In this document: positions 1-63,665 of the stretch, piece by piece | Numbering within the stretch: position 1 is the first letter of the stretch | Layout of the letters: each line of letters starts with the position of its first letter | Origin: a virus | DNA: 63,665 nt | Reading direction: 5' to 3' (one strand) | Virus record (IMG/VR): IMGVR_UViG_3300032296_000732 | Location: 1-63,665 of that record | Made by a program: the position numbers and the translations under genes | The notes under the pieces: generated by a model | What the model was told of the DNA's origin: nothing | The model's input: the letters and a program-made list of their open reading frames with translations, nothing else | Databases searched by the model: none

Positions 1-1
1 A

Positions 2-133
2 AGAAGGCATCAAGCCCGAGGCCATTGGCGGACATACAAGTCTGGCAAGCGTGGTTGGGTTAAAGAGTGTTGGCGAGGCGATGCCAGCAAAGGAACCGTC
101 TTTAAGGACTACAAAATTGAGGAGAAGAAATGA
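2..133 (+). CDS. 3' end of a hypothetical phage protein (truncated by the window edge)
   Basis: The frame is open from the left edge to the TGA at 131-133, giving the last 43 residues of a protein. The visible part is basic and aromatic, with the pattern RGHWR...SGK..WVK..WRGD..KG..FKDY, which I recognise as a recurring C-terminal end of phage proteins of unknown function. The stop overlaps the ATG of the next gene (ATGA), so the two are probably translationally coupled. Another frame (from base 3) also reads KEGIKPEAIGGHT..., but lacks any family resemblance I know. Confidence 0.6.
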   Translation, partial: RRHQARGHWRTYKSGKRGWVKECWRGDASKGTVFKDYKIEEKK

Positions 134-645
134 GAGACACGATAGACATCAAGAGTGAATCTGACTTGACCAAAGATATTTTGTTTGGCTTGTTTGATTG
201 TGTTGACGGAGTTCTTTATTGGAAAAAATCTCCAAGTAACAGCGTTAAGGCTGGCACGAAGGCTGGCAACAAAACAAATCAAGGCTACATACAAGTCAAG
301 ATCAACAGAAAATATTACAAGGAGCATCGTTTGATTTTTAAGATGTACAGCGGGTACTTTCCCAACGAGATAGACCACATCAACGGGGTTAGAGATGACA
401 ACAGAATGGAAAATTTACGTCCAGTAACACGCAGCGAAAATTTGGTGAACGGGAAAGTCAAGTGCGGAAACACATCTGGCGTCAAAAACGTAAGCTGGCA
501 TAAGCAGCACAAAAAGTGGCGAGTCACGTTGGGTATTGGTGGAAAAGTTAAACACATCTGTTACTCGAATGATCTTGAATCCGCAAAACTGGAGGCTGTA
601 AAAGCTCGCAACCAATACTTTGGAGAATTTGCAAATCATGGATAA
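130..645 (+). CDS. HNH homing endonuclease with C-terminal AP2 DNA-binding domain
   Basis: A 171-residue free-standing homing endonuclease, expected to cut DNA and spread its own gene. The HNH_3-type core spans about residues 62-105: H66-R67, then IDHINGVRDDN with D82-H83, then N91/N95 and LRPVTRSEN. Residues about 113-168 (NTSGVKNV.W....KWRV..G..GK) form an AP2-type DNA-binding domain, a standard partner of phage HNH enzymes. It overlaps the previous stop by 4 nt. Its N-terminus (MRDTIDI) resembles the starts of the two following small genes (MDKTLDMAR, MKTTIDMAR), so it may have landed on the 5' end of a third family member. Confidence 0.9.
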   Translation: MRDTIDIKSESDLTKDILFGLFDCVDGVLYWKKSPSNSVKAGTKAGNKTNQGYIQVKINRKYYKEHRLIFKMYSGYFPNEIDHINGVRDDNRMENLRPVTRSENLVNGKVKCGNTSGVKNVSWHKQHKKWRVTLGIGGKVKHICYSNDLESAKLEAVKARNQYFGEFANHG

Positions 646-868
646 AACATTAGACATGGCCCGTCAAGCGGGTGTTCGTGATGATGGGCATCGCTTTGAG
701 TTTGACCTGCACGACCTTAAAAAGTTTGAAGAAATTGTTCGCGCGTACGCTATCGCCGAGGAGCGTGACGCCTGTGCTTATTGGGCGGGGATTGCACTAC
801 TTGGTGCTGATCGTGGGCTTGCCAATCGTGTTGACCAAGCCATCCGAGCAAGAGGAGAAACCAAATGA
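638..868 (+). CDS. small hypothetical phage protein, paralogue of the next gene
   Basis: A 76-residue protein. I place the start at ATG 638 (MDKTLDMARQAG) instead of an upstream ATG, because it overlaps the HNH stop only slightly and matches the start of the next gene. The pattern is T-[LI]-D-M-A-R near the N-terminus, LKKFE.IVRA..IAEERDAC in the middle and AIRARG at the C-terminus. Such short helical proteins recur as families in freshwater phages; function unknown. It overlaps the next gene by ATGA. Confidence 0.75.
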   Translation: MDKTLDMARQAGVRDDGHRFEFDLHDLKKFEEIVRAYAIAEERDACAYWAGIALLGADRGLANRVDQAIRARGETK

Positions 869-1092
869 AAACCACGATAGACATGGCCCGTGAGACCAAG
901 ATGCCTTACGACTTTGCAACTGGTGAGCCAATCTACCTTGAAAAACTTAAAGCCTTTGAAGCCCTTGTTCGTGCTGATGAGCGTGAGGCGTGTGCAAAGG
1001 TGTGTGATAAGCGGTACATGGGCGATAACAACCGCGAAGACATGGAGGCAAAAGAATGCGCCACCGCCATCCGAGCAAGGGGGAACACATGA
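865..1092 (+). CDS. small hypothetical phage protein, paralogue of the preceding gene
   Basis: A 75-residue protein starting MKTTIDMARETK. It shares the TIDMAR start, the LKAFEALVRADEREACAKV helix with a cysteine, and the ATAIRARG C-terminal end with its upstream neighbour, so the pair probably arose by tandem duplication. It is coupled by 4-nt overlaps on both sides. No catalytic motif is visible. Confidence 0.75.
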   Translation: MKTTIDMARETKMPYDFATGEPIYLEKLKAFEALVRADEREACAKVCDKRYMGDNNREDMEAKECATAIRARGNT

Positions 1093-1472
1093 AAGACGAA
1101 GCATTGAAGCTGGCGCTGGAGGCGTTGGAAGCTGGTGATTGGTACATCGGACAACTTGAAGCAATTGTTTACCACGCTGATGATCTTGGCACACACGAAG
1201 ACCGAGCGAAGATGCAAGCCGCCATCACCGCCATCAAGCAAGCCCTTGCAGCACCTGTGCAGGAGCCTGTGGCGATGCCTGCGGATTGGTTTGCGGGGAT
1301 GTCAGAAGAATATCGAAAAAAGGCTTTTGGGATTGCAACCCCACACGCAGCACAGCGGCAATGGGTTGGGCTGACGGATGAGGAGAAACTGCACATTGAG
1401 ATCATGGGTGGCAAGTCAGATGTGATGCTGGCTGAGATGGTTGAAGTCAAATTAAAGGAGCGCAACGCATGA
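1089..1472 (+). CDS. hypothetical phage protein with AAPVQEP module
   Basis: A 127-residue protein. The start at ATG 1089 (MKDEALKLALEALEAG) is preferred over an upstream ATG because it gives a 4-nt overlap with the previous gene. An N-terminal helix is followed by AIKQALAAPVQEPVA, then a region ending QRQWVGLTDEEK. The AIKQ.LAAPVQ.P segment recurs in the next gene with near-identical DNA (1231-1264 versus 1557-1590). I know this as a shuffled module of phage accessory proteins; role unknown. Confidence 0.75.
   Translation: MKDEALKLALEALEAGDWYIGQLEAIVYHADDLGTHEDRAKMQAAITAIKQALAAPVQEPVAMPADWFAGMSEEYRKKAFGIATPHAAQRQWVGLTDEEKLHIEIMGGKSDVMLAEMVEVKLKERNA
1231..1264 (+). repeat. 34-bp direct repeat, copy 1
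   Basis: Identical to 1557-1590 except for one base (agccc here, aaccc there). Both copies lie in the same reading phase and encode (A)IKQ[AT]LAAPVQ[ED]P in adjacent genes. Confidence 0.85.
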
Positions 1473-1936
1473 AAAATATAACTGTGTCGCGGGACAAAGT
1501 TGAGCAATGGCTTGAAGATTTGGAATATTCAAATTCAGATAAGAATGTAATTGCAGCCATCAAGCAAACCCTTGCAGCACCTGTGCAGGATCCGCTTGCT
1601 ACCAAAACGGAAAAAGGAATTGTTCTGCACGTTGGATGGGATGATTTGCCAGCAGGAACCAAGCTCTACACCGCCCCGCCCGTACAGCCAGCACCTGTGC
1701 AAGAACGTAACTTTTGCGAACGATGCGGTAAACGATTAGGCGACAACATTCACACTTGCACCCCACCCGCACAGCCAGCACCTGTGTATGTCAAGACGTT
1801 TCACGGCGGCAAGCCTTGGCCTTTGCATCCAGCACCTGTGCCTGATGCGTTTGGAACGCGAGAGGGTGAGCATCCGCAATACATCCAAGGCTGGAACGAC
1901 TGCCGCGCAGAAACTTTAAAGATGAGCAAGCCATGA
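1469..1936 (+). CDS. hypothetical phage protein with repeated PPxQPAPV modules and a zinc-finger-like motif
   Basis: A 155-residue protein. It begins MKNITVSRDKVEQWLEDLEYS, followed by AIKQTLAAPVQDP (repeat shared with the upstream gene), GTKLYTAPPVQPAPVQE, a CERCGKRL..N.H.C finger (CxxC...HxC) and further PPAQPAPV and HPAPVPDAF units. The C-terminus (GEHPQYIQGWNDCRAETLK) is an end common among phage accessory proteins. The modular Pro/Ala repeats suggest a shuffled linker protein; no enzymatic function can be read. It overlaps both neighbours by 4 nt. Confidence 0.75.
   Translation: MKNITVSRDKVEQWLEDLEYSNSDKNVIAAIKQTLAAPVQDPLATKTEKGIVLHVGWDDLPAGTKLYTAPPVQPAPVQERNFCERCGKRLGDNIHTCTPPAQPAPVYVKTFHGGKPWPLHPAPVPDAFGTREGEHPQYIQGWNDCRAETLKMSKP
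1557..1590 (+). repeat. 34-bp direct repeat, copy 2
   Basis: Second copy of the repeat at 1231-1264, with one mismatch. Shorter fragments of the unit (ccagcacctgtg) recur in the same gene near 1688, 1774 and 1829. Confidence 0.85.
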
Positions 1937-2145
1937 ACGCCGTCATCATCTGCGCCGTCTGCAACAAGCCGGTTGAAAAGCTGGTTTGGCATGACGACTT
2001 CAATACCCACGTCAGGCACATCACTGCTCACTGCCACGGCGACATGGACAGCATGGCATTGACCGCCGACTTTGTCATGGAGGCTGGCGGTGGCAAAAAC
2101 TTCATAGAGGGAACAGCTTTTCAAACAAAAAGGATCACCACATGA
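1933..2145 (+). CDS. small zinc-finger-like hypothetical protein
   Basis: A 70-residue protein starting MNAVIICAVCNKPVEKLVW. The CxxC pair (C7, C10) and the later H..H..AHCHG cluster could hold a zinc ion, as in many small phage accessory proteins. It has 4-nt overlaps on both sides. Function not recognised. Confidence 0.75.
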   Translation: MNAVIICAVCNKPVEKLVWHDDFNTHVRHITAHCHGDMDSMALTADFVMEAGGGKNFIEGTAFQTKRITT

Positions 2146-2351
2146 CTAAAGAAGAAGCCCTCGCAGCCATCAAGCTGCTGTCCGCGCTGGAGTCGTGGAG
2201 CTTCAGCTTAAAAGAGCGCACGCCAGACTACTTGCATGAAGACCTGCACGTCACGCTAGAAGTTCTGGAGCGCATCGTATTGGAGAAGCCACAAGAGAAG
2301 TACACCTACGGCACGCCACTGCTGGATGCCATGACCAAGGATAAACCATGA
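2142..2351 (+). CDS. small hypothetical phage protein
   Basis: A 69-residue, predominantly helical, acidic protein (MTKEEALAAIKLLSALESWSF...). It has no cysteines or recognisable catalytic motif. It is coupled through ATGA overlaps to both neighbours and belongs to the same accessory operon. Confidence 0.7.
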   Translation: MTKEEALAAIKLLSALESWSFSLKERTPDYLHEDLHVTLEVLERIVLEKPQEKYTYGTPLLDAMTKDKP

Positions 2352-2512
2352 AGAAGATCAGCGAACGAAGCATGCGCCTGACCATCGCCATGATGCGCTC
2401 TATGGCGAACTGCAAACCCATCAGCCCGTTCCACTTGGAGGCATCCAAAGAGATGGAGGCCATGCTGGAAGAACTGCTGGACCTGCGTAAGAAACTCAAG
2501 GAGAAGAAGTGA
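2348..2512 (+). CDS. very small hypothetical protein (54 aa)
   Basis: ATG 2348 to TGA 2512 encodes MKKISERSMRLTIAMMRSMA...EELLDLRKKLKEKK, a basic helical protein with a possible C-terminal coiled coil. It exactly fills the space between its neighbours, overlapping the previous stop by 4 nt and running into the GTG start of the next gene, which supports it as real. Confidence 0.65.
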   Translation: MKKISERSMRLTIAMMRSMANCKPISPFHLEASKEMEAMLEELLDLRKKLKEKK

Positions 2513-2718
2513 AAAAAGACACCAAGGCGTGGGCCATCAAGCTCAGAGGCCGCAGCTTCTATCAAGACACCTACGGCATCCCCTTCCTTTACCCAACGCG
2601 CCTTGCTGCAATGGAGCGGGTCGAGAAGATTGCAGACTTGAAGAATAGAAACCCAGCCAACGTAAGCCCATCAACCAAAGTAGTCCGCGTCAGAGTACGC
2701 ATAGAGGAGATCGAATGA
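2509..2718 (+). CDS. small hypothetical phage protein (GTG start)
   Basis: A 69-residue protein from GTG 2509 (reads MKKDTKAWAIKLRGRSFYQDTY...). GGAG at about 2500 is a plausible ribosome site. It is basic, with a C-terminal strand-rich VVRVRVRIEEIE. Its start and stop overlap the neighbours by 4 nt. Function unknown. Confidence 0.7.
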   Translation: MKKDTKAWAIKLRGRSFYQDTYGIPFLYPTRLAAMERVEKIADLKNRNPANVSPSTKVVRVRVRIEEIE

Positions 2719-2984
2719 CCGAAGAAGAACTGAAGACCAAGATGCTGTCTTTTATTGCGCAGCAGGACAACACATACAACGACGAGTGGTACTGCACTGC
2801 GCATGAAATGTACTCCGGCATCATGAGGCAGTTTGCCGCACATGCTGGCTTCGAACTTCTTGTGCCGCCCAAAGAAGCAGAGCCACCCAAGATTGGCCGA
2901 GCAGAGATGCTGCAAGAGTTGCTGCCAGAGATTCAGAAAATGTTTGGAACCGAGTACGCCAAAGACGCCAAGGAGAAGCCATGA
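2715..2984 (+). CDS. hypothetical phage protein
   Basis: An 89-residue protein beginning MTEEELKTKMLSFIAQQDNTYND. The C-terminal half carries GRAEMLQELLPEIQKMFGTEY, which resembles the N-terminal helix of the major capsid protein in this genome (LLKELLPGLNALFGLEYAK). The resemblance is short and may be a recurring structural helix. Coupled to both neighbours. Confidence 0.7.
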   Translation: MTEEELKTKMLSFIAQQDNTYNDEWYCTAHEMYSGIMRQFAAHAGFELLVPPKEAEPPKIGRAEMLQELLPEIQKMFGTEYAKDAKEKP

Positions 2985-3172
2985 TCGACGTATACCCAAC
3001 CCGCATAGAGGCCGTAGACGAGGACAATAACGTCCTGTTTATCCTTCATCTGGAGGATGGTGGATGCTGCACTATGCACATCAAAAGTCCGATCCTGTTG
3101 GACCAATCCAACTTAGAAAAAGTCCTGACCGCCATTCGCCGTGGCGTTCAGATTCTTGGAATAGAGGACTGA
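2981..3172 (+). CDS. small hypothetical phage protein
   Basis: A 63-residue protein (MIDVYPTRIEAVDEDNNVLF...) with alternating beta-type residues and a Cys-Cys pair in GGCCTMHI. It overlaps the previous stop by 4 nt and is one base short of the next ATG. No family recognised. Confidence 0.7.
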   Translation: MIDVYPTRIEAVDEDNNVLFILHLEDGGCCTMHIKSPILLDQSNLEKVLTAIRRGVQILGIED

Positions 3173-3173
3173 C

Positions 3174-3593
3174 ATGAGCGACCAAAAGAACTGGGACGCC
3201 GCGCTCATCAAAACGTGGCGACTGGCAGGCAACATCGGTGATGTTTACATCCTGTTCAAGGCTCTGTCAGGCAAAAGGTCCGACGAGTGCGATCCACCAC
3301 TCAAACGTATGCCAGACCCCGGCATACCTTGGAAAGTTGGTGTGCGAGTCTTTGTGGCAAATAACCTGTCCAAGATCAGCGCACGGTTATGGGATCAGCC
3401 GCCAGAGAAAGATATCTTGCTTCTGCGCAAGCTGGAGACAAGCTCTTACGACACCGAGAAAGAAAAGATGCACGTTGACAAAGAGCTTGCAAGAGAGCAA
3501 AAGATGCTCAAGCAAAACAGAGAGAGAAGAACATTAACCAGCACACGCATATCAGACCGAAACAAAGCTACAGATTGGAACGTAACAAAATGA
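3174..3593 (+). CDS. hypothetical phage protein
   Basis: A 139-residue protein starting MSDQKNWDAALIKTWRLAGNIGDVY. The N-terminal half looks globular; the C-terminal third is a highly charged Lys/Arg/Glu helix (ELAREQKMLKQNRERR), suggesting a nucleic-acid or coiled-coil contact. Function not recognised. Its stop overlaps the ATG of the next gene at 3590. Confidence 0.7.
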   Translation: MSDQKNWDAALIKTWRLAGNIGDVYILFKALSGKRSDECDPPLKRMPDPGIPWKVGVRVFVANNLSKISARLWDQPPEKDILLLRKLETSSYDTEKEKMHVDKELAREQKMLKQNRERRTLTSTRISDRNKATDWNVTK

Positions 3594-3847
3594 AATGCAA
3601 CTGCCATCCCGACACTCCCTTTCTTTGGAAGCACACTACACGGCCCAGCATCTTCATCAGAGACATCGCCTTTCGCGTTAAGGGTATCGTTGTCACTGAA
3701 GCTGGGTCTTACTTTGCCGAAGAGTCAGATACCCAGAAGAAAACAAAGGACGCAAAAGAGAAAGAGCTTACCGCCTACAAACAGTTTGGCGTTTACCTCA
3801 GAGCAAATCCCAACATCAAACCATCTTTGAACAAGCACGAGAAATGA
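3590..3847 (+). CDS. hypothetical phage protein
   Basis: An 85-residue protein. I chose ATG 3590 (MKCNCHPDTPFLWKH) over an in-frame upstream ATG because it yields the ATGA coupling used throughout this operon. The C-x-C-H start may bind metal. The C-terminal half is Lys-rich (DTQKKTKDAKEKEL) and ends with a helix. Function unknown. Confidence 0.7.
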   Translation: MKCNCHPDTPFLWKHTTRPSIFIRDIAFRVKGIVVTEAGSYFAEESDTQKKTKDAKEKELTAYKQFGVYLRANPNIKPSLNKHEK

Positions 3848-4029
3848 AATGCCCCGTATGTAACTCATGGACGAGCACCTTGGAGACAAGAACAAATGAA
3901 AAAGAGAACATGATTAAGAGAAGAAAAGAATGTGGCAATCAACACAGATTCACGACCGAGGAGAAAATAGTTGTATCGAAACCAAAAACTGTTAGAAGCA
4001 GTCAGAGCCAGTCCATGTCAGGTCTGTGA
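3844..4029 (+). CDS. NrdR-like stand-alone zinc ribbon
   Basis: A 61-residue protein beginning MKCPVCNSWTSTLETRT, then RRRKECGNQHRFTTEEKIV. This matches the N-terminal zinc ribbon of the ribonucleotide-reductase repressor NrdR (CPxC...SR...RRRxCxxCxxRFTTxE), except that the fourth ligand position has His (CGNQH). The ATP-cone domain that follows in NrdR is missing, as in other short phage ribbons. It may bind DNA but cannot sense nucleotides by itself. It overlaps the next gene by 59 nt. Confidence 0.65.
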   Translation: MKCPVCNSWTSTLETRTNEKENMIKRRKECGNQHRFTTEEKIVVSKPKTVRSSQSQSMSGL

Positions 4030-4255
4030 GGCCAGTGATGGCACGGTGGTTGCCGCACACTCCAACCAGCTGCGTGACGGCAAAGGCAGGGGTCTCAAGG
4101 CCCATGACTACCGCATAGCAGCTATGTGCTTTCGCTGCCACATGGAGCTTGATCAAGGCACCTCAATGTCCAAGCAAGAACGCCATGACCAGTGGGACGA
4201 AGCGCACCGCAGAACAATTGGCTGGCTTTTTGACAACAACATCTTAAAACTATGA
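3971..4255 (+). CDS. DUF1364-like HNH-type nuclease
   Basis: A 94-residue protein read from TTG 3971, with GAGGAG about 9 nt upstream deciding the start. It has PCQVCEAS..TVVAAHSNQLRDGKGRG...AAMCFRCHMELDQG: a CxxC pair, an AH motif and a CxxCH pair, the layout of DUF1364/NinG-neighbourhood phage proteins thought to be His-Me-finger nucleases acting on recombination intermediates. It ends in ATGA overlap with the following PAPS-reductase-like gene. Confidence 0.7.
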   Translation: MYRNQKLLEAVRASPCQVCEASDGTVVAAHSNQLRDGKGRGLKAHDYRIAAMCFRCHMELDQGTSMSKQERHDQWDEAHRRTIGWLFDNNILKL

Positions 4256-5043
4256 ACCCGTACAAAATCAGTGAACCAACGTGCATCAGCTTTTCGGGCG
4301 GCAGAACGTCTGCTTATATGCTTTACAAGGTGTTGGAAGCCAACGACATGAAGCTGCCAGAAGAAGCGATTGTCTGCTTTGCCAACACGGGGAAAGAGGA
4401 TGAGGCTACGCTGCGGTTTGTGCATGACTGCCAACAAAACTGGTCGGTGCCGATTGTTTGGTTAGAGTATCAGCGTGAAGAGCTTGGCTACAAAGTCGTG
4501 AACTTTGAAACAGCTAGCCGCAACGGTGAGCCTTTTGAGGCGTTGATTAAAAAGAAAAACTACCTGCCAAATCCTATTGCTAGGTTTTGCACCGAAGAAC
4601 TCAAGGTCAAAGCCATCAATAAGTATTTGCGTGATGAGGGGATTGATGCCTCTACGATGGTTGGCATCCGTGCCGATGAACCAAGGCGCATCAGTAAGCT
4701 GCGTGCGCGGGGTCTGCTTGTCCCGCTCTTTGATGCTGGCGTCACGCAAGATGCTGTGCAAACATTCTGGAAAGCGCAGCCATTCAATCTGGGCTTGCCA
4801 TTTCAAAATAACGTCACGCCCTTGGGCAACTGTGATCTGTGTTTTCTCAAAGGCCCGCAGCAAATCATGGGTCTGATCAAAGATAATCCAGATCGTGCGG
4901 TTTGGTGGGCCAAGATGGAGGGGGTTATTGGTGCTACTTTTAGATCAGACCGACCCGGCTACTCTGAGATGCACAAATACCTCAACGCTCAGTCAGATAT
5001 GTTCGACAGCCAAGGCGGCATCGAATGCTTTTGTGGAGAGTAA
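4252..5043 (+). CDS. PAPS-reductase-like adenine nucleotide alpha hydrolase
   Basis: A 263-residue member of the PP-loop (PAPS reductase/DndC-like) superfamily. The nucleotide-binding loop is SGGRTS at residues 15-20, followed by VCFANTGKEDEATLRFVHD, typical of the family's second strand. ARFCTEELKVKAI and GIRADEPRR correspond to the substrate-side motifs. A C-terminal CDLCFLK and a terminal CFCGE could hold an iron-sulfur cluster or zinc. Phage members are often annotated as PAPS reductases; roles in sulfur transfer to DNA or tRNA are equally possible. It is the last gene before the structured non-coding region. Confidence 0.8.
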   Translation: MNPYKISEPTCISFSGGRTSAYMLYKVLEANDMKLPEEAIVCFANTGKEDEATLRFVHDCQQNWSVPIVWLEYQREELGYKVVNFETASRNGEPFEALIKKKNYLPNPIARFCTEELKVKAINKYLRDEGIDASTMVGIRADEPRRISKLRARGLLVPLFDAGVTQDAVQTFWKAQPFNLGLPFQNNVTPLGNCDLCFLKGPQQIMGLIKDNPDRAVWWAKMEGVIGATFRSDRPGYSEMHKYLNAQSDMFDSQGGIECFCGE

Positions 5044-5058
5044 CAGCTGTTACACTGA
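5040..5058 (+). promoter_or_regulatory. 19-bp dyad/promoter-like element, site 1
   Basis: GTAACAGCTGTTACACTGA. The first 14 bases are a perfect palindrome, and the tail TGTTACACT resembles an extended -10 element (TGn then TACACT). The site overlaps the end of the PAPS-reductase-like gene and points into the structured RNA region. An identical 19-mer lies at 28168. Confidence 0.65.
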
Positions 5059-5337
5059 GAAAGTTGGTGGTTAAGCCTTCTCATACACTACGCGGGTGTT
5101 TGTATGAGACTGGTCGGACTGGGGGTTCTCGGTTGCCACCAACAACCAAGACGCATGGGGATTGAGGCACAGGCCCGTAGATTACATTCTGCGAATGCCG
5201 GTCAGGTTAAGAGCGTGAATGCCTGCTCTCTGGCTACAGTCCCCAGCCGTGTTGGTGGTACAACGGGTTAGCGCCGTTGAATGGCCTTTCGGTTGTTGAA
5301 GATACCCACTGCTTTATGTGAGCCACCAATTTTTTTT
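5055..5337 (+). ncRNA. candidate structured non-coding RNA 1 ending in a U-tract
   Basis: No ORF is convincing here, but long complementary arms are. P1: GTTGGTGG 5063-5070 with CCACCAAC 5136-5143. P2 inside it: TCTCATACA 5079-5087 with TGTATGAGA 5101-5109. P3: ACG-CA-TGGGGA 5150-5161 with TCCCCA-GC-CGT 5240-5250. P4: TTGGTGG 5252-5258 with CCACCAA 5323-5329, enclosing P5 CAACGG 5261-5266 with CCGTTG 5274-5279. Eight T residues (5330-5337) follow P4 directly, as in an intrinsic terminator. The 5' boundary is a guess from the promoter-like site at 5040. The P1 and P4 arms have the same sequence and could swap partners. Confidence 0.55.
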
Positions 5338-5345
5338 GAAAGTAG

Positions 5346-5376
5346 TTGACACGGCCCCAAAAGTTGTGTTTATAAT
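5346..5376 (+). promoter_or_regulatory. sigma70-type promoter for structured RNA 2
   Basis: TTGACA at 5346-5351 and TATAAT at 5371-5376, both perfect consensus hexamers. The spacer is 19 bp, slightly long. Start of transcription would be near 5383-5385. No open reading frame follows, only the RNA-like structure. Confidence 0.65.
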
Positions 5377-5382
5377 CATCCC

Positions 5383-5508
5383 AGCTAGGTGTGAGAACCA
5401 AGGCAGGTAAAGAGTCGTTAGTGAAATCCCGACCCCGAATGGGGTAGCGCGTCAGCCCACAAAGCTGAGGTGTTTTCTCACCGGGGTTTCACTAACGGCT
5501 TTTTTTTG
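5383..5508 (+). ncRNA. candidate small structured RNA 2 with its own promoter and terminator
   Basis: A roughly 125-nt transcript is predicted. A 15-bp closing helix pairs 5416-5430 (CGTTAGTGAAATCCC) with 5483-5497 (GGGGTTTCACTAACG), including one G-U pair, and is followed by T-rich 5500-5507. Three small hairpins fill the interior: CCCC/GGGG 5433-5444, TCAGC/GCTGA 5452-5468 and GGTG/CACC 5469-5482, giving a four-way junction. The layout (consensus promoter, short leader, multibranch fold, terminator) is that of a free-standing small RNA. I do not recognise the family. Confidence 0.6.
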
Positions 5509-5583
5509 CCCCAAACGATCTCCACGCCCAGCCGTACTCCGCACGATAGCAAGCACTTGAATCGGTGGCGCGGAAGAAAAGAC

Positions 5584-5677
5584 ACGGCATACTCGACACC
5601 CCGGTTTGCCGTACCAGCCTGTCAGCGAGGGACTGGTGTAGTCGTCAGGACAAGGGTGGAATAACCAAGCCTGACGA
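5584..5677 (+). other. three consecutive hairpins in the non-coding region
   Basis: ACGGCA 5584-5589 pairs with TGCCGT 5607-5612. ACCAG 5613-5617 pairs with CTGGT 5633-5637. TCGTCAGG 5642-5649 pairs with CCTGACGA 5670-5677. They are consecutive and non-overlapping, so they could form a third RNA domain or a replication-origin-type structure ahead of the replication genes. The rest of 5678-5841 shows a GGGGT/ACCCC hairpin (5734-5750) and nothing else clear. Confidence 0.4.
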
Positions 5678-5774
5678 TGAATGAATCGCTGCCTCCGGGG
5701 GACTGGGATCGGGCTTCACGCTTGGTCTGGGTCGGGGTCTAATCCACCCCTTGGGGAAACTAGAGGCGTAAAAT

Positions 5775-5793
5775 GCAACAGATGAATTGTTGC
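5775..5793 (+). promoter_or_regulatory. dyad in the leader of the ParB-like gene
   Basis: GCAACA 5775-5780 and TGTTGC 5788-5793 form an inverted repeat with a 7-nt spacer, about 50 nt before the ParB/HTH gene. It could be an operator (perhaps for that gene's own product) or an mRNA hairpin. No clear -35/-10 pair was found with it. Confidence 0.35.
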
Positions 5794-5841
5794 GAGGTCA
5801 TGTGTGATATAGGTAAACCCTAACAAACAACAGGAGAATTG

Positions 5842-6654
5842 ATGAAAAAACTTAATCTTGCGGTCATTCGGATCGATGGTGACACCCAAGCGAGGGAGGC
5901 ACTCTCTCAGGAAAAGGTCAACGAATACGCTGAGTTGATGAAGGACGGGGCAGTGTTCCCCGCCATCGAGGTGTTCTTTGATGGCAGCGAATACTGGCTT
6001 GCTGATGGATTTCACCGTTACTTTGCTACGAAAGCCAACGGGGTTGTGAGCATTGAGGCGAATGTGCATACGGGTACTCTTGAAGAGGCGCAGCTCTATG
6101 CTTGCGGGGCCAACAAGGGTCGCGGCCTTGAGATGTCTTGGAAAGATATCCGTCACGTTGTCATGCGGATGCTGCGTCACGTTACATGGGGCAAGTGGAC
6201 GAATGCAGAGATTGCCCGCCATGTGGGGTGCTCAAAGATGACTGTCGGGCGCGTTAAGGCATCGATGGAGCAGCCGCAAGAAGAGACAAAAGAAGAGACA
6301 AAGAAAACGTACCGCAACAAGCATGGGCAAGAGAAGACGATTGAGACAAAGAATCTCGGGCGCAAAAAGGCAGAGGAAGAGGTTGATGAGGATCATCGCG
6401 TAGTTGAGCTGACCGATACCGTAAACGACCTGAGTAATGAGAATCAGGCGCTGCGCGACAAGATAGCGATTGGTCAATGGGATGCCAGCGACATTGAGAA
6501 GATCGATGTGCAAGACACCATCGCTGAACTGCGAGAGCAGATTCGGGTGCTGGAGATTGACAACAAGGCGCTGCGTGAGTCACGCGATATGTTTCAGACC
6601 CGGAATGCAGAACTCATGCGAACAGTCAAAGCGTTGCAAAACAAACTGAAATAA
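5842..6654 (+). CDS. ParB-like nuclease-fold/HTH DNA-binding protein with coiled coil
   Basis: A 270-residue protein. Residues about 5-90 form a ParB/sulfiredoxin-type domain (IDGDTQAREALS...FPAIEVFFDGSEYWLADGFHRY; the ADGFHR motif is at 54-59). Residues about 117-140 (KWTNAEIARHVGCSKMTVGRVKAS) are a helix-turn-helix. After a charged linker (QEETKEETKK), a long coiled coil runs from about 190 to the end. ATG 5842 is chosen over the adjacent TTG because AGGAG lies 5 nt upstream. It heads the helicase-primase group, so it may mark a replication origin or act as a regulator. It is a candidate binder of the dyad elements in this genome. Confidence 0.8.
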   Translation: MKKLNLAVIRIDGDTQAREALSQEKVNEYAELMKDGAVFPAIEVFFDGSEYWLADGFHRYFATKANGVVSIEANVHTGTLEEAQLYACGANKGRGLEMSWKDIRHVVMRMLRHVTWGKWTNAEIARHVGCSKMTVGRVKASMEQPQEETKEETKKTYRNKHGQEKTIETKNLGRKKAEEEVDEDHRVVELTDTVNDLSNENQALRDKIAIGQWDASDIEKIDVQDTIAELREQIRVLEIDNKALRESRDMFQTRNAELMRTVKALQNKLK

Positions 6655-6702
6655 GGGGCACTGTCCCGACCCACACCAGAGGGCTTCTGGAAGGAAAAGA
6701 TC

Positions 6703-8190
6703 ATGGAATTAAATCTGAGGCCGCATCAGATGGAAGTCATAGATGCGTTGAGAGAAGGTTTTAAACAGGGCCACAAGAGCCAGCTGCTGTACGCCCCCAC
6801 GGGGTTTGGCAAGACCGAGGTAGCAATTGCCTTGATGAAGGCCACAGCAGACAAGTTTAAGCGTGCGGCTATCGTGCTGGACAGGCTTGTGTTGGTAGAT
6901 CAAACCAGCATGAGGCTGTCCAAGTATGGTCTAGAGCATGGCGTGTATCAGTCAGGCCATTGGAAATTCAACAGATCAGAGAGGCTGCAAGTCTGCTCCG
7001 CGCAGACACTGGAGAGTCGGGATGACTTTCCTGCGGTCGATTTGCTGATTGTTGATGAGTGCCACATTGCCCGAAAGCAAACCACCGAGTTCATCAAGGC
7101 CAACCCCGAAATCAAAGTGGTGGGCCTGACCGCTACGCCTTTTACAAAAGGGCTAGGCAACATCTACGAAAACGTGGTGTGTGGTGCAACCAACGGCTGG
7201 CTTGTCGATAACAACTGGCTAACCCCTTTGCGGGTGTATATCGCAAAAGAGATAGACATGACCGGGGCCAAGAAGATCGGCGGGGAGTGGAGTCAGGATA
7301 TCGCCACCAAACGCGGTATGCAGATCACCGGGGACATTGTCGAAGAGTGGATTAAGAAGACGCACGAGATTTATGGAAGACCGCGCAAGACGATTGTCTT
7401 TTGTGCGGGTGTAGCCCACGGCGCTGACCTTGTCCAGCAGTTTGCCGAGAAGGGATACAACTTCATCTCCATATCCTACAAGGATGATGATGAGTTCAAG
7501 CGTCAGGCGATTGAAGACTTTGCCAAGCCCGACACCGAGATCAACGGCTTGATTGCCACCGACATTCTGACAAGGGGCTTTGATGTACCTGATGTGATGA
7601 TCGGTGTATCAGCAAGGCCGTTCTCTAAATCCTTGTCGAGTCATGTGCAGCAGATGGGGCGAGTCATGCGCCCATGTGATGGTAAAGAGTTTGCGCTCTG
7701 GCTTGATCACTCGGGTAACTATCTGCGGTTCAGGTCTGATTGGGATGACCTGTATGTGGACGGCGTATCTGATCTTGATACCAAGGTGGAGAAGCCCAAG
7801 AAAGAGCCAACAGACTTGGAGAAAACAGAATCCAAGTGTCCTGCTTGCGGGCATCTTTGGCACGCCAATCAGGATGCTTGTCCGGCCTGCGGTCATGTGC
7901 GGCAAAGGCGCAATGAAATCGCATCGGTTGCGGGGCAGCTGGTTGAGCTGACAAACGGCGCTCGGGCGCACAAGGATGACAAGCAGAAGTTTTATTCTGA
8001 ATTGATTTACTTTGCAAAGCAGCGCAACTACAACCCAAACTGGGCGGGGCATAAGTTCAAAGAGAGGTTCGGGATGTGGCCCAAAGGATTGAACGAGCTG
8101 CCATCTTTCACAAGTCTCGAAACCGCGAAGTGGATTCAAAGCCGCAACATCGCATGGGCAAGATCAAAGAGGTCAAAAAATGCAGTTTGA
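6703..8190 (+). CDS. superfamily 2 DEAD/DEAH-type helicase with C-terminal zinc ribbon
   Basis: A 495-residue ATP-dependent helicase. The Walker A motif is APTGFGKTE (residues 31-39), the Walker B/motif II is DECH (118-121), motif III is LTATPF, and motif VI is QQMGRVMRP (from 316). Two CPACGH pairs (C379/C382 and C393/C396) make a zinc ribbon. This is the usual replicative or recombination helicase arrangement of many phages. A Shine-Dalgarno GGAAGG lies just upstream. It overlaps the following primase gene by 11 nt, so helicase and primase are probably made together. Confidence 0.92.
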   Translation: MELNLRPHQMEVIDALREGFKQGHKSQLLYAPTGFGKTEVAIALMKATADKFKRAAIVLDRLVLVDQTSMRLSKYGLEHGVYQSGHWKFNRSERLQVCSAQTLESRDDFPAVDLLIVDECHIARKQTTEFIKANPEIKVVGLTATPFTKGLGNIYENVVCGATNGWLVDNNWLTPLRVYIAKEIDMTGAKKIGGEWSQDIATKRGMQITGDIVEEWIKKTHEIYGRPRKTIVFCAGVAHGADLVQQFAEKGYNFISISYKDDDEFKRQAIEDFAKPDTEINGLIATDILTRGFDVPDVMIGVSARPFSKSLSSHVQQMGRVMRPCDGKEFALWLDHSGNYLRFRSDWDDLYVDGVSDLDTKVEKPKKEPTDLEKTESKCPACGHLWHANQDACPACGHVRQRRNEIASVAGQLVELTNGARAHKDDKQKFYSELIYFAKQRNYNPNWAGHKFKERFGMWPKGLNELPSFTSLETAKWIQSRNIAWARSKRSKNAV

Positions 8191-9013
8191 AGAATTTGCA
8201 AGGCATCACGGCTTGATCATCGACCGTTTAGTGCCGGACAGATGGGTGCGTGTACCAACAGAAGATCACCCGCGCAAACGTAACGGCGGGTACAAGTTTC
8301 TTGGTGATGTGGGATGGGTGCAAAACTGGGCCACGATGCTCACGCCCGAGATGTGGCGCAGCAGCGAGGACGTAAAGCCGATACAGATTCGCCAGCTACA
8401 GAAAAAAGCGGAGCAAGATCGTCAGGAATCCATGAGACAGGCAGCGGCCAAAGCGGGATGGATCATGCACCAATGCACATCAGACATTCACCCTTACCTA
8501 AAGAAGAAGGGGTTCCCCGAAGAAATTGGCAACGTCTGGCGCAACGAGGAATCAGTCCTAGTGATACCAATGCGAAAGGACGGGCGATTGACTGGGTGTC
8601 AACTCATCAATGAAGAGGGGAAAAAGAAGTTCTTGTATGGACAGCAAACGAAGGGGGCATCGTTTGTGATTGACGCAAAAGGTCTTCCGATTTTCTGCGA
8701 GGGATACGCCACAGCACTCAGCATCAGGGCCGTTATGAAGGCCATGAAGGTGCGGTACACCATCTATGTGTGTTTCTCGGCAGCTAACATAAAGGAAGTA
8801 GCAAGGGACATCAGCGGGGGGGTGGTAGTTGCCGACTGCGATCAAAACGCAGTCGGTCAACAAGCCGCGCTGGATACAGGCAAGCCATATTGGATTTCCG
8901 GGACAGTCGGTGAGGACTTTAATGATTACCATATGCGCGTTGGTCTGTTCAAGGCATCTAACTCGCTCAAGCAAGCTCTTTTTTCTGGTGGAAGCGGTGC
9001 AGTAGTCGGATAA
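8180..9013 (+). CDS. Toprim-domain DNA primase
   Basis: A 277-residue protein. The C-terminal half is a Toprim domain: acidic E174 in FCEGYATALS, DCD at 219-221 in VVVADCDQNAVG, then GEDFNDYH. The N-terminal half (residues 1-120) contains TPEMWRSSED and a Lys/Gln-rich helix but no zinc finger, so it resembles the short phage primases that work with a separate helicase. Its 3' end runs 47 nt into the convergent sigma-like gene on the other strand. Confidence 0.85.
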   Translation: MQFEEFARHHGLIIDRLVPDRWVRVPTEDHPRKRNGGYKFLGDVGWVQNWATMLTPEMWRSSEDVKPIQIRQLQKKAEQDRQESMRQAAAKAGWIMHQCTSDIHPYLKKKGFPEEIGNVWRNEESVLVIPMRKDGRLTGCQLINEEGKKKFLYGQQTKGASFVIDAKGLPIFCEGYATALSIRAVMKAMKVRYTIYVCFSAANIKEVARDISGGVVVADCDQNAVGQQAALDTGKPYWISGTVGEDFNDYHMRVGLFKASNSLKQALFSGGSGAVVG

Positions 9014-9257
9014 ACTTTGCTTCGATTTGGCGGACTCTTTCACGGCTTAACCCGTAGGGTCTGCCCACTTCACTCAAGGTTTTACCCGCAGCCCTGCTGC
9101 TCAGTATTTCAAAATACTTGTCCTTACTTTCGGCTGTCACCCTGTTGCCCCACAAGGCAATGAAATCCTCGCGGGAGGGGAAGTCAACCAATTTTACGGG
9201 GTTGTCGTTTGAGCCGGGGAGTGGTACACGGCCACCATAGATTCGCAGATTGTTCAT
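8967..9257 (-). CDS. sigma-70 region 4-like DNA-binding protein
   Basis: A 96-residue protein. Residues 59-90 (KTLSEVGRPYGLSRERVRQIEAKFIRLLH) match the helix-turn-helix of sigma-70 region 4, including the ERVRQIEAK recognition helix that reads the -35 box. There is no region 2, so it cannot be a complete sigma factor. It may act as an anti-sigma, a partial sigma or a -35-binding regulator. It is the last gene of the minus-strand cluster, 1 nt after a small membrane protein gene, and overlaps the primase 3' end by 47 bp in antisense orientation. Confidence 0.75.
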   Translation of the reverse strand: MNNLRIYGGRVPLPGSNDNPVKLVDFPSREDFIALWGNRVTAESKDKYFEILSSRAAGKTLSEVGRPYGLSRERVRQIEAKFIRLLHRFHQKKELA

Positions 9258-9258
9258 A

Positions 9259-9381
9259 TCATTCCAAGTAAAGAAAAACAGTTAAGAAAATAGCCAGCAA
9301 TGCAAAGATGATTGCCTCGGCTTTGTCGGATACGATTTCACGGCGTGCGGGAATCGGTTTTGATGGGCCTTTGTATTTCAT
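9259..9381 (-). CDS. small single-pass membrane protein (40 aa)
   Basis: The ORF encodes MKYKGPSKPIPARREIV, then a hydrophobic helix (AIIFALLAIFLTVFLYL) to the end. A basic, soluble N-terminus and a C-terminal transmembrane segment suggest an inner-membrane protein with its N-terminus inside. It fills the space between its neighbours exactly, which supports it. Function unknown; a lysis or host-takeover role is possible. Confidence 0.6.
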   Translation of the reverse strand: MKYKGPSKPIPARREIVSDKAEAIIFALLAIFLTVFLYLE

Positions 9382-9382
9382 G

Positions 9383-9595
9383 TTAAATGCGGGTTGATGG
9401 GCCATAAAACTGTGCGAGGTCTTCGCCTGTTTCTGTTTCGGGTTCTGCGGGGATCAGATACTCGGATGCGTAACTGATGGACATATCCTCCACATCTGAC
9501 GGATGTACGCCGTTAAGTTCTTCGGGCGTCCAAAGTATCACGGCCCAACCTTCAGCCCTGAGTTCGCGGATAGCTTTTAATTGTGATGCGGTCAT
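9383..9595 (-). CDS. small hypothetical phage protein
   Basis: 70 residues from ATG 9595 (MTASQLKAIRELRAEGWAVILWTPEEL). This start is chosen because GGAGAG lies 5 nt upstream and the ATG overlaps the previous stop; an upstream in-frame ATG has no such support. The family pattern (LR..GWAVI.WTPEEL.G......E..M...A.E.LI) occurs widely in phages as a short acidic protein of unknown function. Confidence 0.75.
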   Translation of the reverse strand: MTASQLKAIRELRAEGWAVILWTPEELNGVHPSDVEDMSISYASEYLIPAEPETETGEDLAQFYGPSTRI

Positions 9596-10047
9596 GCTGT
9601 CTCTCCTTGTGGCCCATTTTCTTGCCAAATTGATTCGGCTTGATCTTCAACCTCAGTTAATGCGGCATCAAACCGCTTGCGGTATTCGGAGGATGTTTCC
9701 TCCAACTGCTTGGATTCAATTTCAATTTCATCAGTGCCATAATCCACGCCCTCGACAATGCTCCCCAATGTAAAAGACACGGCCAATTGACCTCGCTCGT
9801 CCATTGCTTTCCAAGTTCCCAATTCTTCCAATTCATCTCCAGCAACCGTTTTGCGCACCACTTGTTCATGGTAGTCATCAAAACAGGTTCCTGATACTTC
9901 CAAATATTGAATTGTCATGCTGATGTACGCACCGCAATCGGTGTACTTGTACACCTGTTGAAGCAACTCGGCGGGACTATCGGCATCTGGGAATGCCTCC
10001 GCAAAATAGCGGTTACTTAGCTGGTCTTGATCGTCCGAATCTCTCAT
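9592..10047 (-). CDS. acidic hypothetical phage protein
   Basis: A 151-residue acidic protein starting MRDSDDQDQLSNRYF. It contains a strand-rich centre (SMTIQYLEVSGTCFDDYHEQVV) and helical ends. It ends QGETA, the product of the repeated GGAGAGACAGCATGA coupling cassette shared by three consecutive genes. Function not recognised. Confidence 0.75.
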   Translation of the reverse strand: MRDSDDQDQLSNRYFAEAFPDADSPAELLQQVYKYTDCGAYISMTIQYLEVSGTCFDDYHEQVVRKTVAGDELEELGTWKAMDERGQLAVSFTLGSIVEGVDYGTDEIEIESKQLEETSSEYRKRFDAALTEVEDQAESIWQENGPQGETA

Positions 10048-10262
10048 GCTGTCTCTCCTTGTGAGCCATTTGATTGGGTTTTGTCTATTGGAAGAAAATT
10101 TTCAAATACCAAAATGGAATCAATTTCCCAATGCCCATCGTCTTTGTAATAGTCTTGCGCCACCTCTTTCCACGCCAAAGCCTCGGCCTCATCTGCTGAT
10201 TCGGCCTCCACCTCAATGTTGATGTAACTGGTGCGCCTAAGTTCAATTTGGTATGTCTTCAT
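10044..10262 (-). CDS. small hypothetical protein, DpnD/PcfM-like fold suspected
   Basis: A 72-residue protein: MKTYQIELRRTSYINIEVEAESADEAEALAWK... The pattern of a beta strand, then ESADEAEA.A, then a helix and a final strand resembles small DpnD/PcfM-type phage and plasmid proteins of unknown function. Ends in GETA through the shared coupling cassette. Confidence 0.7.
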   Translation of the reverse strand: MKTYQIELRRTSYINIEVEAESADEAEALAWKEVAQDYYKDDGHWEIDSILVFENFLPIDKTQSNGSQGETA

Positions 10263-10465
10263 GCTGTCTCTCCTTCGGGGAAAAATGTGACGTTATGGAT
10301 TTCGCAGTCGGGGTATGAGTTTTCGGCCTGTTCTGCGGCATGGTCATCGTCCTCTGCATAGCAGTCGAACACGGTGGTAAACCTGTCCCCCTTGTCTTCC
10401 GCAAGTGTCACGCGATACGGAATCAGGTTGGGATTGTCTGCAAGTATTTGTGCTTGGGTTTTCAT
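10259..10465 (-). CDS. small acidic hypothetical phage protein
   Basis: A 68-residue protein (MKTQAQILADNPNLIPYRVTLAED...). The core RVTLAED.GD.F..VFDCYAEDDDHAAEQAENSYP is a recurring phage family with a strand-helix layout similar to the next gene downstream. It ends EGETA through the shared cassette. Four bases separate it from the upstream gene. Confidence 0.7.
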   Translation of the reverse strand: MKTQAQILADNPNLIPYRVTLAEDKGDRFTTVFDCYAEDDDHAAEQAENSYPDCEIHNVTFFPEGETA

Positions 10466-10469
10466 GCTG

Positions 10470-10751
10470 TTACCTTTCAGAATCTAAATGGAGGGCTGTT
10501 TCAAAAATCTCAGGGTATGTGCTTTGCAGATAGTGCTGCGCTGCCTCTAAGACTGCGCCAATGTCGGCATCTGTGGGCCATGTGTTGCAAACGTCCAGCT
10601 GGTCGAGCAATTCGATGCGGTCGGCATAGACCACCACTTGCAAAATGCCATCTCCATCAGTGCAATACGATGTAAGCCAATCATCATGTTTGTCGCCATG
10701 CATGATGTACCAAGTGATCTTGGATGAATCAATTGTTTTGAGTCGTGTCAT
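10470..10751 (-). CDS. hypothetical phage protein
   Basis: A 93-residue protein from ATG 10751 (MTRLKTIDSSKITWYIMHGDKHD...), chosen because AAGG precedes it and it forms an ATGA overlap with the upstream frame; a much longer upstream extension only reads through the neighbouring gene. The C-terminal part (LDVCNTWPTDADIGAVLEAAQHYLQSTYPE) is helical. No function recognised. Confidence 0.65.
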   Translation of the reverse strand: MTRLKTIDSSKITWYIMHGDKHDDWLTSYCTDGDGILQVVVYADRIELLDQLDVCNTWPTDADIGAVLEAAQHYLQSTYPEIFETALHLDSER

Positions 10752-10947
10752 GTGCTGACCTTTCGTAATGAGAATGTGTAGCTGGAACCACCAAGGTGAT
10801 AGTCCCTGCTTTCGTAATTGATGTGGCAAATACGCAACCTTCCAGCAATGCCGAATTTTGCTCGGGCCTGACGCAAAGCCTCGCGCCAAGTTTGCGCGGC
10901 GACTTCCCTATGCCAAGTGCCGTGATCGGAAAACAAAAATAGGTCAT
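10748..10947 (-). pseudogene. small phage gene with probable frameshift at a T-run
   Basis: Two overlapping frames compete. The good ribosome site (GGAGG, 7 nt spacing) starts at ATG 10947, reading MTYF. The plausible protein (LFSDHGTWHREV, then AAQTWREALRQARAKFGI, ending LRKVST at the ATGA overlap at 10748) lies one frame away. A single extra T in the TATTTTTG run just after the start would join them into one 66-residue protein beginning MTYFLFSDHGTWHREV. So this is a homopolymer sequencing or assembly error, a true frameshift, or ribosomal slippage. Confidence 0.5.
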
Positions 10948-11183
10948 TTTTGGGCCTCCACGGGTGACCATGTGTTGCTATCGTCAAGGTGTGCAAACGG
11001 TGAGACATAACCCGTCAATGCGTTGATCGCGTCTTCGCACTCGTTTACAAGGCGGCAAAAATCCTCGCGGGATGATTCGCCAAACTCAGCAGCAGCTGCA
11101 TGAGCAAGCGCAAAAGTGTCGAGGGGCTGGTTACCTAGCCGCGCTGCATATGCGGTAACAAATGGTGTGATGTTGTGTTTCAT
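10944..11183 (-). CDS. small hypothetical phage protein
   Basis: A 79-residue helical protein (MKHNITPFVTAYAARLGNQPL...), preceded by GGAGA. LGNQPLDTFALAHAAAAEFGES then a C-terminal half ending SNTWSPVEAQK. Its stop overlaps the ATG of the frameshifted gene. No family assigned. Confidence 0.7.
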   Translation of the reverse strand: MKHNITPFVTAYAARLGNQPLDTFALAHAAAAEFGESSREDFCRLVNECEDAINALTGYVSPFAHLDDSNTWSPVEAQK

Positions 11184-11341
11184 TCTTCGGTCTCCACAAG
11201 TTCGCCTTTGTCACTCTCCAAGCCGCAAAGGTTGTTGTCCTGTAAGTGGTGATACAAGGCTTCATCGTGTAGTTCTTTGAGCGCAGCCTCTGCGGTTTCG
11301 CCCCGTACCCAAATGGTGCATTCAAATTTGTATAAGTTCAT
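11180..11341 (-). CDS. very small hypothetical protein (53 aa)
   Basis: ATG 11341 to stop at 11180 encodes MNLYKFECTIWVRGETAEAALKELHDEAL...LESDKGELVETEE. A beta strand followed by an acidic amphipathic helix. The start and stop overlap both neighbours by 4 nt, which fits the coupling style of the cluster. Confidence 0.65.
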   Translation of the reverse strand: MNLYKFECTIWVRGETAEAALKELHDEALYHHLQDNNLCGLESDKGELVETEE

Positions 11342-11511
11342 GCTGCACCCCAAACCAACGACAAACGCTTGGTGTCGATATCCTGTTTAATCAATTCAGC
11401 AGCCAGCACGTTCGGTTTGACCCCGTGATGTTCGGCGGCATCCACGCAGGCATCAATCGGGTTGATACATTGCTGGTTTCTCATGTAGATGTATGTCTTT
11501 ATCGCGTCCAT
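11338..11511 (-). CDS. small hypothetical phage protein
   Basis: 57 residues from ATG 11511 (MDAIKTYIYMRNQQCINPIDACVDAAEHHGVKPN...). An upstream TTG would add four residues; the ATG is preferred. It is helical, with C-terminal LIKQDIDTKRLSLVWGAA. It is the first gene downstream of the terminator-like hairpin at 11558, so it may need its own promoter, which I could not place. Confidence 0.6.
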   Translation of the reverse strand: MDAIKTYIYMRNQQCINPIDACVDAAEHHGVKPNVLAAELIKQDIDTKRLSLVWGAA

Positions 11512-11553
11512 ATCAGTTCCCAATGAAAAGAAAAGAAAAAATCACGGCTAGCC

Positions 11554-11579
11554 AAAAAGCGGCGACTAGCCAAGCCGCT
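11554..11579 (-). terminator. intrinsic terminator inside the minus-strand cluster
   Basis: On the minus strand AGCGGC, a 10-nt loop and GCCGCT (11579-11558) are followed by TTTTT (11558-11554). It sits in the only sizeable gap (11512-11585) of the cluster and would cut transcription coming from the distal promoter. Confidence 0.55.
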
Positions 11580-11585
11580 AGACGG

Positions 11586-11780
11586 TCATTCAATTTGTGG
11601 CGTGATGGTCACGCTCTTGAACCCGTATGTAATGGTGACTTCTTCGCCATTGCCCAAAGCCCTGCGGAAATCTGCGATCTGTCCCTGCCCGAAATAAATC
11701 ATGGTCGCGGCGCGGCACAATGCGCCTTCGGGCGTGTCGGCTTTGTACGGCTCACCCTTGCCATAAATGAGGTATGTCAT
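11586..11780 (-). CDS. small hypothetical phage protein
   Basis: A 64-residue protein (MTYLIYGKGEPYKADTPEGALCRAATMIYFGQG...). Strand-helix-strand pattern, with ALGNGEEVTITYGF near the C-terminus. Coupled by ATGA to the upstream gene. Function unknown. Confidence 0.7.
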   Translation of the reverse strand: MTYLIYGKGEPYKADTPEGALCRAATMIYFGQGQIADFRRALGNGEEVTITYGFKSVTITPQIE

Positions 11781-11977
11781 GCTGTCTCAATCGTGTTTGT
11801 TGTGACCCATTCCCCACGGTCACCATTCCAAGTGACTTCGGGTAGCGTGATCTTGTAATGCGCGACTACTTGCATAGCCTCGCCTAGTGTTTTTTTGTAG
11901 TCGCAAAGGGGTGAACCCTGATGGATCAGTGTCCAGCCCCGTTCCGAGTAAGACAAGTGGGTTTTGTGGTCGGTCAT
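11777..11977 (-). CDS. small hypothetical phage protein
   Basis: A 66-residue protein: MTDHKTHLSYSERGWTLIHQGSPLCDYKKTLGEA... The core W.L.H.G..L..Y....EA......I.LP...WNGDRGEWV is a recurring small phage family. It ends IETA through a variant of the coupling cassette (GAGACAGCATGA). Confidence 0.7.
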   Translation of the reverse strand: MTDHKTHLSYSERGWTLIHQGSPLCDYKKTLGEAMQVVAHYKITLPEVTWNGDRGEWVTTNTIETA

Positions 11978-12234
11978 GCTGTAACCCTGTAAGAGTTGTA
12001 ATTGCGGATGCGGCTTTCCCCGTTTGTGTGGTGTTCATCAAACGAAAATTCTTCGCCAGCTGCCCTAAGTGCTGCAAGGTAAACGGCGAGGTCGCAATCT
12101 TCTTCAAGAAATACGGTATCGCCCTTGACATAGGAATAACTGCTGATTTTTTGCGTTATGTCCAAGCGTTCAAGTTCGGATAATTTGACTGCTGCCCAAC
12201 CGTGACCGGGGTCGGTGTAAATGGTGATTTTCAT
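11974..12234 (-). CDS. conserved small phage protein
   Basis: 86 residues from ATG 12234 (MKITIYTDPGHGWAAVKLSELERL), chosen because GGAGC lies 4 nt upstream; a longer upstream start lacks this. The pattern TDPGHGW..VK...L..L.I...ISSYSY..GD.V.LEEDCDL...L.AL...G.....DE.HTN..SRIRNY is a widespread phage family of unknown function that I recognise well. Confidence 0.8.
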   Translation of the reverse strand: MKITIYTDPGHGWAAVKLSELERLDITQKISSYSYVKGDTVFLEEDCDLAVYLAALRAAGEEFSFDEHHTNGESRIRNYNSYRVTA

Positions 12235-12294
12235 AAAAGCTCCGTTATCGGGCGGGATTGCCCACGATAGGGGAACGGCCCCTATCATTGGAAA

Positions 12295-12579
12295 TCAGCG
12301 CAGTTCACGGGCGGGTATGTGTCCGTGTTCGCGCATGAATTGATCGACTGTCAGGTTTTTGGCCTTGTAGGTGTCGCCGAATTTGGTAAAGCATGAATAG
12401 ACTGCTTCGCCCTCGCTGTTGTGGCGCAATGCTTCGCCGACTAAAAAGTTATGTCCCAGCATTTTGCGCGGCGGTACGGCCCCCAGCATTTCCCAATACA
12501 TGGCTTCGGTGGTCGGTATCCATGCATCAGGGTTCGCGTCCATTGCATCCCACAGTTCTTGCCATTCCAGATTTTTCAT
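12295..12579 (-). CDS. hypothetical phage protein
   Basis: 94 residues from ATG 12579 (MKNLEWQELWDAMDANPDAWIPTTEAMYWEML), with GGGAGG 6 nt upstream deciding the start. The centre (GAVPPRKMLGHNFLVGEALRHNSEGEAVYSCF) is globular and the C-terminus (DQFMREHGHIPARELR) helical. Found as a short family in phages, function unknown. Confidence 0.75.
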   Translation of the reverse strand: MKNLEWQELWDAMDANPDAWIPTTEAMYWEMLGAVPPRKMLGHNFLVGEALRHNSEGEAVYSCFTKFGDTYKAKNLTVDQFMREHGHIPARELR

Positions 12580-12833
12580 TTCAGACCTCCCGTCCAAACC
12601 TCGCCCAAATCCTGCCAGCACTTCCAGGACTCCAAAACGTTTGACCCGTAACGGGGCTTTGTGGTTCGTATGTTGACGTAACGCATTTCCGAGCGTTTAC
12701 GCGCTGCCCGTTCGATTTGTTCGGCTTGTTGCAGGGTTTCGCATTCAATGATCAATTTGTTGATCTTGCCCTTAGCCATACCCCAACCCGACATAAATTT
12801 GTCGGTCATAGTTACAAAAAAAGCTGTTTTCAT
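12576..12833 (-). CDS. small basic hypothetical phage protein
   Basis: An 85-residue protein: MKTAFFVTMTDKFMSGWGMAKGKINKLIIEC... It includes ETLQQAEQIERAARKRSEMRYVNI, a basic helix, and a C-terminal Trp-rich part (ESWKCWQDLGEVW). The pattern TDKFMSGWG.A.GK.NK.I..C.....A..I...A..R.EM.YVN is common to phage accessory proteins. Coupled to the downstream gene by a 4-nt overlap. Confidence 0.75.
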   Translation of the reverse strand: MKTAFFVTMTDKFMSGWGMAKGKINKLIIECETLQQAEQIERAARKRSEMRYVNIRTTKPRYGSNVLESWKCWQDLGEVWTGGLK

Positions 12834-12863
12834 TTTGTGCCTTGGTTGTTCGGTGAAAAGTCA

Positions 12864-12893
12864 CCCGCTAGCCCACAGTCATGGGCTAACAGT
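12864..12893 (-). other. inverted repeat between minus-strand genes
   Basis: TAGCCCA, a 6-nt loop and TGGGCTA lie within the 12834-12900 gap. It has no strong T-run on either side, so it could be an mRNA-stabilising hairpin or a weak terminator. The gap is otherwise unremarkable. Confidence 0.35.
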
Positions 12894-12900
12894 TGTCCTT

Positions 12901-13104
12901 TCAAGCTCCAATCATGGTTAAAAAAGTTTCTCCCCGAATTGCTCGGTTATCGATTCTTGCGTTTCCGTGGCCTTGTCTTTTGTAGTGAGCAACAGCGCGT
13001 TTGGCTTGTTCTTCGGTGCTGTAAACGTCCAGACAATCGCGGCCACTGGTCGTGAAGAAAACAAGGAAAATTGAAGCGGCTTTGTCGGTGGTTTCTTGGT
13101 TCAT
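12901..13104 (-). CDS. small hypothetical phage protein
   Basis: A 67-residue protein: MNQETTDKAASIFLVFFTTSGRDCLDVYSTEEQAKRAVAHYKRQ... A hydrophobic strand pair and a helix (STEEQAKRAVAHY) suggest a compact strand-helix fold; the C-terminus ends ETFLTMIGA. No function recognised. Confidence 0.65.
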   Translation of the reverse strand: MNQETTDKAASIFLVFFTTSGRDCLDVYSTEEQAKRAVAHYKRQGHGNARIDNRAIRGETFLTMIGA

Positions 13105-13120
13105 TTTTTCCGCCAGTCAG

Positions 13121-13294
13121 TTAAAAGTCATCGGCATAATCTTCAAGGCTAGTGACTAGCCCGTCAAAATCTTCATCAGGCCCGAGCATCTCAGCGAGCA
13201 TGAAAACGGTTTTTTTGTCTACGCCAATATCCTCGGCAAGACATTCCAAATAGTCGCGGCGGCTGGTGTAGCCTTCTTGTTGGTAAACGGTCAT
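13121..13294 (-). CDS. conserved small phage protein
   Basis: 57 residues from ATG 13294 (MTVYQQEGYTSRRDYLECLAEDIGV), start set by AAGGAAA 5 nt upstream. The family pattern is YQ..GY.SR.DYL..LAED.GV....VF..A..LGP.EDFDGL...LED, which is widespread in phages; function unknown. The reading open upstream of this ATG is not supported by a ribosome site. Confidence 0.8.
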   Translation of the reverse strand: MTVYQQEGYTSRRDYLECLAEDIGVDKKTVFMLAEMLGPDEDFDGLVTSLEDYADDF

Positions 13295-13304
13295 GATGTT
13301 TTCC

Positions 13305-13463
13305 TTAAAGTGATTCAAGATAGGCGGCGACTTGTTCATCAGTCCAGCCATTGAAATCCGGCAATTCTCGAATGGGCTTGCTACGGTCTTCTAGCCCTCT
13401 CTCTGCATAGGCGAGAGAGAGTGCTTTTTCTGCTGGTGTTCGTTCGTTCGTTTGCTCGTTCAT
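13305..13463 (-). CDS. small hypothetical protein, first gene of the minus-strand cluster
   Basis: 52 residues from ATG 13463 (MNEQTNERTPAEKALSLAYAERGL), start set by TTGGAGC 6 nt upstream. The C-terminus is LPDFNGWTDEQVAAYLESL, an acidic helix. It is the promoter-proximal gene of the cluster. Confidence 0.6.
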   Translation of the reverse strand: MNEQTNERTPAEKALSLAYAERGLEDRSKPIRELPDFNGWTDEQVAAYLESL

Positions 13464-13502
13464 TTGTTTGCTCCAAGTAACAAGCCAATTGCTTGCCCTG
13501 TT

Positions 13503-13529
13503 ATTGTATGTCAATCACTTGTTTGTCAA
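13503..13529 (-). promoter_or_regulatory. sigma70-type promoter for the minus-strand cluster
   Basis: On the minus strand TTGACA (13529-13524) and TACAAT (13508-13503), 15 bp apart, which is short. A second TTGACA begins at 13514. It points toward the first cluster gene at 13463. An inverted repeat overlaps the -35 box. Confidence 0.5.
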
Positions 13530-13533
13530 CAAG
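13518..13533. promoter_or_regulatory. operator-like inverted repeat over the -35 box
   Basis: CTTGTT TGTC AACAAG, a perfect 6-bp dyad with a 4-nt spacer, covers the -35 element of the minus-strand promoter. It would suit a small dimeric repressor. Confidence 0.45.
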
Positions 13534-13596
13534 TATTTTGCTAGGTACTTTCCCTAATCCCCGAAGGGGTAGCAGTCTCGGTGGTACAGTCACGCT

Positions 13597-14265
13597 ATGA
13601 ATACTCGCACCATACCCAAATCATCCCCTAGACCAAAGCTCACAAGGGCTGAAATAGCCAAAGGGCTAGAAGCTGTCCCCATGTCTCAGCTAATGCTTGG
13701 CGCAGCCAATGCGAAACAAACCAAGCTCACTGCGAAACAAGCCAAGTTTGCCCAGGCTCTCGCGCTAGGTGAAACCAAAGCGGGAGCCTATCGCGCAGCC
13801 TACAACACGAAAACATCGCCAGCGATTCAAAGCCATGAAGGGCACAAGCTAGCAAATAACCCCAAAATATCCGTACAAGTGGAAGCTCTCAGACTAGCTG
13901 CGGAAGCTAGGAATTACGCTACACCGCCCGCGCTGCGTGCTCTGGTAATCGAACGGCTCACCGCGCACGCTATCGATGACACGATAAACCCGGCCCAACG
14001 GCTACGGGCCCTGGAGCTTCTGGGCAAGATAACCGAAGTCGCAGCGTTCACCGAACGGCGCGAGATTGTGCGAGTAACAGACAGTGGAACAGCGCGAGAC
14101 AAATTGCTTATGTCATTGCGCGAAGTGCTGCAAGCTAGCGCGATTGACGTTACGCCCAAGTCCATCGCGCTGGAACCCGAACCCGCGCTGGAACCCGCGC
14201 AGGAATGCGAACCCCTACCCGAACCCGCGCAGGAATGCGACCGCGCCGACCCCCCTACCCCCTAG
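13597..14265 (+). CDS. terS: terminase small subunit
   Basis: A 222-residue DNA-packaging protein that recognises phage DNA and recruits the large subunit. Residues about 42-90 (KLTAKQAKFAQALALGETKAGAYRAAY...KLANNPKISVQVEALR) are the helix-turn-helix of small terminases. A helical oligomerisation region follows (RLTAHAIDD...RALELLGKITEVAAF). The C-terminus carries a tandem EPA.EPAQEC repeat ending in a Pro-rich tail. The start codon has only a weak ribosome site. It is followed by a 264-bp regulatory gap instead of directly by terL. Confidence 0.8.
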   Translation: MNTRTIPKSSPRPKLTRAEIAKGLEAVPMSQLMLGAANAKQTKLTAKQAKFAQALALGETKAGAYRAAYNTKTSPAIQSHEGHKLANNPKISVQVEALRLAAEARNYATPPALRALVIERLTAHAIDDTINPAQRLRALELLGKITEVAAFTERREIVRVTDSGTARDKLLMSLREVLQASAIDVTPKSIALEPEPALEPAQECEPLPEPAQECDRADPPTP

Positions 14266-14358
14266 ATCAGCCGCTTCGCTATGTGCATCCCCTTACATAG
14301 CAATCTGCTCACTAGATCAGGCCAAATTGCGTTACGTCCCTCAATACAAAATCTCACA

Positions 14359-14377
14359 GTAACAGGTGTTACACTGA
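14359..14377 (+). promoter_or_regulatory. 19-bp dyad/promoter-like element, site 2
   Basis: GTAACAGGTGTTACACTGA, identical to the copy 34 bp downstream and (reverse complement) to one in the giant gene. It lies in the gap ahead of the LexA-like gene. Confidence 0.65.
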
Positions 14378-14392
14378 GGGTTTCTACCTAGT

Positions 14393-14411
14393 GTAACAGG
14401 TGTTACACTGA
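14393..14411 (+). promoter_or_regulatory. 19-bp dyad/promoter-like element, site 3
   Basis: Second tandem copy of GTAACAGGTGTTACACTGA. Here the flanks extend the dyad to a near-perfect 18-bp palindrome starting GTGTAAC and ending GTTACAC. The spacing of 34 bp (about three helical turns) from site 2 would put two bound dimers on the same DNA face. Confidence 0.65.
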
Positions 14412-14483
14412 GAATAGGGGTGGGGGGTATCAGGTTTTTTGCGCGAGAGGGGGGGGTGTATGTTTGTAGAAAGACCCCCGGTA

Positions 14484-14498
14484 TATAATCGGTATAAA
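14484..14498 (+). promoter_or_regulatory. tandem -10-like hexamers ahead of the LexA-like gene
   Basis: TATAAT at 14484-14489 and TATAAA at 14493-14498, about 40 nt before the start codon. No good -35 at 17 bp was seen (a TTGTAG lies nearer), so promoter assignment is tentative. Confidence 0.4.
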
Positions 14499-14529
14499 AT
14501 AGGGGTGGGGTATATTTTTGGAGAAAATT

Positions 14530-14754
14530 ATGACACCGGCGCAGCGAGAGATTTACTTGGTGATTGATGAGTGGTGGAAGAGGAATGGGTTTGGTCCGTC
14601 TGTGGATGATGTGATGACGATGACTGGCGAGACTGGGCGCGGGAATGTTCACAGGAAGATGTTGAAGTTGGTGGAGTTGGGGATATGCAAGGCGCTCAAG
14701 AACCGTCCTCGGTCGATTCGGCCTGCTAATTTGAGGGTTAGGGACATTCTATGA
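14530..14754 (+). CDS. LexA-type winged-helix DNA-binding protein without protease domain
   Basis: A 74-residue protein that matches the N-terminal DNA-binding domain of LexA: MTPAQREIYLVIDEWWKRNGFGPSVDDV, then GRGNVHRKMLKLVELG, then RPRSIRPANLRV. The C-terminal S24 autoprotease of LexA is absent, so it cannot be inactivated by RecA-type cleavage. ATG 14530 is preceded by GGAG. It lies between terS and terL, 120-150 bp downstream of two dyad elements, and overlaps terL by ATGA. A role as autoregulator is a reasonable inference. Confidence 0.75.
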   Translation: MTPAQREIYLVIDEWWKRNGFGPSVDDVMTMTGETGRGNVHRKMLKLVELGICKALKNRPRSIRPANLRVRDIL

Positions 14755-17189
14755 ATGAGATGTCTGATGATGAGTTGATGAATTTGCTCAAGGCTCTGCC
14801 TGAGGATAAGTTGTTGGCGGTGATTGATGGGATGCCAACGGGGCAGAGTGAGCATCTTCATATGATTTTGTCGGACTATCTGGAGTCATTGAAGAGGGAG
14901 AAGGCGCAGAAGGATTTCATGGCGTTTGTGAAGGTAATGTGGCCGATGTTTATTGCGGGCAAGCATCATGCGATCATGGCCAATGCGTTTGAGAGAGTGG
15001 CGCGGGGGGAGTTGAAGAGGCTGATCATTAATATGCCGCCTCGGCATACTAAGAGTGAGTTTGCTTCTTATCTGTTACCGGCTTGGTTTTTGGGTCAGTA
15101 TCCGGGCAAGAAGATCATTCAGTCTTCTAACACGGCTGAACTGGCGGTTGGATTTGGACGCAAGGTCAGGAACTTGGTGGACGGGGATGTGTTTTCGCAG
15201 GTGTTCCCGAATGTGAGTTTGCGGCATGACAGTAAAGCGGCTGGCCGGTGGTCTACGAACTCCTCGGGTGAGTATTTTGCGATTGGTGTGGATGGAACGG
15301 TGACGGGTAAGGGTGCTGATCTGTTGATCATTGACGATCCTCACTCTGAACAGGAAGCGAAATTGGCCGAAGGTGATCCTGCGGTGTTTGATAAGGTGTA
15401 TGAGTGGTACACCTCGGGTCCACGGCAGCGACTCCAGCCGGGTGGATCGATTGTGATGGTGATGTGCATGACGGGCGATACCGATGTTCTGATGGCCGAC
15501 AAAACGCAGAAGAAGCTGCGCGACATCCGACCCGGCGACGAGGTTGCTACTTTCGTGGCTGGATACATCACAACATCCAAGATTAACAATTGGCAGTCAA
15601 GTGGTGTTGATTCCATATATACAATACAAACACAATCTGGCATAATTCTCCGTGCAAACAAGGAGCATCCATTCCTTGTGGAATGGAACGGAGAACGCAA
15701 ATGGAGCAGATTAAAAGACTTGATTCCGGGGATGCGGCTTGTAGCAACGCTGGATGCTTACGCCCTGCAAGATCACAAACCAAGCCCGGACTCTGTGCAG
15801 CCTGTCAAGCCAGAGACAGCTACCATCGAAAAAACCCAGATGCACCGTTTAAACCAATCGGAAGTCATGGGCGCTGGGTTGGAAAGCAGTGCGCCTGTGG
15901 TGAAACAGTATCCGCAAAAGGAATGTGTGTTGCCTGCTACCGAAAGCAATACACGCCTCCAAAGCCAACCCCAGAACAAAACAGGCGCAGGCGGATTAAA
16001 AACCGCTATGGACTTACACCAGAGCAGTACGAAAGGATGGTTGCAGACCGCAACAACCTATGCGATGTCTGTGGTCAACCGCCTTCGGACAAAAACACAA
16101 GGGCGCACTGGAACGGCAGGCTCTGCATCGACCACTGCCACGAAACAGGTGTCGTTCGAGGCTTACTCTGCAACGATTGCAACCTTGCTGTCGGATACGG
16201 AAAGGTTTCAGAGACCCTACGAAGGGCCGCTGAGTACCTACAGCGTCACTCTTGACGAGATAATTTCCATCTTCCCCTCTGGGGAAGAGGAGGTTTTCGA
16301 CATAGAGGTGGATCGCACAGAAAATTTCATCGCCAATGGCGTGGTCAGCCACAACACACGTTGGTCTAAGAGGGATTTGACGGGTCAGGTGTTGAAAGCA
16401 GCAGCGCAAAGGTCTGGTGAAGAGTGGGAAGTGATTGAATTTCCCGCAATTTTGCCGTCTGGTAAGGCTATGTGGCCTGAATTTTGGGACATCAAGGAGC
16501 TTGAGTCGCTGAGATCGGAACTGCCGTCCAGTAAATGGCAAGCGCAGTACATGCAGCAGCCGACATCGGACGTGAGCGCGATCATTAAGCGTGAGTGGTG
16601 GAAGATTTGGGAGCGCGATGAGCCTCCGTCTTATGAATTCGTGATTCAGTCGTGGGATACCGCGTTTTTGAAGACAGAGCGGGCTGACTTTTCGGCCTGT
16701 ACAACGTGGGGCGTGTTTTATCAACCAGACGACAAGGGTGTTCTGCGGCCAAATTTGATTTTACTCAACGCTTTTAAGAAGCGGATGGAGTTTCCCGAGC
16801 TTAAACAGAGGGCTTATGAAGAATTCAAGGAATGGAACGTGGATTCGTTGATTGTTGAAGCCAAGGCGGCGGGTTCTCCGCTGATTTTCGAGTTGAGAGC
16901 GATGGGAATCCCGGTTCAAGAATTTACACCGACCAAAGGAAATGACAAAATAGCGCGATTAAACGCCGTTTCTGATCTCTTTGCCTCTGGCCACATTTGG
17001 GTTCCTAATACGCACTGGGCTGAGGAATTAATTGAAGAAGTGGCGAGTTTCCCGTCGGGTGATCACGATGACTTGGTGGACTCCATGAGCCAAGCGTTAC
17101 TCAGATACAGAAGGGGCGGGTTTATTCAGCTGGCCTCGGACGAAGAAGACGAGCCACTCCAACACAGACGCAAAGAGCCGTACTACTGA
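14751..17189 (+). CDS. terL: terminase large subunit precursor containing an intein
   Basis: An 812-residue precursor; removing the 297-residue intein leaves a 515-residue packaging motor of normal size. The ATPase half has the Walker A-like PPRHTKSE (residues 96-103) and Walker B LLIIDD (D195/D196). The intein interrupts the conserved motif just before TRW (PGGSIVMVM / TRWSKRDLTGQ), a classic insertion point in an essential catalytic motif. The C-terminal RNase H-like nuclease has SWDTA (D636), IVEAKAAG and DHDDLVDS (from D771). It drives DNA into procapsids through the portal. Splicing must occur for activity, since the intein splits the ATPase domain. Confidence 0.92.
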   Translation: MNEMSDDELMNLLKALPEDKLLAVIDGMPTGQSEHLHMILSDYLESLKREKAQKDFMAFVKVMWPMFIAGKHHAIMANAFERVARGELKRLIINMPPRHTKSEFASYLLPAWFLGQYPGKKIIQSSNTAELAVGFGRKVRNLVDGDVFSQVFPNVSLRHDSKAAGRWSTNSSGEYFAIGVDGTVTGKGADLLIIDDPHSEQEAKLAEGDPAVFDKVYEWYTSGPRQRLQPGGSIVMVMCMTGDTDVLMADKTQKKLRDIRPGDEVATFVAGYITTSKINNWQSSGVDSIYTIQTQSGIILRANKEHPFLVEWNGERKWSRLKDLIPGMRLVATLDAYALQDHKPSPDSVQPVKPETATIEKTQMHRLNQSEVMGAGLESSAPVVKQYPQKECVLPATESNTRLQSQPQNKTGAGGLKTAMDLHQSSTKGWLQTATTYAMSVVNRLRTKTQGRTGTAGSASTTATKQVSFEAYSATIATLLSDTERFQRPYEGPLSTYSVTLDEIISIFPSGEEEVFDIEVDRTENFIANGVVSHNTRWSKRDLTGQVLKAAAQRSGEEWEVIEFPAILPSGKAMWPEFWDIKELESLRSELPSSKWQAQYMQQPTSDVSAIIKREWWKIWERDEPPSYEFVIQSWDTAFLKTERADFSACTTWGVFYQPDDKGVLRPNLILLNAFKKRMEFPELKQRAYEEFKEWNVDSLIVEAKAAGSPLIFELRAMGIPVQEFTPTKGNDKIARLNAVSDLFASGHIWVPNTHWAEELIEEVASFPSGDHDDLVDSMSQALLRYRRGGFIQLASDEEDEPLQHRRKEPYY
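15465..16355 (+). mobile_element. intein in terL, interrupted by an out-of-frame endonuclease gene
   Basis: 297 residues, from Cys239 (start CMTGDTDVLMADKTQKKL, block A) to Asn535 (block F DIEVDRTENFIANGV and block G VVSHN), followed by Thr536 as the +1 residue. Block B is RANKEHPFLV, where His is kept but the usual Thr three residues before it is Asn-adjacent Ala. The Hint-type splicing domain occupies about the first 95 and last 40 residues. The roughly 160 residues between are Ser/Thr/Gln-rich without any homing-endonuclease motif in this frame, because the DNA there encodes an endonuclease in another frame. Confidence 0.9.
15701..16255 (+). CDS. endonuclease VII-type homing endonuclease nested out of frame in the intein
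   Basis: A 184-residue protein in the +2 frame relative to terL. ATG 15701 has its own ribosome site (GGAGA at 15690-15694, 6-nt spacing). It carries two CxxC-type zinc clusters (CSNAGCLRP...GLCAAC and CACGETVSAKGMCVAC). A typical recombination endonuclease VII domain follows: YGLTPEQYERMV, CDVCGQPP, LCIDHCHETGVVRGLLCNDCN and AAEYLQRHS. The DHCH...G.VRGLLC..CN motif is the His-Me-finger catalytic centre. It would nick or cut intein-free terL. Its ends overlap the intein splicing-domain codons on both sides, so each base there serves two frames. Confidence 0.85.
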   Translation: MEQIKRLDSGDAACSNAGCLRPARSQTKPGLCAACQARDSYHRKNPDAPFKPIGSHGRWVGKQCACGETVSAKGMCVACYRKQYTPPKPTPEQNRRRRIKNRYGLTPEQYERMVADRNNLCDVCGQPPSDKNTRAHWNGRLCIDHCHETGVVRGLLCNDCNLAVGYGKVSETLRRAAEYLQRHS

Positions 17190-17680
17190 TGAACACACAC
17201 CTGACTCTACCGGCGGCATCTTTGATCTCCAAAGACCTACTCGCACAGGCCGTGGAAACCTACAACTGGGTGCCGTATTACAATTTTCTTGTGACGCCTG
17301 TACCCGAAAAAATACTCGCCAAAGACCCGTTCCTTGTCAAGCTGTCTCAGAAACGAATGTTCCACGCTGGCATCTTAAAAATGGAGCCGAACACTTGTTA
17401 TAACTGGCATGTAGACACGGACCGAAAGGTTGGGCTTAATATGCTCCTGATGGATCAGGACAGTCAGTGTCTTTTTCTAGATGGTGAGCCGGGTGTAGTG
17501 GTCAAGACAAAAAAACTTGAGTACAAGCCCGACACGTATTACGCGTTCAACACGCAGATTCCGCATATGGTGATCAACACCATAGGGCCGCGATATTTAT
17601 TCAGCCTCCAGTTTGTAGAGCTGGGATTGACGTTTGATGAACTTTGCAAAGACATAAAAGGAATGGATCATGGCTATTGA
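17189..17680 (+). CDS. 2-oxoglutarate/Fe(II) oxygenase-like protein
   Basis: A 163-residue protein. YNWHVDTDRK gives the H74-x-D76 iron ligands. HMVINTIGPRYLFSL supplies the distal His126 and R135 for 2-oxoglutarate. This is the double-stranded beta-helix oxygenase pattern in a compact version common in phage genomes; the substrate is unknown (protein or DNA modification are possible). Its ATG overlaps the terL stop (TGATGA), and its end overlaps the portal gene by 11 nt, so it is expressed with the packaging genes. Confidence 0.7.
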   Translation: MNTHLTLPAASLISKDLLAQAVETYNWVPYYNFLVTPVPEKILAKDPFLVKLSQKRMFHAGILKMEPNTCYNWHVDTDRKVGLNMLLMDQDSQCLFLDGEPGVVVKTKKLEYKPDTYYAFNTQIPHMVINTIGPRYLFSLQFVELGLTFDELCKDIKGMDHGY

Positions 17681-20225
17681 GAAATCGCTGTACGCAGCGC
17701 CACAGGGTCTGGAAGAGTTGGCCGGTATGGAAGACGGCCAAATTGAGATTGAGATTGAGGACCCCGAATCGGTCACAATTGATATGGGGGACATGGAGAT
17801 TGAGATCACACCTGACGCCGAGTCGGATGAGGATTTCAACGCCAACTTGGCCGAGTACATCAGTGAAGAAGTTCTGCAAAACCTTGCTAGCGACTTGATC
17901 GGTGACTACGACGAGGACATCTCTAGCCGCAAGGACTGGATGCAGACCTACGTTGACGGCCTAGAACTGCTGGGCATGAAGATTGAAGAAAGAACAGAGC
18001 CGTGGGAGGGCGCGTGCGGTGTGTTCCATCCCATGCTCTCTGAAGCTCTGGTGAAGTTTCAGTCCGAAACGATGATGGCCACGTTCCCAGCCGCTGGTCC
18101 GGTCAAGACCCAGATTATTGGCAAAGAGACCCCGGCCAAGAAAGAGTCCGCACTGCGTGTAGCGGACGACATGAACTACCAGTTGACGGACGTGATGAAG
18201 GAATACCGCCCTGAGCACGAGCGCATGCTGTGGGGCTTGGGCTTGGCGGGCAATGCGTTCAAGAAGGTGTACTTTGATCCCGGCATGGACCGTCAGGTGT
18301 CGTACTTTGTCCCGGCTGAAGACATCGTGGTGCCGTACGGCGCGAGTAACTTGGAGTCCTCGCCGCGCATTACCCACGTGATGCGCAAGACCGAGAACGA
18401 GTTGCGCAAGTTGCAGGTGGCTGGCTTCTATCGTGACATTGATTTGGGCACACCTGAGAACGTGCTTGATGAAGTTGAGAAGAAGATTGCCGAGAAGATG
18501 GGCTTCAGGGCTACATCTGATGACCGCTTCAAGCTGCTTGAGATGAACGTAGACCTTGACCTTGAGGGATACGAGCATAAAGACAAGGATGGGAATAAGA
18601 CAGGCATCGCTCTGCCTTATGTCGTGACCATCGAAAAGGGATCGAGCAACGTTTTAGCAATCCGCCGTAACTGGGAGCCAGATGATGAGACACATACCAA
18701 ACGTCAGCACTTCGTTCATTACGGATACGTTCCGGGATTTGGTTTCTACTGTTTTGGTCTCATTCACCTCATCGGCGCTTTTGCTAAGTCAGGCACTTCT
18801 CTTATTCGTCAGCTTGTCGATGCTGGTACTCTGAGCAACCTGCCCGGTGGCTTTAAGACTCGTGGCATGCGGATCAAAGGGGATGACACTCCAATTGCTC
18901 CCGGCGAGTGGCGTGATGCTGACGTGGCCAGTGGTGTGTTGCGTGACAACTTACTGCCCCTGCCTTACAAGGAGCCAAGTCAAACTCTGATGACGCTGCT
19001 CAACCAGATCGTTGAGGAAGGTAGACGTTTCGCTAACGCCGCTGACTTGACACTGAGTGACATGTCTGCACAAGCTCCCGTAGGCACTACGCTGGCTATC
19101 CTTGAGCGCACACTGAAGAACATGAGTGCGATTCAAGCGCGGGTCCACTACTCAATGAAGCAAGAGCTGGGCCTGCTGAAAAAAATCATCGCCGACTACA
19201 CGCCCGAAGATTACGACTACCAACCCAGCGAAGGTAGCCGTAAAGCAAAGCGGTCTGACTACGATGACGTGGACGTGATTCCCGTCAGTGATCCGAATGC
19301 CTCGACCATGGCGCAGAAGATCGTTCAGTACCAAGCCGTGCTCCAGCTGGCGCAGGGCGCACCTCAGTTGTACAACTTACCGCTGTTGCATCGTCAGATG
19401 CTTGAGGTGCTGGGTGTGAAGGAAGCTCAGAAACTTGTGCCGATGGACATTGACCAAAAGCCGACTGATCCAGTGTCTGAGAACCAAAACGTATTGTCCG
19501 GCAAGCCGGTCAAAGCGTTTATCTCGCAAGATCACAAGGCCCACATCACGGTGCATATGTCGGCAATGCAGGACCCCAAGATTCAAATGCTGCTTCAGCA
19601 AAACCCAATGGCCCAGCAGATGCAAGCCGCTATGGCGGCGCACATCAGCGAACACTTGGGCTTTGAGTACCGCAAGCAGATTGAAGAGCAATTGGGCATG
19701 CAGTTGCCACCTCAAGTGGACGAATCCGGCGAAGAGAATCCAATGTCGCCAGAAGTCGAAACCCGTTTGGCTCCCTTGTTGGCGCAGGCTGCACAGCAGT
19801 TGCTTCAGAAGAACCAAGGCGAAGCCCAACAAGAGCAAGCTCAAAAGCAAGCACAAGACCCGCTGGTTCAAATGCAGCAACAGGAGCTGCAACTCAAAGC
19901 GCAGGAACTCCAGCGCAAGGCTGCAAAAGATCAGGCCGATGCCGCACTCAAGGCATCTCAGCAGCAGATTGAACGAGACCGTATTCAGTCACAGCAGTCC
20001 ACGGAAGATAAGCGTCTTCAGATTAAGCAAGAGCTGGATGACAAGAAAATCCGAATGGATTTGCTTAAAACATCCGCGCAGATGCAAAACGACAAACAGG
20101 GCCACATGATGGACTTGGGTGTAGATGTACTCAAACAGCTCTCTAATAAGAGTCAAGAAGAGCAACTCAGAATGATGCAAGAGCGCATTCAAATGCGGCA
20201 ACGCGGAAAGGCAAATGAGCAATGA
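17670..20225 (+). CDS. portal protein
   Basis: An 851-residue protein, in the size range of P22-type portals. It sits directly after terL and before scaffold and capsid. The N-terminal acidic leader (GQIEIEIEDPESVTIDMG) is followed by the core: KDWMQTYVDGLELLGMKIEERTEPWEGACGVFHP, GNAFKKVYFDP, and the long helix with SAIQARVHYSMKQE. The C-terminal 150 residues are Gln/Lys/Ala-rich coiled coil (EQAQKQAQDPLVQMQQQELQ...), a barrel-like extension. It forms the dodecameric DNA entry ring. Start ATG 17670, preceded by AAAGGA. Confidence 0.9.
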   Translation: MAIEKSLYAAPQGLEELAGMEDGQIEIEIEDPESVTIDMGDMEIEITPDAESDEDFNANLAEYISEEVLQNLASDLIGDYDEDISSRKDWMQTYVDGLELLGMKIEERTEPWEGACGVFHPMLSEALVKFQSETMMATFPAAGPVKTQIIGKETPAKKESALRVADDMNYQLTDVMKEYRPEHERMLWGLGLAGNAFKKVYFDPGMDRQVSYFVPAEDIVVPYGASNLESSPRITHVMRKTENELRKLQVAGFYRDIDLGTPENVLDEVEKKIAEKMGFRATSDDRFKLLEMNVDLDLEGYEHKDKDGNKTGIALPYVVTIEKGSSNVLAIRRNWEPDDETHTKRQHFVHYGYVPGFGFYCFGLIHLIGAFAKSGTSLIRQLVDAGTLSNLPGGFKTRGMRIKGDDTPIAPGEWRDADVASGVLRDNLLPLPYKEPSQTLMTLLNQIVEEGRRFANAADLTLSDMSAQAPVGTTLAILERTLKNMSAIQARVHYSMKQELGLLKKIIADYTPEDYDYQPSEGSRKAKRSDYDDVDVIPVSDPNASTMAQKIVQYQAVLQLAQGAPQLYNLPLLHRQMLEVLGVKEAQKLVPMDIDQKPTDPVSENQNVLSGKPVKAFISQDHKAHITVHMSAMQDPKIQMLLQQNPMAQQMQAAMAAHISEHLGFEYRKQIEEQLGMQLPPQVDESGEENPMSPEVETRLAPLLAQAAQQLLQKNQGEAQQEQAQKQAQDPLVQMQQQELQLKAQELQRKAAKDQADAALKASQQQIERDRIQSQQSTEDKRLQIKQELDDKKIRMDLLKTSAQMQNDKQGHMMDLGVDVLKQLSNKSQEEQLRMMQERIQMRQRGKANEQ

Positions 20226-20410
20226 ACTTTTTTGACGTTCTCATTAAGCAAGCTGACGAAAAAATTGAGCAACTCAAAGATTACTTGGCCGAGGGCAAGG
20301 CCGAGTCCTTTGAGGAGTACAAGAAACTGTGTGGTGAGGTTCGCGGTCTACTCATCATGCGGGGATACACCCTAGACCTGAAACAACGAATGGAGAATGC
20401 GGATGACTAG
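20222..20410 (+). CDS. small helical protein between portal and GroES-like gene
   Basis: A 62-residue helical protein (MNFFDVLIKQADEKIEQLKDYLAEGKAESFEEYKKLCGEVRGLL...). It overlaps the portal stop by 4 nt and the next gene by a few bases. The same short family sits beside portals in related phages; it may help assembly, but its function is not established. Confidence 0.7.
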   Translation: MNFFDVLIKQADEKIEQLKDYLAEGKAESFEEYKKLCGEVRGLLIMRGYTLDLKQRMENADD

Positions 20411-20825
20411 TTCGATCCTATTGGCTACAGACGCCAATAACCCACGACCAGTGGGCTTTTATAACTTTGCTGCAAGCGCGGAGGAGAAAGGAAAACAGTT
20501 ACCCAAGCCAATGGGTTACCGAATTCTTTGTGCAATTCCTGAAGCAGAGCAAGAGTTTGAGGACAGCAAAATTATCAAAGCCGACGAAACAATGCGTAAC
20601 GAGGAGACCCTTACAACGGTCTTGTTCGTTGTCGAATTGGGTCCGGATTGCTATAAAGATGAGGCCAAGTTTCCAAATGGCCCGTGGTGCAAACAAGGAG
20701 ACTTTATTCTTGTTCGCCCATATTCAGGTTCTCGTTTGGTCATTCATGGCCGCGAGTTTCGCATCATTAACGACGACACAGTCGAAGCCGTCGTAGATGA
20801 TCCCCGTGGCATCAAACGTAAATGA
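20403..20825 (+). CDS. GroES-like co-chaperonin
   Basis: A 140-residue protein from ATG 20403 (GGAG 7 nt upstream). The pattern LPKPMGYRILCAIPEAE, EETLTTVLFVVELGPDCY, PWCKQGDFILVRPYSGSRLVIHGREFRIINDDTVEAVV follows the GroES fold: start strand, mobile loop region, dome, and a final EFRII..D.V.AVV strand. Its position between portal and scaffold suggests a role like T4 gp31: it would cap host GroEL so that the capsid protein folds. Confidence 0.75.
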   Translation: MTSSILLATDANNPRPVGFYNFAASAEEKGKQLPKPMGYRILCAIPEAEQEFEDSKIIKADETMRNEETLTTVLFVVELGPDCYKDEAKFPNGPWCKQGDFILVRPYSGSRLVIHGREFRIINDDTVEAVVDDPRGIKRK

Positions 20826-20836
20826 AGGAGCACAAA

Positions 20837-21748
20837 ATGCCTTTAGACAAAACAGACTACAAGTTCCCCGACGAGGTTGAAGAATCGCCGGATATCGTGA
20901 TTGAGATTGATGACGATGCGCCGCAAGAGGACAGGGGCCGCGAACCCATGCCAAAGTCTCTGGTTGAAGAACTAGAGAAAGACGAGCTGGATCAGTACGA
21001 CGACAACGTGAAAATCAAACTTAAGCAAATGCGCAAGGTTTGGCATGACGAGCGTCGCGAAAAAGAAACAGCTTTGCGCGAACAGCAAGAGGCGGTTAAT
21101 TTTGCTCAGAACCTCTACCAAGAAAATAAGCGGATCAAAAATATCTTGAGTATTGGCGAGAAGGAATACGTCACCACCATTCAAGGTGCTGCCGATCTGG
21201 AACTCAAGAATGCCAAGCGTGCATATAAAGAGGCTTTCGAGTCCGGCGATTCTGAATTGGTTGTAGAGGCGCAGCAAGCGTTGCAGCAGGCAAACTTAAA
21301 ATCCATGCAAGCGCAGAATTTTCGCTTGCCTACTTTACAGGAGCAAGAATATCCTGTACAAAACGAACCACAGAGGGTCCAAGCTCCAGACGGTAAGGCT
21401 ATTTCGTGGCAAAAGCAAAATAGCTGGTTCGGTCAAGATAGAAGTATGACGGCGTTTGCCTTAGGTCTTCACGAAGATTTAAGGTTCAACGGCGTCGAGG
21501 TTGGGTCTGAAGAATATTACAGCGAGTTAGACAAAACAATTCGCAAACGGTTCCCAGAGAAATTTGAGGACCAAGATCGACAAAGTACTCGTACAAAACC
21601 CGGTACAGTCGTTGCCCCGGCAGTTCGTAGCACCGCCCCCACAAAGGTGCGGCTAAAGCAAAGCCAAGTTAACCTAGCACGAAAATTAGGTTTGACACCT
21701 GAGCAGTATGTTAAAGCACAACTCGAATTGGAGGCCCGCAATGGCTGA
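20837..21748 (+). CDS. putative scaffolding protein
   Basis: A 303-residue acidic and helical protein from ATG 20837 (AAGGAG, 6-nt spacing). A long coiled coil (RKVWHDERREKETALREQQEAVNF) and Gln-rich helix (EAQQALQQANLKSMQAQNFR) are followed by a C-terminal basic helix-turn-helix-like segment (VRLKQSQVNLARKLGLTPEQYVKAQLE). Composition and location before the capsid gene fit a scaffold that templates procapsid assembly. No direct motif proves this. Confidence 0.65.
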   Translation: MPLDKTDYKFPDEVEESPDIVIEIDDDAPQEDRGREPMPKSLVEELEKDELDQYDDNVKIKLKQMRKVWHDERREKETALREQQEAVNFAQNLYQENKRIKNILSIGEKEYVTTIQGAADLELKNAKRAYKEAFESGDSELVVEAQQALQQANLKSMQAQNFRLPTLQEQEYPVQNEPQRVQAPDGKAISWQKQNSWFGQDRSMTAFALGLHEDLRFNGVEVGSEEYYSELDKTIRKRFPEKFEDQDRQSTRTKPGTVVAPAVRSTAPTKVRLKQSQVNLARKLGLTPEQYVKAQLELEARNG

Positions 21749-22199
21749 AGTTAAAGACAACAGAATGTCCCGTGAAATTGAAACGAGAACGGTAACGGAG
21801 CGTCCCAAGCAGTGGGCGCAACCAGAACTCCTGCCGGAGCCAGACAAAATCCCCGGATGGAATTACCGCTGGATTCGTGTTTCGACGATGAACAATGCTG
21901 ACCCACGTAACCTTTCGGCCAAACTCCGAGAAGGCTGGGAGCCAGTTCCCGTCGAAGAACAACCAAAATTTAGACTGTTAGCCGATCCCAATAGTCGTTT
22001 TAAAGACAACGTTGAGGTCGGTGGGCTATTGCTTTGCAAGACACCTACTGAGTTTGTCCAACAGCGGAACGACCATTTCGCCAAGGTAACCCAATCTCAG
22101 ACAGATGCTGTGGACAATAGCTTCATGCGTCAAAGCGATGCGCGGATGCCGCTCTTCCAAGAGCGTAAGTCCTCGTCCAGCTTTGGCAAAGGTACTTAA
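21741..22199 (+). CDS. conserved phage head-region protein
   Basis: 152 residues from ATG 21741 (GGAGG upstream): MAEVKDNRMSREIETRTVTERPKQWAQPELLPEP. The centre W.YRWIRVSTMNNADPRNLSAKLREGWEPV and GGLLLCKTPTEFVQQRN is a recognisable phage family located beside capsid genes. The Trp/Arg N-terminal part suggests binding to another capsid component. Function unknown. Confidence 0.7.
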   Translation: MAEVKDNRMSREIETRTVTERPKQWAQPELLPEPDKIPGWNYRWIRVSTMNNADPRNLSAKLREGWEPVPVEEQPKFRLLADPNSRFKDNVEVGGLLLCKTPTEFVQQRNDHFAKVTQSQTDAVDNSFMRQSDARMPLFQERKSSSSFGKGT

Positions 22200-22217
22200 A
22201 TCTTTAAGGAGTCTTAA

Positions 22218-23054
22218 ATGGCTTATCCCGTCGTCTCGGCCCCCTACGGCCTAAAGCCGATCAACCTGATCGGTGGTCAGGTATTTGCTGGTTCTACCCG
22301 CATTTACTCGATCCAGTATGGTTTCGCGTCAAACATCTTTTACGGTGATTTGGTCAATATTGTTCGTGGTTCCATTGTTAAGAACACCGACACTACTGAC
22401 TCTACCGGCAATGGCCTTGTTGGCGTGTTCTTGGGTTGTGAATATACAAACCCTACAACTAAGCAAACGCAATTTGCTCAGTACTGGCCCGCTGGCACTA
22501 CTGCTACTGGCAGAGCTATTGTCTGTGATGATCCTGACACAGTGTTTAAAGTAGTAATGTGTTCCGCTACAACGGTCATTGCTTCTGCTTCTACTGCTCT
22601 GTTAGGTCAAAACTTTGGTTTGATTCAAAATGCAGGTAACGTCAACACAGGTAATTCTGCTGTTGCCGCTCTGTATGGCTCATCAAGCACAAGTGCTGAC
22701 TTTGCTCTACGTGCAGTTGGTTTGGTTGAGGAAACTGCCATTCAAACTAGCGCAACTGGTTCATCTTCTTCTACTACCATTACATTGACTGGCTCTGGTT
22801 TACCTAGCGCGTTGGTGGTTGGTACAGAAGTTGGCTACCTTGCTCCTAATGGTCAGTACATTCAATCTGGCTCGTACGTATCTGCGGCTGCTGCTGCTGG
22901 TGCGACAACAGTGACGATCAATTCTGCGATTGCAGTTCCCGGCAGTGTTACGGCTATTCCAGCCGCTTCCACTATTCTTTTCACCCAGTATCCAGAAATG
23001 CTTGTCAAACTCAACTTTGGCACCCATTCCTATTACACTGCCACTGCGGTCTAA
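22218..23054 (+). CDS. putative capsid decoration/accessory head protein
   Basis: A 278-residue protein (MAYPVVSAPYGLKPINLIGGQVFAGSTRIYSIQYG...). It has the APYGLKP.NLIGGQ.FAG signature seen in phage head accessory proteins beside the capsid gene. A Ser/Thr/Ala-rich insert (SSSSTTITLTGSGLP...SAAAAAGATTVTINSA) resembles an Ig-like or hinge element found in exposed virion proteins. The ending VKLNFGTHSY is conserved. Decoration is inferred from position and composition. Confidence 0.65.
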   Translation: MAYPVVSAPYGLKPINLIGGQVFAGSTRIYSIQYGFASNIFYGDLVNIVRGSIVKNTDTTDSTGNGLVGVFLGCEYTNPTTKQTQFAQYWPAGTTATGRAIVCDDPDTVFKVVMCSATTVIASASTALLGQNFGLIQNAGNVNTGNSAVAALYGSSSTSADFALRAVGLVEETAIQTSATGSSSSTTITLTGSGLPSALVVGTEVGYLAPNGQYIQSGSYVSAAAAAGATTVTINSAIAVPGSVTAIPAASTILFTQYPEMLVKLNFGTHSYYTATAV

Positions 23055-23065
23055 GGAGCTAAATC

Positions 23066-23974
23066 ATGGCTATTTCACGCGCACAACTACTCAAAGAACT
23101 TCTTCCCGGCCTGAACGCTTTGTTCGGTTTGGAGTACGCCAAGTATGGTGAGGAACATAAAGAGATTTATGAGACCGAAACCTCTGAGCGTTCTTTTGAA
23201 GAAGAAACTAAGCTGTCTGGCTTCTCTGCCGCTCCTGTCAAGAACGAAGGCTCTGCCATCGCTTACGACAACGCGCAAGAAGCATGGACTGCTCGTTACA
23301 ACCACGAAACCATCGCTTTGGGTTTCTCGCTGACCGAAGAGGCCATCGAAGACAACTTGTACGACAGCCTGTCTGCTCGTTACACCAAAGCTCTGGCTCG
23401 TGCTATGGCTTACACCAAGCAAGTTAAAGCTGCTGCTGTTTTGAACAACGGCTTTAGCAATGCTTACGCTGGTGGTGACGGTGTTGCTTTGTTTAGCGCA
23501 TCACACCCCTTGGTGTCAGGTGGTACTAACAGCAACATCCCATCTACCCCTGCCGACTTGAATGAAACATCGTTGGAAAACGCTGTGATTCAGATCAGCT
23601 TGTGGACTGATGAACGTGGCCTGTTGATCGCTGCCAAGCCTGCCAAGTTGGTGGTTCCTCCACCGTTGCAGTTCACGGCAACCCGTTTGCTGGAAACTGA
23701 ACTCCGCGTCAGCACTGCCGACAACGATATCAACGCTTTGAAGAACAATGGTTCTATCCCCGGTGGATACACCATTAACCACTTCTTGACCGACAACAAC
23801 GCTTGGTTCCTGACCACAGACGTGCCTAACGGTATGAAGCACTTTGTGCGTTCGCCTTTGGCTCAGTCAATGGATGGCGACTTCGATACTGGTAACGTCC
23901 GTTACAAGTCCCGTGAGCGTTATTCGTTCGGCTGGTCTGACCCATTGGGCATGTTCGGCTCGTCCGGCGCTTAA
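23066..23974 (+). CDS. major capsid protein (Mu gpT-like, HK97 fold)
   Basis: A 302-residue protein. It begins MAISRAQLLKELLPGLNALFG, with the E-loop-like ERSFEEETKLSGFSAAPVKNEGSAIAYD and the long helix region GFSLTEEAIEDNLYDSLSARYTKALARAM. C-terminal residues (PVPNG..HFVRSP..., RYSFGWSDP) match the Mu F/gpT-like capsid family. It is preceded by AAGGAGC, and a strong terminator follows, as expected for the most abundant product. It forms the icosahedral shell. Confidence 0.85.
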   Translation: MAISRAQLLKELLPGLNALFGLEYAKYGEEHKEIYETETSERSFEEETKLSGFSAAPVKNEGSAIAYDNAQEAWTARYNHETIALGFSLTEEAIEDNLYDSLSARYTKALARAMAYTKQVKAAAVLNNGFSNAYAGGDGVALFSASHPLVSGGTNSNIPSTPADLNETSLENAVIQISLWTDERGLLIAAKPAKLVVPPPLQFTATRLLETELRVSTADNDINALKNNGSIPGGYTINHFLTDNNAWFLTTDVPNGMKHFVRSPLAQSMDGDFDTGNVRYKSRERYSFGWSDPLGMFGSSGA

Positions 23975-24021
23975 TCCTTCGGGATTATTTGAGAAGGCCC
24001 CCTTGTGGGGCCTTTTCTTTT
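23973..24021 (+). terminator. intrinsic terminator after the capsid gene
   Basis: AAGGCCCC, a short loop and GGGGCCTT followed by TTCTTTT (23994-24021). A second hairpin just before it, AATCC-TTCG-GGATT (23973-23986), has a stable C(UUCG)G tetraloop and may protect the mRNA end. Confidence 0.85.
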
Positions 24022-24119
24022 GGGGTATATTGAGCACATTCCGGGGTTTTCCGGTGTATCTGACAGTCCCGGCTGACGACATGCAGACAGATACGCCTTA
24101 TCGCATGTGAGGAATCATC

Positions 24120-24698
24120 ATGGCAAATACCACGTTCTCCGGCCCAGTCATATCTAACAATGGCTTTATCACCGGAACAGCTTCTTCCCCTATCGTTGAG
24201 ACTACTGCCACCAATGTGTCGGAATCGTATGTTACGACTTCTGCCGCTACTGGCGATACACGTCTGTCTTATCAGCGTTTGGCTTTTACATCAACCGGCT
24301 CTGGTGAAACCTATCGCGCCTTGACTCAGGTCACGGGCGCTAACGCAGCTACTGGTGGTACTGTTAACGGTGCGCACATTAGCTTGAGCATCAACGGCTC
24401 TGGCACCATCTCCGGTGCAGGTAACGCTCTTCGCGCTACATTGGGCGGTACGTCTACAAACCCCGGCGGTACGATTGCGGCTATTCAGGCTGACTCCAAC
24501 TTTGCCTCTGGTGGCGCTTGGACTGGCGCTTCGTTTATCCGCTTCACAAACAGCGGCACTGGCACAGTAGCTAACTTGTTCAACGTCCCTTCGGCAATGG
24601 TTACGGCCAATACCCAAGGCGCGGCTACAAACTCTTTGAAGATTGTGGACAGCGCGGGTACTGCCTACTACATCATGTTGACTACGACCAATAGCTGA
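24120..24698 (+). CDS. putative virion structural protein
   Basis: A 192-residue Ser/Thr/Gly-rich beta protein (MANTTFSGPVISNNGFIT...). It has GETYRALTQVTGANAATGGTVNGAHISLSING and a C-terminal VDSAGTAYYIM, reminiscent of head-fibre or decoration proteins. It follows the capsid terminator, with GAGG before the ATG. No signal peptide. Function inferred only from context and composition. Confidence 0.6.
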   Translation: MANTTFSGPVISNNGFITGTASSPIVETTATNVSESYVTTSAATGDTRLSYQRLAFTSTGSGETYRALTQVTGANAATGGTVNGAHISLSINGSGTISGAGNALRATLGGTSTNPGGTIAAIQADSNFASGGAWTGASFIRFTNSGTGTVANLFNVPSAMVTANTQGAATNSLKIVDSAGTAYYIMLTTTNS

Positions 24699-24699
24699 T

Positions 24700-24876
24700 A
24701 TGCAGATCACCAAGGAATTCTTGGAGACTGAGATTCGTGACCTTGAGACTGAAGCACAGAAGGCCCAAACCTTTTTGATTCAATCTCAAGCCACGATTCA
24801 AGCGTACAAGATGTTGATCAACAGGCTAGACGCCCCAGAGCCAGAAACGGAGCAAGAAAATGACGATGCAATATGA
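24700..24876 (+). CDS. small coiled-coil protein (58 aa)
   Basis: ATG 24700 to TGA 24876 encodes MQITKEFLETEIRDLETEAQKAQTFLIQSQATIQAYKMLINRLD with an acidic C-terminus. An all-helical short protein of this type (MQITKEFLE..I..L......A......) is common in phage structural regions. It begins 2 nt after the previous stop and overlaps the next gene by 17 nt. Confidence 0.65.
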   Translation: MQITKEFLETEIRDLETEAQKAQTFLIQSQATIQAYKMLINRLDAPEPETEQENDDAI

Positions 24877-25348
24877 CGTAGAGTCGTATCACAATACCGT
24901 TTCGGGCGTAGCCGTGCCTTATCGCACCCGTTTGAAGGGCGTTGTGATCTCTCCTACAACGTCTACTACATACAACATAGCTTTCGCCAATAATGTGGCC
25001 CAGTCTGGTACGTATGACATCCCCGGGACTACAACCTGTACGGTGACTATTGCGGGTCATGGGGTGGCTTTAGGTTCACGTGTGTGGCTACAGTTTGCTG
25101 ATGGTGATGGCGTCAGTAACATGTATGTGGTAACAGCGGTAACAATAGATACTTTCACGGTTACAACAGGGACGTTAACCACCTCTGGTGATGTGACTGT
25201 GTACAACCAAATTTTGGTTGAGATTGATTGCTCAACTGCCACTTCGTTCTATACGTTCATTCCGGGCGAAGGTGTTTTGGCTTTAGATGGCATTTATGTG
25301 GGATTACCCGCAGCAAGTGTCGTAACCTCAACCATTTTTTATGGATAA
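24860..25348 (+). CDS. virion structural protein, tandem paralogue A
   Basis: A 162-residue beta-rich protein (MTMQYDVESYHNTVSGVAVPYRTRLKGVVIS). The centre has TCTVTIAGHGVALGSRVWLQFADGDG, and the end has IPGEGVLALDGIYVGLP. It shares start, centre (VTIAGHG), end (IPGEG) and length with the next gene, so the pair arose by tandem duplication. The Thr-rich surface suggests a minor head or fibre protein. Confidence 0.65.
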   Translation: MTMQYDVESYHNTVSGVAVPYRTRLKGVVISPTTSTTYNIAFANNVAQSGTYDIPGTTTCTVTIAGHGVALGSRVWLQFADGDGVSNMYVVTAVTIDTFTVTTGTLTTSGDVTVYNQILVEIDCSTATSFYTFIPGEGVLALDGIYVGLPAASVVTSTIFYG

Positions 25349-25358
25349 GGGGTAAGCC

Positions 25359-25841
25359 ATGACAATGCAGTATGACGTTAAAGCAGTCCATCAAAGTGCC
25401 TCGGGCACGGCGGTAAGTTACGCTACACGGTTAAAAGGCATTACTGTAACTTCTGGCACATCCTCAATACGTAATATGGCTGTTGCTGATCCAACAGTGA
25501 GCAAATCAGGCACATACAGCCAAACGACAACCACAATCACCGTTACCATCGCAGGGCATGGTCTGGTAAATGGGCAACGTGTGTTTTTGGATTTTACAAC
25601 CGGCACATCAAGAGATGCAGTATTTGCAGTAACGGTAACAAATGCAAACGTGTTTACTGTAACTTCTACAACTGCTAGTACATCCGGCAACGTGGCTATG
25701 TACACAACTTTGTTGTTGGAATTGGACACATTCAGCACGGTAGGCTTGCCAATCAAGATTCCCGGTGAAGGTATTTATTGCCCCAACGGTGTTTACGTTG
25801 GTCTTGGTAATTCTGTAACGGCGACAATTTATTATGGCTAA
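25359..25841 (+). CDS. virion structural protein, tandem paralogue B
   Basis: A 160-residue protein, paralogue of the preceding gene: MTMQYDVKAVHQSASGTAVSYATRLKGITVT, VTIAGHGLVNGQRVFLDFTTG, IPGEGIYCPNGVYVGLG. The two differ through the middle of the chain while the ends are conserved. Function as in the neighbouring copy. Confidence 0.65.
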   Translation: MTMQYDVKAVHQSASGTAVSYATRLKGITVTSGTSSIRNMAVADPTVSKSGTYSQTTTTITVTIAGHGLVNGQRVFLDFTTGTSRDAVFAVTVTNANVFTVTSTTASTSGNVAMYTTLLLELDTFSTVGLPIKIPGEGIYCPNGVYVGLGNSVTATIYYG

Positions 25842-26079
25842 GTCACCAGCATGGACTCGCAAAGAAGGCAAGAATCCAGAGGGCGGCTTGAACGCCAAGG
25901 GACGGGCCTCCGCGAAAGCGCAAGGCATGAACCTCAAGGCTCCTCAGCCCGAGGGCGGCTCACGCCGCGACTCTTTCTGCGCAAGAATGTCTGGGATGAA
26001 GAAAAAACTGACGAGCGAGAAGACGGCCAACGACCCGAACTCGCGGATCAACAAAAGCCTGCGGGCATGGGCATGCTGA
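25834..26079 (+). CDS. small basic phage protein (DUF6321-like)
   Basis: An 81-residue Lys/Arg-rich protein (MAKSPAWTRKEGKNPEGGLNAKGRASAK). The body SRRDSFCARMSGMKKKLTSEKTANDPNSRINKSLRAW is a widely distributed phage family (I believe DUF6321) of unknown function. Overlaps the previous gene by 8 nt and ends 1 nt before the next. Confidence 0.75.
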   Translation: MAKSPAWTRKEGKNPEGGLNAKGRASAKAQGMNLKAPQPEGGSRRDSFCARMSGMKKKLTSEKTANDPNSRINKSLRAWAC

Positions 26080-26080
26080 C

Positions 26081-26329
26081 ATGAGTACCGATGCCATCCA
26101 AACTGCCCGTGAACTAGCCACGCATGCGTCCGACATCAAGCATTTGCAGGATGATATGGACAAGATGCTGGAGAACATGAAGGCTATGCAGGCAACGCTT
26201 TCTGCCATCGACAAAACGCTGTCTGAGGCCCGTGGTGGCTGGAAAGTTTTAATGTTGGTTGGCGGGGCCAGTAGCGTTGTAGGCGCGGGCCTAGTTCAGC
26301 TTGTCAACTGGTACGCAGGGGGCAAGTGA
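26081..26329 (+). CDS. XhlA/holin-like membrane protein with coiled coil
   Basis: An 82-residue protein: an N-terminal amphipathic helix with heptads (DIKHLQDDMDKMLENMKAMQATLSAIDKTL), then one transmembrane segment (VLMLVGGASSVVGAGLVQLVNW). This layout resembles haemolysin XhlA-type membrane proteins, sometimes linked to lysis. The genome also has holin-like genes near 40 kb, so its role is uncertain. Confidence 0.55.
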   Translation: MSTDAIQTARELATHASDIKHLQDDMDKMLENMKAMQATLSAIDKTLSEARGGWKVLMLVGGASSVVGAGLVQLVNWYAGGK

Positions 26330-26727
26330 TGCCAAGCAAGAGCAAGGCTCAACACAATTTCATGGCGGCGGTGGCTAACAACCCAGCGTTTGCTAAGAAA
26401 GCAGGCGTCCCACAGTCCGTGGGTAAAGAGTTCAACAATGCCGACAAAGGCAAAACTTTTAAACAAGGTGGTGATATGAAATCCGAAGCAATGAAAAAAG
26501 GTGGCATGCCCATGAAAATGAAAGATGGCAAAAAAGTGCCTATCTTCATGAACAAAGGTGGTATGGCCGCAACCAAGATGGGTTCGGTAAAAACCGCTGC
26601 TCCTAGCAAAGATGGTGTTGCTGCCAAAGGCAAGACCAAGGGTACGCAGGTCAAGATGGCCGGTTCTGGTGTCCCCGGTGGCATCGGTTCACGTGTGATG
26701 AAAAAAGGCGGAATGGCCAAGTGCTAA
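26329..26727 (+). CDS. Lys/Gly-rich small phage protein
   Basis: A 132-residue protein from ATG 26329 (MPSKSKAQHNFMAAVANNPAFAKKAGVPQSVGKEF). The N-terminal SKAQHNFMAAV...PAFAKK.GVPQSVGKEF.NADKGK is a well-known phage motif. The rest is basic, with repeated KKGGM motifs ending MKKGGMAKC. It is probably packaged or nucleic-acid binding; no function is proven. Confidence 0.75.
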   Translation: MPSKSKAQHNFMAAVANNPAFAKKAGVPQSVGKEFNNADKGKTFKQGGDMKSEAMKKGGMPMKMKDGKKVPIFMNKGGMAATKMGSVKTAAPSKDGVAAKGKTKGTQVKMAGSGVPGGIGSRVMKKGGMAKC

Positions 26728-26737
26728 GGAGTTCAAA

Positions 26738-26974
26738 ATGAGCGATGCAGAACAACGTGCTCGTAAAGAGCAAGAAGATCGCAAGGCACAAGATGCCGCG
26801 ACTAAAGCATACGATGCTGCCAGCAAAACCCCACCGTCTGAGGACCCCCGTGACGGTGTTCGTGGGCAAAAAGGGTATAAAAAAGGCGGCGTGACTCGTG
26901 CTGACGGTTGCGTGACCAAAGGCCACACCAAAGGCAAAATGATTGCTATGGCCTACGGCGGCAAGACTTGCTAA
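26738..26974 (+). CDS. small basic phage protein with KKGG-RADG-C motif
   Basis: A 78-residue protein: N-terminal charged helix (SDAEQRARKEQEDRKAQDAATKAYDAA), then KKGGVTRADGCVTKGHTKGKMI at the C-terminus and a final Cys. The RADGC(V)TKGHTKGK part is the recurrent small-protein end seen in several neighbours. Confidence 0.7.
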   Translation: MSDAEQRARKEQEDRKAQDAATKAYDAASKTPPSEDPRDGVRGQKGYKKGGVTRADGCVTKGHTKGKMIAMAYGGKTC

Positions 26975-26983
26975 GGAGCTGAC

Positions 26984-27241
26984 ATGAAAGCTGGTGATAT
27001 ATCCCCAATTGCTGGAATTGCCACAGGCGAAGGCATGATAGGCAAACTGGCGGGCAAGGGTGGCTTGGGCTTATTGCCTGCTGCTATTGCACGCAACGCT
27101 CAGGAAGAGGAAGAAGAGCGCAAGAAACAAATGGGCGTTGTTCCTACCAGTACTGGCATGAAAAAAGGCGGCGTTGTTTCGGCTTCTCGCCGTGCAGACG
27201 GTATTGCGCAGCGGGGTAAAACTCGCGGAAAGATGGTGTAA
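26984..27241 (+). CDS. small basic phage protein with KKGG-RADG motif
   Basis: An 85-residue protein. N-terminal Gly-rich hydrophobic stretch (GEGMIGKLAGKGGLGLLPAAIA), an acidic patch (EEEEERKK), then KKGGVVSASRRADGIAQRGKTRGKMV. It shares the C-terminal motif with the previous gene, so the two are mosaic relatives. Confidence 0.7.
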   Translation: MKAGDISPIAGIATGEGMIGKLAGKGGLGLLPAAIARNAQEEEEERKKQMGVVPTSTGMKKGGVVSASRRADGIAQRGKTRGKMV

Positions 27242-27243
27242 GT

Positions 27244-27531
27244 ATGATGGCATCCCGTGGTATGGGCGATATCCGCCCCTCAAAAATGCCCGGCGCTAAG
27301 AAAAAGGCGCGGCGGGATGACACTGATTTCACCCAGTACAAAGAGGGTGGCGAGGTAAAATCTAAGGTCAACGAGGCTGGCAATTACACCAAGCCGAGTC
27401 TTCGCAAGAAGATTTTGTCGCAGGTAAAAGCCGCAGCAACGCAGGGCACTAGCGCAGGCCAATGGTCCGCGAGAAAAGCACAGCTCGTGGCCAAGAAGTA
27501 CAAGGCTGCTGGTGGTGGCTACAGGGATTGA
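27244..27531 (+). CDS. small basic phage protein
   Basis: A 95-residue protein (ATG-ATG at 27244; MMASRGMGDIRPSKMPGAKKK). The body KVNEAGNYTKPSLRKKILSQVKAAATQGTSAGQWSARKAQLVAKKYKAAGGGYRD is a recognised short phage family: strongly basic and helical. Function unknown. It ends 1 nt before the next ATG. Confidence 0.7.
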   Translation: MMASRGMGDIRPSKMPGAKKKARRDDTDFTQYKEGGEVKSKVNEAGNYTKPSLRKKILSQVKAAATQGTSAGQWSARKAQLVAKKYKAAGGGYRD

Positions 27532-27532
27532 A

Positions 27533-27766
27533 ATGAAAGCACCGCAGAAATCGCTCAAGGATTGGGGTGACCAGAAATGGCAAACCAAATCCGGCAAGCC
27601 GTCTTCTAAGACGGGGGAGCGATATTTGCCCAAAGCTGCCATCAAGTCTTTGACTCCGGCTGAGTATGCAGCCACGACCAAAGCCAAGCGTGCTGGTAAA
27701 GCTGCGGGTAAACAGTTTGTGGCCCAGCCAAAGTCCATCGCAAAGAAAACAGCAGGGTTTAGATAA
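27533..27766 (+). CDS. DUF5872-like small phage protein
   Basis: 77 residues from ATG 27533 (MKAPQKSLKDWGDQKWQTKSGKPSSKTGERYLP). SLK.W..QKW.TKSGKPS...GERYLP..AI..L is the signature of a small basic family (I believe DUF5872) frequent in phages and large DNA viruses. Its stop overlaps the start of the adaptor gene (TAATG). Confidence 0.75.
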   Translation: MKAPQKSLKDWGDQKWQTKSGKPSSKTGERYLPKAAIKSLTPAEYAATTKAKRAGKAAGKQFVAQPKSIAKKTAGFR

Positions 27767-28698
27767 TGGCAAAAACTACCGGCACCACGGCATTTAACCT
27801 CGACATGAACGACCTCATTGAGGAGGCGTTTGAGCGTTGCGGTCAAGAACTTCGTACAGGCTACAACTTCCGCACGGCACGTCGGTCGTTGAACCTGTTG
27901 ACGATTGAGTGGGCCAACCGTGGGCTGAACTTCTGGACGGTTGAGCAGGGCCAGATTCCTATGGTGACGGGGCAGGCTATCTACCCCATGCCTACGGACA
28001 CAATCGATTTGCTTGACATGGTAATCCGCCAAAGCAACGGCACGTCCAACCAGATTGACATCAACATCAGCGGTATCTCTGAATCGACCTACATGAGCTT
28101 GCCAAACAAGTTGGCACAAGGTCGTCCAATTCAGGTCTGGTACAACCGTCAGTCAGGTCAGGAAAACGTAACAGCTGTTACACTGACCGCCGCAATCAAT
28201 TCTACAGATACCACCATCACGGTCTCGGATGTTTCCGCTCTTGCAACCGCTGGATTTATCAAGATTGACAACGAAACAATCAGTTACCCCAACGTAGACC
28301 CCGTAAACAACCAGTTGATCAACTGCGCACGTGGGCAGAACTACACAACGGCGGCATCCCATGCAAGTGGCGCGGTGCTAACGGTACAGAATTTACCCGC
28401 CATCAATGTGTGGCCCACACCCAACGCCCCCGGCGATCAGTACATGTTCGTGTACTACCGCATGCGCCGCATCCAAGATGCTGGCTCCGGTGTGACGGTT
28501 CAAGACATTCCGTTCCGTTTTATCCCTTGCATGGTGGCAGGGTTGGCGTATCTGTTGAGCATGAAGCTGCCGGATGTTGACCCTAATCGTGTGATGGGGT
28601 TGAAGGCCGAGTACGAGCAGCAGTGGGAATTGGCGCAAGCGGAAGATCGAGAAACAGCTCCATTACGGTTCGTGCCTAGGAACATGTTCTATGCCTAA
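27766..28698 (+). CDS. phage head-tail adaptor/connector protein
   Basis: A 310-residue protein. The N-terminal helical domain (NDLIEEAFERCGQELRTGYNFRTARRSLNLLTIEWANRGLNFWTVEQG) and the later FRFIPCMVAGLAYLLSMKLPDV belong to a phage connector family next to portals. A beta insert (VTLTAAINSTDTTITVSDVSALATAG) carries an Ig-like or hub decoration. It probably sits between portal and tail. It contains the 19-bp dyad element in codons for VTAVTL (28168). Confidence 0.75.
   Translation: MAKTTGTTAFNLDMNDLIEEAFERCGQELRTGYNFRTARRSLNLLTIEWANRGLNFWTVEQGQIPMVTGQAIYPMPTDTIDLLDMVIRQSNGTSNQIDINISGISESTYMSLPNKLAQGRPIQVWYNRQSGQENVTAVTLTAAINSTDTTITVSDVSALATAGFIKIDNETISYPNVDPVNNQLINCARGQNYTTAASHASGAVLTVQNLPAINVWPTPNAPGDQYMFVYYRMRRIQDAGSGVTVQDIPFRFIPCMVAGLAYLLSMKLPDVDPNRVMGLKAEYEQQWELAQAEDRETAPLRFVPRNMFYA
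28168..28186 (+). promoter_or_regulatory. 19-bp dyad/promoter-like element, site 4 (inside a gene)
   Basis: GTAACAGCTGTTACACTGA, the same 19 bases as at 5040, here in coding sequence of the adaptor gene. A chance match of this length within the window is unlikely. Confidence 0.6.
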
Positions 28699-29119
28699 TC
28701 GGTTTGCATCAGGCAAGTACGCTATAGCGGAGTGTGACCGCTGCGCACAGAGGTACAAGCTCAAGGAGCTGAAGACGCAAACGGTTAAGACCAAGCCGTT
28801 CAAGGTAAAGGTTTGCCCTTCTTGCTGGGACCCCGATCATCCGCAGTTGCAGTTGGGCATGTACCCAGTTGATGACCCGCAGGCTGTGCGGGAGCCTCGG
28901 CCTGATGTGAGCTACACGGTCTCGGGGCAAAGTGGGTTGCAGATTTTGCTAACCAACAGCTTGGACGAAGAGGGTTTTGGTTACCCAGAAGCCGGTAGCC
29001 GAATCTTCCAGTGGGGGTATAACCCTGTTGGTGGCGCAAGTGGGTTTGACACGCTTTTAACACCAAATAATTTGGTGTTGGCGGTAGAATTAGGCACAGT
29101 TACGGTTGCAACGACATAA
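28691..29119 (+). CDS. zinc-ribbon phage protein
   Basis: A 142-residue protein (MPNRFASGKYAIAECDRCAQRYKLKELKTQTVKTKPFKVKVCPSCWDPDHPQLQLG is read from the sequence in parts). C15/C18 and C42/C45 form a zinc ribbon. The Pro-rich middle and a C-terminal beta part (GASGFDTLLTPNNLVLAVELGTVTVATT) suggest a structural protein. Overlaps the adaptor by 8 nt. The N-terminal family is common in phages, often beside head-tail connectors. Confidence 0.75.
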   Translation: MPNRFASGKYAIAECDRCAQRYKLKELKTQTVKTKPFKVKVCPSCWDPDHPQLQLGMYPVDDPQAVREPRPDVSYTVSGQSGLQILLTNSLDEEGFGYPEAGSRIFQWGYNPVGGASGFDTLLTPNNLVLAVELGTVTVATT

Positions 29120-29129
29120 GGAGTCGATC

Positions 29130-29333
29130 ATGGACAAAAAAGATATGGCGCAGGACAAGAAGATGGTGGCTGGAGCCGTGCACAAGCACGAGAAAAAGCT
29201 GCACCCCGGTCAGCCTATGACCAAGCTGGCCAAAGGCGGCAAGACAAACGCTCAGATGAAATCTCTGGGTCGTGGTTTGGCCAAGGTAGCCAACCAGAAG
29301 AAGTCTTCTTTCACATACAAAAAAGGAGCCTGA
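29130..29333 (+). CDS. small Lys-rich phage protein
   Basis: 67 residues from ATG 29130 (AGGAG upstream): MDKKDMAQDKKMVAGAVHKHEKKLHPGQPMTKLAKGGKT. Very basic; the motif HEKKLHPGQP.TKL..GG.T....K..GRG.A...NQ is common in this class of phages. Nucleic-acid binding or structural role inferred from charge only. Confidence 0.7.
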   Translation: MDKKDMAQDKKMVAGAVHKHEKKLHPGQPMTKLAKGGKTNAQMKSLGRGLAKVANQKKSSFTYKKGA

Positions 29334-29334
29334 C

Positions 29335-29601
29335 ATGGCCACTTTTAGCAAAAAGGTAATGGGCAAGGAAGTCGGCCAAGCCGATGTCTATGCTCCGCCC
29401 CACACGATGGACGGCAAAGCCGGTGTGGACATTAAAAACAGCGGCTACCAAGGCGGTAACCGTTTGACTGCTAATGATGTGAACATGTCTGTTGGCAACA
29501 TCAGTCGTGACCCATACAAAGAGCCAAAGACATCCGGCATCAAGATGCGCGGTACTGGATGCGCTACTAAAGGCGTGATGTCACGAGGCCCAATGGCATG
29601 A
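29335..29601 (+). CDS. small phage protein with GTGCATKG end
   Basis: An 88-residue protein: MATFSKKVMGKEVGQADVYAPPHTMDGKAGVDIKNSG. The C-terminal IKMRGTGCATKGVMSRGPMA is a tail shared by many small phage proteins. Overlaps the next gene by 4 nt. Confidence 0.7.
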   Translation: MATFSKKVMGKEVGQADVYAPPHTMDGKAGVDIKNSGYQGGNRLTANDVNMSVGNISRDPYKEPKTSGIKMRGTGCATKGVMSRGPMA

Positions 29602-30317
29602 ACTACGCCCAGCTTGTTGCGTCTATTGAAGCGTATACGGAAAACAACTTTCCGGATGTAACGCTGTCCGACGGGTCTATAGAGACCACGAAGGAGCAGG
29701 TTGACCGCTTCATTCAACAAGCCGAGCAGCGCATCTACAACACGGTGCAGTTCCCCTTTTTGCGCAGGAACATGACTGGCAATATTCAGTCGGGCAACAA
29801 GTACCTTGCAGCCCCCAATGATTACCTTGCCACGTATTCTTTGGCGGTTATAGATGCGTCCGGTAACTACGAGTACCTGCTCAACAAAGATGTAAACTTC
29901 ATCCGGCAAGCGTATCCCAATCCAACTACGGATGTGGGCACGCCAAAATACTACGCTTTGTTTGGCCCAGCATTATCAGGGGCTACGATCACAACTGAAC
30001 TAACGTTTATTCTTGGCCCAACGCCTAATGCTGCATATACAGCAGAGCTTCATTTTTACTACTACCCAGAGTCTATTGTGACTGCGGGTACTTCGTGGTT
30101 GGGCGACAACTTCGACACCGTGCTGTTGTATGGGTCGCTGGTTGAGGCGTACACGTTCATGAAGGGTGAGACAGACTTGCTGGCCCTGTACGACGGCAAG
30201 TACAAGGAAGCCCTTGCACAAGCTAAACGTCTGGGTGATGGACTTGAGCGATCTGATGCTTACAGAAATGGGCAATACCGTATGTCGCCGCTGCCTCAAA
30301 ACAATGGGGTAGCATAG
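29598..30317 (+). CDS. phage adaptor/connector protein
   Basis: A 239-residue protein. N-terminal helix bundle (MNYAQLVASIEAYTENNF...TKEQVDRFIQQAEQRIYNTVQFPFLRR), then a beta domain (NKYLAAPNDYLATYSLAV), then C-terminal helices (LLYGSLVEAYTFMKGETDLLALYDGKYKEALAQ). This is the adaptor family between portal and tail in phages with short tails. Confidence 0.75.
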   Translation: MNYAQLVASIEAYTENNFPDVTLSDGSIETTKEQVDRFIQQAEQRIYNTVQFPFLRRNMTGNIQSGNKYLAAPNDYLATYSLAVIDASGNYEYLLNKDVNFIRQAYPNPTTDVGTPKYYALFGPALSGATITTELTFILGPTPNAAYTAELHFYYYPESIVTAGTSWLGDNFDTVLLYGSLVEAYTFMKGETDLLALYDGKYKEALAQAKRLGDGLERSDAYRNGQYRMSPLPQNNGVA

Positions 30318-30318
30318 T

Positions 30319-30741
30319 ATGGCATTCACGGGCAACTTTTCTTGCAACACCCTGCGCAGTGGGCTGGCCAACGGGACGATCAATCTGTCTTCGGACACCT
30401 TTCGCTTGGCGCTGTACACCAACGCCGCATCGCTTGACCAAACTACCACAGCCTACACGTCAGACGGGGAAGCCTCTGGCGGCAACTACGTAGCAGGTGG
30501 GCAAGTGGTAACAGCAACAGTGAGTTCTGCACTCACTACAACAGGCAGCGTCACCTACGTCACGTTTACAAACGCTTCGTGGACAGGCTCCATCACGGCC
30601 CGTGGGGCGCTGATCTACAAAGCTGGAGCTAACGGCGCAGTTTGCGTGCTGGACTTTGGCAATGACAAAACTTCAACCAACACGTTTGTTGTGCAGATGC
30701 CCGCTAACACCAGCACGTCTGCACTTATCAGACTGATCTAA
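30319..30741 (+). CDS. virion structural protein, related to the gene at 31449
   Basis: A 140-residue Thr/Ala-rich beta protein. Starts MAFTGNFSCNTLRSGLANGTIN, then DTFRLALYTNAASLDQTTTAYTSDGEASGGNYVAGGQVV and ends VQMPANTSTSALIRLI. The same scheme (F[RK].ALY, TTTAY, GG..V, MPANT[TS]T[TS]ALIRL) recurs in the 31449 gene, so they are diverged paralogues. Probably a tail-knob or fibre component. Confidence 0.7.
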   Translation: MAFTGNFSCNTLRSGLANGTINLSSDTFRLALYTNAASLDQTTTAYTSDGEASGGNYVAGGQVVTATVSSALTTTGSVTYVTFTNASWTGSITARGALIYKAGANGAVCVLDFGNDKTSTNTFVVQMPANTSTSALIRLI

Positions 30742-30750
30742 GGAGCAACT

Positions 30751-30939
30751 ATGGTCACAACCACCAAAGGCGAGATGGACGAATCCCTGCTTGAGAAAAA
30801 AGAAGGGTTTGTTGATAATGACCACGAGTACACAACTTGGGTCGAGTACTGGTTGGCCGGGGAACTTGTGCACCGTTCTGCGCATGTGTCCCTCAAGAAA
30901 AACGTAAGTTCTGCGGTAGAAGCCGCATCTTTTAATTAA
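30751..30939 (+). CDS. small conserved phage protein
   Basis: A 62-residue protein (MVTTTKGEMDESLLEKKEGFVDNDHEYTTWVEYWLAGELVHRSAHVSLK). The family pattern TT.G.M.E..LEK.EG..DNDNE...WVEY..DGELVHRS.H is common in phages; function unknown. AGGAG precedes the ATG. Confidence 0.7.
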   Translation: MVTTTKGEMDESLLEKKEGFVDNDHEYTTWVEYWLAGELVHRSAHVSLKKNVSSAVEAASFN

Positions 30940-30949
30940 GGAGCCAATC

Positions 30950-31438
30950 ATGGCAGGGAAACCGCACATGCCAGAGGTTGAACGCTTTATGGCAAAGGTC
31001 AACAAAGCGGAAAACGGCTGCTGGCTTTGGACGGCGTACCGCATGAAAAGCGGATATGGACTTTTCAGAACACCTGAAAGACATGTGCTTGCGCATCGTG
31101 CATCGTACAGGCTTTTTTGTGGAACGCTGGATGAACGGGACGTCATGCATGCATGCGACACGCCTGCCTGTGTAAACCCAGCGCACTTGTCTTTGGGCAC
31201 GAGAAAAGAGAACATGCAGGATGCAAAAGGCAAAATGCGCCTCTGTGGGGGAGAGTCCCATGGCCGGGCTAAGTTGACAGACTTGCAGAGAGAGTTTGCT
31301 AAAACAGCAAAAGGCACTCAACAGGAAATTGCAGATTTCTTAGGTGTTTCGCAAGGGCACATAAGTTATATTCGAAGCAATAATCAATCACGCAAACTTG
31401 AAATGGGCATAGCCCAAGAAGGGAACTATCATCGCTAA
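30950..31438 (+). CDS. HNH homing endonuclease with C-terminal HTH
   Basis: A 162-residue free-standing endonuclease. The HNH core is GCWLWTAY...GYG, AHRASYRLFCG (H49), HACDTPACVNPAHL (H67, C69, C74, N76, H79) and GTRKENMQD. The C-terminal region (GTQQEIADFLGVSQGHISYIRSN) is a helix-turn-helix for target recognition. It is inserted between structural genes and directly abuts the reading frame of the next gene, whose upstream codons continue into its 3' end. Confidence 0.9.
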   Translation: MAGKPHMPEVERFMAKVNKAENGCWLWTAYRMKSGYGLFRTPERHVLAHRASYRLFCGTLDERDVMHACDTPACVNPAHLSLGTRKENMQDAKGKMRLCGGESHGRAKLTDLQREFAKTAKGTQQEIADFLGVSQGHISYIRSNNQSRKLEMGIAQEGNYHR

Positions 31439-31448
31439 TACTCAAGCA

Positions 31449-31907
31449 ATGACAACCAGCTTTATGGGCGAGTTGATGACCGCAACGCACAACTTTGGCA
31501 CTGCCCCAGTTCGTGCAACCGGCGCAACCGATTCGTTTAAGGGCGCGCTGTATTTGACAACCGCCACTGTGAACGCCTCCACCACTGCTTACTCTGCTTC
31601 CAACGAGGTGTCTGGCGCTGGCTACACTGCCGGGGGTGTTGCGGTTACTTTTGGAACCCCTCCTACGGCTACCAACAGTTCTGCCACAGCAGGTGTGGCG
31701 TTTGTCACACCTTCGGCCAGCATCACATACACCACAGTGACTTTGGCTACAGCGTTTGACGCAGTACTGATCTACAACTCGACGCAGAGCGACAAAGCGG
31801 TGAGCGTGCACACCTTCGGTTCACAGACAGTGACCGCAGGCACGTTCACACTGACCATGCCTGCGAACACGACAACCACTGCGCTGATCCGCTTGGCCAC
31901 AACCTAA
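31449..31907 (+). CDS. virion structural protein, start altered by the adjacent endonuclease gene
   Basis: A 152-residue beta-rich protein paralogous to that at 30319 (MTTSFMGELMTATHNFGTAP...FKGALYLTTATVNASTTAY...LTMPANTTTTALIRLATT). ATG 31449 has almost no ribosome site. The frame continues upstream as IIANTQAM before reaching a stop at 31410; related proteins usually start with ANTQAMTTSF. So the native start, probably near 31431 (ATC where ATG would be expected), seems to have been lost when the endonuclease gene inserted. Confidence 0.7.
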   Translation: MTTSFMGELMTATHNFGTAPVRATGATDSFKGALYLTTATVNASTTAYSASNEVSGAGYTAGGVAVTFGTPPTATNSSATAGVAFVTPSASITYTTVTLATAFDAVLIYNSTQSDKAVSVHTFGSQTVTAGTFTLTMPANTTTTALIRLATT

Positions 31908-31925
31908 TCTACTCGGAGGTAGCGC

Positions 31926-32711
31926 ATGACTACCGCATGGGGCGAAGGCACGTGGGGCGAATATTCTTGGGGCGGCTCCCAGTCGGAGATCGCCGGGAAT
32001 AGCGCCGCCGGTGCTGTAGGTACCATGACCGCATCTGTTGAGTTTCCTGTACCAATTACAGGGGTTGAGGCTGCGGGCGCGGTAGGCGCTATAGGGGCAA
32101 GCGAGATTGCGGTGGCGCTCACAGGCGTGTTCGCTTCTGGCGCGGTGGGGGATGTAGCTGAGACCAACAGTCCCGCAGAGGATGGCGTTGTTGCGCAGGG
32201 GCAGCTTGGCGTAGTTGTTTCTGAGCGTACAGTGGCGCTTAGTGGAGTTGAGGCATTGGGCGCAGTAGGCAACGTGGACTTTGCGTATGCCGCGTTTTTG
32301 TCGGGTGTAGAGGCTCTGGGTAACGTAGGCAACATGCTTGCCGCGCCCATCGGTACAGGTGTTGCGGCTGGAGGCCAAACAGGTACAGTAGGCTCTATTC
32401 GCACGGTTGCGTTGACAGGCGTGGGTTTGTTGGGCGCGGTAGGTAATGCTACTCCCGTGGTTGGCCCGACAGAAGACAGCGTAGTGGCGTTTGGCCAAGT
32501 CGGCTCAATTGCTTCTACCAGCCGCACAGTGGTGCTGAGTGGTGTGTCGGCTCGGGGGCAGGCGGGAACGACAAACTACTTTTACTGGACCACAATAGAT
32601 GACAGCCAGACCCCAAGCTGGCAAAATGTGAACAACTCACAGACTCCCAATTGGGGGGACGTAAATAACTCACAGACCCCCGACTGGGAAGATGTCGATA
32701 TGACTGTTTAA
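31926..32711 (+). CDS. Gly/Ala repeat structural protein
   Basis: A 261-residue protein built of about eight degenerate units of the type VALTGVEALGAVGNV (variants ITGVEAAGAVG, LTGVFASGAVG, LSGVEALGAVG, LTGVGLLGAVG). It ends in three copies of SQTP.W..V.N. The N-terminus (TTAWGEGTWGEYSWGG) matches starts of phage tail proteins with WG repeats. A fibrous or tail-tip role is inferred. The same repeat unit occurs in the gene at 43844. Confidence 0.7.
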   Translation: MTTAWGEGTWGEYSWGGSQSEIAGNSAAGAVGTMTASVEFPVPITGVEAAGAVGAIGASEIAVALTGVFASGAVGDVAETNSPAEDGVVAQGQLGVVVSERTVALSGVEALGAVGNVDFAYAAFLSGVEALGNVGNMLAAPIGTGVAAGGQTGTVGSIRTVALTGVGLLGAVGNATPVVGPTEDSVVAFGQVGSIASTSRTVVLSGVSARGQAGTTNYFYWTTIDDSQTPSWQNVNNSQTPNWGDVNNSQTPDWEDVDMTV

Positions 32712-32721
32712 AGGACAAGAA

Positions 32722-33762
32722 ATGGCTGTAACAAATTTTTCACCTTTGCTTGGACTGGCATTACCTACTACGGGTGACCTGTCGGGTACATGGGGCACAA
32801 CGGTCAACGATTCCATCACACAGTTGCTGGACTCTGCGGTGGCGGGCACCACAACGCTTTCAGCAGACGCAGATGTCACTCTGAGCACGACCAACGGCGC
32901 GGCCAACCAAGCGCGTAATGCGGTTATTTTGTGGACAGCCAGCAACGGCGCAACCACCCGCAACATCACGGCCCCCGCTCAGAGCAAGGCGTACTTGGTC
33001 ATCAATTCAGGCACAGGCTCCATCGTCATCCGTGGTGCAGGCCCAACGACTGGGGTAACGCTTCCCGCAGGCGCACGGGCGCTGGTGGCGTGGAACGGCT
33101 CTGATTTCGTCAAAATCGTCAGCAACCCAGTGGTGCTTACTTCGGACGTAAGTGGCGTATTACCTGAAGCTAATGGTGGAACAGGCGAGTCTACCTACAC
33201 TAGCGGCCAACTATTGATTGGTAACGCAGCGGGCGGATTGACAAAAGCCACTTTGACTCAAGGCGCTAATATTGCGATTACCAATGGCGATGGGTCTATT
33301 ACGATTGCTGCAACTGGGGTGGGGGCGGGCGACGTGGTGGGACCGGCATCCGCCACCAACAACATTGTTGCTGCTTTTGATGGAACTACCGGGAAGCTAA
33401 TTAAAGCCGGATCAGCAGCCACTACGACGGTGGATGGAACAAATTTAATTGGTTACAAAAACATCCCGTACGTGACAGACAAGACCACCTCTTACTCGTT
33501 GGCTGTTGGCGATGTTGGCGAGGTTGTTGGCGTTGGCACTGGCGGTTCAATCACTATCCCTGACGCAACCTTTGCGGCTGGTGATGCGGTGCTTGTTTTC
33601 AACAACACCACAGGTGACATCACGATCACTTGCACGATCACCACGGCTTACATTGCTGGCACGGACACTGACGTAGCATCCGTGACGCTGGCTACTCGCG
33701 GCGTGTGCAACATCCTGTTCATCTCTGGCACGGTCTGTGTCCTCACTGGGAACGTCACGTAA
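32722..33762 (+). CDS. tail fibre-type protein
   Basis: A 346-residue beta-rich protein. N-terminus MAVTNFSPLLGLALPTTGDLSGTWGTTVND is the typical tail-fibre attachment start. The centre has LPEANGGTGESTYTSGQLLIGNAAGGLTKATLTQGANI, a collagen-free fibre repeat of phage tails. The C-terminal domain (GDAVLVFNNTTGDITI...VTLATRGVCNILFIS) is related to the product of the 39733 gene. Stop overlaps the next start (TAATG). Confidence 0.75.
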   Translation: MAVTNFSPLLGLALPTTGDLSGTWGTTVNDSITQLLDSAVAGTTTLSADADVTLSTTNGAANQARNAVILWTASNGATTRNITAPAQSKAYLVINSGTGSIVIRGAGPTTGVTLPAGARALVAWNGSDFVKIVSNPVVLTSDVSGVLPEANGGTGESTYTSGQLLIGNAAGGLTKATLTQGANIAITNGDGSITIAATGVGAGDVVGPASATNNIVAAFDGTTGKLIKAGSAATTTVDGTNLIGYKNIPYVTDKTTSYSLAVGDVGEVVGVGTGGSITIPDATFAAGDAVLVFNNTTGDITITCTITTAYIAGTDTDVASVTLATRGVCNILFISGTVCVLTGNVT

Positions 33763-35147
33763 TGGCCCTCGTCCTCAAAAACCGCGTCAAGTCCACAACC
33801 ACGACGACTGGTACGGGGACGATCACGCTCGGCGCTGCTGCAACGGGCTATCAGGCTTTCTCTGTCATTGGCGACGCCAACACCACGTACTACCTGATCA
33901 CAGATGGAACCGACTGGGAGACAGGTCTGGGGACGTACACAGCATCAGGAACCACCCTGAGCCGAGATCAGGTCTACGCCTCATCTAACTCCAACGCTTT
34001 GGTGAACTGGAGCGCGGGAACCAAGGACGTGCTGTGCGCCCAACCTTCAGCAGTTACCCAGCCCGGAATCCCCTTCTGCGATGCCTCGGACATTGGCACA
34101 GACTTGTCTGGCTGGTCAGCGTTTCAGGCTGCGCTAAACCAAAGTGTTGTAGGTGGGCAGACGTTTGACAACAACGGTACGGACGGCATCGTCAGCACGT
34201 ACAGTTTGGTGTACACGTTGGCTCAAGCATACAGGGGTGGGGTATTGGCCCCGAACGGGGATATTTATTTTGTCCCATTTTCTTCCACTGTAGGACAAAA
34301 AGTTTCCGCTTCAAATGCGGTTTCAACATACAGCCTTGTTTTTACAACAACAGGAGCTTATTTTGGTGGTGTATTGGCTTCAAACGGAGATATTCATTTT
34401 GTTCCATATTCATCTAATTGCGGACAAAAAATATCATCTTCTGGGGTTGTTAGCACTTACAGTTTGATTTACACAGCAACAGCCGCTTATGCGGGTGGCG
34501 TTTTGGCATCAAATGGTGATATTTACTTTATCCCAAGAGAGGCCCCTGTCGGTCAAAAAACTTCTTCCGCCGGAGTTGTTTCCACATATTCTTTAGTTAA
34601 TACTGTAACTAACGCTTATTTTGGAGGAGTTCTTGCCCCTAACGGAGACATTCATTTTGTACCTGCCGGGGCTAGTCGAGGTCAGAAAGTATCTGCTTCT
34701 GGTGTAGTTAGCACATATTCTTTGGTCTATACAGCGGCTTCCGATGCATATAAAGGCGGCGTTGTTGCACCAAATGGGGATATACACTTTATTCCAAATC
34801 AAGCAAACAGAGGCCAAAAAATATCTATCGCTGGCGTTGTTTCAACTTACTCTTTAGTTTATACGGCAGGAGGCGCATACAACGGCGGCGTTCTTGCTCC
34901 AAGCGGTGATATTTACTTTGTTCCTGCCAGTGCAAACCGAGGACAAAAAGTTTCCGCTGCTGGGGTTGTTTCTACATATTCTCTAGTTTATACAACGACG
35001 GATGCCTATGCGGGGGGAGTTCTTTCGCAAGATGGAGGCATTTATTTTGTGCCAGATCGCGCCGTTAGAGGCCAAAAAATTTCCACCAATCCCGGCCAGC
35101 CTCTCGGCTTGGGCGTGTGCCTCAGCTCATTCTTGAACAAGTTCTGA
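33762..35147 (+). CDS. seven-repeat tail-fibre/receptor-binding protein, paralogue 1
   Basis: A 461-residue protein. The N-terminal 100 residues ([31 protein letters not shown]...[14 protein letters not shown]) form a common attachment domain. Residues about 143-440 are seven repeats of about 43 residues, with consensus [36 protein letters not shown]. Seven such units suggest a seven-bladed beta-propeller. A conserved C-terminus (CLSSFLNKF) ends the chain. Probably a host-receptor binding spike. The gene starts inside the stop of the preceding fibre gene. Confidence 0.75.
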   Translation: MALVLKNRVKSTTTTTGTGTITLGAAATGYQAFSVIGDANTTYYLITDGTDWETGLGTYTASGTTLSRDQVYASSNSNALVNWSAGTKDVLCAQPSAVTQPGIPFCDASDIGTDLSGWSAFQAALNQSVVGGQTFDNNGTDGIVSTYSLVYTLAQAYRGGVLAPNGDIYFVPFSSTVGQKVSASNAVSTYSLVFTTTGAYFGGVLASNGDIHFVPYSSNCGQKISSSGVVSTYSLIYTATAAYAGGVLASNGDIYFIPREAPVGQKTSSAGVVSTYSLVNTVTNAYFGGVLAPNGDIHFVPAGASRGQKVSASGVVSTYSLVYTAASDAYKGGVVAPNGDIHFIPNQANRGQKISIAGVVSTYSLVYTAGGAYNGGVLAPSGDIYFVPASANRGQKVSAAGVVSTYSLVYTTTDAYAGGVLSQDGGIYFVPDRAVRGQKISTNPGQPLGLGVCLSSFLNKF

Positions 35148-35149
35148 CC

Positions 35150-36541
35150 ATGACATTCTTACTCAAAGATCGCGTTCAGGTCACCACGACCACTACAGGG
35201 ACTGGCACGCTTACGCTTGGAGCGGCCTCTGTTGGCTACCAAGACTTCACCAACATCGGTGACGGCAATCAAACCTACTACTCCATTCTGAGCGGCAACA
35301 ACTGGGAGGTGGGTATTGGAACCTACACCGCTTCCGGAACGACTTTGACCAGAGATCAGGTGCTTGCCTCAAGCAACAGCGGAAGCCTGATCACACTGGC
35401 TGGGACGAGCACAGTATTCATCCCCTTACCTGCGGAGACATCAGGCTTGGCAAACGCCACGGCAGACAACAGCAGCATCGGCACGGATGGTGTGGCGTTC
35501 CAGAACTTTAGTAAGAAGCTCCAGCGCAGCGTGAACGGCGGCGTAGCGTTTAACAACAACGGCGTTGCTGGGGTCGTCAGCACATACAGCGTAGTTTACT
35601 CGCCCACGTCAAACGGTTTTATGGGCGGCGTCTTAGCGCCAAACGGCGATATTCATTTTGTCCCTGTTTCCGCCAACCGAGGCCAGAAAATCTCTGCGGC
35701 AGGGGTAGTTTCAACATATTCACTTGTTTACACAGTAAACAACAACAGCTACGGCGGAGTTTTGGCCCCCAACGGCGATATACATTTTGTAATTTTTTCT
35801 GGGGTGCGTGGGCAAAAAGTTTCTGCCTCTGGAGTTGTATCTACTTATTCCCTTGTTTACACAAAATCCTCTGCTTATGCTGGTGGAGTTTTGGCTCCCA
35901 ATGGTGATATTCATTTTGTGCCTTATTCTGCAAATTTTGGACAAAAATTATCATCGGCAGGGGTAGTTTCTACATACTCATTAGTTTATACGGGATCAGC
36001 TTTATACCGAGGCGGTGTTTTGGCCCCCAACGGAGATATTTATTTTGTTCCATATAGTGCAGTAGTTGGTCAAAAAATATCTGCCGCCGGAGTTGTATCC
36101 ACTTACTCTTTGGTTTACACAACAACAGGGGCATACGTTGGCGGTGCTATTGACCCAAATGGAAATATTCATTTTGTTCCTGAAGGAGCCATCAGGGGCC
36201 AAAAAGTTTCCCAAACTGGGGTTGTATCTACGTATTCTCTTGCATATACGGCTGGCGCAGGTGCATCTGCTTACAATGGTGGAGTTCTTGCACCAAACGG
36301 GGATGTGCATTTTATCCCGCGCCAAGCAAACCGTGGGCAAAAAGTATCTGCCGCTGGAGTTGTCTCTACGTACAGCTTAGTTTATACGGACGGTGGAAAA
36401 CTTCGTGGCGGTGTCCTGTCCCCTAATGGTGACATTTATTTTGTCACCGATGAAGGCGCAATAGGTCAAAAAATCTCTACCTGCCCCGCCACCCCCTTCC
36501 CATCCGATGTCTGCCTGAGCAGCTATCTGAACAAGTTTTAA
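35150..36541 (+). CDS. seven-repeat tail-fibre/receptor-binding protein, paralogue 2
   Basis: A 463-residue protein from ATG 35150, 2 nt after the stop of paralogue 1. Same plan: [20 protein letters not shown] attachment part, about 40 residues of linker, and seven repeats from about 35573 to 36480. Repeat 6 is longer by three residues (AYTAGAGASAYN). C-terminus SDVCLSSYLNKF. The variable position is mostly after the TYSLVYT strand, which could form the receptor surface. Confidence 0.75.
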   Translation: MTFLLKDRVQVTTTTTGTGTLTLGAASVGYQDFTNIGDGNQTYYSILSGNNWEVGIGTYTASGTTLTRDQVLASSNSGSLITLAGTSTVFIPLPAETSGLANATADNSSIGTDGVAFQNFSKKLQRSVNGGVAFNNNGVAGVVSTYSVVYSPTSNGFMGGVLAPNGDIHFVPVSANRGQKISAAGVVSTYSLVYTVNNNSYGGVLAPNGDIHFVIFSGVRGQKVSASGVVSTYSLVYTKSSAYAGGVLAPNGDIHFVPYSANFGQKLSSAGVVSTYSLVYTGSALYRGGVLAPNGDIYFVPYSAVVGQKISAAGVVSTYSLVYTTTGAYVGGAIDPNGNIHFVPEGAIRGQKVSQTGVVSTYSLAYTAGAGASAYNGGVLAPNGDVHFIPRQANRGQKVSAAGVVSTYSLVYTDGGKLRGGVLSPNGDIYFVTDEGAIGQKISTCPATPFPSDVCLSSYLNKF

Positions 36542-36550
36542 GGACGCATC

Positions 36551-37936
36551 ATGGCATTGGTTCTGAATGACCGGGTCAAGACAACAACGACCACAACGGG
36601 CACTGGCACGTACACACTGGGCGCTGCTGCTGATGGGTTTCAGGACTTCTCTGTGGTAGGTGACGGCAACACAACCTACTACAGCGTCACCGATGGAACC
36701 AACTGGGAAATCGGAATTGGCACTTACACCGCCTCCGGCACAACGCTGGCACGCACCACGATCCTTGAGTCGAGCAACAGCAACGCTGCCGTGAACTGGA
36801 GCGCAGGAACAAAATACGTTATTGCCACCTACCCAGCAGAAGCCACGCAGGGCACTGTGCCGACAGGTGACAACTCATCGGTTGGCACTGATCTGGTGGC
36901 TTGGACGAACCTCAAGAAGACGCTGGACGCTGGCGTGATCAACGGTGCGCCGTATAACAACAGTGGTGTTGCTGGGTTTGTCAGTACCTATTCTTTGGTT
37001 TATACAGAAACTAGCGCATACCAAGGCGGCGTCCTTGCCCCTAATGGGGACATCCATTTTGTTCCATGCAGCGCCGTTCTAGGACAAAAAGTATCTGCTG
37101 CTGGAGTTGTTTCAACTTATTCTCTGGCTTACACAACATCAAACGCATACGCCGGAGGCGTTCTTGCGCCAAACGGAGACATTCATTTTGTTCCACAATC
37201 AGCAACAAGGGGGCAAAAGATATCTGCTTCTGGTGTTGTCTCTACTTACTCTTTAGTTTACACGGCAGGTAGCGCATACGCCGGAGGCGTTATTGCGCCA
37301 AACGGAGACATTCATTTTGTACCGAGCGCCGCCGCCCGTGGGCAAAAAGTATCTGCTGCTGGCGTTGTCAGTACTTACTCATTGGTGTACACGACAAACT
37401 CAGGGGCTTTTTACGGCGGAGTTCTTGCGCCCAACGGTGACATCCATTTTATCCTGAACAGTGGAAATCGTGGACAAAAAATCTCAGCCGCTGGCGTGGT
37501 CAGCACGTATTCTTTGATTTACACAATAGCTGACGCATACCGAGGTGGCGTTCTTGCACCAAACGGAGACATACATTTTGTTCCGCAAGCAGCACTTAGA
37601 GGGCAAAAAATATCTTCCGCTGGGGTTGTTTCAACATATTCCCTTGCATATACAGCCGCTGCTGGCGGTAGTGCTTATGCCGGTGGTGTTCTTGCCCCCA
37701 ACGGAGATATTCACTTTATTCCAAGAAGTTCAAATAGGGGCCAAAAAATCTCAGCCGCTGGCGTGGTGTCAACTTACGCTCTTGTTTACACCAACACTGG
37801 GTACACTGGAGGCGTAATAAACGCCTCAGGGGAAATCCATTTTGTCCCCGATCTCAATGGAATAGGTCAAAAAATTTCCACTGGCGTCCCAGTCAACATC
37901 GGTTATGCTTTATCTCCCTATTTCAATAAATTTTAA
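36551..37936 (+). CDS. seven-repeat tail-fibre/receptor-binding protein, paralogue 3
   Basis: A 461-residue protein. Same attachment domain ([29 protein letters not shown]), linker and seven repeats from about 36977 to 37880, with the sixth again longer ([12 protein letters not shown]). It ends ALSPYFNKF. Codon usage changes between A/T-rich and G/C-rich copies of the same peptide, so the repeats have diverged at DNA level while the protein pattern is held. Confidence 0.75.
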
Positions 37937-37949
37937 CCAAGGAAAACAC

Positions 37950-39296
37950 GTGTACAACAGAGACAAAATCATAGCTACGATGCAGGAAATTTACAATGAA
38001 TCAAAGACGATTGCCCCCTACGTCTTGATTGCGCAACCTCGCCGCAACTTAGAAGAAACCGCTGCCCAAAACTTTGATGGGTACGACGGTCTGCACATTG
38101 ACCTGATGGGTTTCTCCCACGGCTTTGTGCATATTGGTGGCGAGAAAGTTGACGTTGCACGTAACTATTTGATTGAGCAAGCACTAGCCTCTGGCGCTAA
38201 ATATATGCTGTTCATTGGCGAGGATACCGTCCTACCCTATGACGGCTTCAAAGTGCTGCATGAGACAGCAGAGAAGAACCCAGACGCAGTAGTGACGGGT
38301 GTGTACTACATCAAATGCTCAGACGCAATGATCATGGTACGCAACAAGGATTGGATCACCATTCCTAACGTTGATCCGGGCCAGTTGATTGAGGCTTGGC
38401 AGACCGGCATGGATGTGATGATGATCCCTATCTCCCTCTTGCAAGCCATGAAGGACGAGGCTCCTGACCTGCCGTTTACTTGTATTGGCAACAACATCAA
38501 CGATGAGATTCCTTTCATTGGCGAGGATAACTTCTTTGTCCACCGCTTGCACAAGCGCGGAACAAAGCTCTTGGTGAACACCGATGTTCAATGTCTGCAC
38601 ATGGACTTGGCAAGTGGCCTGTACACCGCGCATCCATCTGTAGACCTGAAGAACTATTACACAAACATCAAACCAACCCGTCCACTGACTTTGGATGACA
38701 AAGAGTTCATTGACCGTCGCTGGGCTGATCGCCTGCCTGAAGGTACTGGTAGTTACAAGTCTGTCATTGCCAAGCTGCTAGAAGAAGGCCAACCAATCAA
38801 GTTCAATATGGGCTGTGGTCGTGATCGTATTGACGGCTACCTTGGTGTTGATATGCACAGCGATACAGCCGACATCAAGCAAGACATCATGAAGCTAGAC
38901 CTGCCCGAGCAGTGCGCTGACGAAATATTTGCCAGCCATGTGATTGAGCATATCCCCCAGCATCGCGCTCCTAAAGTCTTAGAGAAGTGGCTGGCTACGC
39001 TGAAAGACGGCGGTATGCTGGTGATGGAAACGCCCGACCTTGCGGGCCTGTGCAAAGACTACCTTGAGCAAGACGGTGCGGATCAGCACATGACGGCAAT
39101 GTGCATCTATGGCGCTCACGTAGACCGCATTACTCCTGAGACGCAAGAGAAAGGCGCTTTGTCTCCACATCTGTGGGGCTACACACCGAAATCACTGGCT
39201 GACTTGTGTACGGCGGTAGGCTTTAAAGACATTAAAATTCTGCCAGTAGAAGGGCAGCATCCGGGTAAAAACTTTAGATTGGAGGCAGTTAAATGA
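37950..39296 (+). CDS. glycosyltransferase-like/SAM-methyltransferase fusion
   Basis: 448 residues from GTG 37950 (AAGGAAAACAC before it); an upstream in-frame ATG lies inside the fibre gene. Residues about 1-240 resemble GT-A/GT2 glycosyltransferases: PYVLIAQPRRN, VDVARNYLIEQALASGAKYMLFIGEDTVLP with the ED pair at 91-92, and a second GEDNFF. Residues about 280-440 are a Methyltransf_11-type domain: FNMGCG (285-290), GYLGVDMHSDTADIKQDIMKLDLP and SHVIEHIP. Lying just after three receptor-binding genes, it may modify virion glycans or host surface sugars. Confidence 0.75.
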   Translation: MYNRDKIIATMQEIYNESKTIAPYVLIAQPRRNLEETAAQNFDGYDGLHIDLMGFSHGFVHIGGEKVDVARNYLIEQALASGAKYMLFIGEDTVLPYDGFKVLHETAEKNPDAVVTGVYYIKCSDAMIMVRNKDWITIPNVDPGQLIEAWQTGMDVMMIPISLLQAMKDEAPDLPFTCIGNNINDEIPFIGEDNFFVHRLHKRGTKLLVNTDVQCLHMDLASGLYTAHPSVDLKNYYTNIKPTRPLTLDDKEFIDRRWADRLPEGTGSYKSVIAKLLEEGQPIKFNMGCGRDRIDGYLGVDMHSDTADIKQDIMKLDLPEQCADEIFASHVIEHIPQHRAPKVLEKWLATLKDGGMLVMETPDLAGLCKDYLEQDGADQHMTAMCIYGAHVDRITPETQEKGALSPHLWGYTPKSLADLCTAVGFKDIKILPVEGQHPGKNFRLEAVK

Positions 39297-39736
39297 CCAC
39301 CGTATCCCTTGAAGGTTTGCAATCAGGCGTGGCCGGTGAAGACCGCGCTGTTGCCATTCTGAAGGTCGAGCACAACGGCCAGACCTACGACTGGCAGCGC
39401 TACGTGCCTGCTGGCTCTGATCTGTCTACGTTCATTGCCGGACTTGCCTCCAGCGTTGGCGCTGAGATCGACGCCAAAGAGGCTGAGTGGGCCGCGCTGA
39501 CACCTAAGACCCGCGAGGTCACCGACCCCATGACTGGCGAGACGACCGCTGTGGACATCGACAAGTCCGAGGTGGTGCGTCCTGACGTCCCTGATTACTA
39601 CGCCAAGCGCCGCGCTGAATACCCTGCTTTGGGTGACCAGCTTGATGCGCAGTGGAAAGGTGGCGATGCAGCCACAGCCATGCAGGCCCGTATTCAGGCC
39701 GTGAAGGCTAACAACCCCAAACCTTCTTGGCTATGA
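39293..39736 (+). CDS. XkdW-like tail protein
   Basis: A 147-residue protein. The C-terminal part YYAKRRAEYPALGDQLDAQWKGGDAATAMQARIQAVKANNPKP matches the phage XkdW family (RA.EYP.LGDQLDA.......), linked to tail-assembly regions. The N-terminal half (VSLEGLQSGVAGEDRAVAILKVEHNGQTYDWQRYVPA) is beta-rich. Overlaps both neighbours by 4 nt. Confidence 0.65.
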   Translation: MTTVSLEGLQSGVAGEDRAVAILKVEHNGQTYDWQRYVPAGSDLSTFIAGLASSVGAEIDAKEAEWAALTPKTREVTDPMTGETTAVDIDKSEVVRPDVPDYYAKRRAEYPALGDQLDAQWKGGDAATAMQARIQAVKANNPKPSWL

Positions 39737-40005
39737 ACTTCGTTCTGTCCAGAGAGCATCTTGGAAAGATCGTCAGATTTGACGATCTGACCTTGGTGAC
39801 GCTGCCTGAAAACGTCTTCAAGCAAGGCGACATTCTTGTGGTGTTCAACAACACGGACAAGTTCACCACTATTGAGTCCAAGATGGCTCAGACCTACCGG
39901 TCAGGGATGCCAAGGGTAAAGAGCCACTTGGAGTTCCCCCCAAGGTGTTTAATCAACGTGGTCTTTGTGGCAGACGAGATCGCAATCTTTACGTATGGAG
40001 TCTGA
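39733..40005 (+). CDS. small fibre-domain protein
   Basis: 90 residues from ATG 39733: MNFVLSREHLGKIVRFDDLTLVTLPENVFKQGDILVVFNNTDKF... It corresponds to the last domain of the 32722 fibre protein (GD..LVFNNT......T.AY..G......V.L..R...N..F), as a free single domain. It may cap fibre trimers or act as an interchangeable tip. Coupled to the previous gene by ATGA. Confidence 0.65.
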   Translation: MNFVLSREHLGKIVRFDDLTLVTLPENVFKQGDILVVFNNTDKFTTIESKMAQTYRSGMPRVKSHLEFPPRCLINVVFVADEIAIFTYGV

Positions 40006-40006
40006 C

Positions 40007-40120
40007 ATGAGTGGCATTGTTTTGGCTTTTGTCGGCGGCTCCTACGGGGGGGCTGCCGTATTGGTGGTCAGCGGGACTTTTTCCGGAGGCCCAATCATGT
40101 CAACGCCGTTTGGCGGTTGA
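40007..40120 (+). CDS. very small Gly-rich protein (37 aa)
   Basis: Encodes MSGIVLAFVGGSYGG...VVSGTFSGGPIMSTPFGG. The GIVLAFVGGSYG start is a phage motif normally opening larger structural proteins, so this may be a shortened remnant of one. It starts 1 nt after the previous stop. Confidence 0.45.
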   Translation: MSGIVLAFVGGSYGGAAVLVVSGTFSGGPIMSTPFGG

Positions 40121-40122
40121 CC

Positions 40123-40218
40123 ATGAAAGACTGGTTCGTTGCCTTTGTTGCAGCGGCCAGTCTGGTTGGCCTTATGCTTTGGTGTGCATATGTTTTTATA
40201 AGGGTGGTTTATGGTTGA
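40123..40218 (+). CDS. tiny single-pass membrane protein (31 aa)
   Basis: Encodes MKDWFVAFVAAASLVGLMLWCAYVFIRVVYG, essentially one transmembrane helix with a basic C-terminal end. It sits at the start of the lysis block and overlaps the next gene by 8 nt. Could be a small holin helper; not proven. Confidence 0.5.
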   Translation: MKDWFVAFVAAASLVGLMLWCAYVFIRVVYG

Positions 40219-40666
40219 TCTTGCCAAAGCCATTGGGGCTGTTGCTGCAAGTGTTGCCGCACTGGGTGGCAGTTACACACTTGCCGACAAGTTTGGCTTG
40301 CTTGACCGAGCCATTATTGAATGGACTCCCGAGCATTTTAAAATTGTGGCCGAGGCTGGCAAGCCCATCAACGTGACGGTTGCGCGGATCAAAAAACGGG
40401 ACGATTGCTCGGTTGAGAGCTTCACGCCAAGCATCCGCGATGCGGCAGGTATGGTGCATGAAGCCACTACTACGGCAAGCAAGTTCAGTGGGCCAGCGGG
40501 GCCAGAAATTGACACGTTCACCTACCAACTCACGATGGTTAGGAAAGAAAAGGTTGCACCCGGCAAAGCCACATTGTTGGCAACCATCAAATACAAATGT
40601 CCTGAAGGGGAGCGTGTTGTGCAGTACCCCCGCCATCCCAACCTTAGTTTTGAATTGAAAGGATAA
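40211..40666 (+). CDS. lysis-region membrane-anchored protein
   Basis: A 151-residue protein with an N-terminal hydrophobic segment (AIGAVAASVAALGGSYTLA) and a mainly beta exterior: EWTPEHFKIV, VARIKKRDDCSVESFTPSIRDAAGMVHEATTTASKFSGPAGPEIDTF and KATLLATIKYKCPEGERVVQYPRHPNLSFELKG. This family commonly precedes holins in related phages. A periplasmic or spanin-type part in lysis is a guess from context. Confidence 0.6.
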   Translation: MVDLAKAIGAVAASVAALGGSYTLADKFGLLDRAIIEWTPEHFKIVAEAGKPINVTVARIKKRDDCSVESFTPSIRDAAGMVHEATTTASKFSGPAGPEIDTFTYQLTMVRKEKVAPGKATLLATIKYKCPEGERVVQYPRHPNLSFELKG

Positions 40667-40669
40667 ATA

Positions 40670-41173
40670 ATGCTGTCACTATTTTCAACCCTTGGGGGCC
40701 TGCTAATCTCCGGCCTGCCCAAGTTGCTGGAGTATTTTCAGAACAAGGCCGACCAAGCGCATGAGCTGCGGCTGGCCCAAGTCCAGACTGAACGCGAGTT
40801 GCAACTGGCTGCTGCTGGCTTTGCGGCCCAAGCCCGTGTCGAGGAAATCCGCACCGAGCAGGTGGCGATGGAGACCGATGCCAGGATGACCGAGGCGGCT
40901 CTCAGTCACGACCAGAAGGTACTGGAAAAGGCCAGCCGCTGGGTTGCCAACTACGTGGGGACCGTGCGCCCTACAGTGACGTACATCTTTGTGCTTGAGC
41001 TGGTGGCGATCAACGCTTTCTTGGCGGTCTACCTGTGGAACCATCCGCACCTGATCACAAGCATTGATGATGTCATTCGCTATACCGACCTGATCTTTTC
41101 AAGCGACGAAATGGCAATGCTGGGCGGCATCATCGGGTTTTGGTTTGGTAGCCGCCAGTGGAGCAAGAAGTGA
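40670..41173 (+). CDS. 3TM-type holin
   Basis: A 167-residue protein. An N-terminal hydrophobic stretch (MLSLFSTLGGLLISGLPKLLEYF), a long Ala/Glu/Gln amphipathic helix (HELRLAQVQTERELQLAAAGFAAQ), then TVTYIFVLELVAINAFLAVYLW and MLGGIIGFWFGSRQW as membrane segments. The ending GGIIGFWFGSR is typical of the 3TM holin family of phages. It would make the inner-membrane hole for the endolysin encoded next; the two genes overlap by 4 nt. Confidence 0.7.
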   Translation: MLSLFSTLGGLLISGLPKLLEYFQNKADQAHELRLAQVQTERELQLAAAGFAAQARVEEIRTEQVAMETDARMTEAALSHDQKVLEKASRWVANYVGTVRPTVTYIFVLELVAINAFLAVYLWNHPHLITSIDDVIRYTDLIFSSDEMAMLGGIIGFWFGSRQWSKK

Positions 41174-41685
41174 AACTGAGCAAGGCAGGTGAATACTTGA
41201 TGCACAAGTACGAGGGCTTTCGCTCTCGGCCCTACCTTTGCCCAGCAGTCATCTGGACGACCGGCTACGGCCACGTCCTGTACCAAGAACAGATCAGGCT
41301 CCCCGTGGTGCGGCCACCCGGCAAGACCAAAGACGACATTCCCATGATTCGCAGCGAATTTCCGCTGAAACCGGAGGACAACCGTGTCTGGACAAAAACG
41401 GAGATCGACGAATTATTCCGCGCTGATGTCGGAACTTTTGAACGGGGTGTTCTTCGTCTTGTTCCCGGTGTGGTTGGGCGTCAAGGCTCTTTCGACGCTC
41501 TTGTCTCTATTTCCTTTAACTTTGGGCTAGGCAATCTCCAGCGCAGCACCATCCGCATGCGTGCCAACCGGAGTGACTGGGACGGTGCAGCCGAGGCTTT
41601 CCGTGCTTGGACCAAGGGCGGGGGCAAAGTCCTGCCGGGCCTCGTTAAGCGCCGCGAAGCTGAGATTGCGCTGTTCCTGAGTTAA
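41170..41685 (+). CDS. endolysin (T4-type lysozyme, GH24)
   Basis: 171 residues from GTG 41170; GGAG 6 nt upstream decides this start. The catalytic pattern E-8aa-C-5aa-T is present: E15 in YEGFRSRPYLC, C24 and T30 in WTTGYGHV. This is the T4-lysozyme signature in which Cys replaces the usual Asp, an accepted variant. GGGKVLPGLVKRREAEIALFLS at the end is typical of phage lysozymes. It cleaves peptidoglycan glycan strands. No signal peptide, so export depends on the holin. Confidence 0.88.
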   Translation: MKLSKAGEYLMHKYEGFRSRPYLCPAVIWTTGYGHVLYQEQIRLPVVRPPGKTKDDIPMIRSEFPLKPEDNRVWTKTEIDELFRADVGTFERGVLRLVPGVVGRQGSFDALVSISFNFGLGNLQRSTIRMRANRSDWDGAAEAFRAWTKGGGKVLPGLVKRREAEIALFLS

Positions 41686-41716
41686 GTGCGAAAATGTCGC
41701 AACGCTGAGGTATCCC

Positions 41717-43840
41717 ATGCCATTATCAAAAATCCTGTTTAGACCCGGAGTCAACAAAGAAAATACCCGCTATACCACTGAGGGCGGCTGGTTTGATTGC
41801 GACAAGATTCGTTTTCGTCAGGGCAACCCCGAAAAGATTGGGGGCTGGACGCCCTACGCCTCAACCACGTTTCAGGGCGTGTGCCGCTCATTGTGGAACT
41901 GGGCTACGCTTGTAGGGGATAACTTGGTCGGTGTGGGCACCAACTTGAAGTTCTACATTCTTCGAGGCAACGACTATTACGACATCACCCCAATCCGCAA
42001 AACCGTCACGCTAACCAATCCTTTTACGGCCACGAACGGGTCGAATATTCTGACGATTAACGAAGTGGACCACGGCTGCGTGGATGGAGATTTTGTAAAT
42101 TACAGCGGTGCGGGTATTGTAGGACTTGGCGGCAACATCACTGCGGCTGTGCTGAAGAACACGTTTCAGATTACCTATGTCAACGACGATGTGTACACCA
42201 TTACTGTTGGCGCAACGGCCAACGCAACAGACGTTGCTGGTTCTCCCGGTGGTGGTTCGGTAGTCACCCAGTACGAAACCAATACTGGCCCCGCTGCGCA
42301 AGTGCCGCTGGTCGGTTGGGGTGCTGGGCCTTGGGGGCTGGGTACTTGGGGTAACGGGCAAATAACATCTACATCGCTTCAGTTGTGGAGCCAAAAGAAC
42401 TTTGGAGAAGACCTAATCTACGGGCCTCGTGGCCAAGGCGTGTACTACTGGAGTGCCAACGTAGGTGTCTCCCCCATCCAAATTACCATCTCGATTGCCG
42501 CGCCCGGTGTGATCACACTACCTGCGGGTTTCTCATTCCCAGACGGTACGGTCATCACGTTTACCTCTACGGGCGCTTTACCCACTGGGCTGACTGTTGG
42601 GCAGGTGTATTTTGTAGTGAACTCCACGGGGGGCACATTCAACGTGTCCACAACCATCAATGGCCCCGCCGTCACCACCTCGGGCGGGCAGTCAGGGTTG
42701 CAGTTTATATCACAGCGCGGAGTTGACTTGGCGGATGCCGGGGATGCGGATACGCCCCTGTTCCAAAACGTCATCCAAGTTTCTGACGTGTCCCGGTTTG
42801 TGCTGTGCATGGGCACCAACGACTACGGCCAGACGTTCCTCGACCCCATGCTGATCCGCTGGTCTGACCAAGAAGACCCGTTCACATGGACCCCCGCTGC
42901 CACCAACCAAGCAGGTAGCATCCGTTTGTCGCACGGCTCAGAAATCATCACAGCGGTGCAAGCGCGTCAAGAGATTGTGGTTTTTACGGACACGGCTCTG
43001 TACTCATTGCAATATGTTGGACCGCCTTTTGTGTGGTCCACTCAACTGCTTGGTGACAACGTGTCTATTGTTGGTCCTAATGCGGCCATGATTGCATCCG
43101 GTGTCATTTACTGGATGGGTGTGGACAAATTCTACAAATATGATGGTCGTGTTCAAACTCTAAACTGCGACTTACGCCGCCATGTGTTCAGCGACTTCAA
43201 TACCTTGCAGTCCCAGCAGGTGTACTGCGGCACCAACGAGGGCTTTAACGAGGTCTGGTGGTTCTACTGCTCCAAGGACAGCGATGTGGTGGACAAGTAT
43301 GTGATCTACAACTACATCGAGAATGTCTGGTACTACGGCACTATGGGGCGCACGGCTTGGCTGGACTCTGGGCTGCTGGCTTTCCCAATCGCTGCAACGT
43401 ACGATTCTGAAATTGTGCAGCACGAAGATGGTGTGGATGCCTACGCGCTTGGCAACATAACGGCGCTCCCGGCGTATATTGCGTCATCTGAGTTTGACAT
43501 CGGTGACGGGCACAACTTTGGCTTTGTCTGGCGGGTGCTGCCTGACCTGACGTTTCAGGGGTCCTCTCCTGTAGCCGGGGTGTCAGGGTCCGGTATTCCC
43601 GAACCCAAGGTGGATATGACCTTGCTCCCCCTGCAAAACTCAGGATCAGGGGTAAGTGGGACGGCGTCTGGCGCGGTAACGCGGAAAGCTACGTATGCCA
43701 TCACGGAACAATTTACTGGGCAGATTTACACGCGGGTGCGTGGGCGGCAGATGATTTTCCAAATTTCTTCGTCCCAAATTGGGACCACGTGGCAGCTCGG
43801 TGCGCCGCGAATTGACATCAGACCTGACGGGAGGAGATGA
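41717..43840 (+). CDS. large tail protein, P22 gp10-like stabilisation protein
   Basis: A 707-residue protein. Starts MPLSKILFRPGVNKENTRYTTEGGWFDCDKIRFRQGNPEKIGGW, a signature of the phage family that includes P22 gp10 (packaged-DNA stabilisation, tail hub). The centre has Gly/Trp-rich ligand loops (GWGAGPWGLGTWG) and VGPNAAMIASGVIYWMG...DLRRHVFSDFNTLQ, and the C-terminus an Ig-like part (GSGIPEPKVDMT...). Together with the two adaptors upstream it supports a short-tailed virion. Confidence 0.8.
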   Translation: MPLSKILFRPGVNKENTRYTTEGGWFDCDKIRFRQGNPEKIGGWTPYASTTFQGVCRSLWNWATLVGDNLVGVGTNLKFYILRGNDYYDITPIRKTVTLTNPFTATNGSNILTINEVDHGCVDGDFVNYSGAGIVGLGGNITAAVLKNTFQITYVNDDVYTITVGATANATDVAGSPGGGSVVTQYETNTGPAAQVPLVGWGAGPWGLGTWGNGQITSTSLQLWSQKNFGEDLIYGPRGQGVYYWSANVGVSPIQITISIAAPGVITLPAGFSFPDGTVITFTSTGALPTGLTVGQVYFVVNSTGGTFNVSTTINGPAVTTSGGQSGLQFISQRGVDLADAGDADTPLFQNVIQVSDVSRFVLCMGTNDYGQTFLDPMLIRWSDQEDPFTWTPAATNQAGSIRLSHGSEIITAVQARQEIVVFTDTALYSLQYVGPPFVWSTQLLGDNVSIVGPNAAMIASGVIYWMGVDKFYKYDGRVQTLNCDLRRHVFSDFNTLQSQQVYCGTNEGFNEVWWFYCSKDSDVVDKYVIYNYIENVWYYGTMGRTAWLDSGLLAFPIAATYDSEIVQHEDGVDAYALGNITALPAYIASSEFDIGDGHNFGFVWRVLPDLTFQGSSPVAGVSGSGIPEPKVDMTLLPLQNSGSGVSGTASGAVTRKATYAITEQFTGQIYTRVRGRQMIFQISSSQIGTTWQLGAPRIDIRPDGRR

Positions 43841-43843
43841 CCG

Positions 43844-44239
43844 ATGGGAATGCTTCAAAACCAACCGGCTCCTAACCTACCGCTGGCACCCAACGAATAT
43901 GATGCAGTGTACATGTCGCAGTTGGCCAACGTGCTGCGCTTGTACTTTAACCAGATTAACGCTGTACAACGGCTGAATCTGGCCGGGCTAAATTTAGACT
44001 TGGGCACCCTGCCCACCGATGCAAATTACGACAGCCTACGTTTAGGTGATGTGTACAGAGATACACAGGGCGGCACGCTCCAAACGGGCACAAACGTGCT
44101 GCGTATTAAAGTGCCTATTGGGCTGTTTGGGGTACAAGGTTCTGGAGCGGTAGGCAGTGTTGGGCCTGTTGGGGGCACAATTACTCGAAATCTAACTGGT
44201 GTTTCTGGGTCCGGTGCAGTTGGCACAGTGACCCCTTAA
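43844..44239 (+). CDS. tail-region protein with GAVG repeats
   Basis: A 131-residue protein. The N-terminal part (QNQPAPNLPLAPNEYDAVYMSQLANVLRLYFNQINA) is a known short phage tail segment. The C-terminal repeats (GVQGSGAVGSVGPVGG, LTGVSGSGAVGTV) are the same unit as in the 31926 gene. It starts 3 nt after the previous stop. Confidence 0.65.
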   Translation: MGMLQNQPAPNLPLAPNEYDAVYMSQLANVLRLYFNQINAVQRLNLAGLNLDLGTLPTDANYDSLRLGDVYRDTQGGTLQTGTNVLRIKVPIGLFGVQGSGAVGSVGPVGGTITRNLTGVSGSGAVGTVTP

Positions 44240-44271
44240 CACTAAAATGCAACATACTTGAGGAGATCACT

Positions 44272-45258
44272 ATGGCAATGGGCGGAGTTGGTGAAGCGAT
44301 GCTGCTTGGCGCGGCAATGGGTGGTGGCTCTGCTGCTTTGACTGGTGGCGATCCTCTTAAAGGTGCTCTCCTCGGAGGCTTGACTGGCGGGGTTGGTTCA
44401 GGCATCAGTGGTGCTTTGAGTGGCGCTGGCGCGGTTGGTACTGAGGCGGCTTTGGCTACTGCGGGCACTGAGCTTGGTACGCAAGCGGCTACGCAAGCGG
44501 CTGTCCCAACGGCAGCGGTATCAGCCCCTTCCATGATGGGTGGCCAGACAGCAACGCAACAGTTCATGGGTTCAATGAATCCAGCCACAGCAGGTGGTGC
44601 TGCGCTTCCGGGCAACATGGGCACAATCGCACCGGGTGTTGGTAGTTTTGCCCCCACAGGCGGTATCTCAAATCTACCTGCAACCGGCGGCACGTTCAGT
44701 GAGGGTATGGCACGGTTTGCCGGTGACCCAATGGCCTCGATAATGAGCAACAAGGGCCTTGCTGCTGGTTCGGCTTTAGCTGGAATGCGGGGCGGCATGG
44801 AAGGTCCTGAAGACCCAGAAGAATACAACGGCCCTTTGAAGCGTTTTCGGTTTAGTCCTGAGACGTACCGCGCTGCCCCATTTGCCGAAGGTGGTATCAC
44901 TACTTTGGCCTCTGGTGGGTATGACCGTATGGTTGGTGAAGAGCCGATGTACCCATCTAATATGGCCTCTGGCGGTATCTCTAGTCTGGGCAGCTACTCC
45001 GATGGTGGCCGCATGCTCAAAGGTCCCGGTGACGGAATGAGCGACAGCATCCCCGGCGTTATTGGTGGCAAGCGCCCTGCGCGTCTGGCCGATGGTGAGT
45101 TTGTGGTGCCTGCTGATGTAGTGTCTCATCTGGGCAACGGGTCTACCGATGCTGGTGCAAAACAACTTTACTCAATGATGGACAAGGTTCGCAAAGCCCG
45201 TACAGGTAGTAAGAAGCAAGGTCGCGAAATCAACCCACGTAAATACGCTCTGGCGTAA
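44272..45258 (+). CDS. Gly-rich virion/ejection-type protein
   Basis: A 328-residue protein. The first 60 residues are Gly/Ala-rich and hydrophobic (GEAMLLGAAMGGGSAALTGG...), suited to membrane contact. The C-terminal 90 residues contain LKGPGDGMSDSIPGVIGGKRPARLADGEFVVPADVVSHLGNGSTDAGAKQLYSMMDKVRKART, a conserved phage module seen in proteins near the tail and internal core. A role in the internal core or DNA ejection is inferred from position. Confidence 0.65.
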   Translation: MAMGGVGEAMLLGAAMGGGSAALTGGDPLKGALLGGLTGGVGSGISGALSGAGAVGTEAALATAGTELGTQAATQAAVPTAAVSAPSMMGGQTATQQFMGSMNPATAGGAALPGNMGTIAPGVGSFAPTGGISNLPATGGTFSEGMARFAGDPMASIMSNKGLAAGSALAGMRGGMEGPEDPEEYNGPLKRFRFSPETYRAAPFAEGGITTLASGGYDRMVGEEPMYPSNMASGGISSLGSYSDGGRMLKGPGDGMSDSIPGVIGGKRPARLADGEFVVPADVVSHLGNGSTDAGAKQLYSMMDKVRKARTGSKKQGREINPRKYALA

Positions 45259-45267
45259 GGAGCGCAT

Positions 45268-46365
45268 ATGCTGATTCCAAACAAACATAACGGCTATTCC
45301 TTTGATGGCATCCGTCTCTATCCGGCTGGTGGGGGCGGCGACGGGGGTGGTAGTGGCGATAGCGGTGGTGGGGGCGGCGGTGGCGACGGTGGGGGCGGCG
45401 GTGGCCCAAATGATTTTTATCCAGTTCCTAATACTCGTGGCGGTAGTAATTTTGTTGCGCCTGTTGCACCGACTCTTGACCCAACCAGACAAACGCAATT
45501 AAACGACATACTGCGCTCTGCTGCTGGGCAACCTTGGGGCCAATCTGGTGGGCAGTACAACAACGCGCTTACGCAAGGGTTTACCAGTAACCAAATCCGA
45601 GACTTTGCGGGGCAGATGTATGGAGCGCCTTCCAACGAGAACTTTAACCAACTGGTGACCCACGCTGGTATGACCTCGCCTACTGGCAGACCAATAGCGG
45701 GGTCTGCTCAGTTTTACCAACCTATCCAACAGCAGCAGTACCAGAACTACGCCAACCCATACACAGCGTTTAATGTAAGCACATATGGCACACAGCCTAT
45801 GATGTCTACCGCTGCGCAATACCAAGCAAACACTGGTGGCAATCAACAAAACGTCTCCAACAGCATCAATAACTTTGTACGGCAGAACCCTAACGCCGAT
45901 ATGAACTCCATGCTGGCTGCTATGCGTGGGGATATAAACGCGTATGACGTGCAGACTGCTGGGGGTTTCAACAACTACGCCCCCCGAATGCCTTCGCCCC
46001 AGATGCAGCAATCATTTAATCCATTTACCAACAATTTTGGCGGGGGGTTTGGTGGTGGGTTCATGCCCCAAATGCAAACCCCGTTTCGCCAGCCTATCAA
46101 CAATTTTGGTGGGTTTGGTGGTGGGTTTATGCCCCAACAACAGTTTACGCCGCAGATGCAACAGTTTCAACCTCAGATGAATATGGGCATGCAGACGCCC
46201 TTTAGTTCCGGGATGTCGCAGCCAGTGCAACGACCACAACCCGCTGCACCACGTTCGTCAGGCCCAGCACAGCCAATTATTTCCCGGTCTGCGGGTATGC
46301 GCGGTACACCCAACGTGATGCGCCGTGCTGAAGGTGGGATTACTTCTCTGATGGATAAAGCATGA
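45268..46365 (+). CDS. Gly/Asn/Gln-rich virion protein
   Basis: A 365-residue low-complexity protein. Poly-Gly stretch after residue 20, then Asn/Gln/Pro-rich segments, repeats such as NNFGGGFGGGFMPQ, and an end RAEGGITSLMDKA, resembling the tail of the preceding protein (GGIT.L). AAGGAGC precedes the ATG. Probably part of the same internal-protein group; no enzymatic motif. Confidence 0.65.
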   Translation: MLIPNKHNGYSFDGIRLYPAGGGGDGGGSGDSGGGGGGGDGGGGGGPNDFYPVPNTRGGSNFVAPVAPTLDPTRQTQLNDILRSAAGQPWGQSGGQYNNALTQGFTSNQIRDFAGQMYGAPSNENFNQLVTHAGMTSPTGRPIAGSAQFYQPIQQQQYQNYANPYTAFNVSTYGTQPMMSTAAQYQANTGGNQQNVSNSINNFVRQNPNADMNSMLAAMRGDINAYDVQTAGGFNNYAPRMPSPQMQQSFNPFTNNFGGGFGGGFMPQMQTPFRQPINNFGGFGGGFMPQQQFTPQMQQFQPQMNMGMQTPFSSGMSQPVQRPQPAAPRSSGPAQPIISRSAGMRGTPNVMRRAEGGITSLMDKA

Positions 46366-46793
46366 GCCTGACGGTTCGCTCAGTTGACGTTAACCATGTC
46401 CATCAGGTATGGCCTATGGTGCAGGGCTACGTGCAAGAGGCGCTCGATAAGGGCGGGGACTTTCCTGAGTGGGCGAATGGGTACAACATCCACCACGTGC
46501 AGCAGTTTGTCTCCAGTGGCCAGTGGCTTTTGCTTGTCGCAGCGGACGAGGACAACGTAGTACATGGGGCAATGACGGTCTCGTTTATGACCTATCCCTT
46601 GCATCGTGTGGCGTTTGTGACCACTACAGGTGGTAAATTCATTGCAAACCCAGAGCTTTTGGAGCAGCTAAAAGCCTTGGTAAAACTTCATGGCGCGACT
46701 AAGATACAGGCATTCTGCCGAGAGTCTATGGTTCGTCTTTTGGCACGTGCCGGTTTTGAGCCGCGCAACACACTAGTGGAAACACTGGTCTAA
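46362..46793 (+). CDS. GNAT-fold protein (T7 gp13-like)
   Basis: A 143-residue protein: MSLTVRSVDVNHVHQVWPMVQGYVQEAL, WLLLVAADEDNVVHGAMTVSFMTYPLHRVAFVTTTGG, and FCRESMVRLLARAGFEPRNTLVETLV. The GNAT acetyltransferase fold is recognisable, as in T7 gp13, an internal-virion-associated protein. The acetyl-CoA loop is weak, so it may be structural only. Overlaps the previous gene by 4 nt. Confidence 0.7.
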   Translation: MSLTVRSVDVNHVHQVWPMVQGYVQEALDKGGDFPEWANGYNIHHVQQFVSSGQWLLLVAADEDNVVHGAMTVSFMTYPLHRVAFVTTTGGKFIANPELLEQLKALVKLHGATKIQAFCRESMVRLLARAGFEPRNTLVETLV

Positions 46794-46803
46794 GGAGAAT
46801 ATT

Positions 46804-49086
46804 ATGAGTGGTGGCGGCGGACCTTCTAGTACAACAGTTACTCAGTCAAACATTCCTGATTGGCTGCGCCCTCAAGTTGAGCAGGTGCTTGGCGGAGCGA
46901 CTAAAGAACTGTTTCAAACAACACAAACTGGTGTTGATGCCGATGGCAAACCCATCTATGACATCACGGGTACTAAGCCATTCACGCCTTACAGCTCTGA
47001 TCCGTCTAAATACGTAGCGGGGTTTAGCCCCTTGCAACAGCAAGTTCAGTACAACGCTGCCAACTTGCAGATGCCCGGCCAATACAACCAAGCCACAGGT
47101 CTTGCAAATGCTGCTGGTATGGGCGGCATGCAGTCCGCACAACAGGCTCTTGGCTATGGACAAGCTGGGTTTCAGTCCGGCCAGCAGGGTCAGCAACTGG
47201 GGCAGCAAGCAGCGTTCAACGCGGCTATGGGCGCTAACCGGGCTACGCAAGGCGCGTATGGTTATGGCGACATGGGGGCGCAAGCCGGGTTCCGTGGGGA
47301 AAATATTGGCGCGGGGGCTGCGCAAGACGCACTTGGCCGTGCAAATATGGCTACGGGTATGGCGCAGCAAGCCGGTATGCAGGGGCAACAATCCGGGCTA
47401 ATGGGTCAAGACATTGGCGTTCAAGGCGGAGCGCAGTTTGGAAACATGGGCGCTCAAGCGGGCTTGCAGGGGCAACAATCTGGGCTGCTGGGCCAAGACA
47501 TTGGTATTCAAGGTGGTGCGCAGTTTGGTGGGATGGGCGCTGGGTACGGTGCGGATGCCGCTGCTCTAGCAGGGCAAGCTCAAGGCTATGGTGGGATGGG
47601 GGCTGGGTACGGGCAGCAAGCCGCTCAGTTAGCAAACACTGCTTTAGGTTATGGCGACCTGTCTTCACAGATTGGGCGTATGGGCTTGGATGCCCAACAA
47701 ACCGGACGTGGCATCACCGGGCAGTCGCAAAGTTTGGCAGAGCGTCAAGCCGCTGCTGGGCAAGACTATGCCCGACAAATGACCGATCCGTACGCGCTTC
47801 AGCAGTACATGTCGCCGTATCAGCAATCGGTGACGGACTTGCAAGTTGAAGCTGCTCGTCGTCAAGCGGATATCTCTCGTACCCAGCGTGGTAGTCAAGC
47901 TGCCCGTGCTGGTGCTTTTGGTGGTGCCCGTCAAGCTATTGAAAACGCCGAGGCCGAGCGCGGCCTTCAGTCACAACTTGCCGCTATTCAGGCGCAGGGT
48001 TCTCAGTCTGCCTACGACAAAGCTGTTCAGGCTATGCAGTACGGCTCCAACCTTGGGTTGCAGGGCTTGAGCGGCGCTCAGTCTGGTCTAGGCACTGCCT
48101 TGCAAGGTGGGCAACTTGGTTTGTCGGGAATTGGCCAAGCTCTGGCTGGACAGCAAGCCGCACTGCAAGGTGTGGGGCAGGCCGGGTCTATGTACGGTCT
48201 CGGTATGCAAGGAGCGCAGTCGGGGCTGGCGGGGCTTAACGCCGCGAACCAAGCCTATCAAACTGGCATTCAAGGTGCGGGCATGGGCTTGCAGGGCGTC
48301 AACGCTCAGTTGGCTGGCACTGCCCAAGGTATGCAAGGCGCTCAGGCAGCTATGCAAGGTGCGGGTATAGGTTTGCAGGGTGTGGATCGCCAACTGGCGG
48401 GTACTGCGCAAGGTATGCAAGGCGCACAAATTGGTCTTTCTGCGGCGGATCGTGCGATTGCCGCTGGTCAGCTTGCACAACAAGGAGCCAACACAGGGTT
48501 AGCGGGTACTGCTCAGGCAATACAAGGGGCCAACACAGGTCTTGCAGGTATTGGTCAAGCCATCAACGCTGGTCAATACGGCCTACAAGGAGCGGATCGT
48601 GGGTTGGCTGGCACTGCTCAGGGTATGCAAGGCGCTCAAGTTGGACTGCAAGGTGTTGGCGCACAACAAGCGGGTTACGGCCTTGCTAATCAGTCTGCAA
48701 ATGCCCTCGGTACTTTGGGTGGCCAGCAGCTCGCTGCGCAGACTGGCATCCTCAACTTGCAGAACCAGATCGGTGGCCAGCAGCAGTCTCAACAGCAGCA
48801 GATGATTAATCAAGCCATCCAGAACTTTGCAAACGCACAGCAGCAACCTCTGAACAACCTGAACCAGTACAACGCCTTGTTGCGTGGCTACGCGCTGCCG
48901 GGGCAAACTACAACTCAGTATCAGGCACAGGCAAATCCTTTGAATCAGATCACAGGCGCTGGCGCAACACTGCTTGCAGCAAATAACTTGACTAGAGGCG
49001 CAGCTGGTGGCCTGCCAAAACATTTTAAAAAGGTCAAGCGCAGTGGGCTGCATACACTGGCTTTACGTAATGCACTGAGAGGTTAA
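46804..49086 (+). CDS. Gly/Gln/Ala-repeat internal virion protein
   Basis: A 760-residue protein. After a phage-type start (MSGGGGPSSTTVTQSNIPDWLRPQVEQVL), residues about 110-300 and 430-620 are made of short degenerate repeats (GLQGQQSGLLGQDIGIQGGAQFG; QLAGTAQGMQGAQ.GLQGV). In between, AERQAAAGQDYARQMTDPYALQQYMSPYQQSVTDLQVEAARRQ is a conserved family segment. A Gln-rich helical part and a basic C-terminus follow. Placed with other ejection-type genes; probably a core protein that leaves the head with the DNA. Confidence 0.7.
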   Translation: MSGGGGPSSTTVTQSNIPDWLRPQVEQVLGGATKELFQTTQTGVDADGKPIYDITGTKPFTPYSSDPSKYVAGFSPLQQQVQYNAANLQMPGQYNQATGLANAAGMGGMQSAQQALGYGQAGFQSGQQGQQLGQQAAFNAAMGANRATQGAYGYGDMGAQAGFRGENIGAGAAQDALGRANMATGMAQQAGMQGQQSGLMGQDIGVQGGAQFGNMGAQAGLQGQQSGLLGQDIGIQGGAQFGGMGAGYGADAAALAGQAQGYGGMGAGYGQQAAQLANTALGYGDLSSQIGRMGLDAQQTGRGITGQSQSLAERQAAAGQDYARQMTDPYALQQYMSPYQQSVTDLQVEAARRQADISRTQRGSQAARAGAFGGARQAIENAEAERGLQSQLAAIQAQGSQSAYDKAVQAMQYGSNLGLQGLSGAQSGLGTALQGGQLGLSGIGQALAGQQAALQGVGQAGSMYGLGMQGAQSGLAGLNAANQAYQTGIQGAGMGLQGVNAQLAGTAQGMQGAQAAMQGAGIGLQGVDRQLAGTAQGMQGAQIGLSAADRAIAAGQLAQQGANTGLAGTAQAIQGANTGLAGIGQAINAGQYGLQGADRGLAGTAQGMQGAQVGLQGVGAQQAGYGLANQSANALGTLGGQQLAAQTGILNLQNQIGGQQQSQQQQMINQAIQNFANAQQQPLNNLNQYNALLRGYALPGQTTTQYQAQANPLNQITGAGATLLAANNLTRGAAGGLPKHFKKVKRSGLHTLALRNALRG

Positions 49087-49088
49087 TC

Positions 49089-50420
49089 ATGAGCATCGCT
49101 CAAAGCATCCTAGCTAACCCCGAGAAATACTCGCTGGAACAACTGACGCAGGGCGTTGAAAACGGCGTGATACCGGCGTACATCGGCGTGCCAATCATCC
49201 AAGAGATGTTGCAAAAGCAGTCTCAAGCTGCTGCCATGGGTGGTCAGCAGATGCCGCCCGTCATGGATCAAGTGATGGCTCAGGCTGCACAGGGTCTGGA
49301 GACGCTGCCGTCTAATTTGCCTGAAAGCTACGCTGGTGGCGGCATCATTGCGTTCTCTCCCGGCGGCTCGACTAGTTTGACGCCTGCCGAAGTTGAAGCA
49401 GAACTTGAGCGGGCATCCCGTGAAGCAAATCAAGCGCAGACAGACCCAAGCAGGTTTTCAAATTTACGATCTTTTGTGGATGAGTACAGAAGCCTCATGC
49501 CGGAAAAGGACCCAAGAATAGCTGCCTACGAGGCGTCTATTATGAAGTCGCCTGAGCAGTTGGATGCCCGTAAAAAGCAAGACATGAATTTGGCACTTGC
49601 TCAGTTTGGTTTGAATCTTATGGGGTCAAAGTCACGCACGTTGGCGGGCGGTATTGGCGAGGCAGGCGCTCAGGCCATGCCTTCAGTACAGGCTGCAATG
49701 CTCTCGCGCAGAACAGCAGAGGACGCGGCGCTTAAAGCTCAGGCCGATTTGGCAAGAGGCGAGAGGGCCGAAGGCATTGCCGCACTTCAAGGCGGTTTGG
49801 GTCTTTACGGTAAAGCAGAAGACCGGATATCAGAAGAGCTTAGAGCCAAGCTGCAACGCGAGGCTGCATTGATTACGGGCAATAAGCCGACCGACATGGT
49901 TAACTATGTCAACACTTTTGTCCGTAATGCGCAGGCAGACCCAGACAACAAAAAGTCGGCAGATGCTTTGGCGCTGGAGGGGTATCAGAAGTACTTCACC
50001 GAGGGTCCAAGGCTTCCCGGTCAGGCGCTTGCGGTTCAACAAGGTATCGCAGGTGGGGCGCAGGCCGTTCAAGCGGCAGGACAAGACGTTACTCGTGAAG
50101 GTCAAGCGGCAACACTGAGAAGCAATGCAATCAAACAGTTCAATGATTTGAAACTGACTGATCCTATCAAGCGTGAATATGGCAGACTTGCAGCCGAAGA
50201 CAAAAAGAACAAGGCAGCTGGAAACCCGACCACCCTAGCAGATCAATACAGACAAAGAGAGATTGATAAAATGGCAGCGCCTCCGGCTTCAAGTGCTCCG
50301 GCAGCCGGACAACCTCAACTTCCACCGGGCGTTCCACCGGGGTCAACTTATGGTAAAAAAGTGGCCGGGAAAGGGACGGAAGTTATTTACAACGGTAAAG
50401 TAATTGGATACGCCAATTGA
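49089..50420 (+). CDS. internal virion/ejection-type protein
   Basis: A 443-residue helical protein. Starts MSIAQSILANPEKYSLEQLTQGVENGVIPAYIGVPIIQEM, then SYAGGGIIAFSPGG, a helical centre (NLALAQFGLNLMGSKSRTLAGGIGEAGAQAMPSVQ) and a Pro-rich C-terminus. The motif YAGGGIIAF is common in phages next to ejection proteins. It is followed by the giant gene after 1 nt. Confidence 0.65.
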   Translation: MSIAQSILANPEKYSLEQLTQGVENGVIPAYIGVPIIQEMLQKQSQAAAMGGQQMPPVMDQVMAQAAQGLETLPSNLPESYAGGGIIAFSPGGSTSLTPAEVEAELERASREANQAQTDPSRFSNLRSFVDEYRSLMPEKDPRIAAYEASIMKSPEQLDARKKQDMNLALAQFGLNLMGSKSRTLAGGIGEAGAQAMPSVQAAMLSRRTAEDAALKAQADLARGERAEGIAALQGGLGLYGKAEDRISEELRAKLQREAALITGNKPTDMVNYVNTFVRNAQADPDNKKSADALALEGYQKYFTEGPRLPGQALAVQQGIAGGAQAVQAAGQDVTREGQAATLRSNAIKQFNDLKLTDPIKREYGRLAAEDKKNKAAGNPTTLADQYRQREIDKMAAPPASSAPAAGQPQLPPGVPPGSTYGKKVAGKGTEVIYNGKVIGYAN

Positions 50421-50421
50421 T

Positions 50422-53400
50422 ATGGCTCAAAATTTCACCACCTTCACGCCGTTAGATACCGCTCCTAAATTCACCACTTTCACGCCTTTGGAGTCAGTGG
50501 CACCAAGCGTGGAAGATGAGGAAAGAAAAAAGCGGGAACAGACTCGTCGGCCAGAACAAGCCGCACCTGACATCCCTGCCGTGGGGACGATGGGCAATTT
50601 GTCTGATTTCTTTCCTGAGCCTGATGCTCAACCTCAAGCAGCGCCACAAACAAAAGGCGTGATCCAGCGTGTTGGTGATTTTTTCCGTCCGGAATTCAAA
50701 AGCGTTTTAGAGACGCCCCCGACAGCCGAGCAGCAGCAGCAAAACCGTGACCGTCGCTTATCCTACGGCGCAGGTCCAATCAATCAGCAAACCGAATCTG
50801 CTGCCAGCCTCTTGCGTTCTGGCGAGACTGGGACGCAAAGTCAAACTGTTCGCAGGGTTGCAAAAGCTATGGAAGAGCAGGGTCAACCGACCTTTGCTGA
50901 CATGGCTGCTAGAGCCAAGAGACCCGCAATCGTTCAGGCCGAGAGAGATGCCAAGGCCGAGGAGTTTCGCAGTGCTGGTGAGTGGGCTGCTGATACGCTG
51001 TCAGGTATTAGTCAGGGCACAGTCGGCTTGGTTGAGTTGCCACTGAATATCTTTGCGCCCAGCGGCGGCTTGGCAAAATCCTTGCGCGAAACGCAAAAGG
51101 AATTGCAAGCTCAAGAATCAGATGTGCTTAAGGCGCAACGGGCGCAGCTGCTTGAGCGTGTGCAGAACGAAGATGGCTTCTTTGGTAAGTACTTTGCCAC
51201 TGTTGAAAGCCTGATTACAAATCCTGCGATGGGTCTTTCTGAGGCCGTAAAGCAGGTGCCCAATTTCTTGAGCATCGTTGGTGCGGCCAAGCTGGGTACA
51301 GCCCTTACTGGTGCAGCGGTACACACAGCGAGTCGCGTTAGCCCAACCATAGCTTTGGCGGAGGCTATCAGCGGTAATGCCCTGTTGACCGGGGCGAGAG
51401 CTGCGGGCGCAACAGCTGGCGGTATAAGTGCTGCTACGCTGATGACCAGCGGTGATGCGGCGGGTAATGTCTACCAGACACTGACCGATCCCAAAAAAAC
51501 CCCGATGTCGGTTTGGCGCACAAACCCGGACTTTCAAAGTCTTGTTGCTCAAGGCAAAACACCCAAGCAAGCCATTGAAGAAATCTCAACAGCCAAGGCA
51601 CGTTTAGCTGCGGCCATCGTTGCTCCTTTGGGCGTGCTGGGATTCATGGGCGCTGAAGCGGCGTTTGTCGCGCAGGGCGGAATACGTGCTGCAATGCAGG
51701 CGGCAACACCCAAAGGCGCGGCCAAACTGGTCGGCAAAGAAATAGGACTAGAGCAAATTCAAGAAGGCGGCACGCAAGTAGGCGGTAACGTTGCCTCGCA
51801 GACGGTTAATCCACAGCAGAGTTTGCTTGAGGGCGTACCTGAAGCCATGGCGACTGCTGCTGTTACGTCGGGACCTTTCGCTGGTGCGGCTGTTGCACGG
51901 CAAATGCTGCAAGATCAACAAGCGCAAGTTGATCCTTTTGCCGAGGCTGAAGCCCGCAGAAGGCTTGATGTTCAATCATACGATCCCGGTCTTGTTGACC
52001 CTGCTTCTACTCGTCGGCCAACAGACTTTGATGCAGGCAAGAGACCGGATCAGTTGCTTGATGAGCGAGATGCAAGGATTGAACCCACGCTTGACGATGA
52101 AGCACTTATGAAGCAACCCTCCCCTCCAGTGGTGGGGGATGAGCTGTCCATGCAGGGTGATATACCGGGGATGGCCACTGAGGGCGACATAGCTGAGACT
52201 GATGTATCTCTTGCTCCGGGTGACACGTCAGTTACTCCGCCGGTCAGTGTAACACCTGTTACTCCTGTATCGACGCAAACACCAACCAAAGACAAATGGT
52301 TGAAAGCGATCAACGACCAAAACCGCTTGCAGCCAGAAGGCGGTGTGCAGTTAACAGTCACGCCCGAAGGCAAGCTCAATTTTATGGGCGACCCTAGCGC
52401 AACAAAGCAGGGCAGGGCGCTTGAGGCAACTTTAAACGAGGCCATCAAGGCTGGTGCAACGGTTGAAGAAATAGCCGCGTCCATTAACAGCGCCAAACAG
52501 CCCGCTCCACCAGTAACACCTGTTACTCTACCCCCTCCGACCAAAGCTGCCGAGTCTCTGCCCGAGACGCCAACAGTGCCGCCGGTAACGACACCCAAGC
52601 TGTTTGAGCCGCCAGTTGCTGGTCATGCTGTGGCTGACTTCCCTGTCGTTCAGGTGCCCGTGGCCGACCTTAAATTGTCGGAGGACGTGCCGCAATTCAA
52701 AGCTGGTGCGACTGACAAGGGCGTGGTTGATCCGTTGACCGGCAAATTCACACAAGAAGGCGTAGCGCCAATTGCTGTTTGGCGCAGGCTTGATGGCACG
52801 CTGGAGGTAATTTCTGGCCGTCATCGTTTGGACCTTGCGCAGCGCAGCAAGACCAAGTTCATCAATGCTCAGGTATACGACGAGGCCCAAGGGTTCACTG
52901 CTGTAGATGCCTCTACGCTGGATGCAGAGTTAAACATACGGGACGAGCAAGGAAAGGTAAAGGACTATGTCAACTTCTTCAAAGCAAGCGGTACGGACCG
53001 GGAAACAGCCGAGTCAAAAGGACTTCTGGGACGGGTTAAGGGCAAGCGGGGTTTCGCAATCGCAAATCAAGGATCGGATGCTCTCATTACCGCGCTTAAC
53101 GGAGATCAAGTCGGCGACGAAGCGGCGTACTACATCGCGATAAACGCACCGAATGACGAGAGGCTGCAAGGCGTGGGTCTTCAGTCAATCATGGATGGCA
53201 AGTCTATGAACGCGGCTGTAAACACCATGCAAGCCGTTAAGGCTATGGCGGCAGAGCGGGACACGACAGCCGACATGTTCGGGTTTGACGATAGCCTGAT
53301 CAAAGAAGCACAAGAGATGGCAAAGATTGCCTCCAAGATGCAGCAGTCTATTGCCTCCCGCTTGTCTGCTATTTCTGGTGCAGCAAAGAATCCTGCCATG

Positions 53401-56400
53401 GCCAAGGCAGAGGGCATCGATGTGCGTGATCCCGAGGCGGTCAAGCGGCGCATTGCAGAGCTTAAAGAGGTAAAGGCTGCGCTTGAGAACTGGTCAACAA
53501 ACCCAGAGATCGTGGCCGAGATTCGTGCGCAACGTGGAGTAGCGGCACCGCAGTTTGAGTTGAAGGCCGAAACACCGCAAGAGACTGTCGATAGAGAGAG
53601 CACACAAGACGCAGAGCGCCGTGCTGCTGAAGAGAAGAATCAAGCCGACAACGAAGTTGACTTTTTCCAGCTCCAGCCACAGACGCAAGAAAAGACCGAA
53701 GCGCCAACGGAAGATATGTTTGCTGGCGAGGCGGGGCCGTCTGCTGAATTCACAGCGGCACGTGAGTTGCGTAACCGTGCGAATGATGCCTTTATCAAAG
53801 CGCAAGAGGCGCTTTTAAATGGAGAGATTAGCGGCGAAGACTATGAGGCATCCCGCAAGGTTTACGACAAGGCGGTTGCTGATTTTGAAAAGGCAAGCAA
53901 GAAAGAGCAGGGCCAGACAGAAACGCAGGCCATCAAAGACGAAACGGAGTTTATTGAGGAGAGCACCAAAGACAAGCTGGAAGCTATCGCTCAAGACTTC
54001 ATGGTGGGCGACATGGTCCGCTTTGGAAGCATCTCAGGCACCGTGGTGGGCATTGAGGGCGACTACGTCCGCATGCGTCCTGATACAGCCACATCGCCGA
54101 AAGCATATCAGCGCGTACCCAAGACATCGCTGACCATTGTTGCTCGGCCAGACAACACCAGCATGGTGTCTTTCTCTAAAGAGCAGGACAATAAGTTTGG
54201 TGACGAGGCGGGTCAGCTCAATGCCAACATGGGCAACTTGATCCAGCTGCTTGGCGCAAACATGTACAGCTCTTCACTGGCTGAAGTGACGATCAAAGAG
54301 TTGTTGCAGAACTCTTTCGATGCCGTCAAAGGTGCTGTCGCCGACACAAATGCCAAGGGCGAGAAGATCAAGTCTCTGTACAAGACAGGGAAGATTGAGA
54401 TCACGATTGACCAGCTTAATAGAACCATCACCATCAAAGACAACGCACGTGGCATGACGCCGCAGATTGTTCGTGATGCCTTCTTCACCGTTGCAGGATC
54501 GGACAAGTCTGATCTTCCACCGGGCCAGCGAAGTGGCGGACTTGGTTTGGCAAAGATGGGCTTCATGCTTGGTGCGGAAAACCTGAAGTTAGATACCGTG
54601 CGTGATGGCGTGCGGGTAACAGTGGACACATCGTCTACCAACATTGCCAACAACAACTTCACGATTCAGAAATCGCCCGCTCCAAAAGACGAGCACGGTA
54701 CCACGGTCACCGTGAAGATTCCCGAGTTCTATATTGACCCGAAGAATGGCGATGAGCGACCCATTTATTTCCCGTACTCCGTCAGGTCAGTTAGCGCACT
54801 GAACCAGCCTCTAATTGGGCCGGTAGAAGTGTCGGTAAAGTTAAACCAAGACCCCGAAGTAGTTTTGCCTGTCGGCGTTAATTTTGCGGACAAAAATTAC
54901 TCCAAATTCAAAGCAAACTTTGATTGGGGTTCTGCTGATATTTTCTTTGGCATTGAAAGGAAGCAAGACAGATACAGCATAAATCACAAAGTATTATCTG
55001 CGGGCGTTTACCAATTCAGTCCAGATTTTTCGTTGGATGATGAAAAAATTCCCTATGATATTGTTGTCAATATATCTCCAAATGTAGATGCCCGTCATCC
55101 TGATTATCCTTTTGTTAATAGCCGAGAGAATTTCAAAGACAGGATCAAAAAAGACGTTGAAGCATTGCAGGCGTATCTGGGTCAGATAGCACGCGGGCTT
55201 GAGGCAAAGGACTTGCAAGAGTCGTTTAAGGGCGTAGTGTCTATGCCTCGCATGGAGGCGGGTCAGGACATTGCTGACATCTCAGACAAACTCAAGAAGA
55301 CATTTGACAAGAAAAAACCCGAAGCGCCATCGGTCATAAAAGAGTTGCCCAAAGAAGTGACGGTGACTGCCGACACTGTGACGGACACCAAGACCCAAAA
55401 AGTTTTGGTTGACGTAAAAGGCAAGGAAAAGGAAAAGCAGAAAGACGCATCGTTTAAAGGCAGTGTTACGCCCAAGTCTGCTGACTTCATGCTGGACTTA
55501 AAGCAAGACCCCAAGCTGCCTGCGTTCCACAACAACACCAACGTTGATTACCTTGAGATTGGTCGTCCGTATGGTGAGCCAGAGAAGTTCTTTGCTGAAC
55601 TTGGCACGCTTGTTGTTGAAATGAAAGAAGACTTGGCCAAGAGTGGCATGTATGGATACTCAACGCTTGCACCTGAGAACCTGTTTTTTGCTGGCATATC
55701 GATAGACAAAAAATACGGCGGCGTTCACATCAAGGTGCCGTACAAGGCGGTCTTCATTAACCCGTTCTACAGCTTTGGTGCCCGTACCCTTTTTGGTACG
55801 CGCCAGCAGCAGTTGAACGTGATGATCCACGAGATTGCTCACACGGGTTCTATGGATCATGGTGTTGCGCACAACGCACAGATGATCAAAGTCGAGCAAT
55901 ACCTTGCGGACGAAGGCTTGCTTGACTATTACCGCGACGCTATTTTGGACATTTTGCGTCGGCACGAATCAACATTTACCGCGATGAAAGAAGCCTATGA
56001 CCGATCTTCAACTCAAAACGTTGCAAAGTCTCTTGAGGATTACGAAAAAGGCTCCGCCGCAGCATCGGCTAGAGGAGATACAGGTGGCGCTGGAGACGCG
56101 ACTTCAGCTGTATCTGCAAGAGGGGGACAAGGCCGGGGCGAAGGTGTACCAAGAACTCAAGAAGATGATGCGCAACAAGACCGTGGAGCAGCTGGAGAAA
56201 TTAGCGGGGAACTTGACGCCGACAAAAGGCTAATAAAAAAATACAACCGGCCCGCTACTCCGCAGCTGGACCCAAGTCCGACAAAGACTGTCTTGGTCAA
56301 TGGCGCGAAGGCAAGCAAAGAGTATTTGAAACTTGCTTTCGAAGACCCGCTTGATGCTCTTGGCACGGCAGCGAATGCTGTTGATCGCGGCGTGATGTAC

Positions 56401-59169
56401 GCACGCAACAAGAACGTTTGGTTTGGCTCCGGATTGAACGCGGCTGACTTTACCAAGTACAACGGCCAACTGAAAACAAGTCAGGGGCTGGCGACTGGTT
56501 CTGTTGCGTTGGACAACGCCATTCGCGGGGGTCAGATTTCTACCGAAGTCATCTTCCAAGGCGGCATCAGGTTTGATCCCAAGAGCCTAAACTTTGTGGC
56601 CACCAAGAAGGCCAAGGGCATGCGCGGTGTGTATGAGGCCGAGGCTGCACTCAAGAAGAGGCTGGGAGACCAGCTGGGCACCGACATCATTCAGGGCTAC
56701 CTTGAGGCCAAGCGTAGCCGCAGCATTCAGAACGAGTTTTTTGAACGCCAAGCAAAATTGGAAGTATTGCAAGCGGAGTACGAGCAGCTGCTTGAAAGCG
56801 GCGCGTCTGAGAAAGATATTAAGATTGCAAGAGACGATTTGGCTGACGCTAGAAAAGAGTTTAAAGACATTGAGATTGTGTTCAACAAGATCAATATGTC
56901 TGACCCTGAGATTGACGAGTTCATTGCCCGAGATCAAGAGCATCCAGAGCTGCGCAAGATCATGGACAACTGGTCTGCGGTCAACAAGAACATGCTCAAT
57001 TTCTGGCGGCAGGTTGGCTTGCTTTCCACGAAACGATACGATGCCCTGTCGAACATCAAAGACTACGTGCCGTGGCAGCGGATCATGAATGACGAGACAG
57101 ACATTCATTCTCCTGCGCAAACGACCAACAGAACGATGACCAACATCGGGCTTGAGCGCGTCTTTAAAAAGGGCACGCCCACTGTTATCACTGACTTCAA
57201 AGCCGAGAAGGATCAGCAGGTTTTCAAGATTCAGCCTGCCAAGGTTTTGGTTGTTGAGGTCAACGGCAAGACGATCAACCCATCGGACATCCAAGCAACC
57301 CCAGAGGGTGAGGTGCGTTTGAACGTGCCAATTGCTGAGGGTGATTTGGTTGTGTTCACGGCCAGCAGAGAGATTGAGAACATCATCGATAACATGACGC
57401 GCAACGTCATGCGTATGACGATGAACGGCTTGCGTCAGTACGCCGCACAAAGGATCGTTAACGAGTACGCCACGCGAGATGCCAAGGGCAAGGTAATGAC
57501 CTTCCCCAAGGTTGATCTTGAAAAGGGCCGGTTCAATTTCATCGTGAACGGCAGGCGAGTGGTTGTGGAGATTCAGGACCCGCTGATTGCAGAATCCATC
57601 ATTGGCATGGAGACGCTGGGTATTGCCATGTACCCGATCTTGGCAGCAGCAGCCAACATCACCCGTCGCTCAATCACTTTGTCTGGTGTGTTCCAGATCA
57701 AGCAGGTCTTCAAGGATGCACCTACTGCGGCTTTCGTTACTGGCGTTAAGAATCCTTTGGCCCTGATCGGCGGTGTGTACAAGGGCTTCCTCACAAGCCT
57801 GACCAACACAGACCCGACCATTCAGATTCTGAAGTCTGCGGGTATCGGTGGATTCCAAAGCGCAGCCAGAACCCCAGAGGCAGAGGTCAAGCGCCGCATC
57901 GGTATCATGAACCGCAACGTGTTTGACTTCATCATCAAGGGGCTGGACCACATCGGCGACTCCTCCGATATGGCGCAGCGGGTTGCCGTCTACAAACGTG
58001 TGCTGGCCGAGACTGGTAATGAGGCGCAGGCTTTGTATCAGGCTGCAAACGTGATCAACTTTTTGCACCACGGCTCAGGCCAAGCGGCTCAGTTTGTCGT
58101 GAAGACTGTGCCATTTGCTGGGGCGTATGCAAACTCCATCGACGTGCTTGCACAGGCCCTTGTTGGCGGCGGTCTTCGCGGCAACACCAGAGCAAAGAAT
58201 CTTCAGCGGCTTGCGGTAACCGGCTCACTGCTGGCTACCACAACACTGCTGTACTGCATGATGGTGGGTGATGATGAAGAGTACAACCAGCTTGATGACC
58301 AGACCAAGCTGCGCAACTACATGATCCCCGGCACCAAGATCATGTTGCCGATGAACACCAGTGCGGCGTTTTTCTTCAAGGCCATTCCAGAGATGATCTA
58401 CAACAAGATCGTCAAGGAAGGGACTGACAACGCCGTGGATGAGCGTCGCTTGCGGACTGCCTTGAAAGAGGCTGCAATTGATCTTCTGCTTGGCCCCACT
58501 CCCGTGCCGTCTGCGGTCAGGCCAATTATTGAAATTGGTTTGAACAGGGACTTCTTCACGGGTCGTTCGGTGGTGCCAGAGGCTTTGGCCAAATTGGATG
58601 CTGCCGAGCGATACACAGCAGAGACCAGCGAGTTGGGCAAGATGCTGTCGGGCTTAACCGGGACTGATGAGAAGCGCATCCTTGATCCTATGGAGGCAGA
58701 TCATATTGTTCGCGGCATCTTTGGCACAACGGGTGCGATGGTGCAGTGGTTCTCAAACAGTATTGGTGCCGCAGCTGGTGAGCGGATTGCGCCCACCGAG
58801 AAGCAGCAGCCACTCACTGGCCCGTTCTTGCGTGCAGATGTACCGCGCCGCAACGAAGACTTGTTCTACGACTTTAAGAAACTTGTGGACAACAAGTACG
58901 GCACTTATTCAAAGATGATCGAGCGCGAAGACTACGAAGCTGCCGACAAGTATTTGGAGAAGCACGGTGATATCGTCAAGTCCTACGAGTACACCAATGA
59001 GCTGGATACGGAACTCAAAGAGATCAACGCGATGATTCGTTACTACGGTGAATCAAAAGAGACAACCCTGACCCCCAAGGAGCGTCGCGCAGAGGTGATT
59101 GATTTGCAGAGACTCAAGCAAGAAATCCTTGACTCGGTCATAGAGTTCCGCAAAGAGGCTGGGCTATAA
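50422..59169 (+). CDS. giant polyvalent protein with ParB-like, GHKL ATPase and metallopeptidase-type domains
   Basis: 2,915 residues from ATG 50422. Residues about 740-925 are ParB-like (VPVADLKL...VISGRHRLDLAQR, then NIRDEQG, GSDALITAL). An SH3-like segment (VGDMVRFGSISGTVVGIEGDYVRM) begins at about 1195. Residues about 1265-1560 hold a GHKL (Hsp90/MutL-type) ATPase: KELLQNSFDAV (from 1293), DNARGM (1340) and GGLGLAKMG (1372). HEIAH at 1803-1807, followed by SMDHGVAH, is a zinc-peptidase motif. The last 500 residues (ITLSGVFQIKQVFKDAP, FLHHGSGQ, VKTVPFAGAYANS) match the LPD38-type tail of polyvalent proteins. Such proteins are thought to enter the host with the DNA and counter defences. The hydrophobic segment VTGSLLATTTLLYCMMV may insert in membranes. 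Confidence 0.8.
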   Translation: MAQNFTTFTPLDTAPKFTTFTPLESVAPSVEDEERKKREQTRRPEQAAPDIPAVGTMGNLSDFFPEPDAQPQAAPQTKGVIQRVGDFFRPEFKSVLETPPTAEQQQQNRDRRLSYGAGPINQQTESAASLLRSGETGTQSQTVRRVAKAMEEQGQPTFADMAARAKRPAIVQAERDAKAEEFRSAGEWAADTLSGISQGTVGLVELPLNIFAPSGGLAKSLRETQKELQAQESDVLKAQRAQLLERVQNEDGFFGKYFATVESLITNPAMGLSEAVKQVPNFLSIVGAAKLGTALTGAAVHTASRVSPTIALAEAISGNALLTGARAAGATAGGISAATLMTSGDAAGNVYQTLTDPKKTPMSVWRTNPDFQSLVAQGKTPKQAIEEISTAKARLAAAIVAPLGVLGFMGAEAAFVAQGGIRAAMQAATPKGAAKLVGKEIGLEQIQEGGTQVGGNVASQTVNPQQSLLEGVPEAMATAAVTSGPFAGAAVARQMLQDQQAQVDPFAEAEARRRLDVQSYDPGLVDPASTRRPTDFDAGKRPDQLLDERDARIEPTLDDEALMKQPSPPVVGDELSMQGDIPGMATEGDIAETDVSLAPGDTSVTPPVSVTPVTPVSTQTPTKDKWLKAINDQNRLQPEGGVQLTVTPEGKLNFMGDPSATKQGRALEATLNEAIKAGATVEEIAASINSAKQPAPPVTPVTLPPPTKAAESLPETPTVPPVTTPKLFEPPVAGHAVADFPVVQVPVADLKLSEDVPQFKAGATDKGVVDPLTGKFTQEGVAPIAVWRRLDGTLEVISGRHRLDLAQRSKTKFINAQVYDEAQGFTAVDASTLDAELNIRDEQGKVKDYVNFFKASGTDRETAESKGLLGRVKGKRGFAIANQGSDALITALNGDQVGDEAAYYIAINAPNDERLQGVGLQSIMDGKSMNAAVNTMQAVKAMAAERDTTADMFGFDDSLIKEAQEMAKIASKMQQSIASRLSAISGAAKNPAMAKAEGIDVRDPEAVKRRIAELKEVKAALENWSTNPEIVAEIRAQRGVAAPQFELKAETPQETVDRESTQDAERRAAEEKNQADNEVDFFQLQPQTQEKTEAPTEDMFAGEAGPSAEFTAARELRNRANDAFIKAQEALLNGEISGEDYEASRKVYDKAVADFEKASKKEQGQTETQAIKDETEFIEESTKDKLEAIAQDFMVGDMVRFGSISGTVVGIEGDYVRMRPDTATSPKAYQRVPKTSLTIVARPDNTSMVSFSKEQDNKFGDEAGQLNANMGNLIQLLGANMYSSSLAEVTIKELLQNSFDAVKGAVADTNAKGEKIKSLYKTGKIEITIDQLNRTITIKDNARGMTPQIVRDAFFTVAGSDKSDLPPGQRSGGLGLAKMGFMLGAENLKLDTVRDGVRVTVDTSSTNIANNNFTIQKSPAPKDEHGTTVTVKIPEFYIDPKNGDERPIYFPYSVRSVSALNQPLIGPVEVSVKLNQDPEVVLPVGVNFADKNYSKFKANFDWGSADIFFGIERKQDRYSINHKVLSAGVYQFSPDFSLDDEKIPYDIVVNISPNVDARHPDYPFVNSRENFKDRIKKDVEALQAYLGQIARGLEAKDLQESFKGVVSMPRMEAGQDIADISDKLKKTFDKKKPEAPSVIKELPKEVTVTADTVTDTKTQKVLVDVKGKEKEKQKDASFKGSVTPKSADFMLDLKQDPKLPAFHNNTNVDYLEIGRPYGEPEKFFAELGTLVVEMKEDLAKSGMYGYSTLAPENLFFAGISIDKKYGGVHIKVPYKAVFINPFYSFGARTLFGTRQQQLNVMIHEIAHTGSMDHGVAHNAQMIKVEQYLADEGLLDYYRDAILDILRRHESTFTAMKEAYDRSSTQNVAKSLEDYEKGSAAASARGDTGGAGDATSAVSARGGQGRGEGVPRTQEDDAQQDRGAAGEISGELDADKRLIKKYNRPATPQLDPSPTKTVLVNGAKASKEYLKLAFEDPLDALGTAANAVDRGVMYARNKNVWFGSGLNAADFTKYNGQLKTSQGLATGSVALDNAIRGGQISTEVIFQGGIRFDPKSLNFVATKKAKGMRGVYEAEAALKKRLGDQLGTDIIQGYLEAKRSRSIQNEFFERQAKLEVLQAEYEQLLESGASEKDIKIARDDLADARKEFKDIEIVFNKINMSDPEIDEFIARDQEHPELRKIMDNWSAVNKNMLNFWRQVGLLSTKRYDALSNIKDYVPWQRIMNDETDIHSPAQTTNRTMTNIGLERVFKKGTPTVITDFKAEKDQQVFKIQPAKVLVVEVNGKTINPSDIQATPEGEVRLNVPIAEGDLVVFTASREIENIIDNMTRNVMRMTMNGLRQYAAQRIVNEYATRDAKGKVMTFPKVDLEKGRFNFIVNGRRVVVEIQDPLIAESIIGMETLGIAMYPILAAAANITRRSITLSGVFQIKQVFKDAPTAAFVTGVKNPLALIGGVYKGFLTSLTNTDPTIQILKSAGIGGFQSAARTPEAEVKRRIGIMNRNVFDFIIKGLDHIGDSSDMAQRVAVYKRVLAETGNEAQALYQAANVINFLHHGSGQAAQFVVKTVPFAGAYANSIDVLAQALVGGGLRGNTRAKNLQRLAVTGSLLATTTLLYCMMVGDDEEYNQLDDQTKLRNYMIPGTKIMLPMNTSAAFFFKAIPEMIYNKIVKEGTDNAVDERRLRTALKEAAIDLLLGPTPVPSAVRPIIEIGLNRDFFTGRSVVPEALAKLDAAERYTAETSELGKMLSGLTGTDEKRILDPMEADHIVRGIFGTTGAMVQWFSNSIGAAAGERIAPTEKQQPLTGPFLRADVPRRNEDLFYDFKKLVDNKYGTYSKMIEREDYEAADKYLEKHGDIVKSYEYTNELDTELKEINAMIRYYGESKETTLTPKERRAEVIDLQRLKQEILDSVIEFRKEAGL
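52244..52262 (-). promoter_or_regulatory. 19-bp dyad/promoter-like element, site 5 (inside the giant gene, reverse)
   Basis: Reverse complement of GTAACAGGTGTTACACTGA, identical to sites 2 and 3, here within coding sequence. A related palindrome without the tail (AGTAACACCTGTTACT) lies at 52512-52527. Confidence 0.55.
55997..56233 (+). CDS. possible overprinted small helical protein inside the giant gene
   Basis: A 78-residue ORF in another frame: MTDLQLKTLQSLLRITKKAPPQHRLEEIQVALETR..., then VYQELKKMMRNKTVEQLEKLAGNL. It looks more protein-like than the giant frame at the same place, which is Gly/Ala/Ser/Asp/Arg low-complexity (SAAASARGDTGGAGDATSA). A weak GAAG precedes the ATG. It could be a true overlapping gene in a dispensable linker, or chance. 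Confidence 0.35.
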   Translation: MTDLQLKTLQSLLRITKKAPPQHRLEEIQVALETRLQLYLQEGDKAGAKVYQELKKMMRNKTVEQLEKLAGNLTPTKG

Positions 59170-59170
59170 A

Positions 59171-59191
59171 AATGGGGGGCCGAAGCCCCCC
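59171..59191 (-). terminator. intrinsic terminator between the giant gene and rusA
   Basis: GGGGGGC-CGAA-GCCCCCC at 59174-59191. Read on the minus strand the loop is TTCG, and the stem is followed by ATTTTT, so it best terminates rusA. It may also slow plus-strand transcription, although the downstream T-run is absent there. Confidence 0.7.
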
Positions 59192-59224
59192 TAAATGCCA
59201 ACCAAGGCAACTGCGGTGGCACAC

Positions 59225-59581
59225 CTAGTCTAGCGTGTGGATTAGGATCGTGCAACCGCCGCCCTTTTGAATTTGCTGCCGGGTGACGTGCAGCTCATCA
59301 ATTTGGCTATCTGACTCATAACATCCAGCGTGTTCACAGGCATCAAGCAAAGCCTTGAGCACGTTGTCTACGTCCCGCTTTCTCCTATCAGGCGGGAACA
59401 GTGCTACATGCACAGCCAATCGCCCCTCAAGGGCCTGTATGCCCTGCGCTGCACACTCCTCCGCCACGGCCATACGAAACGCCCGCCCATGCTTGCTAAT
59501 GTAGCGGATGTTCCCGCTGCTCATCCAGTAGTGGTTCACGCTTGGCGGATACGGCAAAAGAATTTGAATATGTTTTGTCAT
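59225..59581 (-). CDS. rusA: RusA-like Holliday-junction resolvase
   Basis: A 118-residue protein. LPYPPSVNHYW near the start and RRKRDVDNVLKALLDAC...YESDSQIDELHV carry the RusA catalytic acids (D70, D72, D91) and K76. It resolves four-way DNA junctions formed in phage recombination and replication before packaging. It has no Shine-Dalgarno sequence, and the best promoter places the transcript start at or next to the ATG. It is the only minus-strand gene in the right half. Confidence 0.88.
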   Translation of the reverse strand: MTKHIQILLPYPPSVNHYWMSSGNIRYISKHGRAFRMAVAEECAAQGIQALEGRLAVHVALFPPDRRKRDVDNVLKALLDACEHAGCYESDSQIDELHVTRQQIQKGGGCTILIHTLD

Positions 59582-59587
59582 AGGCGA

Positions 59588-59616
59588 ATCGTAGCAGCTG
59601 TTATGCTATGATGCAA
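59588..59616 (-). promoter_or_regulatory. promoter of rusA overlapping a degenerate dyad element (site 6)
   Basis: On the minus strand TTGCAT (59616-59611), 17 bp, TACGAT (59593-59588). Within it 59591-59604 (GTAGCAGCTGTTAT on the plus strand) matches 12 of 14 positions of the GTAACAGCTGTTAC dyad. Confidence 0.5.
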
Positions 59617-59643
59617 CACATGAATGTAAATAGGTACAAGCAG

Positions 59644-59672
59644 TTGACAGTACTGGAAAACTCATGCACAAT
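59644..59672 (+). promoter_or_regulatory. promoter of the recombination operon
   Basis: TTGACA at 59644-59649, 17-bp spacer, CACAAT at 59667-59672 (four of six -10 matches). It points to the nuclease gene at 59707. A 15-bp palindrome covers the -10 box. Confidence 0.5.
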
Positions 59673-59681
59673 TTAATTGTG
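59667..59681. promoter_or_regulatory. operator-like palindrome CACAATTTAATTGTG
   Basis: A perfect 7-1-7 inverted repeat exactly over the -10 and start region of the recombination-operon promoter. A repressor bound here would block RNA polymerase. The ribbon-helix-helix protein encoded at 61962 in the same operon is one candidate binder. Confidence 0.5.
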
Positions 59682-59706
59682 TCGCACTAACAGGAGGTGA
59701 AAAGAC

Positions 59707-60576
59707 ATGAAGCTGACCAACAAATTCAACATCCCGCAAACGTTCGTTAACGTTTTGCGCCGACCAACATACACGAAGGGAGGGGCAAACCTCAGCGTTA
59801 CCCAGCTAATCAACAGCCCCAAGATAGTGAGCTTGACCGCAAAACATCAAGGGGAATTAGAGGAAGACGTGGCAGACATGGTCTGGTCTATCTTTGGTTC
59901 TGCTGTTCACTCCATCTTGGAGCACGGCAAAGACGACAACCATATCGTTGAGCAGCGTCTTCATGCTCAAGTCAACGGCTGGAACATCAGCGGAGCAGTG
60001 GACTTGCAGATTGACTCTGAGGCCGGAACTCAGATACGCGACTACAAAACAACGAGCGCATGGGCGGTGATGAATGAAAAGGCCGAATGGGAACAGCAGC
60101 TCAACATCTACGCATGGCTTGTTGAGATTGTCAGGAACGTGAAAGTCATCGATCTTGGCATCGTTGCCATCATCCGCGACTGGAGCCGCAGGGATGCATT
60201 GACGCGGGACAGCTACCCAGAAGCGCCGATCAAAGAGCTGCCGATCAAGTTGTGGACGATGGATGAGCGCATGGCATTCATCAGCGACCGCATTGAACTG
60301 CACTCGGCTTGTGATTTTGCGCTGGAGACGGGCGACGATCTGCCGCCTTGCACTCCATCGGAAATGTGGGAGAAGCCTGCCGTTTATGCGGTACGGAAAA
60401 AAGGTGGTGTCAGGGCAAAGTCTCTGCACAGCACACAGGAAGAAGCAGACGATGCTTTGGCTGCTTTGGGTAAAGACTACGAGCTGGACCTGCGGCCCGG
60501 AGAGAGAACACGCTGTGCAAATTTTTGCCCAGTCAATCAGTGGTGCGATCAGTGGCGCACCTTTCAAACCAAGTAA
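59707..60576 (+). CDS. Cas4/RecB-like PD-(D/E)XK nuclease
   Basis: A 289-residue protein. GSAVHSILEHG (H68), GAVDLQID (D99) and IRDYKTT (D112, K114) form the RecB/Cas4 nuclease core. Cysteines near the C-terminus (RTRCANFCPVNQWCDQW) are placed for an iron-sulfur cluster as in Cas4 and AddB-like enzymes. It probably resects DNA ends for the ERF annealing protein encoded next. AGGAGGTG precedes the ATG by 6 nt. Confidence 0.8.
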   Translation: MKLTNKFNIPQTFVNVLRRPTYTKGGANLSVTQLINSPKIVSLTAKHQGELEEDVADMVWSIFGSAVHSILEHGKDDNHIVEQRLHAQVNGWNISGAVDLQIDSEAGTQIRDYKTTSAWAVMNEKAEWEQQLNIYAWLVEIVRNVKVIDLGIVAIIRDWSRRDALTRDSYPEAPIKELPIKLWTMDERMAFISDRIELHSACDFALETGDDLPPCTPSEMWEKPAVYAVRKKGGVRAKSLHSTQEEADDALAALGKDYELDLRPGERTRCANFCPVNQWCDQWRTFQTK

Positions 60577-60585
60577 AGGAAATAT

Positions 60586-61272
60586 ATGTCTGTACATCGC
60601 AAGTTAATGGCGGCGCGGGTCCGTCTTTTGGATACCGAACTGAAGAAGTCGGGCTTGAATAAGTTTGCTGGATACAGCTACTTTGAGCTTGGCGACTTTG
60701 TGCCAGCCATACAACAAATCTTTCACGAAGCGGGCCTGTGCGGCGTGGTGTCGTACAGCATTGAGTACGCCACCCTGACCATCACGGATACAGAGGACGG
60801 CACGGTCATTGTGATTACATCTCCAATGGCAGATGCAAACCTCAAAGGCGCACACCCCATACAGAATCTTGGCGCGGTTGAATCTTATCAACGCCGTTAC
60901 CTGTGGATGACCGCAATGGAAATCGTGGAGCACGATGCGATTGATTCATCTGACTCTGCCCCCAAGAAAGCTGAGGCTCCTGCTGCGCCACCTGCCCAAC
61001 CTCGGCCACCCGCTGTGATAGTTGGCAAAGATGGAGAGTTTCAGATGAAGATTGAGCTGATGCCAAAGGGGTCTCTACAAGACTGGCTTGCCATCATCAA
61101 CGATTCGGTTGAGCTGCTGATTGGTCAAACGCATTCACAGAAAGATGTGAAGCAAATATTTTTAAGGAACAAGCAATTATTCGAGGAGGTCAAGAAACAG
61201 GATATGGATTTTTTCAAACAACTCACAGCCAAACTTTCAGTAGCCCTTAAACAATTTCCGGAGGTAGCATGA
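60586..61272 (+). CDS. erf: ERF-family single-strand annealing recombinase
   Basis: A 228-residue protein. KFAGYSYFELGDFVPAIQQIFHEAGL, SYSIEYATLTITDTEDG and HPIQNLGAVESYQRRYLWMTAMEIVEHDAID follow the ERF/Sak-type annealing domain. A Pro/Ala linker (PAAPPAQPRPPA) and a C-terminal helical domain follow. It promotes annealing of complementary single strands, working with the upstream nuclease and the downstream SSB-tailed protein. Its stop overlaps the next ATG. Confidence 0.8.
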   Translation: MSVHRKLMAARVRLLDTELKKSGLNKFAGYSYFELGDFVPAIQQIFHEAGLCGVVSYSIEYATLTITDTEDGTVIVITSPMADANLKGAHPIQNLGAVESYQRRYLWMTAMEIVEHDAIDSSDSAPKKAEAPAAPPAQPRPPAVIVGKDGEFQMKIELMPKGSLQDWLAIINDSVELLIGQTHSQKDVKQIFLRNKQLFEEVKKQDMDFFKQLTAKLSVALKQFPEVA

Positions 61273-61544
61273 GCTATACACCAAAACCAAACACTGGCAC
61301 CTTGTGGCCCAACGATTACAAAAAAGCTGAGAACCAGCCAGACAAGCGCGGCGATTTACTTTTAGACCGCGCTTTGCTCAAGCTGTTAATGAGCAAGACA
61401 AACGACGACCTGATCAAGATCACCATCTCTGGGTGGACGCGAGTAATTAACGGCAAGGATTGCCTGTCCATTGCGGCAGCTGAACCATACGTTAAGCCCG
61501 CATACAAGCCCGCGCCGGAAGATGATTCGGACGTGCCATTTTAG
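61269..61544 (+). CDS. small protein with SSB-like acidic C-terminal tail
   Basis: A 91-residue protein: MSYTPKPNTGTLWPNDYKKAENQPDKRGDLLLDRALLK... It ends PEDDSDVPF, closely like the DDDIPF tail with which SSB proteins recruit partners. The central part (DDLIKITISGWTRVINGKDCLSIAAAEPY) could be a reduced OB-type strand set. A single-strand DNA or recruitment function is suggested by this and by position after erf. Confidence 0.6.
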   Translation: MSYTPKPNTGTLWPNDYKKAENQPDKRGDLLLDRALLKLLMSKTNDDLIKITISGWTRVINGKDCLSIAAAEPYVKPAYKPAPEDDSDVPF

Positions 61545-61557
61545 AATGGCTGCCCTT

Positions 61558-61983
61558 ATGAAAACTCTACAGTTTGAGGCCGTGAAAATGGCCATGAAAC
61601 AAGATAAGGAGGGTTACGTGTTGACCCTCCGCATGCACCCTGACGAGGTGCCTGAAGACCTGCTGCGAGATTTTGTCGGGGCGCGGTATCAGTGTGTTCT
61701 TGTCAGGCTTGATGGGAACGACAGGCCCATGAATAAAGAGGCTGAGTATGCAGGCGACAGGCTTGTGCAGACATCGGGTGTTCTTTGCAGAGACCCTGAT
61801 TTCTGGAACTTCTTGTTTGAGTGTTCGCAGATTGCGGTGCCGTGTGAAAAAGATGCGACCGACTGGCTGCGCAGTCATCTGGGCGTGCAGACTCGCGCTG
61901 ACTTGCGCACCAACATCAATGCGCGTGAGCGTTTTAATTTATTGCACGAGGAGTTTATGACATGGAAGCGCGAAAAAAACTGA
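61558..61983 (+). CDS. hypothetical early phage protein
   Basis: 141 residues from ATG 61558 (MKTLQFEAVKMAMKQDKEGYVLTLRMHPDEVPEDLL); ATG 61546 in frame is possible, and neither has a good ribosome site. The centre GARYQCVLVRL.G.D.PM is followed by a helical C-terminus (LRTNINARERFNLLHEEFMTWKRE). This family is found in phage recombination operons; function unknown. Overlaps the next gene by 22 nt. Confidence 0.7.
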   Translation: MKTLQFEAVKMAMKQDKEGYVLTLRMHPDEVPEDLLRDFVGARYQCVLVRLDGNDRPMNKEAEYAGDRLVQTSGVLCRDPDFWNFLFECSQIAVPCEKDATDWLRSHLGVQTRADLRTNINARERFNLLHEEFMTWKREKN

Positions 61984-62246
61984 TTCCGTACTCGGTGTAT
62001 TTGCCGCCAGAGTACTACGCAAAGATCAAGGAAGCGGCTAAAGACCGCAAGGCATCTGGCATTGTGCGTGACGCTATCTTGCTCATGCTTGATGGGGGTG
62101 ACGCCTACAAGAGTGGATACAACAAGGGCATCAAAGATGCGGCCCAAGTTGTCTACGAATGCAAAGAAGCTCAGATGGTTGCCATCAAGGGCCGGGACAT
62201 GGGCGCTGTTCTGACTGAGCAAATAGCCTTGTTGAAGATGGCGTGA
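61962..62246 (+). CDS. ribbon-helix-helix DNA-binding protein
   Basis: A 94-residue protein. KLIPYSVYLPPEYYAKIKEAAKDRKASGIVRDAILLMLDG has the beta strand and two helices of the RHH fold (Arc/MetJ type). The remaining C-terminal helix (ALLTE-like VLTEQIALLKMA) may dimerise. A probable repressor; it is encoded in the operon whose promoter carries CACAATTTAATTGTG. Confidence 0.65.
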   Translation: MEARKKLIPYSVYLPPEYYAKIKEAAKDRKASGIVRDAILLMLDGGDAYKSGYNKGIKDAAQVVYECKEAQMVAIKGRDMGAVLTEQIALLKMA

Positions 62247-62296
62247 TCCATCGTTGACGGGAATACTTTTAAAAACTTGAAATTTGGAGAATTGAA

Positions 62297-62668
62297 ATGA
62301 GAAGCAAGACTAAGGAAATGTTGAATTACATGGCACAGCACCCTGAAAAAACGGTGTCTGAAATAGCGAAAGATTTGGGCTACCACTACCAGACTGTTTA
62401 CATGGTTAAACGTAACCACATGAAGAAGACGGAGCCGAAACTAATCATGGAATACGTTGCTCCAGAAAAAACAGACCCGGTGAATAGCCCTGCGCACTAC
62501 CTTGTTGGCGGCATTGAGACGATTGATTTTATTGAAGCCAAGCAGCTCAACTACAACCTTGGCAACGCTGTGAAATACATTGCTCGGTCAGGACACAAGG
62601 ACGACCGCAAGCAAGACATTGAAAAGGCCGTGTGGTATTTGAAGAGAGAAATCAGCCGAATGCTGTGA
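62297..62668 (+). CDS. HTH-DUF3310 fusion protein
   Basis: A 123-residue protein. The N-terminal 45 residues (SKTKEMLNYMAQHPEKTVSEIAKDLGYHYQTVYMVKRNHM) are a helix-turn-helix. Residues about 62-120 (NSPAHYLVGGIETIDFIEAKQLNYNLGNAVKYIARSGHKDDRKQDIEKAVWYLKREI) are DUF3310, related to phage nucleotide-kinase-like proteins. The fusion suggests DNA-linked control of nucleotide metabolism, as inference. GGAG precedes the ATG. Confidence 0.75.
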   Translation: MRSKTKEMLNYMAQHPEKTVSEIAKDLGYHYQTVYMVKRNHMKKTEPKLIMEYVAPEKTDPVNSPAHYLVGGIETIDFIEAKQLNYNLGNAVKYIARSGHKDDRKQDIEKAVWYLKREISRML

Positions 62669-62704
62669 TCCTCATTTAACAATCTTAACAAAGGAGACGG
62701 TGAA

Positions 62705-62884
62705 ATGACTAAGACTGTGCCTTGGGTGCCTGTGGGCCACCCTAATTTCAAATGGACTAGCGGCGCTGATGTTCAAGCACTCTGGAGGAAGTACGGGTGG
62801 ACGCCGCCCAGTGAAAAGATCACGCCGCCGCCCGTGATCAAAAAGGAACCCGAGTGGGTAAACGTGGTGCGTCGGGTTAAATAA
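62705..62884 (+). CDS. small hypothetical protein (59 aa)
   Basis: Encodes MTKTVPWVPVGHPNFKWTSGADVQALWRKYGWTPPSEK...EWVNVVRRVK, with AAAGGAGA before the ATG. The F.WTSGADVQA.WR.YGWTPPSE core is a recurring short phage family of unknown role. Confidence 0.7.
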   Translation: MTKTVPWVPVGHPNFKWTSGADVQALWRKYGWTPPSEKITPPPVIKKEPEWVNVVRRVK

Positions 62885-62903
62885 ACGCCGTCAAGGAGAA
62901 CAC

Positions 62904-63128
62904 ATGAACGACGAAATGAAAAAGGCTTGGGCGGAGATCAGCAAGATGCTGGTTGAACCAACCCCGATAGAGCTTGACGTGTTCCTGCGCACATGGCAAA
63001 GGGCCATACAAGCGGAGCGTGAGGCAATTCGCAACATTGTTGAGGATGAGATCAAGCGCATCAAACCTACGTACTCCCCTACGGCGGACATCATTCTTCG
63101 CCGCATTTGCGAGAGGGGGCAAGCATGA
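62904..63128 (+). CDS. small hypothetical phage protein
   Basis: A 74-residue helical protein (MNDEMKKAWAEISKMLVEPTPIELDVFLRTWQRAIQAEREAIRNIVEDE). The AIQAEREA helix resembles the RADEREAC helix of the small paralogues near 638-1092. Preceded by AAGGAGA; overlaps the next gene by 4 nt. Confidence 0.7.
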   Translation: MNDEMKKAWAEISKMLVEPTPIELDVFLRTWQRAIQAEREAIRNIVEDEIKRIKPTYSPTADIILRRICERGQA

Positions 63129-63403
63129 AAAAAACTGAAATTGAACACATGTGGAAAGTAGCTAGTAACAACCCACACCACGATACAAATTGGCATGACC
63201 CAGTTGTTGTGGCCTTTGCCCAGTTGGTGGCAGCACACACGTTGATGAACATCGACCCATCCAAATTCATGTCGTACCAAGAAGCGTTTGAAGCGGGACG
63301 GGTTGCCGAGCGTAAGAATTTAAGCGCGGTACTACGGCAAATGCACGATGCGTATTCATTGGCAAGCGACCCGTCAGGTCTTAAGGTAAGGGGGCAAGCA
63401 TGA
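63125..63403 (+). CDS. small hypothetical phage protein
   Basis: 92 residues from ATG 63125 (MKKTEIEHMWKVASNNPHHDTNWHDPVVVAFAQLVAAH). An upstream in-frame ATG is less likely because ATGA coupling fits this one. The second half (YQEAFEAGRVAERKNLSAVLRQMHDAYSLA) is helical. Function unknown. Confidence 0.7.
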   Translation: MKKTEIEHMWKVASNNPHHDTNWHDPVVVAFAQLVAAHTLMNIDPSKFMSYQEAFEAGRVAERKNLSAVLRQMHDAYSLASDPSGLKVRGQA

Positions 63404-63540
63404 AAGCCATCATCGAATACATCAAGAAGTTGTTTACCCGTGTGCCCCCTGCGGTTACGGACGAGCATTGCCCCTACTGCCACGGCCTTGGCTATGACAG
63501 CAGCGGGTTCACCTGCTCATGTCTGAGGGAGAAGAAATGA
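63400..63540 (+). CDS. very small zinc-finger-like protein (46 aa)
   Basis: Encodes MKAIIEYIKKLFTRVPPAV, then a cysteine-rich end HCPYCHGLGYDSSGFTCSCLREKK, a DnaJ-type CxxCxGxG half with a CxC. Coupled by 4-nt overlaps on both sides. A zinc-binding accessory protein. Confidence 0.65.
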   Translation: MKAIIEYIKKLFTRVPPAVTDEHCPYCHGLGYDSSGFTCSCLREKK

Positions 63541-63665
63541 CGCCACTCATAAAAGAAATGGTCAAGATGGTGTCTGTTGCAAACCTTGACCCAACGCAGA
63601 TGCAGTGGTTTGATGTGACTGGAGCCATCAAAGAGTACATTGGCTACGACCAACGCAAGTACCTG
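63537..63665 (+). CDS. 5' part of a small hypothetical protein (cut by the window edge)
   Basis: ATG 63537 overlaps the previous stop and reads MTPLIKEMVKMVSVANLDPTQMQWFDVTGAIKEYIGYDQRKYL up to the edge in sections. The frame is still open at 63665. No family recognised; it continues the accessory operon. Confidence 0.6.
   Translation, partial: MTPLIKEMVKMVSVANLDPTQMQWFDVTGAIKEYIGYDQRKYL

Follow-up and report, generated by a model that had tools for sequence, protein, structure and literature searches.

Comparative analysis indicates that RNA-B, a structured small RNA of about 125 nt (5383–5507), represents a real, previously uncatalogued family of structured RNAs of freshwater phages. Members were found in more than 100 related environmental phage contigs, a lower bound, by pattern, covariance-model and protein-anchored searches of IMG/VR. 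The window, meaning the whole stretch of DNA analyzed, comprises the 63,665 bases of an IMG/VR virus record; the promoter, RNA-B and the neighboring units RNA-A and RNA-C lie on its + strand. RNA-B is located in about 800 noncoding bases between a PAPS-reductase-like gene (4252–5043) and a ParB-like gene (5839–6654). The latter is followed by helicase and then primase genes, in agreement with the position ahead of the replication genes given in the initial annotation. A structured unit, RNA-A (5044–5338), precedes RNA-B in this stretch, and a third conserved noncoding element, RNA-C (5519 to ~5720), lies behind it. The terminase genes are at 13.6–17.2 kb. The host is probably betaproteobacterial, as judged from the name of Betaproteobacteria-1 RNA (RF02932) and from Acidovorax phage AP1, in which ParB-like, helicase and primase genes occur in this order and a copy of RF02932 is present. 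The PAPS-reductase-like protein matched SspD in PADLOC (1.9e-15), and its close relatives are common in freshwater phage contigs. Elsewhere in the window, positions 50404–59169 form one open reading frame of 2921 aa, unusually long for a 64-kb phage.

RNA-B is preceded by a sigma-70-type promoter (5346–5376), consisting of TTGACA (5346–5351), a 19-nt spacer and TATAAT (5371–5376). The –10 hexamer predicts a start at about 5383–5384, and the end was predicted from a U-tract of eight T residues (5500–5507). This promoter was absent from a promoter scan limited to spacers of 16–18 nt, because its 19-nt spacer is above the consensus of 17. A promoter match of at least 9/12 was present just upstream of RNA-B in 84% of 56 distinct homologues, compared with 6.5% in shuffled sequence. 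The homologue spacers were mostly 18–19 nt, and in L194 the promoter falls within the final part of the preceding gene. In the comparison with shuffled sequences that the initial annotation had proposed, RNA-B showed a minimum free energy of –61.6 kcal/mol against –34.9 ± 3.6 kcal/mol for the shuffles (z = –7.4; 0/200 shuffles). The hexamers, U-tract and coordinates first reported for this unit were thus borne out, whereas details of the fold were revised. The closing helix P2 (5414–5431/5482–5499) comprises 18 bp rather than 15 bp and can be extended to a 23-nt inverted repeat with 87% complementarity. Instead of three hairpins it encloses two, P3 (5432–5445; ACCCC-GAAT-GGGGT) and the size-variable P4 (5446–5474). 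The third, P1 (5384–5404), sits in the leader, with inner pairs at 5388–5389/5398–5399 and an outer stem that is weak in the window. The key element overlooked in the first reading is a pseudoknot between GTGAGAA in the P1 loop (5391–5397) and TTCTCAC (5475–5481), the latter abutting P2. The 3' strand of P2 and the U-tract form a predicted intrinsic terminator (5482–5507). RNA-B therefore shows the general characteristics of an intrinsic-terminator sRNA, namely its own promoter, a stable fold and a G+C-rich stem with a U-tract. The sole ORF of at least 60 aa touching RNA-B (5470–5664) overlaps the terminator, and a coding role for it was unsupported.

The exact core GACCCCGAATGGGGTAGCG matched 11 viral contigs, with the same layout in each. 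A covariance model was built from nine members, followed by looser patterns. Further members were found through neighboring proteins and not by pattern (L016, L060, L072, L078, L120–L122, L162, L164 and L166), indicating that the family reaches sequences sharing little with the window. Many members were retrieved with a search pattern in which CGACCCC, GGGGTAG and CACCGGGG were fixed, so the invariance of these motifs is partly ascertainment; members obtained through proteins or a P2 pattern are free of this bias. When 27 records were searched whole, RNA-B occupied a single place in each of the 24 matching records, the second listing per record being the same place on the opposite strand. Owing to the palindromic P2, model R1 gives reverse-strand matches as well, and these were discarded. 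We aligned 56 distinct members and counted the named structure: 92.5% of cells were paired and 29/39 base pairs showed compensatory changes, with 0/500 shuffles as good, and sliding the partners reduced pairing to 34–51%. In P1, all 8 pairs had changes on both sides, with 65–79% of cells paired. The most distant members lack P4 and have an altered P3, and they keep P1, P2 and the pseudoknot. The helices are thus conserved among homologues; their loss was one of the outcomes by which, according to the initial annotation, the claim would have been refuted, and the claim withstood this test. Promoter, fold and terminator, together with deep covariation in more than 100 phage contigs, support its description of a self-contained sRNA gene about 125 nt long. 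The genomic position of RNA-B is variable, near early/replication genes or tRNA arrays (the latter in L331, L178 and L231) and not near terminase genes, which makes a packaging role, one of the functions initially suggested, less likely. The occurrence in so many environmental phage contigs, apparently in single copy, points to a function worth keeping.

RNA-B had no match in Rfam 15, which gave 0 matches in the window, and a permissive Rfam search of 4900–5900 returned only mir-191, whose 18.4 bits fell short of the cut-off of 54. No description of RNA-B was found in the literature searched. A BLAST search with several RNA-B subtypes against 50,697 phage records recovered only MW202545 (ctpbd312, a Manatee Spring record). 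A pattern scan of genome contigs gave 7 matches, none of which was recovered by model R1; L238, the one inspected by eye, has another fold. Among 369 genomes of that MAG's class there were 0 matches, a weak negative since none of these genomes is a known carrier of RNA-B. Matches in the related Streptomyces phages Blueeyedbeauty and Faust (L002 and L003, at about position 1500) comprised only a conserved 35-nt gene-boundary hairpin resembling P3, with the RNA-B fold absent, and were judged to be chance.

The pseudoknot was evaluated in 93 parsed members, eleven others being left out because the T-run was wrongly assigned in parsing. The P1 loop paired with the strand abutting P2 in 93/93 members, by at least 6 Watson-Crick pairs and through 31 distinct sequence pairs, compared with 5.5% in shuffled-leader controls. 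Examples include GTGAGAA/TTCTCAC, GTGGAAG/CTTCCAC, GTAGGAA/TTCCTAC and GTAGCGGA/TCCGCTAC. In the alignment, 94.9% of pseudoknot cells were paired and 4/6 pairs showed compensatory change. The 3' strand of the pseudoknot was immediately next to the 3' strand of P2 in 92/93 members. P2 measured 18–19 bp in 83/93 members (17–21 bp overall), while the region it encloses varied from 20 to 51 nt. This constancy indicates a ruler-like constraint, which would be unnecessary for a plain terminator. Because the pseudoknot strands and the P2 strands do not overlap, both can form together, and no switch by alternative pairing is visible. A riboswitch or attenuator acting by alternative pairing was accordingly not supported, the pseudoknot and terminator strands being adjacent and unshared in 92/93 members. 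A ribozyme, prompted by the loop-linker knot, was considered but found no Rfam match. The P1–P2 linker is 8–19 nt; by helix-length arithmetic, a pseudoknot coaxial on a P2 of 18–20 bp would be out of its reach, so either a sharp bend back along P2 or pairing between two molecules would be required. Pairing between molecules would make RNA-B an antiparallel dimer or a larger assembly held by loop-strand contacts. Two P2 helices in antiparallel arrangement would agree geometrically with the short linker and the fixed length of P2, and kissing loops mediate the assembly of ROOL and GOLLD (PMC12286853). Covariation is compatible with both arrangements and does not distinguish them. A sharply bent intramolecular knot is also possible, and we consider an intermolecular assembly very improbable.

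Our preferred reading, which we regard as an even call, is that RNA-B is the first representative of a new family of stand-alone phage sRNAs acting in trans by shape. RNA-B would be transcribed from its own promoter near early/replication genes. The pseudoknot links the loop of the 5' leader to the terminator helix at its inner end and, together with the 3' terminator stem, may yield a compact RNA that resists nucleases and has neither end free. Such an RNA could bind a host or phage protein or RNP through its three-dimensional shape, possibly as a decoy. Action by shape rather than by antisense pairing is suggested by the conservation of the junction and pseudoknot against variable unpaired loops. 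The terminator would also cap transcription into RNA-C; since no promoter of its own was seen for RNA-C, read-through would be its only source.

In nearly all members only a few bases separate RNA-B from RNA-C, which mostly starts no more than about 12 nt behind it, and no recognizable promoter was found between the two. The RNA-C of the window was unrecognized by Rfam; nhmmer matched it in 79 places, and blastn of the flanks and an alignment likewise showed its conservation. In L004, L122, L209, L216, L264 and L331, the element behind RNA-B is RF02932, which has the same orientation and starts a few bases past the U-tract; most other loci carry relatives that Rfam does not recognize. By single linkage, in which clusters may join via shared modules, 10 members fell in the group of RF02932 and its close relatives, 88/102 in one other chain, and 98/102 in downstream clusters of more than two. 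The folding z-scores of RNA-C were near zero, as were those of true RF02932 copies. A replication origin at RNA-C was rejected, with no clear GC skew turn there. These results give the orphan Betaproteobacteria-1 RNA a gene context, in which it is often the downstream half of a cassette of two RNAs.

The tight linkage of RNA-B and RNA-C counts against a stand-alone sRNA and suggests a role in cis. The main rival is a cis-acting attenuator, in which the leader's pseudoknot, or a bound ligand or protein, would decide between stopping and reading on into RNA-C and the genes beyond. The short, promoterless interval before RNA-C agrees with this, as does the finding that, where RNA-B is missing, an RNA-C-type element follows other units (B2 or B3, below) or a promoter-like sequence with a terminator-less hairpin. 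However, the pseudoknot shares no strand with the terminator, so that no mutually exclusive pairing is visible, and the constancy of P2 length favors coexistence of the knot with P2; competition between the knot and a full P2 rests on geometric inference. Moreover, in AP1 the RF02932 RNA follows a primase gene without RNA-B. We consider an attenuator possible but rather unlikely. The constant juxtaposition and the modular exchange of both halves would also fit RNA-B as the 5' domain of a single bipartite B–C RNA, with the T-run as a linker and not an end, a layout comparable to that of large phage RNAs such as GOLLD, in which a conserved 3' part is joined to a variable 5' part. Against this, the parsed members have behind P2 the T-run that an intrinsic terminator requires, and RNA-C is also found without RNA-B, which leaves a bipartite RNA improbable.

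The tandem arrangement of two such units described in the initial annotation holds only in a loose sense and is otherwise inaccurate: an upstream structured unit ending in a T-run does exist, but RNA-A is a different element with a larger fold than RNA-B (z = –3.5), and RNA-C is a different element as well. Its 3' module (5225–5335) recurs in other members of the RNA-B family by nhmmer. This module, GGGTTAGCGCC...CCCACTGCTTTATGTGAGC, lies upstream of RNA-B in the window and was also seen at two places in L202, where it occurs between RNA-B and RNA-C as well, and by eye near a tRNA-Ala in Acidovorax phage ACF1 (L333, ~2990–3060). The module is probably another uncatalogued RNA.

In phages without RNA-B, the RNA-C-type element was found behind other promoter-structured RNA-terminator units. 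Type B2 (L018 at ~3600–3750, L021, L022, L017 and L020) consists of a promoter, a structured RNA of about 150 nt and a terminator, followed by an RNA-C-type element, and type B3 (L019 at 5136–5264, L055, L056, L023 and L059) is a promoter-pseudoknot-terminator unit; L055 had no Rfam match. In both types the terminator loop pairs with a strand of the leader, and by eye the member sequences differ fully yet remain complementary, as in the B3 pairs GGACTAGG/CCTAGTCC and GGCGATTACC/GGTAATCGCC. In L024, L033, L035, L041 and L052, a promoter-like sequence leads to a hairpin without a terminator and then to the RNA-C-type element. B2 and B3 thus share with RNA-B the order of promoter, leader strand paired into the terminator loop, terminator and RNA-C-type element. 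Unlike RNA-B, they have a pseudoknot strand that does not abut the terminator strand; they show no recognizable sequence similarity to it, and model R1 misses both. Because these various units precede RNA-C, the slot between promoter and RNA-C is conserved and its content swapped. A broader proposal, which we hold to be doubtful, is that RNA-B, B2 and B3, although unrelated, serve interchangeably as terminators gated by a pseudoknot and controlling a second noncoding RNA, with gate and gated RNA swapped between genomes. If true, freshwater phages would carry a modular circuit in which RNA controls RNA.

Taken as a family, RNA-B adds a compact, covariation-supported RNA that is absent from Rfam 15. 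The layout of promoter, pseudoknotted terminator and second RNA is kept while both parts are exchanged, so that control of noncoding RNA output by pseudoknotted terminators in phages becomes a testable idea.

RNA-B was also compared with known RNA classes. A type III toxin-antitoxin RNA (ToxI-like) was rejected, since direct repeats are absent in 5040–5840 and the downstream genes are ParB-like, helicase and primase. As for an RNA anti-CRISPR or repeat decoy, RNA-B was matched by no Rfam CRISPR direct-repeat family. RF02932 occurs in the same phages and is likewise a candidate sRNA, but its fold and sequence differ from those of RNA-B, and a covariance-model match between the two was never obtained. 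The phi29 pRNA is a small phage RNA with loop contacts; RNA-B differs from it in having no Rfam match and in adjoining replication genes or tRNAs, not packaging genes. ROOL and GOLLD are phage-borne structured RNAs often located near tRNA islands (PMC12286853). They form cages of 600–800+ nt with many helices, whereas RNA-B, at about 125 nt, matches neither in Rfam; it resembles them as a phage RNA that adjoins tRNA arrays (L331, L178 and L231).
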